Source of the DNA: Owenia fusiformis
Taxonomy: Eukaryota > Annelida > Polychaeta > Sabellida > Oweniidae
Direction of reading: 5' to 3'
Assembly (NCBI GenBank): GCA_903813345.2
Contig: CAIIXF020000001.1
Span: forward strand, 16,451,915 to 16,515,914
DNA: 64,000 bases
The position numbers and the translations under genes are program-made. The notes beneath the pieces were generated by a model that was not told the DNA's origin, ran no database searches, and was given only the letters and a program-made list of their open reading frames with translations. Position 1 is the first letter of the stretch, and each line of letters opens with the position of its first letter. Shown here piece after piece: positions 1 to 64,000 of this stretch.

Positions 1-868
1 GTTTTCAAAGTTTCCATCATTTAAAAACAATATACAAATGTACACGTACGCTTCTCTTGTGCATTCTTTGGAATAAAACAATTTATCAATTTCTGTATCT
101 ATTCTTACTACACTGTGGCTAGTCGATCTATGTGGATGCAGTCATTTATATGCAATGTATCGTGGGTGCTCGCCTCTGTACATTTCAGTGGAAGAATTTT
201 GCACTTCTGTTTAAATAATCTATATTTACTCATCTGTGTATATCATACTTCATTGATTTACAAAACCAAAGCTACGCTATAAACACACATTCTCTGATAT
301 TTTTATGGAGAATAGATAACTCAAACGAGTTCACTCGACCAGTTTTATTATCTCGCTCATAGCTGTGGGAAGGTATGTATAATTTGCCATAGATTTACCT
401 TATAATGAGGAATAAAAAATTTCAAGTAATATAATTAGTTCACGTACACAAATATGTCTGTGTGAAGTAAAACACAAATACAATGCGTTTCATAATATTT
501 TGGGGGTTATGGTATGAAATATCAGCTTTAAAAAGCAGTTTTATTATGTATCATGTGGATTAGTAGACGTTCTTAATGGATTCAATGAACAGGCTGGCTA
601 GGTTTTAATTGAATCATTTTGAATGTGTGTATTTTTAATATTTTAATCCACAGTGTCCAAAAACAATAATAATGCTATATTGGTAATTGGAAAGATTCCA
701 CTTACCACGATTTCAAAAAATGGAAATAGATAATATTATTCTTGAATTTGGGTCATTTGTTTCAAGGAATCTGTAGGCTCGTTAAGCTGAGCTGACAAAA
801 TCATCAAGATTTACGGATGGTCCATCTGTTGGCTGCTCATTGTCACTTTTCATGAATGTTAATGGCTA
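1..868. other. No gene recognised
   Basis: AT-rich sequence with no coding frame, RNA gene or strong repeat that I could identify. Confidence 0.5.
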
Positions 869-877
869 TGAAACTTG

Positions 878-2169
878 TAGCCTTGCCCAAGTCGGTATTT
901 ATTTACTTATTCAATCTTGAATTATTATCACCTTGTACAATCCAATGCATCATCGCTGATATTATGCTTATTCAGCGGTTCCGAGATTCCCATAATACCT
1001 ACGCTACCTAAGGGTATCGCGAAACCTTATTGATTGACAATATCGCATGGACACAACGTGTGACTTCAGGCTGATTGACCAATCAAAACGCTATCTGATA
1101 AGATCGAGTGTTTCTTGAGGGTTACAATATATTATGTTATTAAATGTAAATTTTAATCTAAGCAGTCATTAATACTCATATAAATGAAATCATGCAATTC
1201 AATGTTGATTCAAAATCAAAACTGAATTTGCGATGGGAATGCACGAAGACCTTGTCCGGCGATGTAGGGCCATCGTTGATTGGTCAAAGGACGTTATACA
1301 CCCGCCATTGGGATCTCCCCATGGGAAAAAAATAATTCATCTAATTTTTCAAAATGAGTATTCTGCTTCAATTATTACATTTATATGCACACTAGTATCT
1401 TGTTGACCTATATTCAGCACTGTATTGATGTATAGGCCACTTATTAGGGTCATAATTCAATCATGAAGTGTAGAGGTATAGATTCCAAACCAGGAAGTAT
1501 TTTTGTGTCTGTCAAAATCCATTTACATCCTACGCATCCCTGCATCTTATCCAAATATGTTACTACATAATTAAATATAATAATATGATCTTTGGTTTTA
1601 CAAACTTGTATGATATTTGATAAGTGTAAAAGTTGTTTTTGGAGCATTTTTCTATAGCCATTTTGTAGGAAAAAAAATGATGAAAAAATGTACAATCTTT
1701 TAATTTTAAGTATGACCTGAATCGATTGCAAACTTCATATTTGCACATTTGATTAGATAAACCATTTGTGTCGTATTGTGAAATTATTAAGTTTGCAATC
1801 GATTCAGGTCATAGTGTATTTTTAGTATTTCTGTGATAATCAATTGAAACCAATGGCCTCTATTGGGATCTGCTGATATCCTCATGTTAAGTCAATGGTG
1901 CACATCCCCATGTAAGTCAATACAACCTTACTGAACGAAATGATCCCTATCTCAGCTTATGTGTGTCCGAGCACTTTAATATTTTCCAACTTTTTTTCTT
2001 CATGTTACACCTACGAATGATTCATTTTGACCATAGGGATATTTGCCAATAATTGCACATTGTCCTTTTACCGACAAATGATTGGGTAGATAAAGCACGT
2101 GGCTTTCTCTTGGGTACAAGGCGGTCATAATATAAATCAAGATAAGTAAAAGAGACTTGGGCAAGGCTA
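878..2169 (+). mobile_element. TIR transposon copy 1 with 9-bp target duplication, itself invaded
   Basis: Starts TAGCCTTGCCCAAGTCGGT and ends with the inverse, ACTTGGGCAAGGCTA (a few bases lost internally). It is flanked by perfect 9-bp direct repeats TGAAACTTG at 869-877 and 2170-2178. A second element is inserted at 1289-2065. Without it the copy is about 515 bp, shorter than its sister at 21003-21840 through an internal deletion. There is no coding capacity, so it is non-autonomous. A 9-bp duplication fits Mutator (MULE)-type transposition. Confidence 0.8.
1289..2065. mobile_element. Nested element, copy A, inserted between AAA and TTT
   Basis: A 777-bp unit with termini GGAC...GTCC, flanked by AAA and TTTT, and about 90 percent or more like the copy at 39826-40615 by eye. 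Compared with the empty site in the sister repeat at 21003-21840, it was added between AAA and TTT with no duplicated target bases. It carries an internal hairpin around TTTGCAATCGATTCAGGTCA (1715-1735 and 1790-1812). No coding capacity. The insertion preference matches what is described for Spy-type elements. Confidence 0.75.
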
Positions 2170-2699
2170 TGAAACTTGATTTGTGGGTATTCCATTGGGT
2201 TGATGGTTCTTTTGCTCTGAATTCACTTCATTGGCGTACCTAATTTCAACATTTTCATTGTCATCATTACATGTTATAGACCCGTTTTTCAAATTAACAG
2301 TATTAGGGATAAAACCATAGTTTTTTCATTTGTAATTGCCTTTTCCAGTTGATGGGTTTATATATAGTATTTTCAATTCTTCGTGGGGGTGTCTTGTAAT
2401 GGTGTGGCTGATTACTTTACTGAATGAGGAATGTTTATCCAAACAATGAATAATCTGGCCAGTTATCCATCAGTAAATAAATCATCATGATAAAAGTATA
2501 ATTTATTATAGCATCCATAATTTGTTACCGTTCTGAATCCAAATGATACATAGTGGCATCCATTTTATACATATATGTTGACGTTTACGAAATGTTTTTC
2601 AAATATCTTCCCTATAACAGGAATATGGTAGCTGAAACTTTCACACATTGTGATACTATGTATATTGAATATGTTTGCAAGATTCCAAGTCACAATGTT

Positions 2700-3462
2700 A
2701 AGGTCTCATGGAAGTTAACAGGAAGTGACAAAACAAAAAATGACAAAGCCATGCTGGATTTTGAAAATTTTTTGAACCAAGATAACAGAGTTCTGTTTGG
2801 ACCTCCAGTCAGTTTAACTAGTTCCACATATCATTTACATGACCAGGAACACAGTTGAAATGGTCAGAATGACCACAAACATGATAGAATATCCTTTTCA
2901 GCCCTCTGAAAATGTGACTAAAAAATAGCTAAGAGTAGGTGCTCAGGAAAGGTCACTGAACAGGATCTTTTGACTTTTTCAGAAAATGTGCCCAATATAT
3001 TGCTCTAAATGATACAATTAAAAAAAATTTATATCATTCTTAGAAAAAGAAAACATTGAAAAAAACTGAATTGAAAATCGATCTATTTTCCTTTTTACTA
3101 CAGCCATTATTGTTTCAGGCGATTTTTTTAAATTTCAAAGATTGTGTCATTTAGAGCAATATATTGGACACATATTCTGAAAAAATCAAAAGATTCTGTT
3201 CATTGACCTTTCCTGAGCACCTACTTTTAGCTATTTTTCAGTCACATTTTCAGAGGGCTAAAAAGGTTATTTTATCATGTTTATGGTCATTCTGACCCTT
3301 TCAATTGTGTTCCTGGTCATGTAAATGATATTTGGAACTAGATAAACTGACTGGAGGTCCAAACAGAACTCTGTTATCTTGGTTCAAAAAATTTTCAAAA
3401 TCCAGCATGGCTTTGTCATTTTTTGTTTTGTCATTTCCTGTTAACTTCCATGAGACCTTAAG
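2700..3462. repeat. Fold-back inverted repeat, arms about 325 bp
   Basis: The sequence from 2700 to about 3030 returns as its reverse complement from about 3140 to 3462, with roughly 90 percent or more identity by eye and an AT-rich centre. A diverged relative lies at 5500-5990. Open frames here are by-products of the repeat. Confidence 0.85.
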
Positions 3463-3500
3463 TAGAAACTCTGAGATCACTTACCTCGATTTGCTGTCAT

Positions 3501-4000
3501 NNNNNNNNNNNNNNNNNNNNNNNNNNNNNNNNNNNNNNNNNNNNNNNNNNNNNNNNNNNNNNNNNNNNNNNNNNNNNNNNNNNNNNNNNNNNNNNNNNNN
3601 NNNNNNNNNNNNNNNNNNNNNNNNNNNNNNNNNNNNNNNNNNNNNNNNNNNNNNNNNNNNNNNNNNNNNNNNNNNNNNNNNNNNNNNNNNNNNNNNNNNN
3701 NNNNNNNNNNNNNNNNNNNNNNNNNNNNNNNNNNNNNNNNNNNNNNNNNNNNNNNNNNNNNNNNNNNNNNNNNNNNNNNNNNNNNNNNNNNNNNNNNNNN
3801 NNNNNNNNNNNNNNNNNNNNNNNNNNNNNNNNNNNNNNNNNNNNNNNNNNNNNNNNNNNNNNNNNNNNNNNNNNNNNNNNNNNNNNNNNNNNNNNNNNNN
3901 NNNNNNNNNNNNNNNNNNNNNNNNNNNNNNNNNNNNNNNNNNNNNNNNNNNNNNNNNNNNNNNNNNNNNNNNNNNNNNNNNNNNNNNNNNNNNNNNNNNN
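3501..4000. other. Assembly gap (run of N)
   Basis: Five hundred unresolved bases, a round number that suggests an estimated or padded scaffold gap. It begins shortly after the right arm of an inverted repeat and ends at the left arm of another, so repeat structure probably broke the assembly. Reading frames crossing it are meaningless. Confidence 0.99.
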
Positions 4001-4860
4001 TTCATTTGATGTACCATAAAGTCACGTCTCTCCTCTTTGCAATGATATATCATTCATTCACATGTGGTAATGGTTGGGTGAGAAATCCTTCCATTTGCAC
4101 AGTGGGTCAAAATCAACTCTGGGCCAAGTTTTAGATATTGCAAAAATCAGTGCAAGGGCTAAGTGCCAATGGAAGTTCCCCTGACTTCAATCGTTGTGGC
4201 TTTTTCTTTTGGAGCTATCTCAGGAGCATCTGTGCTCACAATTCCTCCACCAGATATTGCAAAACCTCGAGAAAGAATTGCCTATGGGCTGCTTTTCTCT
4301 GCTTTAACCCACAGGTGACTTAGCGCTGAACCATGCATGACGTGGACAGATGAGCGCATCTTTATGTGCAAGGAAGTAGTGGCAATTTCGATGGGTATAG
4401 GATGTATTCTTGCAAGAGTATGAGTATGAACACTTAACTGTCTATGCTACACCTGTCACACCTTCTCCCAATAGCACCTATGCCCCTTGTACTGACTTTT
4501 GCAATGTTTAAAACTTGGGTCCGAGCTGAATTTTGCCCCACTTTGCAAAATTAATGATTATTCGGCCAGAGATGACTCTCTGTGAATGAATGATATTCCA
4601 TTGCAAAGAGGAGTAATTTGGTTTTTGGTACATTGAATGGAAAGGATGGAGTCAGCATTGGTTTTATGTTTTCTTCCAATTTTGCATCGGGCTCCGTACA
4701 CTTACTATTGCGATGTTTATAACTTGGTCAAAAGCTAATTTGGCCTACTTGGCAAATGGAATGATTACTCGCCCAATCATGACCAAATATCAATGAATGA
4801 TATATCATTGTAAAGAGGAGACACATGGCTTTATGGTGCATTGAATTAAATCAATGCTGT
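4001..4860. repeat. Inverted and tandem repeat cluster right of the gap
   Basis: A block at about 4005-4150 is the reverse complement of about 4485-4645, and the latter is repeated directly about 212 bp later (4690-4860). Shared landmarks are CTCCTCTTTGCAATG and ATCATTCATTCACA. The single-copy centre holds the ORF fragment at 4215-4314. Confidence 0.7.
4215..4314 (+). CDS. Candidate exon or ORF fragment inside an inverted repeat
   Basis: A pyrimidine tract (TTTTTCTTTTGGAG) leads into a frame reading ISGASVLTIPPPDIAKPRER and then IAYGLLFSALTH, ending at AG|GTGACT. The amphipathic-to-hydrophobic pattern looks protein-like, but no family was recognised. It sits between the arms of an inverted repeat, so it may be element-borne. 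Confidence 0.2.
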
Positions 4861-5499
4861 TATCACTGGTTTTGTGCTTTTCCGAGATAACAATCTGTTG
4901 CGTTTTTTTTATACGCACTGTATATAGGCTCATATGCTGAGAAACTTAGGTCAAATCAACATTTTGCCAATTATCTTTGTCATTCAATATTTCAGATTTC
5001 GGGATATATGCCAAGAAAGTAAGTCAACAGTAAGTGATAAGTTAGGGCAACATTTTGAAAATCAATGGTCGAGGTGAAGATCTAGGTGGATTCAATCTGG
5101 AGTCTTAAAATTGAACATGTTCAATAATTCAAAGTTATGATCAAATTACCGTATTTTAAAATCACTTAAAACGTTTTACATGGTAGAAACGTGCACTTTA
5201 AAATTCATTAGAGTCCCTTACGTAAAAAGGAAAAAATAAAAATTGAATATATTATATTTTTCATTTCAATTACCTGTGTTTTGATATATAACATGGCACG
5301 TATCATGCTAAAACATTGTTCAAGAGTCTCCCAAACCATTTCTATTCTGGTATTCCGGTAAATGACATTAAAATGAAATGCCAAAGTGGCATTGTGACTG
5401 CGTTAACGCTAGAAAATACGTAAAAACTTGATACTTGAACAATCGATGATAACCCCACTTAAGGTAACTTATAACTTAATCAAAAAATCCAAGATGGCC

Positions 5500-5990
5500 G
5501 AAACCGCAAGAAGCACATGGCATTTGAGTATAATCTGACCATCAAAATTAACTGTCTTTTGGTTGGATTTTCTCTCAATTTTTTAGTTCCACTTATCATT
5601 TATATAACCAGGCTCACTGTGGTAATGCAAATAGAAACAGTAAACATTTTGGAATGGGGATTTGAGTCCTCTGAAAATGTGACAGAAAAATTGACAAAAA
5701 GAGTAGCACGGCAAAGGTCCCTGAATATTTTTTTTCTAATTTCTCTGAAACATCCCTTTAATATAGCCCAAAATGGAAGGAGCTTTAGAATTTTGAAATA
5801 TCTCATACAAATTAAAAAAAATAGAAAAAAACAATTTGAGAAGTGTACTTTTTTCCTTATTTTGATCCCAATTTTTTTTATCGGGTAATTTTTCAAATTT
5901 CCGTTGCTCCTTCGTTTTTGATATATGTTTGAAGTATATTTTCTGAAATGTTCAGATATTTTGAATCAGCGGTTTTTCACGGGCTACTCC
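5500..5990. repeat. Diverged relative of the 2700-3462 repeat
   Basis: Shares the order of several segments with the left arm of the fold-back: TTAGTTCCACTTATCATTTA, CCTCTGAAAATGTGAC and CAAAGGTCCCTGAA, with an AT-rich centre. An older copy. Confidence 0.55.
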
Positions 5991-6259
5991 TAGAAAAAAA
6001 TCTTCTCAAATTCTTTAAACGGCACTTTTTTTCTCAAACTAAAGTTTTTTGTTGTTCTTTGATGTCTTTGTAATGATTACAGTGCACAAGCATATGTGAA
6101 ATAATAAAAACGACTTCTCAGAAAGAGTTTGAAAATTTCAAGATTGTGAAATTTTCTGAAAATCGATTAAGTTAACATTCACCTTAGTAACGTATTAATT
6201 AACCCATCTCATTTTTGTCAATATCACTTCAGTGTTACATACATAGTATATAGATGTAC

Positions 6260-6509
6260 CTGTTATCAAGCTGGCGACGATCAGGGGAAGAATGATCATC
6301 TTCAACATACGAATAAACAATTCCCCTGGCAATCCTATCCACATGATTACGCCATCAGTTGGATTCGCGGACCTCACTCCCAATCCAAGGAGAAAACCAA
6401 TCACAATTCCACATAATGTCAATATAAGTAGCAAGTTTTGTTTTAATCCAGATCTCAACGATGCTTTGGTGCATAGGCATCCTGTACTGCTGGTGTTTTT
6501 CGACTTCAT
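6260..6509 (-). CDS. Orphan first exon of a second SLC1-family gene (partial)
   Basis: The 83 residues (plus one base) from Met at 6509 to a GT donor just left of 6260 are nearly identical to exon 1 of the complete SLC1 gene at 18524-18770. The N-terminal dozen residues differ and the membrane part has only a couple of substitutions (for example FLLG for FFLG, NPTDG for NPSDG). The donor context and phase are the same. No exon 2 (TIGYICLTQAIG-like) was found between 1 and 6259, although the gap at 3501-4000 could hide one. It is either the start of a tandem paralogue continuing left of the window or a stranded duplicated exon. Its 5' end lies about 2.4 kb from the stop of the complete copy, in the same orientation. 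Confidence 0.75.
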
Positions 6510-6631
6510 GTTCCTATGGTACTGTTCCTAAATCAATAGCGATATTTCAGCGATGTGAAATCTGTGTTTACAAAACAGTACATTATAAGAAAAAAACATA
6601 TAGGTAAGCTATTCTTACTTATGCCTGGGTC

Positions 6632-6745
6632 ACATATGCTCCGATCCATCGCCCGGCGCCCGGCCGATTGAGGGTTTTGTTCAATATTGTATTCAATTTT
6701 GAACAAAATACTCAATCGGCCAGGCGCCGTAGTGAAAATTGGAGC
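6632..6745. repeat. Palindromic element in the SLC1 orphan-exon upstream region
   Basis: Arms around GGCGCCCGGCCGATTGAG (6653-6670) and CAATCGGCCAGGCGCC (6713-6728) pair across the stretch TTTTGTTCAATATTGTATTC. It is GC-rich at the arm ends, in contrast with the AT-rich surroundings, and lies just upstream of the orphan SLC1 exon. Probably a small MITE. Confidence 0.5.
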
Positions 6746-6780
6746 AAATGTGACCAAGGCATTTACGAGGATAAGATCTC

Positions 6781-8808
6781 AACATATAGTTCGTGAACTT
6801 TGTTAATTCATATCCCGGGATTTATATATATGTTGAGATATCCTGTACAGTCACGGTGCGATAGTCAACCTAGCTGAAAAAAGTGGTGACTATATTGTCC
6901 TTACTAGCCGATATATCGTTCAAGCTCGTTAAAATTTGACCGCATCGATCGCTCGACACAAGTATGTTTTCGGTTGACCTCCTTAAATGCTGCTGCATGT
7001 TGAGACATTTTGGATGATGGGTGCAGGTTTGCCGAAAGCGCAATGGTGGCCACTGGGGCATGCTGTAACATTGGGACTATCAATCTGATTGTCATGAAAT
7101 GTAGGAAATTGAATGATATACAATTACAAATGTGTAAAATATCAGGGATATTAAGAATGACAAAGATATGAGTAAAATGGTGTAAGCGTTTCCAGTTTTA
7201 CCACCCTGTATATTAATTGAGTAATAAATATAGCATACCTATTTTTGCGGAATAAAAGAACTTGCACAGTTCATCTATTAAGTTATGGACAATACAAAAA
7301 ATAATTAGTTAAAGGTCATTATTGAGTACCTGTATCAACATTTTGCCATCACAAGGCATTCGCTACGCCTCATCGGAAATGTTCTGGATGATATCCAGCC
7401 AAATCGAACACCTTTATGTTGAGGTGATCTGATATTCTCTCAAGGCCTGGTTGTATTTGTAGACATATCATTTTTACTGGTAGTTTTCCCGTTCTTTGTT
7501 TTTCAGGTAATACTGCTGCCTACGGTGTACGAATAATTTTCTGTTTTGGATTCAGCCGATGGAATCCTCGTTTGCTCTTTGGTGATCTTGCTCCCATTCT
7601 AAGTCACTGCACTTGAATGGTTTATCCCATATGTTTTTCCCATTATGCGTCCTTTTTGTGCAATTAAGAAATGTAAAATGCATGTAAAACGGAGGTCCTA
7701 AATTCTAAACATAATTTAAAATTTCCTTAAATGAAAAACGATCCAGATAGGATCCAAGTAAAGTGCCTTCTTGGAGTGTTCGAATTTGACAATTTTTGGG
7801 CCAAAAATTAAAAATCACTTGAAAAGTGCACAAAATGGAATGGTGAAAAACTGCAAGATTTCCCAGAAAGTTATGCCCAGATTCTGGGCCTGTCTCATGT
7901 CTTTCTCTAATCTTTGAAATATTTAATATGCAAATCATTAGAACTGCAAACATAGTAAGCAAAAACAAGTTCATTGGTTCAGGTGAATCTAGTTCAAGTT
8001 GAAAGATTTATTGAAAAAGATCTTACCTCTGATGTTTAAAACATTTAAAATGCAAATTATAGAGCTTCTTTAATATCATTTAACAGCTCAATCACATTTC
8101 ACATTTCTCAGTAACAATTTGAGTATAATTTTGAGTAATTGTACATCTTTTCCCGACAACCAACAGTCAACTGGATTTTGTACCACAATGATTCTTATAC
8201 CTTTGGCTTAAGCTAATTGGTGGAACTACCTCTCGGGAAATCATCGGGGAGTGTGCAATGACCTGCATTCTTCAGTTCTTGTCAGGTTTAAAGGGAGAAT
8301 CTCGCCTAGATTTCTCCCTCAAACAATCAGTGATGTACCATTATAATTGTGCATATATTTTACATACCCAAGATATATCTCGAGAACGAATTGAGGGCAC
8401 AGTATCACAGATACATTGAAAAAATCAACAGAACAACCAACTGTCGGTTAAAACATAATTAGTCAAAAGCATCATACAACCATTTTAACAATATTATGAA
8501 ACCTTTGAAAGAAAGAAATATTATAACTACATTTTGTAAGTGTTATGGGGACAATCAATAACAATCAATGTGTTGTGATTCAAAAATGAAAAAAATCATT
8601 TCGACTTTATTACTAGCCAGTAGAAAAGTAATATCTGTGAACAACCATCAAATTGATCATGTAACGATTTAGTTGAAGCCTCAAAGTTGGTAAGTTGATA
8701 ACTTCTTATAATCTTTCCGAGCCAAAACATCAGGGGGTTACTCTGATATTGTGCTTTTATCAAACATTGCACCTTTATACTTTAAGATACAAAAACTGAA
8801 AACGTTTT
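6781..8808. other. Intergenic stretch between orphan exon and SLC1 gene
   Basis: No protein-like frame or RNA gene seen. It should hold the promoter of the orphan-exon gene and the 3' flank of the complete SLC1 gene. Confidence 0.5.
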
Positions 8809-8814
8809 TTTATT
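8809..8814 (-). terminator. Poly(A) signal AATAAA for the SLC1 gene
   Basis: AATAAA on the minus strand about 50 nt downstream of the SLC1 stop codon at 8865-8867. It is the first such hexamer after the stop. Confidence 0.5.
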
Positions 8815-8864
8815 TTCATGAACTGTCATTATAATCTTTTTAAGTAATCACTGGATCCACTCAT

Positions 8865-11800
8865 CTATATTGGCATCGTGTTAGTGTCGCATCGAGCGCC
8901 CTTTTCAGGATCGTTGTTTCGAGTATCATCAGAACAGTTAGTGTTATCAAGGTCGTTCCGGCAAATTGCATCTACAAGGGCACATCCTGTAGCGTGACTG
9001 AGAACATTAGTAACCGTCCTTAGACGATCACTAAAAAGAAAGGAAAAAAATGATCGATGACACACTTTATTATGAATTACTATTACATTTATATTATTTC
9101 ATTTTACTTGTATACTATGTTATATAATATATATCTATAAATGGTATGAGTGATTAGTGTTTGTTTACTTTGCACGTATTTTTCGAATTATACATAGGGG
9201 ACAAACAACTTATTGATGCTTCCGCCGAGTGGGAAGACAAAAATTGGCATTTTAAAAACAAGAATATAGTCCAATTATTGTAATTATATTAGCATCACCA
9301 GTGGTTGGATTTTGGTAAGTACATGAATGAAAAAGTATATGTATGGACCAACTCTAACACATGATTTGATGTGATGGAGGTGCATTTTCTTTAATAAATT
9401 TGACCTTTTTGACCTGCCTCCATCTGTCAAAATCAGAGTGACAATTTTTGACATTTTCTATAGATGGCGTATTCAACAGGTGAGATCTTTTGATTTTCAT
9501 GGGGAGTTTTGGTTCAAACTTTTTTGACTGACAGAGGACATACTGGAGTAGGATGGCATGATAGCAAAACATGTCCACAAATCTTCATTTTCTCTGAAAG
9601 ACATTTTTTTTATTTAGATGGGAATACGCATGGTATAGCATTTGGTTGTGTTAGCCCACAGCTTTAACAGAGGCTACTATTTGGGACTAGGTATGTGCAT
9701 GGGCTTTCAATTATTCTAGTTGAAAGCCCATGCCATGGTATGTGCTACTTAATAAGTGTTTCGTCTTATTCTCCATTATTGCATTCGAAAACTTACTTGA
9801 GCCATTCCAGTGTGAGGATAAGTGCTAAAGAGTCACCCAGGGGCATATTTAGAGCGCTGCCTAGCAAAACCACTATTACTAGACTTGCACTTGGAACCAT
9901 CGCAACACCAAACGACGATACAAAGCAAAGACATCTAGAGTACATAACATAAACTAGGAGTAATAAGAAAAGTTTAAAAAGTAGAGCATTAAAATTCAAC
10001 ACGTTTGAAATTAGAGTTGAATTATTTTATTTCCGGTTGATATAACGTCTTAGCGTTAGTGAAATCGAACGCGATTTCAACTGATTGGATAACATGATGT
10101 GATCATGAGTAGGTTATGTGAGTGGATGCACGATGGGATCGTGTTATTCTGCGAGTAGCAACCGAAGCGTTTATACACAGTTTTAGTTAATGTTGTAAGT
10201 TGTCATACAACCGATTCGAAAATTTAGTTTTATTGTTCGAGGAGGCATACCTTTTTCCCTTTCGAAAGTCACAAAGATTTTGATCTGGGTTTTAACGGTG
10301 TCAGGTCGATAAACTAAAGTTTTTCATATTGAAGTCAACGAACACTTTCTTTAGTGCTATTGACCAAATCAACGTTTTTGAATGAAGTATACGTGTTCCG
10401 ACGTTGATGTAACCTGTTCCCAATAATTACTATTTTGGGAAGTATATTTTTCTGCAATTATTACAAAGCATTGCATAGCATAGGATGTTAATTAAGTTAA
10501 TTAAAACATTTAGATATTAGGTTTCTAAGAAGCAATTATGTAATGTGCATATCTTTAAATCTGAAACTCAAGGCATGGCTTTTTACTGACAGCGCATTGA
10601 ATCTAAGTGAATAAATATGTATTTAAGTGCGTTTCTGTCATATTGTTTCAAGGAAGGCACAAAGTTTTGCTTTTAATATCTATTTCCAGAAGGGCATCAA
10701 TTTTGGTAATTTAGTTGATACTTGTGTTTCTTTACAACATTTACAGTAGTTGTGTTATATCATTAAGAGAAGTGCTTGTCAACTATTTGCATTTTATATT
10801 AAACAGATAGTATTTAGATTTACAACGTTTCGAAGAATTGTTCTTTTGCTTTTGTTGCAATACGAGATAAGTTTGTATTAAGGTTTGCAAAGCATGGTGC
10901 TTTCCAGATATTATATTGTTCATCACAATAGTTTTAGAAGATCGTATGATTTTTGTAGTCCGGTCGTGTATTCTTGTGATAATCACGGAATTTTTGTATT
11001 TTGTGACCAACAATGTCGCATATTACGACAGTTAACTTTCTGAGTTACGTGTTTTGCCAAAAGGCAATGTTATGGTTACAGTGCAAGTCTGTAGACAGTG
11101 ATTTAGATTATTGTTATGTATTAATGACAGTGCGTGATTACTGTATTAGATAGTGAGGCATGTTACTCACAGATTTTGCATAGTGCTAGAAGGCACTATA
11201 TACATGTATGGTCCTTATACAAGTTTTTTTATATTGCAAGTTGACAGATAGTCACAATTTAGAATTGGTTTATTCCGAAATTTGTGAATTAATTTGAGAT
11301 CTTGGACGTGTTAACAAACGTGTAGCCACAATGGTTTTAATGACAGTTGATCATTAGATATGGATGGGTTGTTGGATTTAGATGTTTTAATTAGGCACAC
11401 GGTGCCTTATTGATGCCTTGAAGGCAGTTAAACATCGTAAATCAGCAGCGAGGTTGGGAGCCGAGGACGGATGTTGGGTATATTTGAACCTAAGAGGTTT
11501 CTGGCATTAATGCCATCGGCATCGTGGCCGCTATGACATTGGCATCGTGGCCGTCATAGGTACCTGGATGCATCGCGGTCTTTCTTTTTTTCACTCATTC
11601 TTTGTATCAGATGTACTTAAAGATATGCTATACAGATATGTAGGTCAGTATTACATAATCGTGAAATGAATAAGTCTGAATATATCATTGGTCAGAAAAC
11701 ACTAAAACCTGCTTGAAACTGTAAAAGTTTATACACTCTATTCCACACTGTATAGAAATAAAATAACTCACACTATAAGTAACTGTGAGCCAATCATTGC

Positions 11801-14800
11801 ATAGAAAAAACTTTATGCACTGTTTATAAGATTCACTGAGACAAGTGGGTCAATACTTCGTGTACTTTATGTGCTCTCACACAATTACCTTCCCTTGCAT
11901 AAAGTTGCTGTACAGTTATATGTAACTGAATATTGTATATTCATCACAAACAACATTAGCAAAATGATGGTTCGACGAAATGGACGGTTCGCTAAAACCA
12001 ATAAACCAGGCAATTCAGGCCAATTTGGAAAGAAACTAGATAGCGTGATAGCGAATGAGGATAGTAAGTGAAATATATTTTGCAAAGGTCAGCTTGTAAA
12101 CTACTGGGTAACCCTAAATGATGAGAAATATGTACAAAATATGTTTTGCATGATTTATTCATATCCCAATGATTTAACTCCTTCACTGCAAGGTATATAT
12201 ATACTAATTACGGGACATTTAGGAATTAAGTGACTAGACCAAAGCAAGCATGTTTGAGATTTTAATGATTTTAAATAAATTACCACTTCATTATTTGCTT
12301 TTAGACATTCAATCAGTTTTATTTGTCCAACAAACCATATTCACAATTGTTCAATCCAACGAAGATTAGGGGATACGCTAAAGAGACCCCTCCATTTGTC
12401 CGTCCATCCATCCTTCAACTAGACAACAGCAACACCAAAGTGTAGCAAATCCCATCGAACAGCCATGACTGGCAGTTTTTTTTACAAACAAAGTATACAG
12501 CAAAAATGGCAGCCATTTTTCAAAATGGCCACCTTCTACCAAAAGTGTCATTAGACAGTGTGCCAAGCTTATAGTATTCACGCATCAAATATGAACAAAA
12601 TCGCTCTACTATTTTTTGAGTTATAGTAAAATACGTTAAAATGACGGCCATTTTTCAAAATGGCTGCCTTCTACCAAAAGTGTCATTAGACAGTGTGCCA
12701 TGCTTATAGTATTCACATACCAAATATGAACAAAATCGCTCCACTACTTTTCGTGTTATAGTAAAATACGTTAAAATGGCCGCCTTCTACCAGAAGAGTC
12801 ATTAGACAGTGTGCCATGCTTATAATATTCATATACCAAATATGAACAAAATCGCTCGACTACTTTTCGAGTTACAGCAAAAATCGTAAAATAACGAGTA
12901 AAGGCCGCCATAGTTCAATTCTTTGAAGCAAATGATTCTAAAAGTACAACATATCTTTGAAAAAATATCATTTTGTTAAGTGAAATTGTAAAAAATATTT
13001 TGCAATGTGTGAAATTGAATTAAAGCACATGATTCAATGAATAGTGGATGCTTCAATTCACTTATGTCTTCTAGTCTAGGCTTTGAATTCGGACCACCCT
13101 CGTTCACAGTCTAGAATCAGGAAATATGTTAAATTTAATCATCTACAATCAATCTATTTTTACAGGTTTTTATGATTATTTCAGATTTTTCTATAGTTTG
13201 CGTAACCAGGACGGTGAATTTTCTTCATTTTTCATCAAACATTTCGTCTTACCAATATTTATTATATCTGTCAATTTTATCAAAATCGCGCCGCTACGTT
13301 TGAAAATAATTCAAATTATGTAGTTTTCCCATTGAGCTCCATTATAAAAATGGAATTTTCAAACTTAATATTTTAAAATTCTACGTGGTGAAAAGTTGCA
13401 TATTGAGTAGTTAGTTAATGTTATGGTGTTAAAAATTCAAAACAAAAAGGAATAAAGAAAAAATGCCACAGAGAAGTCTCAATAGAGTATCTTTAATGCT
13501 ATTCCAATAAACGCGGGCTGCTGGCTCGAATTTAATCCTATAATATATGTGATATTATGTTGTGTGGTTTGTGGTGAAGACTGTTTGATTAGGAAATAAT
13601 GTGCAATTTTGTGGAAAAATCACCTACTTAGCTTTCATTGTTCATTTTACCCTCATTCAAATCAAGATCGGCCAATATTTCAATTATTCTCAGTCGTACA
13701 TGGTTATTGTATATGGTACCAGAATGATTAGTTCTCATATACAAGCTTTCCTATTAATTACAACACTTACTTACCCTAGCACTATTATTTGAGTTGCTGT
13801 GAATGTAATCCCAATACTCTGTGATACAAACAGCACGGACACACATATAAATATTACAGAGCCATCTTTATTAGTGTTGATGCTGAGTGGAAGCACAAAC
13901 TTGCTAACCCGAACGTCTATCCCAACCCCTGCCGTGTTGAGAAATAGATAAGGTAGAGCCGCCATGCTTAAATATAAATGAACAACATTTTAATAACTTT
14001 AATTTCAATCACAAAGATTCGAAAGTCTTGACGAGCTATTTTTTAACTTACTTCTGATTAATATAATTAATCAAATATAGCTGATAGAGATCATATCTGG
14101 TTCCCTACCTGGATGCAGGAACACAACCTGCCAAGACCGAAGGGAAAACTGCAAACATGAACATGAACGGGTTCTTACGGCAAGCTATGAAGTATATTCC
14201 CGGGAGAACGATGAAGCTGTGGATGCAGAGACCAATGGTGGCGGTCAGGGAGAAATATCCAAGGGATCGGAATGCTGAATAAAGATCTGTTATCTTTAAT
14301 ACAGCATAGGCAACTAGACTACCAAGCCCTATGGGAGAGTACCTACATATTAAATCAATGAAACAATGAAACAATGAAATGTAGAATAATGCAGAATACA
14401 TGAAGAACTGAATACATAAATAAAACTTGTAATTAATGTTGTAAGATCACACGTTTTATTGGATTAATGCGAGTAACATCCGAAACCTACCATATAATTG
14501 CAGTCATCATTTTAAAGACGATGTCATTTACTCCACTGAAGAAGTTTAACACAGGCTTGGCGGAATCCCCCGTTGCACTTGCGGCAATTCCAAATACTAT
14601 ACTGAATATGATGATACCTAAATGATAAAAGATCACGTGATTTATCATCCGGAATAATATGGCCGAATCGCCTTTAATCGCAGATTGAACCAACTCACTT
14701 GATAAGTGTCAACTGTAAGGAAAAGTGAAAATATTTTCGAAATCCATCGTTTGTTCGTGTTACAAATGCAGCGTGGCCGACAATATTAAACGGTATTTTG

Positions 14801-17800
14801 ACTCCATTGATTAATAACATACAGGGTGTCCAATAAATAAGGTGAAAGATATTGTAACTTTCTTAATATTGCACCAATCTTGATGAAATTTTCAGAGTTG
14901 GTAGCCCAAACCTTTTTACCTTTATTCTGTGAATTTAAAGCGTCTTCTATTTGATTGGCCAGAGTTGTGGTTGCTATAGCAACCGAAACAACAAAAAGGC
15001 GGGGCAAGTTTGTTTACGTCACAACTTTCCAAAACATATTTATTCTTTCTGATAGCTTTATTCATACTCCCAGGTCTATTACTATCACAAGTACAATATA
15101 AAAACAGTCCTAAAGTCCAATTATTATGAAAATAAGCTATTCAACATAATGTCCATCTCTAGCTATACACTTCTTATGCCTATTCACCCACTCTCTAAAC
15201 ACACCTTCAAACCCATTCTTGCCCATTTCCTAAAGTCCTGCTGAGACATGTGATCTGAGTTCATCAGTGCTTCCAAATTTATTTCACGCTTGAGGTCTGC
15301 ATATAAGTAAAAGTCATTGGGTGCAAGGTCTGGGGAAAATGGAGGGTGTGCAAGTAGGGGTAGCCCCAGTGCCCTAATAGTTTCACTAGTGAGCATAGCT
15401 GTGTGTGAACTCAGATCACATGTCTCAGCAAGACTTCAGGAAATGGGTAAGAATGAGTTTGAAAGTGTGTTTAGAGAGTGGGTGGATAGGCATAAGAAGT
15501 GTAAAGCTAGAGATGGACATTATGTTGAATAGCTTATTTTTATAACAATGGGAGTTTAAGACTGTTTTTATATTGTATTTGTGATAGTAATAGACCTGGG
15601 AGTATGAATAAAGCTATCAGAAAGAATAAATATATTTTGGAAAGTTGTGACGTAAATAAACTTGCCCCGCCTTTTTGTTGTTTCGGTTGCTATAGCAACA
15701 ACAACTCTGGCCAATCAAATAGAAGACGCTTTAAATTCACAGAATAAAGGTAAATAGGTTTGGGCTACAAACTCTGAAAATTTCATCAAGATTGGTGCAA
15801 TATTAATAAAGTTACAATATCTTTCACCTTATTTATTGGACACCCTGTACATTGGCATTAGTATACATTATATTGGCTCATGATATTCACCCAATGCATT
15901 CATTCCATCCCGATAATCTCTCTCCTTTACGATCTCAGTTATGTTCAACGCACTGTTTATGATCACTTCTTTTCTCGACGTATGGATCTGAAAGTATTAC
16001 AATTTTACAATGACTGATAATGATCATTATGACAGATCCCACTTAGAAAAGTGAATTAATCAACAACATGTATCTGATTAGATTTAACATGTGTCTGATT
16101 AGATTTAATATTTTCCCATCGATCATGACACCACCAAAAAGCTGGTTAAATGACCAAACAGGCAAAACGTTTTTGACATGTTATAGATGACATGACATGA
16201 CTTTAAATAACTTATGACAAAAGAGATTTAGTTTTCCTATTTTAATATAGACGTTATAAATATTCTATCATGACACATTGAAAATCTTCATTATAGATTA
16301 TACTTACAGACTCCATGCATGCCTGAACTATATTCTCGGGTACCATATTTCTGAGTAAATCCGCAAATAAATCGGAGTAACTTATAATTGGCTCGCCAGT
16401 GTTGTAACCTGGTGGCGCATTTTGGTTGAATTTCTCCCCTGGTCGCATTACAAGTCCAAGAACAATTCCAATGATAATACCTATTGCTTGTGTTAAGCAT
16501 ATATAGCCAATAGTAACACCGCCAATCTTACCATTAGAACGGGGGTCCAGCGAGGAAACACCTAAAACATACATGTACCAAAGTACGTATAGGCATAGGC
16601 GGTATGAAAATATATCTACAGCGTTGAGATGGGATCCCTTCCCAACCCAGCTATAATTGTCTACAAACACCAACCAATAAACCTTTTCTGAGTTTCTAGT
16701 AAAAACCACCATGAAGAGAAACAACGTATTCGAACACAGATCTAGAAATATTACAACTGAAGACGCATGCGCAGCATCAGCGCATACACTAACAGATCGA
16801 TTCTTTTCTAATGACCTCAACATTCACCCAGAATGCCCAAAAACTAATCAGTTCTAAATGTTTGTACTTAAAAACATCCCTGAAAATTTTAGATTAACCC
16901 GTGAGACGGTCTGGCTGGAAACCTGTAGACAAGCCTCGAGAGACAAGATATTAGGACGAAACTCCTAAATTCAGCCGCCTTAAGATTTACGCAGAATGTC
17001 CATAAAACAAATAGCTCTAAGCCTTCACACATAACATCCCTGGAAATTTCAGATGGATCCCTCAGGTGGAAACGTATCGAAACATTGATATCATAGATTG
17101 AGTTGGCTTGATCGAGAAGAGGCGACTTGCTGGACCAGGCCCAGACCCAGACACAAGAAACGGAGACTAAATATTACACAAGCTTCAAAAACACGGATGG
17201 ACGAGTAAGGATACTTATATTGAACTATTATTTAAGTTGCAAAGAATTTAAAGATCTGGTGAAAATTAAATTGAAACTTCGAAATCGACATCAACACAGG
17301 AGGGATCAAACAGCACTCTCCGGTAAAATCCAACGATCTGGTAAAAATCGCACTCTCGGCTGACGAGATCTCGGTCACCCTTAGCTGACGTAACCTTATC
17401 TCAAGTTTCTTCAAAAACTGGGACAAACTTGAGATGTCAATTTGTGTGCAATCCACGAACAACCGCGGCATTATGTAAGTATTCTAAAAGACGCAGATGA
17501 TGTGAACACACATTTAGCAAGCTGAATATACTATCAAGAATAAGCTAGATCGATGGACTTACGAGATAGAGCCTTCGTTTGGAAATGATTTGCCAAACTA
17601 CACGATTTTTTACCCGATCGTGCGGATTTTACCGGAGAGTGCGGTTTTGTCCCTACCTGTGGCCAAGCAAAATCAAAACCACGTTTTAACAAGGGCAAAT
17701 CCCCTCGAATAACTAATCTTATTTAGCACCTTTATCTTGCTTCAAACAACACCTGCTGCCTTTGTCAAGATGCCCAATTCAAGGTTGGTACATTTGAATT

Positions 17801-18770
17801 GAGTTTCTCGCTACTTCAAAATTAGGAATTTTGCTCATGATTAAGTACATCCCTTAACTAATGATTGACTTAGGACAAAACCACACATTGTTTTATTTGG
17901 GAAAAGTATACAAAGTATCATCTCCATTCGGTTTTGTTTTGTGAAGATCGTATTATTTTAGCATAAAGAATCCTTTATCATTCTATATTGGAAATTTAAA
18001 AGCATAGGTGCATGTACTTACCTGTCTGATAATGCACCGAGGGCGGAGTTAGTAACTAAGTTAGTCAGCTGCCTGGTTACTGAGTTACTTACTCAGTAAA
18101 TAAGTATCAAAGTTAGCCAGGTAGTTAAAAAAAGTTAGCTACTAAGTGACGAAGTCAGTTATAAAAGCTAGTTATAAAGTTAAGTCAGTCAGCTATTACT
18201 ATTTTAGATACAAGGTTAGTGACTTAGTTGGTAACTAAGTTAGTTAAAAAGCTATTTAAAAAGCTACTTAATAACTTCTGAGGTAGCGTAGCTATTGACC
18301 CAAACAATTCTTTTAGACCTCTTTGAAAACCTAATTTTTGAAATCCCGAATGTCAATTAGAGTCAACGACAGGTCAACTATCAAAGAGATGACAAAGTGA
18401 CTCCTGGCAACGTTTAGATAATGTTCATTGATGTCATAACATGTTCCTTTGTATGATCCGAATTAAATAGAGAATAAAAAACTTTCGAAGGTCATTGAGG
18501 GCCAAAAGACCCTGTATGGGTACCTGTGATTAAGCTGGCAACGATCAGAGGAAGAATGATCATCTTCAGCATACGGATAAACAATTCCCCTGGCAATCCT
18601 ATCCACATAATAACGCCATCAGATGGATTCGCGGACCTCACTCCCAATCCAAGGAAAAAACCAATCACAATTCCACATAATGTCAATATAAGTAGCAAGT
18701 TTTGTTTTAATCCAGATGTCATCGATGCTTTGGTGCACAAGCATCCTCTGCCGCAGTTTTTCGGCTTCAT
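8865..18770 (-). CDS. SLC1-family (excitatory amino acid transporter-like) protein, 8 exons, 484 aa
   Basis: Exons in coding order: 18524-18770, 16308-16561, 15891-15987, 14491-14617, 14109-14342, 13775-13966, 9797-9934, 8865-9030. All introns are GT/AG and the sum is 1,455 nt in one frame. Family members carry glutamate/aspartate or neutral amino acids across the plasma membrane with Na+. Seen: TM1 and TM2 in exon 1 (LPGELFIRMLKMIILPLI, SLITG), DGMNALG in exon 3, WYSPIG at the exon 4/5 junction, HP1-like PASSMAALP (317-325), TM7 motif NKDGS (352-356), HP2-like SFGVAMVPSAS, and TM8 DRLRT (431-435) with NV. Odd: the usual NMDGT Met is Lys, the Glu four residues after its Thr is Ile (360), and the TM8 Na+-ligand Asp is His442. 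Arg434, typical for acidic substrates, is kept. A start codon with a short polar N-terminus fits the family. A poly(A) signal follows the stop. Confidence 0.88.
9695..9731. repeat. Short perfect hairpin
   Basis: GCATGGGCTTTCAA and TTGAAAGCCCATGC flank a 9-base loop. It lies in the SLC1 intron just downstream of exon 7. The arm sequence GCATGGGCTTTCA recurs near 45706. Confidence 0.6.
11964..12063 (+). CDS. Candidate first coding exon, basic N-terminus
   Basis: Tandem ATGs open a 33-codon frame (MMVRRNGRFAKTNKPG...) ending at a good donor, A|GTAAGTG. The RRNGRF start resembles openings of transposon-borne basic ORFs. It lies on the opposite strand inside the SLC1 intron between exons 6 and 7. 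No partner exon was found, so it may be chance or a mobile-element remnant. Confidence 0.2.
12490..12915. repeat. Tandem repeat, about three diverged copies
   Basis: Copies are marked by TCATTAGACAGTGTGCCA at about 12548, 12682 and 12799 (spacings about 134 and 117) and by ATGAACAAAATCGCTC. Each contains an AAAATGGCCGCC-type segment. It lies in the SLC1 intron between exons 6 and 7. Confidence 0.8.
15137..15396 (-). pseudogene. Mariner transposase C-terminal remnant (left arm)
   Basis: The frame reads HPPFSPDLAPNDFYLYADLK, the conserved region around the last catalytic Asp of mariner transposases. A frameshift follows and the C-terminus continues in another frame as FREWVNRHKKCIARDGHYVE before a stop at 15137-15139. 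The N-terminal DNA-binding part is absent. Confidence 0.8.
15412..15532 (+). pseudogene. Mariner transposase C-terminal remnant (right arm)
   Basis: The mirrored copy of the C-terminus, reading FREWVDRHKKCKARDGHYVE and stop. It matches the left-arm remnant in the opposite orientation and lacks the SPDLAP region. Confidence 0.75.
16825..17065. repeat. Diverged direct duplication in SLC1 intron 1
   Basis: CAGAATGCCCAAAAACTAAT...AACATCCCTGAAAATTT is echoed about 155 bp later as CAGAATGTCCATAAAACAAA...AACATCCCTGGAAATTT. No coding sense. Confidence 0.5.
17310..17650. repeat. Inverted repeat in SLC1 intron 1
   Basis: GCACTCTCCGGTAAAATCC near 17318 pairs with GGATTTTACCGGAGAGTGC near 17625, and similarity extends to about 45 bp per arm. 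The centre is about 280 bp. Probably a small non-autonomous transposon; no target duplication was identified. Confidence 0.55.
18030..18285. repeat. Simple degenerate AGTTAG/CTAACT-type repeat
   Basis: Many overlapping variants of GTTAG, AGTTA and TAACTAAGTTAGT in both orientations. It lies in the first SLC1 intron, about 240 bp downstream of exon 1. Confidence 0.6.
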
Positions 18771-19056
18771 AGTCTTAACTTACTACAGCTAGTGAGTAAA
18801 GTAGAATGTGTATACACTGTTAGTAGGAATTTTGAGCTATTTTTAAAAGACTATAAACAGAGACGGTGCATGATTTTCTGCCAAATTATATAGTATAACA
18901 ACGTGTGCGAACTCATTATGATAGATTATATGATGTAATCAAAGATAAATATGGCATATACACAATTTAGCATCTTCATTGAATATACACTTCAAGTTAT
19001 TGCAATTAAATAACATTTACTTTACAATTTGTCATCTCATTATCCACGTGTTTCAG

Positions 19057-19161
19057 GTGAGGATTAAGAACATGACATTCATGAAGCCATTATGCAGTTA
19101 TGAAGACATTGGGGAAATACATGACGACCGCCCTCCCCCACCAATCACCAATCCTAGATGA
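19057..19161 (+). CDS. Candidate terminal exon with Pro-rich tail
   Basis: A strong acceptor-like site (CACGTGTTTCAG) precedes an open frame with CSYEDIGEIHDD and RPPPPITNPR, then TGA. It looks like a cytoplasmic tail. No upstream exon on this strand was recognised; the region upstream is the antisense SLC1 gene. Confidence 0.15.
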   Translation: MRIKNMTFMKPLCSYEDIGEIHDDRPPPPITNPR

Positions 19162-20993
19162 CATACAATGCTGGACTTATTGAAGGAAGTTTGAATTAGC
19201 TCGGTATGTCTTACTACAACTTGCTTTATATAACTCAAAATTTGCCAATTTGATCCCTGGCATACAATCGAACAGCCAAATTCTTAAAAAATAGGCCTGA
19301 ATTCATCTAGAATTAGCAAAAACATTGACTTTCTGCACGTTGGTGACGATGCACCTTTTTAAAAGATCTAATATTTTAGAAGCGTATCAGTTCAAAAAAT
19401 CCTAGAAGACCTAACATATTTTACCACCTTGCGCCTATTCACTTAGCAATTCAATTGTAAACTTTCTCTTGCCGCATCCCACCCCTCCTCCTCCGTTCAT
19501 TCTATCCGATCACCGGATGTGTGACTCACTTTTGCTTAATGTTAAAAGCTTACAATGGTCACTTAATTTCATGTTTTATCAAAAAGTGTTGATTGAATCT
19601 GTCTAAAACTGTCGAAATTTCATACTATGGATTGACCATGTTAATATGCATATTGTTCTTAATCATCATGACATTTTAGTTGACGAATAAGCCAAGGTTT
19701 TAAAGAATTTTAATATTGCACCAATGGAGATTATTTGGCCCTCTCTTTTTAGAATAGTTGAAAAAATCAAGGAATTGAAGACTGACGGACGGCTTTTCTT
19801 TATCCCTTTCGAACTACGTTCGGTGGGATAATTACGCCAATATTTCGGCCAATGATTCCAAAATCCAATTATATATGTAATGGATGTCCATGTGACCTAG
19901 GATTGGATGTTGATGGGGGTACGGCCATTATAAAACACCCTCTACGTGGCGGGCACGTTCCGATATATTTTCTAGTACATTGTTTAGATTATTGGTGAAG
20001 TCAAACAGGTGTTGGAAAAATAGATAGAAATAGATAAAGTCTCTTCACAGTATGATGCAAGTGAAATACTGGACTTCGCATACTTTCTGCATATACACTG
20101 ATTGACATAGCCATATGCATTGCGATGAATCTAAAAGCACTATTGAAAATGGTATTCAGCACGTCATTTAATTAAAACTTGATGAGAAATATTCCCCTAT
20201 AAATATTCCAGAGTGTACTATACGAGGGTTGTCCTCTAACTTTATCAATATTTGATATTTTTCCATGAAATTTTCATGATCCTTTGACATATTTTGATTA
20301 TTCTACAAAGTTCCATATCAATCGATATACTATATTGATGTTATACTAAAATCAAGTTGGTGAGTCTGGGTAGGGCAGGTTTTTTGTCACGTCGAAAGAA
20401 ATAAAAAATTGAAAATATGAAATAATTAATCAACTAATATCATTTTGTTTTGCTTTAATAAGACCGCTCAAAAATAAATTTCACTAGGAGCATATCTTAG
20501 ATTTAATTGATGTATTATTGCACAGTCCGCTTTCATGTTTCCTTGAAATACTGGCCTAAGTAATTTGACACTGTATTTTTTAAAGTCATTGTTAAAAGTA
20601 TCTTTTGCCATCTCATAAGTGTAGTTCTATATCCTGTGAAATATAAATAGAATAACACTTAAAAGATATTCATGATTAGAAAACTGATACCTGCCCCGCC
20701 CATCCCTTCTCACACGTTGCTGTAGCAACCATTTCCAGGTTTAAAATAAACCTATATGATGCTGAAACTTAAGGATACAATAATTAACACTTCAATTACA
20801 ATACACACAAAATTTTACCTGAATTGAAGAATATTCAAGAAAGTTAGAGCATATAGTGCTTTTCTTCTGGGACAACCCTACATTATACATTATGGCGCTA
20901 TTGATTCTGTTTTATCTACATCAATTGTTGGAGAAAATGACTGTTTCTAAACTACAGGTCTTGTTTCATGATTCAGTCATTTTCATGATTTTG
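19162..20993. other. Intergenic stretch upstream of SLC1
   Basis: AT-rich, no recognised gene. It lies between the SLC1 start and the transposon copy at 21003 and probably contains SLC1 regulatory DNA. Confidence 0.45.
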
Positions 20994-21002
20994 TGGTTGT
21001 AT

Positions 21003-21840
21003 TAGCCTTGCCCAAGTCGGTCTCTTTTACTTATCTTGATTTCCATTATGACTGCCTTGTACCCAAGAGAAAGCCACGTGCTTTACCGACCCAATGTTTA
21101 TGTCGGTAAAATTTGACCAATCAACGATAGCCCTGACGCGTTAGCTCATTATTATGCACGGTCAAAAACAAGTACACTTTTCACCAGGACTTTTCACGAA
21201 CAAATCTAGCATGAATTCATCATGAAAATACAAATATTTTATCAGATAAATATCAATCAGAGTTAAGTGGATGCTGGAGCATCGATCAGACACCCGGAGG
21301 TGAGAAGATTTCAACAAGAAATGTTGAAACGATCGCTGAATTCAAATGATCGAACATCTAGGCTGAGATTCAATCACTGAATCCGAGATCGACAACTACA
21401 TGGCCGGACTAAACTGTCTAAAGGTCTTCGTGCATTTTCATCGCTAATTCAGTTTTAAATCAACATTGAATCGCATGATTTAATTTATATTAATGACTGC
21501 TTACATTACAATGTACATTTAATTACATATTAATAAATTGTAACTCAAGAAACACTCGATCAGATCATTGAATTTCAAGTCGTAGACGGGTAATTTGCCT
21601 TGTTTATGCAGGTCAACCTGATAACGTTTGATTGGTCAATCGGCCTGAAGTCACACGTCGTGTCGATGCGATCTTGTCAATCAATAAGGTTTCGCGATAC
21701 CCCTGACAGCGTAGGTATTATGGAAATCTCGAAACCGCTGAATAACTTAGCATAATATCAGCGGAGATTTATTGGATTGTACAAGGCGGTAATAATTCAA
21801 GATCAGATAAGTAAAAAAAATACCGACTTGGGCAAGGCTA
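21003..21840 (-). mobile_element. TIR transposon copy 2 with 9-bp target duplication
   Basis: An 838-bp element of the same family in the opposite internal orientation to copy 1. Ends are TAGCCTTGCCCAAGTCGGT and its exact inverse; flanks are perfect 9-bp repeats TGGTTGTAT (20994-21002 and 21841-21849). It keeps about 300 bp deleted from copy 1 and lacks the nested insertion, so it preserves the empty site (around 21111/21112). No ORF. Confidence 0.85.
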
Positions 21841-22089
21841 TGGTTGTATCATTTCCTATTGATTTTTCTCGTGACAAAAAGTTCGGATTATAATTAGAAC
21901 ATTGGATTTCAAATAAAGCATTTAGAACTCTAAGCCCAGACTCTGTTTTTCATCTTCAGCACCCGTTTTGCACCCAAACCTTAAAGTAGTTGTATTTGTA
22001 TTTTCTAGAAGATGTCCAACCTGTTCTTGTTTTATAATATGTCATTGAATAACAACCAATAAATTACAATTGTCTTCAGCTGAATGTTT

Positions 22090-22095
22090 TTTATT
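22090..22095 (-). terminator. Poly(A) signal AATAAA for the FG-GAP gene
   Basis: AATAAA on the minus strand about 75 nt downstream of the stop codon at 22170-22172. Confidence 0.45.
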
Positions 22096-22169
22096 AGCAT
22101 GCACTTCTACCATTCTGATAATACAATAAATAAATAAATAAATAGTTTCTGGCTTTGTTTTAACCAAGT

Positions 22170-25100
22170 TTAACCAAGGATGAGTTCGTCTGGATCCTTG
22201 ATGGGTTTCCATGATGGTGAGGAAGGTGTTGACGATGTGCCCTTGGGTGCTGTCGTTACCGATGTTTGCCTAATTTGTGACATCTTGGGTTTAAAAGAAT
22301 ACACAAACACTCTGTCTTTGCTATAACTTGGAACAAAAAGTTCTTTGTAACCATCTTTGTCAATGTCTGCTATTGCTATACCACCAATCGTACCATCTCC
22401 ATCTTCAAGAAATGTCTTTGTCTCGTACTCCCAATTATTGAGGTCAAGGCTCTTGGGGTAAAGTATATGGGCAGACCCATCATCGTCACCAGAGACAAGA
22501 ATCAGTGGTTTTCCACTCTCATTCCTAAATAAATTGAAAAATGCATAGCGGTGACAAAACAATTTTCAAAATAAGCAAATTATTAGGATTGCATATTCCT
22601 CAGCTAACATTTTGATTCGACTTTTACAATTGTCTGAGAGGCATATACCAACAACAGTGATTCGAGTTTGTCAAAATAAGAAAGACATTTACTTACTTTG
22701 TGTTTGGAAAGAAAGCCTTTGATGATCCCGGCGATCCTTTCCCAGGGCCCCAGCTTTTGGAACTGAATCCCGTCGCCAACGTATGCATCACATACTTTCC
22801 TGACCTATATAGCAAATTGTATTATTTAGTTGATCGGATACAGCAAGTCTGTATCTTTATCTACTTAAATGACTTAGGGAACTTATGAATCATCAAGTAT
22901 GACTATTATTTTATGTGCCTTATTTGTAAAATATTTGTTCCTGGCCACCGAGTTGTAAAAATTTCAGAAAAAGAGTTGACCAGCTTGGTCGCGCTTCATG
23001 ATATGGTATATTTCTGATCTTTCAATCTCGAAAATAGACAAATGTCCGTTGCATATATTTTCAGATTTTACCATTTAATCATTTTCGACTGGTAAAAAAA
23101 CTGATAGACATTACCGTTTTCAGCAAAAAAAATCCCATGGTTGGTTGTTGAATTGAAACTTGAAAATTGAAACTCTGTCGACCAGAAACAAGAATATACA
23201 TATCATACATAAACCAACCTAAAATCAATTGGCACTTCGAAGGCTAAAACCTTTCCGTTTTCATAAGCATTGAGTGAGACAAGGAGGTCCAGGCGACCAT
23301 CCCTGTTAAGATCCATAACTTGAACATCAAACATCTGACCTAATTTTGTTGCGATCACATTTTGTTTCACCTAGAAATAAATAATTCAATTCATCAATTT
23401 ATGTTAGTAGTTGTACTAGATAGTTGTACTAGGTATAGTATTCCGCTCAGCATGTGGCTTCGGATAGTACATTTCGGGAAATAATTTACACTTTTGCCCT
23501 CAATGGCAGTCACTATTTGCATAATATGGTCCTTTGAACATTTATGCAATATTACAAGTGTACATTAGCCTACCATCACTCATGATTGACAGAGTATATC
23601 ATGGGTAATTTTCTAGGTAATTTTGAATTAAGGCTTTCAGTACCTGAACGAAGAAAGATGCAAGTGATCAGAACTAAACCCAAATACAATATAAGTGTGT
23701 ATACCTTGGATTTTTCCCATTCACCAGACGGCGACCAATAAATAGTTAAGTTCTCTGAGAAATATGAGCTGGTAATGATGACGTCATACATAACGCCATC
23801 TGCAGTCATCTCTGCTAAAGTGAACATGTTATCGGGCCCAGATGCTACGATATGTTCCGTCCAAGGTCTTGAGAAGTTGTAAGGTGAATCACGGGGATTT
23901 TCCAACCAAAGTAGGTTTCCCTCAGTTGAACCTTTAAAAGAATAATACATAGAAATAGCTGGAATAATACTACAGATAACTATAGTTTGACCCGACCTTT
24001 GGTGAATCTGACCTGGATGGCACTACAGGATACACTACAGCACTACAGCGGTGCAAGAAGGGCCGATGAGTAAGATGATCAACCCACTGTCCCACTTTTT
24101 ACTGCTATCATCTCCTGACAGAAAAACATCACTTGGGCAACATTTACTGCCATTGATTTTGCGTCATTTAGGCGCCAGATTCAGATTTCCCCATTCCTGA
24201 AGCTTTTAAAACCTAGTTATCATATGAAAAGAAGCGGCTTGCGCCACTGAGACCCTTCTGGATCCGTGACTATATAAAAACTAGTTAAGTAGGTGAGAAG
24301 TGTTTGCGCGTTTGTTTGTACCATGGTTACAATTCCGGGTATTGCCTTATCTTGTTTCTAATGAATGGAAACCTGCAAAATATATTTACAGGCCGTAAAA
24401 GTTGGCTGGCCCAACTGCCCCCCCCCCTTTAATTTAACAACCAGCCTGTAAAAGGACTTTGAAACCATGAGAGTATGTTTCACTGTTTGCCTGTTTTTGG
24501 ACATTTACATCTAAATACACAATATTTGATGTTTGATTCCTTAAGAATAGTAAACATAGACCCATTAAACATATCTTAAACATAAGTGTAGATTGGATAA
24601 TTGTCAAAGCTAGAGCAGTTTTAGTAAAATACATTTACTCTTTAAGCTTTAAATTAATTACCAAATATTGGTTTCCTTCCTCTACAAGTGACAGCATCGG
24701 GGAGACCATCTTTGTTCATATCTTTCCACAGAACACGATGGAAGAACCAGTCCTTGTCAGCACCACCTTTAGGTGTGGATATGTCGAACGGCCCGACACT
24801 ATTACGAAGTATAGTCCCAGGGTTCAAGTCAAATATATTCACAGCACCATCCTGTTTTCCGGGAACTAAGAATCCACCCGGTACAGCAATAGAATCTTTT
24901 CCAAACCCAGGTACTATAAAGTTAGGAAAACATTTTTAAATATTTAATGAAACATATTTCAAATGACATTAGTCATTTAAAGCAGTAAACGGAATTTTGT
25001 AGAGCATTTATAATTTTTGTACTTATATAAAGAATAAGTACTTCGATAAAGACCTCTATAAGTTCTACATCATATTCCAATATTGGTGGTAAGCTACAAC

Positions 25101-25533
25101 TTATGGCAGATAGGGTAGGGATACAAGACTAGATATACTCACTTGGAACGGGTTCGATTTCATTCGGCCATGTTACTTTATCCGTCAATGTCTGGACATT
25201 GATGTTAGTAATGTTTTCTGAAATAACCTTATCAATATCGGTAACGTAGTAAATGTGATCGCTGTTCCATGGAATCGGATCAAAGCTGGAGATGATCAAA
25301 GTGAAGTTGCCGTCATTCTGATCTTTGTTCAGGTTATCATAAGCTGCTATGAATGACGGATACGTCACTTTAAATTCTGAGATCAGCCTTGGTGAGATCT
25401 CCGGTTCGGCAAGAGCTGTGGCGCTACAAACTAGAGAAAGGCATATTGCCATTTCAAATACGCGCATATGTTGAGACATCCTTAGATGATTCGCGCTTTT
25501 TCGTCTACTCATCTTTAATGATTTCTTTTTCAT
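22170..25533 (-). CDS. Secreted FG-GAP/VCBS-repeat protein, 6 exons, up to 494 aa
   Basis: Exons in order: 25143-25533, 24662-24913, 23705-23931, 23219-23370, 22697-22804, 22170-22524; total 1,485 nt, all junctions in frame. A hydrophobic run ending CSATALA just before EPEIS is a likely signal peptide, so Met19 or Met23 may be the real start rather than Met1. Three calcium-binding-type loops typical of FG-GAP/VCBS beta-propeller repeats are visible: DMNKDGLPD (195-203), DLNRDGRLD (310-318) and DIDKDGYKE (430-438), plus an acidic GDDDG turn near 390. The tail after about 455 is Ser/Thr/Pro-rich and looks disordered. No catalytic motif or membrane anchor was seen, so substrate or partner is unknown. 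It is divergent to the plus-strand gene starting at 27313, with about 1.8 kb between the two starts. Confidence 0.85.
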
Positions 25534-27312
25534 TTGACACTGTGTTGTCGGGATCTAGTAACGAAATTTATATTGTCCTTATCAATGTAAATGCATATGT
25601 AAGTTCCACACTTTCACATGTTGGTACACCCTTCTGAATAAGATAAGAGATAAGATTGATGATTTGGTAAAACAAAACAAGGCATGCGACGTGTGTATTG
25701 CAGAATGATCTAAATTCAATTATGAACATTCGCTTATCCAAAGACAAAATGGGAATTTTTATAGTGTTATATCAAATCGTGATGACTTGTATAGATGGCA
25801 TAATTGCTAACTATTGTTGGTCTATCTTCATGGATATGGCAGTACTTGATATCGACTCAATACTATCACTTAGACTTCGAAATCTCACTTTACAGAGGTT
25901 TTATTCAGATCTTTTAATCTCCCAGATTTAAGGCATTTTTAAAAAATCACTAAACTGACACATGATCAATTGCTTTAATTTGGCGCTAGTTAATTTTTGA
26001 GTAAAATATGGATATTGGAAGGCTAGCTAACTATTGAAAGAATTCTCAATGATATTTTTTTTAATTGGCAGAGACTTAATTTGGTGGATTGTATCAATCC
26101 GCCAAATCAGCCAAATTAAAACGGCTGTCAAATTAAAGCAATTTACAGCATTGAAATCGTCCTGTGTTACACGAGTTGTGTGTCGCGAATTGGTAGCTTA
26201 TAACTCTATCGTCTGCACAAGAATAGATGTCTCTCAATCTGTGAGTCGCTGTAAAATATTGAATAGCACCAAGGGTACTTCTATTTTGCACCCCGTTGCA
26301 TTTTTGGATTGAATATTACATCGATTTATGTTTACGGTATTTGTTCACCTTTACGCAATTGTGTACATTTGTACATTTGTGTTTTTGTCAATGTCAGTTA
26401 AAAATCAATCAATTAATAATATAGGATATTGAAAACCTTTGTCAAATCGAAGATAACCTGAACCATTGAGTATGTTTAGCCGTGGTGTGTGGTGGTACTA
26501 ACGAAACTATTATCCTAATATGTAGTGGTTCAGTTCTCTATTCAGTCTGCTCTATTGTATGGCTATAGTTGGTATTTTGTTTTAGGACTTGGAGTAAATG
26601 GGCAAGGATTAGCGATATAAGTCTTATACATAGCCTAAATGTATCTTATTGATAGCAGTATAATATCTTAAAATAAATTGAAAGTGAAGACCTATTTCTT
26701 CACCACCTAACCCAATTTTTGATCAGTAAAATAATTATATTTGTTCCACGTGTGAACCAACTTTTAATTGTTTGTACTTGTTTATTTGTATAATCTCTGA
26801 TGGTGATCAAAAGCGTTTCTGATAATAAAAGGTATTCTTGTCGTTTGTCTTTTTGGTATCCAAAACACCACGTTCATGTAGTCCTTTATAAAAGATCAAA
26901 ATACTACACCGAAGAAAATAATCCCCTATTTACTTAAAATAATCGTTTCACATACTAATCTGATTAATGCATATAATTGTTTTCTGCACACTTTAAAACT
27001 GACAAATGTCATCTATACGTTTCGAGACAAAAGAAAAGTTTGATTAAAACAGTTGGTCAATATCAAGGCTTATTCCTCACAGATTATAGTATAGGGCATT
27101 CGACGGCGGATTGATTTGGCTAATGTTTACGAATCTGGTTATTCAATGGCCGTAGTATAGCAACAGTACACAATGTTGTAAACAGTTGATATAGCCTTTG
27201 TACCCGATAGTCCAATTACACTTTATTAAATCTCTACACGCGAACGGCTGTGAGACTTTTAGGATTAACTTTTACTTGTCAGTTTTGATACATCTTATTA
27301 TAGATATTAAAA
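25534..27312. promoter_or_regulatory. Divergent promoter interval
   Basis: About 1.8 kb between two genes transcribed away from each other (FG-GAP left, acidic protein right). It must contain both promoters. One small palindrome, GGTGGATTGTATCAATCCGCC, lies at about 26080. No TATA box or known site was assigned. Confidence 0.4.
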
Positions 27313-30300
27313 ATGGGTTGTGGAGGAAGCAAGAGCACTGGTACAGAGAACCAACAGAAGAAAGCAGATCCTGCCCCTGCTCAACAGCATAACGAGCAAG
27401 CAGATAACAAGAATGGAAGCGGTAGTGCCCCCGACAACAAGGGTAAGAAAAATATATAAACTACTCATCATGTCCAATCATTTCATCAAATATCCTCCAT
27501 AGTCTGCACTAAAGTAATAATAATCAGTCCATTCGATCCAATTTTGGAAGTTTGTGGTAAGTGATGTATAAAGTAACTGTACTGCCCGGTCGGGCTGTTC
27601 TATCGATAAGCTTTATCTTAAAATAGGATACATATAAATCAGATGAATTGAAAACATTAATCCCATAAGTAGTGTACCGTGAAAGAAAACGTATACCATA
27701 ATAGAGGATTATTCCATTATTATTCATTTGATAGTTGCAGAATGTTTTAATTATTGATAATCAGTTGGTGAAACTAATGTAAAAGCCGGATAAAAATAAC
27801 AAGTGAATATCGTGATCAAAACACATGTATACGGATTTTCTTGTCAGAATAAAGGATCAGAAAACATCAGCTAGGCAACGCGGCTTATCAACAATTAAAA
27901 TAAAACTTTTCTCCCTACACCAAACCAAATATGTGGTCTACACTAATACACATATATTCTCGTGACAAAAACGGACATATCAATTAAGATTATTAATGAA
28001 TCTATATTAGGTGTTTCTAAATACAACTATAATTTGTGTAGCATGCCCTTCGAGAGTTGAAATCTGAAAAATCTGAAATTCGAGATATCCATGTGCTATT
28101 TCGTAGAAATTGGAGTTGACAGTTGGGAGAGGCTCAGTGTGGTCGTTCGGACCATTCTGCTTGTGACATGTAAGATGACATCGGTAAAGCTAACTAATCC
28201 CTTGATCACACAGATATCAGTTACATACGTAAATGATACCAATAGTGACTATTTACCATTACGGGATAACAGAATTATACTATTTGATGAATAAAACTAT
28301 AATTAACTCAAGATCAGCGTGGATCCCCTAAAACATACGACTAGGTGGATAAACTAACAAAGTGGGATGATAAATCTGATTTAGAAACAGACACTTGTTG
28401 ATCGATCAGAAATAGTTAATTGACCATCGAGACTATCCAAGTATAATACAAAGAGTAAATACTAGAAGTATAAATTGATCCTCATGTGGAACAAACATTG
28501 TATACAATCAATCTATATTGAATGCTTTCAAGTTGATGTTGTATTGGAAACGTTAACTGTTAATCCGCAACATTTACTAACTGTTAATTGCTTAGATCGA
28601 ATATGAATAATTAAAAAGCGTGACTTATTATTTAGAAGACTATTCACAGCAAAGTTTTAGATATTGCTTGACTACAATAAACTACAATAATCATTATTAA
28701 TGTTTGATGATGTTTACAAATCTAACACAATACGAATACGTGTTAACATGTGAAAATTATGGAATCAATTTGAGGAGGTTGGTTAATTTCAAGAATGTTA
28801 ACAAATGAAATGTGTAGTGGCAACCAATGACTAAACAACAATGTTTAAATCTAAATTTTTCGCTGTCACTTTCGCTACCTGGAATATTAGAATTGATACA
28901 TACATAATGATATTTATATTGATTTGAAAGTTTCTATGTCAACACTGATCTCTAAACCTATGTTGACATTCGGGCCGTGTGAAGTAGAAGAGCACATATA
29001 CCTTTTGATAGCTGTTTAAAATAAACAAAGCATGACAAACAAAAACGATCAAGAATAAATAATATTCTTCTTAGTCAAATGCAATTGTTTATACGTAATG
29101 ACATTGAATATTTTAACAATAACAATAGTATGTCTACTTTCATGACCAACCCATAGTAAATAGCAAATCCCTTCGTAAAGTTTTCTACCATATGAAATAA
29201 TATGCCACAATAAGTTTTAGGAATCCCGATTCAGATTACATTTTAGAAATTATTAGAGTATCCAATTACAATGTCGATGTTAGCTTCATTGGGTACAATG
29301 ACATCAGACAATAACCTATGGATATCGATTCTATTAGAAATCATACTCAAACATTCTAATAAAAATGAACAGGAATATACTTCAATAGTTTCGTGTATTA
29401 TATAGTTTTGTATATGTGGCTATAATTAATTATAATTAAGGTCTTTGTATTCGTCTAAATAATACTATTTGAAACATATTTATGGGGACGAAACAATGAA
29501 CAACATCAGTATTATTTTTAAACAATTTATAAAATATATTTGCCATTTCATCCGAACTCGACAAGATGACGGATAAGAAACATATTTCTAACATTTACAA
29601 ATATAAGTAAACATGTATGCGACAGCATATGTTACATGATGAAGTTCAAAACACGAAACAGAGACAGAAAGTTCTACACCGATTCACCCTGACATTGTCA
29701 AAGAAGGTCAATCACCATTAAACCAAAAAACAGAAACCAAACAAACGGATATGTATTGACTGAATAATCGATTCATAATCCATTGTTAAAATATGAAGTT
29801 TACCATGCCCACTAAATACACACCAACATCAAGTATCGATGTATAAGTTGGAAGTAACGTGGCGGTTTTATGACAGGAGCTGTTGTGGCAACAATGATCG
29901 TTGCTAAAAGACTGTTAATTGAACTTCGATCCTTATCTTGTAAGCGGTAATGTAGAATACTGCTATAAGCTAACAACCTGGTGTACTCAGCCTCCCGAGT
30001 TCAATACTTACGACCAAGTCGGCTGAGACTCGAGACAACCAGTAAACTAACCAAACTCTGCAAAGGGTAGCCATCATATCATTATCACAACGGATTGTTG
30101 AACTAATATTAGAAAGTTAGACCAGTTGCTGAGGAATTGATTTCTTCTGTAGCTTTTGCACAATTGCCCTTTGATGATGAGAGCTTCACTGATAACAATC
30201 TGAACACTTTTTCCTCTCATTGACTCCCATGTTAAAAAAATCTTGATCTGAACATCCCCTAATCTGAACAATGAACAATAATATTTGAAAATTGAGCTGT

Positions 30301-33300
30301 CTAATCTGAACATTTTACAGTAATTCTATTCAGACTCTTCAATAATATTCTTGAATCTACAAAGTCCACACTGGCAGACTCACACTGTCATCGACTTATA
30401 TATACCGAGAGACAATTATATTCAAACTCCGATGGAAATGCAATAACAATGAGAAATATCTTATAAAGCATTAATACTGTAAAACTACCGCTCTTATAAG
30501 AGGCTAGGAGTTCTAGCATTTGGATTCCAGGACATTGTACTTTACATGTAGTGTTATTGTTATCGGTTCGAATAGTTTATCGGTTTATATATAGTTGTTT
30601 GTGTTATTACAAGTGTTTAGTATTGTGTTTTCTTATTATTTTATCAGAAATGTTACAACCATCTTCGATTCATTTGGTATGATCTTGATCAAATATTCTT
30701 TAGGAAATGTCAACATGATATTAAGTCACATTAATTGTAATTACAGGTAGCAGAACAAGTGTCAAAGATAACAAAGAAGCTGAAAAGATAGAGGCTAGTG
30801 AGGAAAACAATGAGGAAAAGAAAGATGAAGAAAAGAAAGTTGAAACTGAAGAAAACAACGAAGAAAAGAAGGAAGAAGGTAAGTCCAATACTCATCAAGG
30901 CAAAGATGAATCGTATACGTAGTGCTGATCCTGAAAAATATGAGATATGCATAATATTGTATCATGCTACCATCAATACATATAAAGATGGCCAAAACCA
31001 TGATTTTGAAGGATTGGCATTACCAAAGCTTTTATTTTCTGCTTTCATTATTTTCCAGGAAGAAGTGAATACTAGTAGTTTAAATATTTTGCTTGGAGCT
31101 TTTTGAAATGCTCATTGCTTAAGAGGCTTGTTACGTTTATTTTAACCATGGTTTGGAGGTGCCATTGAAACGTTTTTGCTTGTTTTAGTTTAATTTAGAT
31201 TTCGTTAACTGCTTGGAATGTTGTCAGAAATGATACGTTTTGCTGTTTCGTTAATGTGCAATATACACATGTACTTGTTTAAATGTGCTTATATTTGTTT
31301 TATGTTCTCTTTAAGTCTCGCTTTTCTTTTCCCCCACTTCTTGCACGCTGTCTTATTTCCCCTATGAATCAAAGCATTCACACTGTATAGCCTACCTGTA
31401 TCGTGGCTGCACCCCCGTGTATCATTACTACAAAATAGTACTAGCCTAATTAAAACCATTAATTAATAATTAAACAATGGACAATCAAAGTGAGATAATC
31501 AACGCTTGTACTTTTACAAACAATAATTGATACTCTGGTCCTGTTGAACTAATATCTATCTCCTCTATAAAAAAAAAACTAGCGAGATTTGCATGTTTCC
31601 AACTGAAACCAGAAAATAACCATTATATTAGTAATGGTCCTGATTCACTCCTCAATAAAATAACTAGCGAGATTTGCATGTTTCTAACTGAAACCAGAAA
31701 ATAATCATAAATAACATCTTCGTTTAAGCATTAATCATTAAAAAACATCATCCACGTCATATTGATCCTTGCTTATCTTACTACATTGAATTTTACATCC
31801 CTGTAAAAAATGTTATGTTATGATTGAAAGGCTGATTGATCTACCGTAATATACAGCACCAGTAGCACGCATATATGCTGCCAATAACCTTTCAGTGGTA
31901 GATTGAGACTGATCTGGATCCTGGTCTTTGTTATGTGTGGTACTAGCTACATACACCCAATTCTTAATAACCATCTGACCATTGGTGATACGGATCAATT
32001 ATGTTCTACTTTATTGTACAAGATAGAATACTTTTATTAACTTATCTTTAAGAGCTCTTGTCATCATATTATCTCTCTCGACACCTCTTATAGTTAAATA
32101 TATAAATTCTAAACATGCTGCCCTTTATCTCATAACATGTAATAATAAAATTGTAGATAAATGTAAATGCCGAAGAATCAAAATCATTAACAAAATAATG
32201 ACCTTCAAATCTAATCTCATTGCATGCGTGTTTTTCTCCTAAATCGTGGAATCGGAAGATAAATTGCACAATATGAATTATTAATTAACTGACTTTGCAT
32301 GTGTTAGAGGAGTTGCACGAGTTAATCTATATTTGGCCTTCTTCTGAGTTTTGAGTCTGAAAATAGGTTCATGGGAATATTGATCTACTTTATAATTAGC
32401 CCAAGATTCTATGAATCCGTTTGAGGAGGCCGATAAACCTAATGAAGAGATGGTTCAAGATCTTACAATAGAGAACTTAGATGATATAGGTGAGGAAACC
32501 CCGCATGATACCCATCATAATATGAACTGAACTTAGAAATGAATAAGTTGAAAATGAGAATTTGGAATTGCTTTCCCATAATGAGAAAAACCTTAAAATT
32601 GTGTGATGAATAATTTGAAAACGAGTAGAATTTGAAATTGCTTTCCCATAATGAGAAGAGCTTGAAATTGTGTGAGACCTTTGTTATTACATTATTAACA
32701 GAAATTAAGATGAGTTCTGTTAAAAGATTAATGAGGTAAAAATCAATACAGTGCGCAGATTATAAAAAAAACTTTGATTAATTAGTTGTGATAAGGTTGG
32801 AATGTCGTCACATCGAATCTCATTGATCACCAGGTCTCCCAGATTATATTTATTTTTATCCACTTTCTATATGGTAAATCTAAACTGCTATGAAAACAAC
32901 GGTACTTGAGTTTTCAATACTAAGACAGATTTTCGAGAGATTCAATTGATTTTTTACAGTTCGTAAGTCTTCCGATATGCTTTAAGCGTTTCTATTGTAA
33001 AATTGTACAATGTTTGCATTACGATTATAGTTAGTATTTACTCTCCAAAATAGAAAAACGTGTTGTGGATATTTAGCCCATAGAAGTGTAGAGGTACCTA
33101 GCGACCAAAGTTTCCCTTATTGCCCCACACAATCAAGATCACGGCTAGCTAATAAAAAATACGTATAAATCATAAAGACATTAACATGTAAGAGACCAGA
33201 ACTATTCTTTCAGTAAAATGGTCTCTGACATCTCATCAATAACTAGAATTACGGATCTGGTCTTATGGGATAGTCTCAAGGATTTGATCGATTATTTTAA

Positions 33301-35165
33301 TAATGTGATGTACTTTTTCTGTCGGTGTATCTTTGTAAAGAATATTAGCTCGATAAGTTTTGTGATTTATCATATCATTGTTTTTGTGGTTGCTATGGTG
33401 GATATCACAAAGAAATACCAATGATTGTGTTAAGCCAGACTGTTCCCCTGTAGTGTTTTATGGCTAATGTAGCTCCAAATGCAATATTAAAAAAATATGA
33501 TAACTAAACTAATTTAGGATAAAAGTGAAGTTCAGAAATAGTTTGGCATACAAGAGAAAAAATTAATATTCAAATCAACTGAACTGTCTGGCTGCTTTAC
33601 AAACGTGGGTCATACACACTCAATTCAAACATGATTAAAACAATTTCATTTCATTACAATATGGAAATAGTATACTGGTAAATATATTTTACAATGTTTG
33701 TGAGTATTTAGATGTTTTCAAATGTTGTAAACAATGCTTACGCTTCACGTGGCACAATTGTTTTAAAATAACGTCTTCGACGTCTCAACATATGCGACAC
33801 CGTTCGGAAAACGGAATGTTACTACAATAAATATATATAACTACTATAAATCAGGAATAATAAAAGTAACGCTCAAATGAGCAAAACCTTTAATCAAATA
33901 AATAATTCAAAAATTGCAAGTGCACGAACTGATCATTTTTCATTTACTAGTAGTTATTAAGTTCTTCTTTAAACCCATCTATTTGTAATTAATACCAAAT
34001 GCTTTTGTAACCCATAACAGTATAACTGCTTGTCTCATAATCCCCGCATAATCCTAACCTTTCTGCGAATCCTCTAGGAGAGACACCAACATCTCATATG
34101 CATTTGCTAATGTACATGGGGTCTCTTCTAGAAGATGTCAACCCTGTTGGACTTCCAATGCATGTCTGCTTGATTAACCTAGTTGCATCAAAATTGCTTT
34201 ATTATTAGGCGAGGCGGGGCAAAAATCTGAAGAGAAGACAGAGGCAGCAAAAGAAGAACCAGTAAAAATAGAATCAGATGAGACTGATAATTCACAAACT
34301 GTAGCAGCTGATTCAGAAGAAACTCCTAAATCAGAGGAAACAGTTGAATCAGATGTAAAAACTGAAACTGCTGAATCAGCAGCTGAAAATGTTGATACAG
34401 CTGAGAAATCTGAATCAGATCAAATTACTGAACCAGAAAAAACTGAATCTGCTGAGCCAGAAACTGCTCAAAACGAACCAACTGAATCAGAAACTGCTCA
34501 AACTGAAGCAGTTGAACCAGAAACTGCTCAAACTGAAAATGTAGTAGCTGAAACTGCACAAAATGATGCAGCAGCAGAAACAACTGAAACTAATCCATCT
34601 GATTCACAAGCTACTGAAACACAACCCATTGAAACACAAGATAGTAAGTCACGCCTAGAAACTGAAGACAGCAACAGAGAAATATTGTATACTTTTGCAT
34701 GATTCAATCTTAAAATGGCATGTGTTTCCCGTTTTGTATATATATCATCCTTTCAGTTTCATAAAATTATTTCTTTGCATGGTTATTCTAAAGTAAAATA
34801 TGTGTTCTCCATAATCAAGTTTATATGATTTTTCTCATGAGTTCATTTAAATACCAACGTTCATAATAATTATAAATATAAAGGGTAATGTTTTCTTTGC
34901 TTAAGACTAAAATTATTTAGTACTGAAATGCATACTAAGTTGTTATCATCATAAGGAACGACAGTGTATATAACCATGAACATGATAATTGCAATCTGAC
35001 TTGCCCGACTATGAACTACATGCCAAATTCCCTGTTTACGGTGCCCATGATCAATGTAATATTGTTTTTTCAGATGAAAATAAAACAGAGGAAACCCCAG
35101 CTACAGAAGGAGAAACCTCAGAGGAAACAAAAGCTGAGGAAACAGAAGAAAAGAAAGAAGAATAG
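27313..35165 (+). CDS. Dually lipidated acidic disordered protein (MARCKS/BASP1-like layout), 5 exons, 292 aa
   Basis: Exons 27313-27442, 30747-30878, 32400-32489, 34209-34643 and 35074-35165; total 879 nt. The protein starts MGCGGSKS: Gly2 fits N-myristoylation and Cys3 palmitoylation, so it is probably held on the inner face of the plasma membrane. The rest is hydrophilic: exon 2 is Glu/Lys-rich with EENNEEKK-type repeats, exon 4 has degenerate repeats around ETAQTE and TESAEPE, and the C-terminus is TEEKKEE. There is no globular domain and almost no aromatic residue. All four introns are phase 1 and the three internal exons are multiples of three (132, 90, 435 nt), so any can be skipped in frame; exon 3 (with MNPFEEAD) is the least similar and a likely cassette. 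Analogy to MARCKS, GAP-43 or BASP1 rests on architecture, not alignable sequence. Confidence 0.78.
27443..30746. other. Intron 1 of the acidic-protein gene
   Basis: A 3.3-kb intron bounded by GTAAGAAA and TTACAG. No nested gene or large repeat recognised. Confidence 0.6.
31535..31710. repeat. Tandem duplication of about 97 bp
   Basis: TGGTCCTG...CTAGCGAGATTTGCATGTTT...ACTGAAACCAGAAAATAA occurs twice in a row in intron 2 of the acidic-protein gene. Confidence 0.7.
32540..32675. repeat. Tandem duplication of about 70 bp
   Basis: GAATTGCTTTCCCATAATGAGAA-type units occur twice (AATTGCTTTCCCATAATGAG), just after exon 3 of the acidic-protein gene. Confidence 0.7.
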
Positions 35166-36308
35166 GGACAATGTTGTTTTAGGAAAGTCTAGCAATTCTT
35201 ATATTTATTATCTTTACAAAATATTGAACTGCTGGTTCAGCATTTATCAGTCATTGGAAGGACATCCAAAAAGCTTTTGATCACTTTCAAATTAAGTGAG
35301 AGTAAAGCCAATAAGGGGTGTAACAATGAAATTGATGTAATGTCGTCACAGCCACATGACAGTAAATAATCTGAGAACATGACTGAAATTCGCTCAATTC
35401 AGTTTAGGGAGGTTTTGTATTTGTACATCATTGACTTGTATAACAGTTGCAATACAGATATAGGGGGTTAGATTACAAACGGCTTAACAGGTAATGGTGA
35501 AGCCCTCTTCGATCAACCCTATATGGTACCAAACTTGATGCAAGGGTCATAAGGCATCAGTCATATCTGTCGACAGTACCGAGCCCTGTATGGTTCAACC
35601 ATGTAGAATGAAGTACCAGTTTTGATATCAGGAAAACAATGATAACAGTGCAATGCAATATTTTTCATGGTGTGTATTAAATTGCTTGTTCGCAGTGTCA
35701 ATGTTCTATTTGCCAGAATTTTGTAAAACTTGTGTTGTATATATTTTTCTAAACGCAAAAATGGGCATATGATGCCACTCTTAAAGAAACATAAATATTG
35801 CTAACTTTACTACGTTTGGCGCTTTTGTGTCTCCTTTACATGTGGAGGAACGTTGCTTTTTCCATTTGTCTAGGAGAGCGGGAGTCACATTGGCTCAACA
35901 GTCAGTATTACTTAGTGACTGCACGATATTTTCATCTGTCTATTAACGACAACAGTCACTTCTTTGCCGCGCCAAACGTCGCAATAGCAGCAATAATCTT
36001 GTAAATAAGGTCGTTTTTGTATCGGGATCATCTTCCATTTGTGGTAACAGATCAGAGGATAGCATGAAAAAAAGTTCATTCCCTTGTTATGATTAAAGAT
36101 TTGGAAATAGCGTCTACTGATAAGTGTAATTGTAAAATGTAATTCTCCCTTATCAGCGCACTATCAAGAGGTGTGTAAGTTATGATAGCATTGTCTGGAG
36201 ATTGAGTGTTCACATTATTCAAGCATTTCTAGATATCTATTGTACATATTGAACTTTCTGATATTACGGTCACGTCTTCATAAAGGACCGAATGTATATA
36301 GCTTACCG

Positions 36309-36355
36309 GCGCCATCTATATTGCTCAGTAGATCATCATCATAAGATGGCGCCAT
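36309..36355. repeat. Short inverted repeat
   Basis: GGCGCCATCTATATTG pairs with ATAAGATGGCGCC around a roughly 20-base loop, in the intergenic region between the acidic-protein gene and RidA. Confidence 0.45.
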
Positions 36356-37077
36356 ATGTATGGTAACGCACATAGCACGAATACATCTAGTGTAATAAAC
36401 AAGCGGCCATATTATCATCGTTCATACAAAAATCATTTAGGTGTCATCAAAAGTCATTCATTTTTAAGATCTGATAAGGTGGACTTGAAAAAACTTGAAA
36501 ATTACCAATCATCCAATCGCCATCACTACGTCATCAATAAATATTAAAATTATGATATCTGTGATAAACATTATATATATGAATTATATTATAAATGTAA
36601 ATTACGAGCATGTAACCACATAAATAAATGAAACCGTCCAAAATGAATCTTTTATAATATATGATATACATTATCTACCTAAAATGATGTCTTGTTGTCT
36701 TATTTCTTCCGTCGTATTACATATTTCAAAATATGATTTTGATAAAATCATGGACTTGAAAAAATGGATTGGAATCTCCCATTTACGCATTGGCATCGTC
36801 TAATTTTATATCAACCATTGTTACAGATATAAATTCTCCAGAGCAGAATCCCGTGAAAGTTGTCATTTGTTTAGGCATCTCACAAAGAATGTGGTTTAAA
36901 AGCTGGCAAATATTCTGGATACCTTGATTGTTATGAATGTCCTTTCCGTAAATTATAAAATCAGCACATCCAACAGAAGCCAGAGAGAATTATTGAAAAA
37001 ACTGTAGTGTAGTATATACGATTTCGATATTCTTAGTTTTCATTAAATTAAACTACTTTATATAGTTGACGTTATGC

Positions 37078-37478
37078 TTTGATATTTGAACCAAAACAGG
37101 GTTATATGACATGGAAACTATGGGGTATGATCATTTGTTCATATATCGTGCGTGGGCGCCACCGTTCAACAATATCTTCCACCGCCTATGGGGGCCCTAA
37201 TGGAAGATAACTGGAAATGTATGATACGGAAACGGTCATGTTAGTTTTCAATACGCGGTAAATGGACATCTGAGCTCTCCATTATAAACTCTCATAACGT
37301 TACCGCATCACCGCATATCATAATATAATCTGTAAAACCAAAATACCAGTTCTCTTAAGCGGTGGAAGATATAGTTGAACTATGGTGCCTACGCATGGTA
37401 TATGAACAAATGATCATACTCCAGAGTTTCCATGTCATATAAGCCTGATATAGTTCAAATATCAAATGTGCATAACGC
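37078..37478. repeat. Fold-back repeat, arms about 110 bp
   Basis: The left arm (about 37078-37188) and right arm (about 37362-37478) are reverse complements through landmarks such as TATGACATGGAAACT and ATGATCATTTGTTCATATA. The centre is about 170 bp. Probably a MITE; no ORF. Confidence 0.75.
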
Positions 37479-38201
37479 CATCTTAGATAGATGCAAAGGT
37501 TACGGCCGTTACTTCGCTTGATACTGACCCATGTGTATCGGGTAAACCTAGAAGTAAAAGCAGAATATAATTCCGTCAAAAAATATTTAAGGTAACCAAA
37601 ACGTTAGAATTCTGGACAAAAATGGAGATTTGGAAGATATTCTGGAATTCCCTTATATTTCTTATGAAGCGGTTAAAGCCTCAAAATGAACTATGTTTGT
37701 AAATTGAGCATTGTCAGCCTATTCGATATAAACAGACCAAATTTTCCAATAGATTCTTGACCATTTCGTCATGCCAATGTGTAAAATATACATATTATTT
37801 AGGGTGACATCTATTATATTAGTAATATGTTAAAAAAGAGACGCAGAGAAAAGATTTCAAAATGAATATTTCCTGACCTTCAGACCCACTACTACTAGGA
37901 ACGAGTAAATAAACCCCTTCCTCTATATAATAGTTTGATTACAACTGGCATAGCCATGTACGTAATGAAGCATTGGTTTAAAGAGAAAACACTTAAGAAA
38001 ACTCCAAAACTCTTGATATAAACAACGATAAAATGTATCCATATATGCATGTATCATTGATTTAATAGTTTTATTCTGTATTATGTTACAATGATTGTGT
38101 TGTTTAATTTTGCTTCCCATAAATATCACGCCTTTATAATATAACTGTAGTAGTTAGACTACAAACATTTAATGTCATTATATCACTCTCAAATGTTATT
38201 C

Positions 38202-38207
38202 TTTATT
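38202..38207 (-). terminator. Poly(A) signal overlapping the RidA stop codon
   Basis: The minus strand reads ATAAATAAAG at the end of the CDS, so an AATAAA hexamer overlaps the last Lys codon and the TAA stop. If used, the 3' UTR would be only about 15-30 nt. Confidence 0.4.
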
Positions 38208-41200
38208 TATCCACTATTTCACCCAGTACAGCAATGGCTTCTATTTCAACCTTGGCTCCCTAAAAATTAAAAAATTAAATAAAACTATATTATTAAATTT
38301 CCAAACATATTGATACTGTCCGATGTACATTGGTTATGCACTTGGAGATTTCTGATACAAGATTTATCTCGGTAAAATATCAATCCACTGAAAAATTATG
38401 GATTAGGATCCAACCTTGGCATTTTTTGAAATGTTAGGCTTGTTTTCTTAAAAGAGGATCTTGTTTTTCTCAATTTAAATATATCAAAAGTTTTCTCTAC
38501 ACTATCAATAACTCCCGAAAGGGAGATGGATGGGTATTGAAATACGATAAAGTTAAAAGACACATATTCCATGTTATTTTCTCATTGGGAAAACTCATGC
38601 TATCCATTGTTTTCAGCTTAATTTGGTCATCGGAAATTGATATGTTCAAAATTAGACGTTTCATACTACAGAAGAAATTTTAGACCCCTTGTTGAATAAT
38701 CTTTTCATGCAATAAAAATCAGAAAAGGAAGATCCCCTTTTGAGTAAATAGGTTAAACATTTTGAAAAAATTGTTGATATGGGGTCCCTATTCATAATTT
38801 TTCGAATTGTTCACTTGATATTTTTATCATCATGGGGACTTGACTTGCCATACTGCACATGGACCTTTAACGTGGAAAAGTTGAAAAGTCCCTAAAACAA
38901 CAGGCGGTTTGTGAAAAAGAATGGTGAAAATCGCCTATTGCCTGCTGCTAATGACTTCATGACACAAAGGTTATTTTAGACATTTTTGAAATAAAACATT
39001 TTTTGAAAAAAAAATTCAGCTTTTTATCTAAAAGTTGAAGTTTTTTAATCAACTAATCCACTAAACAGTGCAAGACAAAATATCTTTTGGAGATTGACCA
39101 TGATGATTGACACTATTTAAATCATAAAATATCATACACTTTAATGTGCCACTCAAATCGTTTAGCATATCAAAAATGTTGCATCCATTATTTAGATCCA
39201 GAAACATGGCAGCAATTCAAAATTATTATCACACAGTGTTTACATGAAATACATATCACATTCACATTACCTTTGGCAATCCAGCCACTGCAAATGCTGC
39301 TCTTGCTGGATATGGCTCTTTGAAATCTGCAAATCAAAGAGGCTGTCCTATGTACTTATCCTATGTACAATATGTTATCAATAAGCAATAGATAAAACAG
39401 ATACTATTTAAGTATATAATGTTTAACATTATTTAAGTATTTAATGTTTAATGCGAACAATAATATATGTGTAATATTGTAATAAAATATTAATCATTAT
39501 TATATCGATCCCTGTCATATTCCTCACTCTCTTATTGGTCCATGTCCTACACGTGACTAAAAAATAACTAGCGATATTCAACGGAAGTCACGTGACTTCC
39601 GGTGAATATCAAATGATATTCAACGGTCATGACTTATACATACATATTATACGGCAGTACTAACAAGGAGTCATCTCAGAATGGACATTTGAAAAACATT
39701 CCCAACCTGTTTCCCACATGGCCAATACTATGAGTATGAACACAATGGTTCCATTTTCATTGACCCATTGCAATGTTACAATTAATTATAATGTTAACAC
39801 GAAACCTTAAATTAAAATACTAAAAGGACCTTATACACCCTTCATTGGGATCTCCCCATGGGAAAAAATAATTCATCTGATTTTTCAAAATGAGTATTCT
39901 GCTTCAATTATTACATTTATATGCACACTAGTATCTTGTTGACCTATATTCAGCACTGTATTGATGTATAGGCCACTTATTAGGGTCATAATCCAATCAT
40001 GAAGTGTAGAGGCATATGATTCCAAACCAGGAAGTATTTTTGTGTCTGTCAAAATCCATTTACATCCTACGCATCCCTGCATCCTATCCAAATATTTTAC
40101 TACATAATGAAATATAATAGTATAATCTTTGGTTTTACAAACTTGTATGATATTTGATAAGTGTAAAAATTGTTTTTGGAGCATTTTTCTATAGCCATTT
40201 TGTAGGGGAAAAAATGATGAAAAAATGTACAATCTTTTAATTTTAAGTATGACCTGAATCGATTGCAAACTTCATATTGGCACATTTGATGAGATAGACC
40301 ATTTGTGTCGTATTGTGAAATTATTAAGTTTGCAATCGATTCAGGTCATAGTGTATTTTTGGTATTTCTGTGATAATCAATGGAAACCAATGGCCTCTAT
40401 TGGGATCTGCTGATATCCTCATGTTAAGTCACTGGTGCACAGCCCCATGTAAGTCAATACAACCTTACTGAACGAAATGATCCCTATCTCAGCTTATGTG
40501 TGTCCGAGCACTTTAATATTTTCCAAAGTATTATATGACATTTTATTCTTCATGTTACACCTACAAATGATTCATTTTGACCATAGGGATATTTGCCAAT
40601 AATTGCACCTTGTCCTTTGGGAGTTGATATTTATTGACTATATAATTTGGTAGTTGATATTAATTGTATTTATTGTTAAAATGTTAGAAGAAATATAAAT
40701 GTATTTCAATGTTAACATATGACTTATTTAATTATAGAAGATGTTATGACAGTGAGATAATAAAACAAATATTTAATTCTATTTTCGGTGAATACCTATT
40801 ACACTTTCACAAGAATATCACTTGTGAAAGATGCACAGGTATTCACCTCAATAGAATTAAATATTTGTATATTGTTACTGTACATTGTATTTCAAGTTTT
40901 GACAAATTGGAGAAATGATATTCTATTTTCGTAATTGATATTTTACTTAATATGGTAATGTATGAAAGACTCATTTGAAAAATGAGACATTTTGAAGATA
41001 TTATTGGGATTTTGAATTGAGTTCTATGATTTTGCTTACATTTACATGACTGTTTTGGAATTTCAGATATTAGTCATTTAAATTAATGTGGATATCTACG
41101 AATGATGGTGATTTTTGGTGTTTCAAACTTATACATGTACTGGTGATATTGCTTTTAAGATGATCAATTTAGCAATACATGTACTTACATTGAGCATAAA

Positions 41201-44200
41201 TTGTGTTGACAGTTGGGTAATCCTTCATGTCTGTCAACAGAACAGTGGACTTCACAACTACAAGTAAAAAAAACATAATTGTGCAAAATTAAAACAAATC
41301 CAACTAAAACATATAAACATTGACTGGAAACATACTATTGATACACAACTTTTTCCTTCTATATGCCATGTTATTTTCAAAGCATGGCTTCAAAATAACC
41401 ATGGCTGAAACTCCTAAATTTAAATGTTCAAAAAGTATACCTAGAATATGAATGTATTTTTCTATATAATATTGCAATTTGATTGCTTAATTTTTAATGT
41501 TTGATTGACTTTGACTGTAAAATGGACTGTGCATGCAATATATGTATACCAAAAAAATATATACACTGTCTGACTATATATAAGATGTCACTTACTGTTT
41601 GAGAAATTACCACCAACACTGGCCAAAACTGCTTGCATATTCTTAAATACCTAATAAAAATTAAATGATTACTCATGAGACGTAAAACTCTTAACATTGC
41701 ATAGTATATGTTTTGTAATGTAATGTATGTTACATTGCAATCTTGTGGCTTTGATTTTACATTGTAATTTATAACCTTTGGACTTTAGTATATATATAGT
41801 TATAATACCTTTATTGTACTGATATTATCATGAAAGTAAAGAAAACATAAACCAGTGTTATAAATTAATACATAAAAATATGATGGAATTGATCTACAAA
41901 CACAATAACATAACTTGAAAACAGGAACAATGACAGGACATTGGAGGAACACTCTATGTTCCAGTGCACTAAGTTAATTTTGCAAAGCAAAGTACTGGAT
42001 CATTCTCAATGTGATGAGTAAGACGCTTACCTGATGTGCCTCGGCCTCTACTCCACCCTCTGCCATCACCCCAGATGTTGGTTCAAGTCCTATCTGTCCA
42101 GACATATACAATGTCTGATCTCACGGGATGTCATCGCCTGATTTGGTCAATGTTAGGGAGCAGGTCGTTTTTACAATAAATTTCAATATTTTCACACAAA
42201 ATATTTTTTTGCTGAAAAACTGCTCATTCGCAGAGAAAATGTACTAGCACATGCAATGACAATGTCAATCACGCTTCTGTACGAAATTCGGCGGAAGTCT
42301 TTTATAATCTAATACGAAGTTACTAAAAAAGGCGCGAACGCCCTACACTCAAAATGATCGTTTTTCCATTATAACTTTTTAACGTAATTTAACGAAGGCT
42401 TCTAATTATTATCCAAGATAGTCTAAATACCGATTAAAATATTTCTTACTTCAAACAGATACGCCGTCTTTTATTCAATTTTTTTAAAAATAATAAAAAA
42501 TAACTCTTGTCAATGTTAGGGAGCAGTCAATGTTAGGGAGCAAAATGATTGGGGCATGGGGCAAAATCCCAAAAGGTCCCACTAGGTCCCAAGCCATGTT
42601 AAGTCTATGGAGGTCCCAACTTGTCCCATTGGTGTATACCGGGCTTTAGAGTATCATTAGCAAGTGGTACACATATAACAGAGATCGGTTATATACTGCA
42701 TTGTCTGAGTATTGACAAATTGAAGTATACGTGTAAAAATCTACTATCATACATGTAACTGCGCAATGAGCCCTTCATAGCGTTTGTGCCAGCTATCAGG
42801 TGATACCCGGTCGTAAAGATAAGTGCGAGACTAACTCTCTTACTTTAATACTACACTGGTGATCCACTCGATTACGCTGGTTACCAAAACGAACCGTTTT
42901 GGTAACAAAATGTCGGAACATCCGGAAGGTACGATTTTCTCGTTTCCTTATTTTACACGTTGTAGGCAGAATTCCCACGACATTTTTTAACACAAACGTG
43001 TAATAGTATTATATGTTTAAGAAATTCAGGTACATATTTGCGAACAATTAGTTCAGAAGACAACAGAATCGTCGATTTACTTCCTCACTTAAGTTACATA
43101 AACGGTTTGGGTTAAAAGTGCAGATCTTAACTGTTTTTCGAAAAACCGTTTATGTAACTTAAGTGAGGAAGTAAATCGACGATTCTGTTGTCCTCTGAGC
43201 TATTTTTTCGCAAACATGTACATTTTCTAAAACATATGATACTGATGCACTTTGTGAGAAAAAACGTCGTGGGGATTCCGCCTACAACGCGTGATTTAAG
43301 GAAAAAAGAAAAATCGTGCCTTCGACGTTCCGACATTTTGTTACCAAAACGGTTCGTTTTGGTAACCAGCGTAATCGAGTGGATCACCAGTGTACTAGGA
43401 AAATATCAAATCATAGAACTGAAGGATGTCGGAGATTTCTCAAGCCTATATCAGTTCAGATAATTTATCATCCACAATTTAGGATTGTGAACTGATGACA
43501 TCATCAAAAAGTGTATATAACGATACATCCATTCATTTACAGTTAGAGGTCAACGAATAAAGAAGGAATGGTTCGCATCTAAATATTTCTAAAACGAACG
43601 TAAACAGGATTTAGCTGAAAATAAAAAATGCAAAATAACCTTTTCAATGATTTTCTTACAATTTTAACGCTTTCCTCCCCAAAGGGTATCAAATAATCAT
43701 ACAAACAAAATTGTTCAGTTTATAAATGCCTTACATATTTTAAATGGCCATTTGCTACATTTTTAATATTCTGATAAAATCATTTTGCTCCCTAACATTG
43801 ACTGCTCCCTAACATTGACAAGAGTTATTTTTTATTATTTTTTAAAAAATTGAATAAAAGACGGCGTATCTGTTTGAAGTAAGAAATATTTTAATCGGTA
43901 TTTAGACTATCTTGGATAATAATTAGAAGCCTTCGTTAAATTACGTTAAAAAGTTATAATGGAAAAACGATCATTTTGAGTGTAGGGCGTTCGCGCCTTT
44001 TTTAGTAACTTCGTATTAGATTATAAAAGACTTCCGCCGAATTTCGTACAGAAGCGTGATTGACATTGTCATTGCATGTGCTAGTACATTTTCTCTGCGA
44101 ATGAGCAGTTTTTCAGTAAAAAAATATTTTGTGTGAAAATATTGAAATTTATTGTAAAAACGACCTGCTCCCTAACATTGACCAAATCAGGCGATGACAT

Positions 44201-44951
44201 CCCGTGGATCTACCATTACAGCTTGACTGAAAATAGTTTATTTTTATAAAAAAGAAACGATTCAGTGTCCGGGTAACGTAGTCAGAATCAGAGAAACAAA
44301 TGGGAAATAAAAAATATCAGTTATTTTCATTATTTTTTCTAGTCTTGACAAATGAATAGGACCAATCATCTTATGAGGAAAATCTGACTGGCGTCCAGCG
44401 GTGCAACTAAATATAATTTCCAAGGAGGATTGGCTCCCAGAGTGCACCACCGATATTCTGTCCCATATATGGGTATGTCGTAATTCAAAATTCGAATTCA
44501 AACAGCCGCCATTTTGTTCACTTCAACATTTAAATCGTGAATTTTGGTCTTATTTCCAAACGAAAAATTCCAAAACTCACAAGAAATGATCGAGATATTG
44601 GTTCGAATCTTTTGAACTGTTTATTTTGAATTTATAGTCGGTTTTAATTTCAGAAAATAACGACATTTCGACGTTTTCATTGTTGGAAAATATCGAGTTT
44701 CGATCCTGGGAGCCAATCCTCCTTGTATAATTTCTGTAAAATAACATGGGCGATAATTAGTAATGAAATGAAATTGAAATGAACTGTATCGTCAATTTAG
44801 CCTTTATATTCAAGTTCAGTGTTTTCCTCACATATACCCCGTCACCCATGCAATTTTAAGAAAGATTAAGATGAAGTTGTCATACTCACTTATAAGGGCC
44901 AACCGCCTTTGGGGCACCGATCGTGTTTATAATCCGTCTTATACACGCCAT
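38203..44951 (-). CDS. RidA: RidA family enamine/imine deaminase, 6 exons, exon 2 split by a transposon
   Basis: Exons in order: 44890-44951; exon 2 in two parts, 44207-44226 and 42031-42121; 41596-41650; 41189-41257; 39271-39326; 38203-38259. With the insertion and one target copy removed the CDS is 405 nt, 134 aa. RidA hydrolyses reactive enamine/imine intermediates made by PLP enzymes such as threonine dehydratase. Hallmarks: GPYNQAV, YMSGQIGLEP, GGVEAEAHQ, VKSTVLLTDM, PARAAF with the active-site Arg (106), and VEIEAIAV near the C-terminus. The 2,085-bp element at 42122-44206 interrupts codons V-M-V-D-Q between duplicated AGATC copies, so as sequenced exon 2 cannot be read through. Other exons are intact, which points to a recent insertion, a single-haplotype allele, or removal by splicing or excision. 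The start lies 141 bp from the GH31 stop. Confidence 0.9.
39826..40615. mobile_element. Same element, copy B, in a RidA intron
   Basis: A 790-bp copy of the element at 1289-2065, again bounded by AAA and TTT and with the same internal hairpin. It lies between RidA exons 5 and 4. Differences from copy A are scattered substitutions and a few short indels. Confidence 0.8.
40766..40867. repeat. Near-perfect long hairpin (47-bp stem, 7-base loop)
   Basis: CAAATATTTAATTCTATT at 40766 pairs with AATAGAATTAAATATTTG ending at 40867, and pairing continues through GGTGAATACCT and CTTTCACAAG to the loop AATATCA. Only a few mismatches. It lies in a RidA intron. It could be a tiny MITE or the source of a structured RNA. 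Confidence 0.75.
42122..44206. mobile_element. Fold-back transposon inserted in RidA exon 2
   Basis: A 2,085-bp element starting CACGGGATGTCATCGCC and ending with its inverse, flanked by perfect 5-bp repeats GATCT (42117-42121 and 44207-44211). The arms, about 430 and 420 bp, are nearly identical inverted copies and contain several GTCAATGTTAGGGAGC motifs. The centre holds a smaller nested element. No transposase ORF. CAC-type termini with 5-bp duplication recall Transib-like elements, though the targets are not GC-rich. Confidence 0.9.
42854..43392. mobile_element. Smaller fold-back element nested in the RidA insertion
   Basis: A 539-bp element with termini CACTGGTGATCCACTCGATT and the inverse, flanked by perfect 5-bp repeats TACTA (42849-42853 and 43393-43397). 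The arms of about 255 bp are inverted copies with GGTTACCAAAACG landmarks. There is no ORF of note. It has the same 5-bp duplication and CAC start as its host element. Confidence 0.88.
44421..44725. mobile_element. Small TIR element with 9-bp target duplication
   Basis: A 305-bp element with perfect 20-bp termini CAAGGAGGATTGGCTCCCAG, flanked by TATAATTTC (44412-44420 and 44726-44734). It lies in RidA intron 1, close to the disrupted exon 2. Non-coding; the 9-bp duplication suggests MULE-type mobilisation. Confidence 0.88.
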
Positions 44952-45092
44952 CTTGTTCTTGGACAAATATATATCACGTGACAGTCACGTGGTTTTGAAG
45001 TATTAGATTGACGCGGGAAATTCAAAATGTTAACAACATATTTAAAAGTGATCAATAAAATAACATTTATAATAACATTTATTCATCTTTTA
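44952..45092 (-). promoter_or_regulatory. 141-bp interval between GH31 stop and RidA start
   Basis: This short stretch must hold the GH31 3' end and the RidA promoter and 5' UTR. No TATA box is clear, and the sequence next to the RidA start is less AT-rich than its surroundings. The assignment is by position only. Confidence 0.35.

Positions 45093-45094
<2 letters not shown>
45078..45094 (-). terminator. Two poly(A) signals at the GH31 stop codon
   Basis: One AATAAA (45089-45094) overlaps the TAA stop (45093-45095) and a second lies at 45078-45083. The GH31 transcript therefore probably ends within a few dozen bases, before the RidA start at 44951. Confidence 0.5.
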
Positions 45095-57727
<12,633 letters not shown>

Positions 57728-57803
57728 TTCAATACAGAAATACTAGAATCGTGTAATTAACATTCTTATAAAATATTTATTTGGATGGTGAATTTATTTA
57801 AGC

Positions 57804-57814
57804 TATATATATAT
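57804..57814 (-). promoter_or_regulatory. Possible TATA element of the GH31 gene
   Basis: An uninterrupted TATATATATAT lies about 77-87 bp upstream of the start codon at 57725-57727, a reasonable place for a TATA box with a short 5' UTR. In AT-rich DNA this can occur by chance. Confidence 0.25.
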
Positions 57815-60800
57815 GAGAATAAGCCATATGGCCAAAAGTCAAACGTGAGAAAGGTGTTTGACATTTTATTGGACCTCAAAACACGATTCAAAACACGATG
57901 AATATAATTTAATTATCAAAGTGTCAGTAATTAAGTCAGGCCCATTTTTGATCTACACGTAAATCGCTCTGTAATATTATTCAATTGTACATGGTGTCTC
58001 ATAAGCAATGATAATTATGCTATTATGTTATTTGATTATTTTATCAAGGAAATATGAAATTCATATGTAGGATAAAGGACAAGATATATTACATTTTCCT
58101 ACATGAATACTACATTTTATAACTGAACACACCACACGTTGTTTTTCATACATTTTTAAACCCATTTTTTGTTTTAATTTGGATGTATCACTGTTGTTCA
58201 CATTAGTAATTGTTCACTACAGTAGTTTTACTATATTTTATTCCTTATATTCCCCAATGCATTTTGCACAGTGGTTTCACTGTGGATAAAGCCAATGGGG
58301 CAAGTTGAGACTCGATGGGGCAAGTGGGATTTTCCCCCATTGGTGTATACCAGTGTAAAAGGGTAGGAGGTCCTATCAAATTATGGTCCTACTTTCCATT
58401 GATTTATATGGTGACCTAAATACAACTCTTTCCCTTATTATCGTATCCACAATCAGGGCCAGTAAGGGCCGTTAAGAAAGGGGACCATAATCCCCAGGGG
58501 ACCATAATTTCTTTTACACCTCTACACAAAGTTCTTCCATCGTGTCCATAGATCTAGACTTCTTGGGTCTATGAATTGGGGCATTGCCCAGGTCGATTTT
58601 GCTTTCAGGACAATCTCGGGTTGCTTTTTCTCAATGCGTTTTGAAGATCATAGTATCAGACCAAACTGATAATCCTGTCGCACACGCTTTGACATCATGC
58701 AACAGTATGCAATAATCGGTACCTTTACCATGATTTGAAAGCTTCGACAAGATCCCAGAATAACCACTTTCTAATTTTTCAATTTTTCTGAAAATGAATA
58801 ATGTGGTGAAATATGAAACTTCTCTGGAGAATGCACATACATGTTGATATGGCAATTATAAATGGAGTATTATTGTGTTAATAGTCAAAGGAAGCCTACA
58901 ACTTGATATTTCATTTTGCGTGAATATTATACTGTTTCCTTATCAAATAATAATTTTAGAGCATTTTATGGGACACCCTGTAATTTACGTTTCTCCTAAG
59001 CATAAACAAAACTACCCTTTGCATTCGTTCGACTTTACTATTTAAAAGAGAGCTTCGTTTTTAGTTTATAACTAGACTCTGCGCGCAGGGTAAAACAAAA
59101 TATATGTGAATGTTATTTTGTAAAAGGTCAAATACAATAGTTTACACTTGATACACCAGCCTTTATCTCGTGTTACATAGCATGATTTCACAACTTGTAT
59201 TAATCTGAGTACGAATCTCATTTTGATCTCAAGTTTGATGTCGATATGAAACTTTATTGATTTGGACTGAAGCTTTCTGTTCGAGATGTCATTACTCGAT
59301 GTGTACTTAAATTATGTGCATCTCTCTATGGAATTCGCTAAACGATACTATCAAATAGATATACGATATAATCTCATTAGGAATTGAAATCACACAAAAC
59401 TACATATACAAATATACAAGTATATGTAGCCCATTTAGTTTTTCATCTGTGTCTTTAAAAAATAACCTTGGCCTATTTAATACACGAAAACAATGTTTCG
59501 AGTAAGCTCAAACAACAGTGTTTAACAAAGTCTAGGCTAAACTAACCTCAATTCCGAATTTTGGGCTACTTTTCATATAAATCATGCCACTTTTTGCCAG
59601 TTTCGTTAAAATAGTCCTGTTTCTCGTATCTTTGTTCATAATAAACATTTAATAAATTGAAATAGAGAATAATGGTGATTTTTTGTCTATTGGAATTTCC
59701 TGAACTTGGCACTTTGCGATTGCTGCTTTATTTTGGCTTTAAAAATACTTGCAGCAATAACACAACTTTTTATCGGAGGAATTTCAAATTTTAGAAAAAC
59801 ATTTCACCTTTTTATTTCATAATTGATCGTTTAAAAGTTTCTAAAAATGTCAAATCATACAGAGTTTCGATTCATTCAGTAATGATGTGAGAACCATAAA
59901 ATGACTAATTGAATAACACGATTCCATTATCAAGCCAAGCTAAAAAATCTACACAACTATTATCTAAAGCACTTTCGTCAATTGGATTCCACATCAAATG
60001 CCTATATATTTCTCCATTTTCAAGAACAATTTCTTATGATTTAAGAGGCGTGTATAAATCACATTTAACGTTGATCCTTAAAGTAGTCCCTCCAGTAAAA
60101 GTCCAATTACCCTCGGTAAATCACAGTTGAATATTGGTAATAATTTATCATTGACATGATTGCAAGAATTATACACATTCTTTGCAAGTTATATTGATTT
60201 TCCTGCAATACCAATCTGAGCATAATGGTCTCGCTCCAGATCTCCCGAGATTTTGCGTGGCTTCATAATTCAAGCGTAGTGTAAAGCTATAGATCTTATG
60301 TATTGATTTAGGTAGAAATACCATTGAATTGGCTGTTTTAATGATTGCTGTGTATTCCTCTCTGCTTCTGATCAATCATGGACGACATAATATAAATGGG
60401 TAAGTGTTTTACTAAGCTATATTGCGTTAATCGAAAACAAGATCTGTGAAACTGGCATTACTAATTGTATATCTTTTATATATTATAGTTATACATGTAT
60501 GTAGCTATAAAAGATTTGCACATTTCATTTAATAATTTAGTTATCGTATACTTAAAATGGGGAACTGTAAGGTACACGAGGTTGACAAATATTGTCACGT
60601 TATCAAAGGATTGTGGTAATGATTATCCTGGACCAGTACATAAGAACATGTATGGAGAACACGGGTGTCTTATTGGCTTCAGTGTATCGATCCATGGCAT
60701 AGGCATAATATAGAGGAACATCTCTATGACGTCCCTTCATACATACGCTTGATGTATTGTCAATACGTATCGGTATTCCTAGATTTATTTCCATTTTCAC

Positions 60801-63715
60801 GAAGTGTTTTATTGGCGTTATTAAAAGCACTTTTCCCCTTGTAATAAAAACAACATGTTGGTCTGTTTGATGGGATAATAGATCACATGTCTATGAGAGT
60901 ACTGTCATTAGTTATATTGCAAATGCTCATAGCAACCAATACGTGCTACAAAAGCAAAGCATTTTATAACACGAGAACCATTTGATATAATTGCCATTAT
61001 TATGGACATATCATCTAAGCACGAGTGCCAAGGTGAAAGGACCAAAAGTTGTAATGGAACTTAGCAAGAAAAAGCAAACTCTAAGTGCATACCAGTTAAG
61101 AAAAACAAACCCCATATATCCCAAAACCATGATCTAACGTGAAAAGAAACAATGACTAATACCCCATTTCCCCCCACCATTCAAGAACCGATATCACAAT
61201 CCAAGACCAGAACACCAAGGAACATTTCATTCATACTGAAGTCATTACAATACATGTTGAAGAAAAAATTAGAAATTGATATCCAATACTCATAACATCA
61301 AAAATAGTTGTAGATACAAGTTCTCATACAAGATAGAGCATTCAGTCTCAAATGATGTGGAATAGATAAAATCCGGTCTACAAGTCCATAGGCGTTTCAA
61401 AGGGTCAAACATAACATAGACTGTCTATTGAGTGGCTCCGCCGATCTTCAGATCATCAAAACAGAGTATTTCAAATGAAATAGTCTCATTTCCAACCCTG
61501 GGGTATTACGTGTTATTGAAAAGTCACAGCCAATAGAATGTAGAATGTAACTTATGATGTAATGAACACTAAAAGAGGAATTGAAACTTAATAATTAATG
61601 GCATTCATGATGCAAGAACTGGTTACATCTTCGCATATTACTAAATCCAATGTGCATCTATTTTATTCGAGATTCGCTTTGATGGAGCTTCAAAAGGAGC
61701 AGAGATAGCAATTACATTTTTCCGAAAAAGGCTTCAATTAAACTTAAATTATTTTGCATTATATTCCGCAAAGTAATTTAAAAAGTAAAAGGCACATATT
61801 TGTGGTGAGAAGACCATGTGGTCTGAAAGGTACAAGAATAAACATTTTGTTTTTGTTTGCTAACCCCTATACGTTCAATATCAATTTTGTGTTTTGCGGA
61901 CAAAATACTTATACTTGTTACAAATAGATCTCCGAGGAATCTTTTGAAGTATTTTATTTCATGTTACCATATTATTTCAAAGATGGCAAATTATTTTCAC
62001 CATAAGAACAACACTATTAATTGCAAAAATGGAACAATATGTTTTTCCCATGCAACATTATTTTCATAGTGAATGCTGTAGTTTACGGTTACATTGTACG
62101 GTCAGTAAATTTCGACAGTTTAATAGAATACACTTGAAAAGTCCAAACTTTTCTCTGAAATAAAAGTTAATGAATGAAAAATCCACCACGGCAGCCCTTT
62201 CAATGTTTACAAAAATGAAATAGTTACAATGGAATAAATCTTTTTTTAATTATAATTACTAAGAAATTGAATTAATACATGTCACACATTATTCGAAGCT
62301 TTTTGTAATCCAAACAGTATTGCACCAATTGACCAAAATGTGGTTAACATATACGACAAATTCATGGCATTCTAATTACATTTGGTATTATTTTATAAAA
62401 GTACAACACTCAAGCCACGTATTCCTTTCATTATAACGAATTTTATGTTACATGACTATATGTTTTTATTCCGCTATTTAATATACGCTCTACCATGAGT
62501 ATTTGGTATCAAATTAAACGTCTCTTAACCCTGCAAAATATCATTTAGTTTTTATCTCAGGGTTATAAAAGCTGAACGCATTATCAACCGTCGAACATTC
62601 CAAACTATCATTTTTTGCCTTGTAACTGATCACCCTTATGTTGATTGACAGTAACTTTTTTTATATTCTGAAACGTATTTTGTTATGATAATTGACAATT
62701 TCATCATAAAGACTGCATTGTGTCGATTGTACGTTAGCTGGAATCAATTTATTTGCTAATTTACTATTGGAAAATCGACATTAAGTATGTGTAGCCCTCG
62801 AAGGCACCATCATCGACACCATTCTTGAAATCAGCGGTGTCGAAAAGCCTCTGCACTATTCATGATAACCCCCCATTCACTTCTTTGAAATATAAATTGC
62901 CTTATTAACGGATGTAAAACATTTTCAAAATACATTTGAATATAACATATTTAGCTTGTTACGTATTTTTCGACGTAAAGTACCATTTTCCAAATCATCA
63001 TCGACTCTACAAGTACGTTGTCTTTGCACTCTGCTTTCAATCAAAATCAGGTTTCAATGTTAAGTAATGGTGTTGACGGTTTGTATCAATATATATTGAT
63101 AATATAAAAATACGCGTTATAGATGTTATTCTTTGACCACGTAAAGATTGAGATATTTACGACCATCAACGACTCCACCACATACGACTCCAAAATACTA
63201 TCCACATATTAAGTAGGTCACATGTATAATCGAACGATATATATTTGTTGAATGAACCTACATTCATTAAATGACTATTTTGTTGTATGTGTAGCATTTT
63301 ACAGTGATACCGAGCTAAGGATTATTAGAGCATATTGTTCATTGTAATTACAACGTGTAGTGATAAGTAAAATTGAATCTATTAAGCAGATCATGTTATT
63401 TACTTATGATGCATATTCTGTTTGTCTTGAAATGCTATGGTAATGTGACACAAGAATTGGGATGATTGAGCAGTTCATAGTTTTATAAAATCACTGACAA
63501 ATATAGATGCATATTCCCCGATATTTCTTAATTTATAAATGTTTCGTTCAGTGTACCACTAGACGAAGTGTATTTCTTTCCATTATTGTAAAACAATAAA
63601 TATTTAATTTCATTGGGATAATCAGATTTGTGACATTTTATTAATGTGCATAACTTCCCACACTCTCATTGATATATCTGTCTTACTTATCAGACCTTTC
63701 TGATGATATAAGAAT
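57815..63715. other. Gene-poor region upstream of GH31
   Basis: Almost 6 kb with no protein-like exon recognised. A lone mariner-like end, GGGACACCCTGTA, lies near 58971. A short segment around 58339 (CCATTGGTGTATACC) recurs at about 42628 inside the RidA insertion. Confidence 0.5.
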
Positions 63716-64000
63716 ATGGCACTCACCAACGCCGAGAAGTGTCGTCGTTCCCTACAGACTACAGTACAGGGAGAGAAAGAAAAAGAAAGATACCAAAGGC
63801 TACTTAGAGCAAGAACGATTGCGACAGCGAGCATCGTATACACCGAGAAATAACCTGTCTGCTGAAGCTCTTTAATGGATCAGAGAAAAGAACAACAAGG
63901 CATCCCGGGAATACAGGGCACGCATACGCCAAGTGTATAGAGAAACAATCAAAACACGCCAGACTGAAGGGAACGCTCGGAGTCTCAAAGTGAAACTGCC
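63716..64000 (+). pseudogene. Broken mobile-element-type basic ORF at the window edge
   Basis: From ATG at 63716 one frame reads MALTNAEKCRRS and then loses sense. A second frame continues from near 63750 with YRERKKKKDTKG and LEQERLRQRAS, hits a stop around 63873, and remains open as IREKNNKASREYRARI to the edge. Short basic starts of the type M-x-L-T-x-A-E-K-x-R-R followed by YRE(K/R) and E-R-x-R-x-R recur in uncharacterised repeat-borne ORFs of marine invertebrates. The frameshift plus stop suggest a decayed copy. A real gene with a sequencing error cannot be excluded because the ORF leaves the window. Confidence 0.45.

Follow-up and report, generated by a model that had tools for sequence, protein, structure and literature searches.

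Exon insertions by transposons are common as a class of mutation, and RidA is a near-universal, widely conserved metabolic clean-up gene. Transib transposons prefer GC-rich targets. Protostome RAGL transposons, in the passage cited, leave 5-bp target duplications and have a terminal inverted repeat (TIR) consensus beginning CACTWMCAAAC (PMC7204232). Galileo and Tetris, which are fold-back or long-TIR MITEs, are characterized by long near-perfect TIRs and variable, internally deleted interiors. For Rid proteins, a conserved arginine is stated to be essential for imine hydrolysis (PMC4433059), and for the Mediterranean mussel gene presence-absence variation via hemizygous structural variants is described (PMC7653742). 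Here we describe a RidA gene of Owenia fusiformis with a fold-back element inside a coding exon. The mutation adds one more example to a familiar kind; what is unusual is the gene it struck.

The window, i.e., the whole stretch of 64,000 nucleotides analyzed, lies on the first contig of a genome assembly of 498 Mb and 525 contigs, which we searched throughout. Its RidA gene runs on the minus strand from 44951 to 38203 in six exons and has 134 codons once exon 2 is rejoined:

44890–44951, minus strand: exon 1, with the start codon at 44951, placed by an exon-level protein match
44207–44226, minus strand: upstream piece of exon 2, with one copy of a 5-bp duplication
42031–42121, minus strand: downstream piece of exon 2, with the other copy
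41596–41650, minus strand: exon 3
41189–41257, minus strand: exon 4
39271–39326, minus strand: exon 5
38203–38259, minus strand: exon 6 with the stop codon, its end computed from the coding length of 405 nt

The exons that are not split contain no stops and have GT/AG borders, and in this respect the gene is as clean as an earlier note on this DNA had described it. The rejoined protein scored 161.8 bits against TIGR00004 (cut-off 106.25; residues 6–127), as a member of the RidA subfamily does, and matched PF01042 with an E value of 1.2e-39. Residues 3–131 aligned with PDB 1oni at E 3e-47 without gaps, also across the junction; 1oni is listed as 14.5 kDa translational inhibitor protein, and we take it to be human RidA. 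The PARAA motifs of both proteins are aligned, and the arginine therein is presumably the one essential for imine hydrolysis. By this gapless alignment, PARAA included, the 134-residue product resembles the RidA/UK114 subfamily (TIGR00004, PF01042, 1oni); the difference is that the coding frame of the assembled allele is broken by an insertion.

Adjoining RidA, open coding pieces lie on the minus strand at about 45370–46250, which presumably resemble a glycoside hydrolase family 31 gene. Within intron 1 of RidA, at 44421–44725, lies a MITE of 305 bp; its ends read CAAGGAGGATTGGCTCC, and an apparent duplication of 9 bp, TATAATTTC, accompanies it. At least 39 other places match about 307 bp or more in and around this MITE at 97–100 per cent (40 of 2,491 candidates scored), and this likeness points to a second very young family within the RidA gene.

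Exon 2 is interrupted by a fold-back element of 2,085 bp at 42122–44206, with ...TCTGATCT/CACGGG at the left junction and CCCGTG/GATCTACC at the right junction. Its parts and surroundings are:

42122–44206, no strand assigned: non-autonomous fold-back DNA transposon, 2,085 bp, with terminal inverted repeats CACGGGATGTCATCGCC...
42122–42550, plus strand: left TIR arm, 429 bp, with two private changes
43778–44206, minus strand: right TIR arm, 429 bp, identical to the consensus of 43 right arms
42117–42121, no strand assigned: left copy of the target site duplication, GATCT on the plus strand (AGATC on the minus strand)
44207–44211, no strand assigned: right copy of the target site duplication, GATCT on the plus strand (AGATC on the minus strand)
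42854–43392, no strand assigned: nested fold-back element of a different, abundant family, 539 bp, with ends CACTGGTGATCC

The earlier note had held that exon 2 is intact on either side of the element and that the break is explained by a 5-bp duplication; both copies are indeed perfect GATCT. We also reproduced its rejoined product, i.e., removal of the element and one duplication copy yields V-M-V-D-Q-T-L and the 134-aa protein with the TIGR00004, PF01042 and 1oni matches given above. A 5-bp match at a single site would occur by chance with a probability of about 0.0017; we regard the repeat at RidA as a true target duplication because all 43 exactly ended copies of the family show one (see below). 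As assembled, the RidA reading frame is not intact. It comprises 33 codons, i.e., 27 native residues followed by 6 foreign ones, and then a stop. The element hence truncates the RidA protein after 27 native residues in the assembled sequence, which most likely leaves this allele null or close to null.

The two 429-bp arms of the element are identical at 427 of 429 positions. Near either end of the element, a 17-base unit, GTCAATGTTAGGGAGCA, is present as a single copy (42146–42162 and 44166–44182), and the inner edge of both arms has two tandem copies of it (42509–42542 and 43786–43819); the unit is a candidate transposase binding site. Compared with the second-longest sibling (L035), the RidA element lacks about 2.7 kb between its left arm and its inner part; it is non-autonomous and derives from a longer element by internal deletion. 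The nested element is flanked by the duplication TACTA at 42849–42853 and 43393–43397 and matches its own reverse complement from end to end at 85 per cent. At least 39 other copies of it were found at 96–99 per cent (40 of 2,294 candidates scored). Among the 42 siblings fetched, none contained a match to it longer than 60 bp, and in 36 of them the exact 45-bp empty site was present (two of the other six differ from it by 1–2 bases, and in four the region is more divergent or absent). The nested insertion therefore postdates the branching from the sampled siblings; it may have occurred either before or after the element landed in RidA.

The first 31 bases of the RidA element occur 97 times exactly in the genome, compared with no occurrence of the reversed pattern used as a control. 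From these exact ends we paired 43 elements of 1,163 to 4,674 bp, a set thus chosen for exact ends, and a perfect 5-bp target duplication was found in 43 of 43. For 11 of the 97 ends an exact partner was missing; three of these found an imperfect partner with a duplication check and one more by mismatch search. Among the three pairs with one imperfect end the duplication was perfect in two (L048, and L051 with L046) and absent in one (L052). With up to 3 mismatches allowed in 24 bases, we counted 162 ends, i.e., the family comprises on the order of 80 copies. The shortest pair of family ends among the matches listed spans 583 bp (G000:C6:20767996-20768578). Duplications of fixed length beside inverted repeats in many copies are the mark of a cut-and-paste TIR transposon, and this family shows them. 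Its target preference is a palindromic Y-ATWAT-R with A or T at the center in 42 of the 43 copies, and the RidA target T-GATCT-A agrees with it at the flanks and at the center. We joined the flanks of all 43 copies and scanned 10 of the 43 site-spanning peptides with Pfam, which were picked by eye with long ones favored and included RidA. Only the RidA peptide passed the Pfam cut-off (E 1e-6), with nothing above the cut-off for the other 9 of the 10 scanned. Within this sample of 10 peptides, RidA is hence the exception as an exon insertion.

In the two longest copies of the family (L031 and L035), the longest open reading frame has 189 codons and encodes a C2H2 zinc-finger protein with four Pfam stretches. 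Both versions, at positions 2246–2812 and 1845–2411 of the respective element, are 99 per cent alike, and relatives elsewhere in the genome share 39–56 per cent identity. This reading frame may be either a gene of the element or a captured host gene. A Pfam scan of six other open reading frames from family copies and one from a locus with a zinc-finger relative (L049) gave no match. Two such loci, L049 and L050, were considered as autonomous partners and rejected, as their DNA does not match L031, L035 or the RidA copy; inverted repeats first suspected at L049 are copies of a CAAGGAGGATTGG MITE. Overall, no transposase was found in the internal sequence of L035, with the zinc-finger protein search, from TIR ends with up to 3 mismatches, by Pfam on the scanned reading frames, or with RAG1. 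The RAG1 profile PF12940 gave nothing in the genome at E ≤1, and likewise nothing in 14 control genomes.

In its 5-bp duplications (43 of 43 exact-end copies) and a TIR starting with CAC the family recalls Transib or RAG-like transposons, to which we nevertheless do not assign it. After CAC, its TIR CACGGGATGT departs from the protostome RAGL consensus CACTWMCAAAC, its target preference is an AT-rich palindrome, Y-ATWAT-R, unlike the GC-rich one of Transib, and there was no RAG1 match in a search that lacked a working control. With Galileo and Tetris the family shares long near-perfect TIRs and variable, internally deleted interiors. Galileo belongs to the P superfamily according to its abstract; we do not claim our family as a member.

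The age of the insertion was assessed from private changes relative to the consensus of the 43 copies. In the RidA element we counted two such changes in the 429 bp of the left arm, none in the 429 bp of the right arm, and, over the 815-bp segment on the right (813 bases compared), one such change plus two small indel events. For an inner stretch of 287 bases, 32 siblings gave a near-full-length match; 17 of these show a single base difference and no gaps relative to the RidA copy, and the rest show more. The sum is about 4 such changes over some 1,530 bases, or 0.26 per cent, which is an upper bound because some changes may stem from an unsampled source copy. The arms of the siblings carry at most 5 substitutions each, except for the misaligned left arm of L039, where 193 differences are attributed to a nested insertion. 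Five copies (L006, L012, L017, L020 and L026) showed 70–157 differences in the 815-bp segment and were excluded from the age argument; we put these differences down to orientation, deletions or insertions, and orientation failed for L006, L012 and L020. Judged from these counts, the insertion appears to be very recent and the transposon family very young and recently active. The proposal of a recent transposon insertion in a RidA exon has thus gained ground, namely by the siblings, the uniform 5-bp duplications, the near-identical arms and the private nested element. At 0.26 per cent, however, about one change would be expected in the 405-base coding sequence, a value from these counts and not from a mutation rate, and intact exons are therefore no proof of selection. 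As an argument that RidA still matters, clean exons are hence weak, for the insertion is too young for visible decay.

A search for a second intact RidA gene, which had been proposed as a check, found none with three exon-by-exon queries (PF01042, the rejoined protein and TIGR00004). The rejoined protein gave six places in the genome at E values up to 10, all of them exons of the window gene. PF01042 matched solely a gene on contig C8, which from features of its open reading frames we take to be DPH6, with RidA-like domains; the window RidA itself was missed by this profile. TIGR00004, at E up to 10, hit the C8 gene three times and also listed two window RidA exons (E 0.09 and 0.56) and one place on contig C9. 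This weak C9 place (E 3.6) was rejected as RidA, as its 4.2-kb surroundings gave no tblastn RidA match at E up to 10. Because the window exons were listed at E 0.09 and 0.56, a similarly built paralogue should have appeared, whereas a divergent or oddly split one might escape. We also looked for an allele without the insertion. The left flank (41500–42121) was found at one place genome-wide, the window itself. For the right flank 43 matches were listed, of which the 42 besides the window start at query position 201 or later (40 of 2,491 candidates scored) and lie within the intron-1 MITE or at its edge; for exon 2 and the neighboring intron, the window stood alone among the matches listed, again with 40 of 2,491 candidates scored. 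An empty allele would be expected to be absent from the assembly with a purged haplotype and with a fixed insertion alike.

The earlier note had also suggested that the insertion might be tolerated and removed at the RNA level. We considered single splices over the element, combining donors of at least 0 bits by a simple consensus with every AG acceptor that lies 60 bases or more downstream and no farther than 42061. Two of these splices keep the frame open through exon 5, 44214 to 42114 with the loss of 3 residues and 44214 to 42093 with the loss of 10 residues. Their common cryptic donor scores 0.5 bits, whereas the five real donors reach 3.2 to 7.1; the cryptic acceptors score −2.3 and −0.6 bits, whereas the four real acceptors that were scored range from 0.9 to 7.1. 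If exon 2 (106 nt) were skipped, the frame would shift. The suggestion hence stands insofar as in-frame cryptic splices exist, but their sites are weak by consensus score; RNA rescue of RidA may be possible and is poorly supported.

A non-autonomous cut-and-paste DNA transposon has thus inserted into exon 2 of the only RidA gene found and duplicated 5 bp of target. We consider it probable that the insertion is recent, makes a null allele, segregates and was retained by a collapsed assembly. The internally deleted element would have been moved into exon 2 by a transposase supplied in trans, and the assembled allele would have lost RidA function wholly or nearly so. The insertion would segregate, with intact RidA on other chromosomes of the species, and the collapsed assembly would have happened to keep the filled allele. 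We favor segregation, in keeping with the single haplotype considered in the earlier note, in view of the young age of the insertion and the wide conservation of RidA. Were the insertion instead fixed or near fixed, the species would live without canonical RidA, and this would agree with the assembly, where neither a second RidA nor an empty allele was found. Moreover, Salmonella without ridA grew as the control in nutrient broth without the inducer used as stress (PMC4433059), i.e., the gene is not strictly essential there. The literature searched showed no knockout of RidA in an animal, and we make no claim on animal viability. However, so young an insertion would have had little time for fixing in a large population, and we regard fixation as unlikely.

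Very doubtful, in our view, is that the element is tolerated and spliced out as a new intron. The two donor and acceptor pairs that hold the frame open through exon 5 speak for it, and the 429-bp hairpin could draw the ends together; against this, donor and acceptor scores lie below those of real sites, an argument of limited weight since it covers single splices and one real acceptor, at 0.9 bits, is weak as well. Fixation and a newborn intron in a housekeeping gene, taken as one alternative, still have a minor chance. The element is repeated in the genome, and a repeat copy could in principle have been misplaced into the gene during assembly. Such an artefact is most improbable, as the flanks are the correct halves of one exon, exactly joined by the 5-bp duplication, and the RidA copy is set apart by private changes and by a nested insertion that brought a duplication of its own. 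That the half-exons are normally separate exons, with the element in an old intron, is scarcely credible, since, read through the break, the codons align with PDB 1oni without interruption, and the repeat flanking the element is a target duplication as long as those of the siblings.

A recent insertion that likely segregates bears on how a single reference assembly is read, for it can show a conserved gene as lost. The Mediterranean mussel likewise exemplifies that a marine-animal reference may hold or lack genes through segregating structural variants (PMC7653742); the difference is that here one conserved gene is split, not absent. The locus also draws attention to a transposon family that is very young, makes 5-bp duplications and showed no transposase in the open reading frames scanned. 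If the insertion were fixed, O. fusiformis would be a natural test of animal life without RidA; if it segregates, the species would offer a clean natural null allele for studies of reactive enamine damage.
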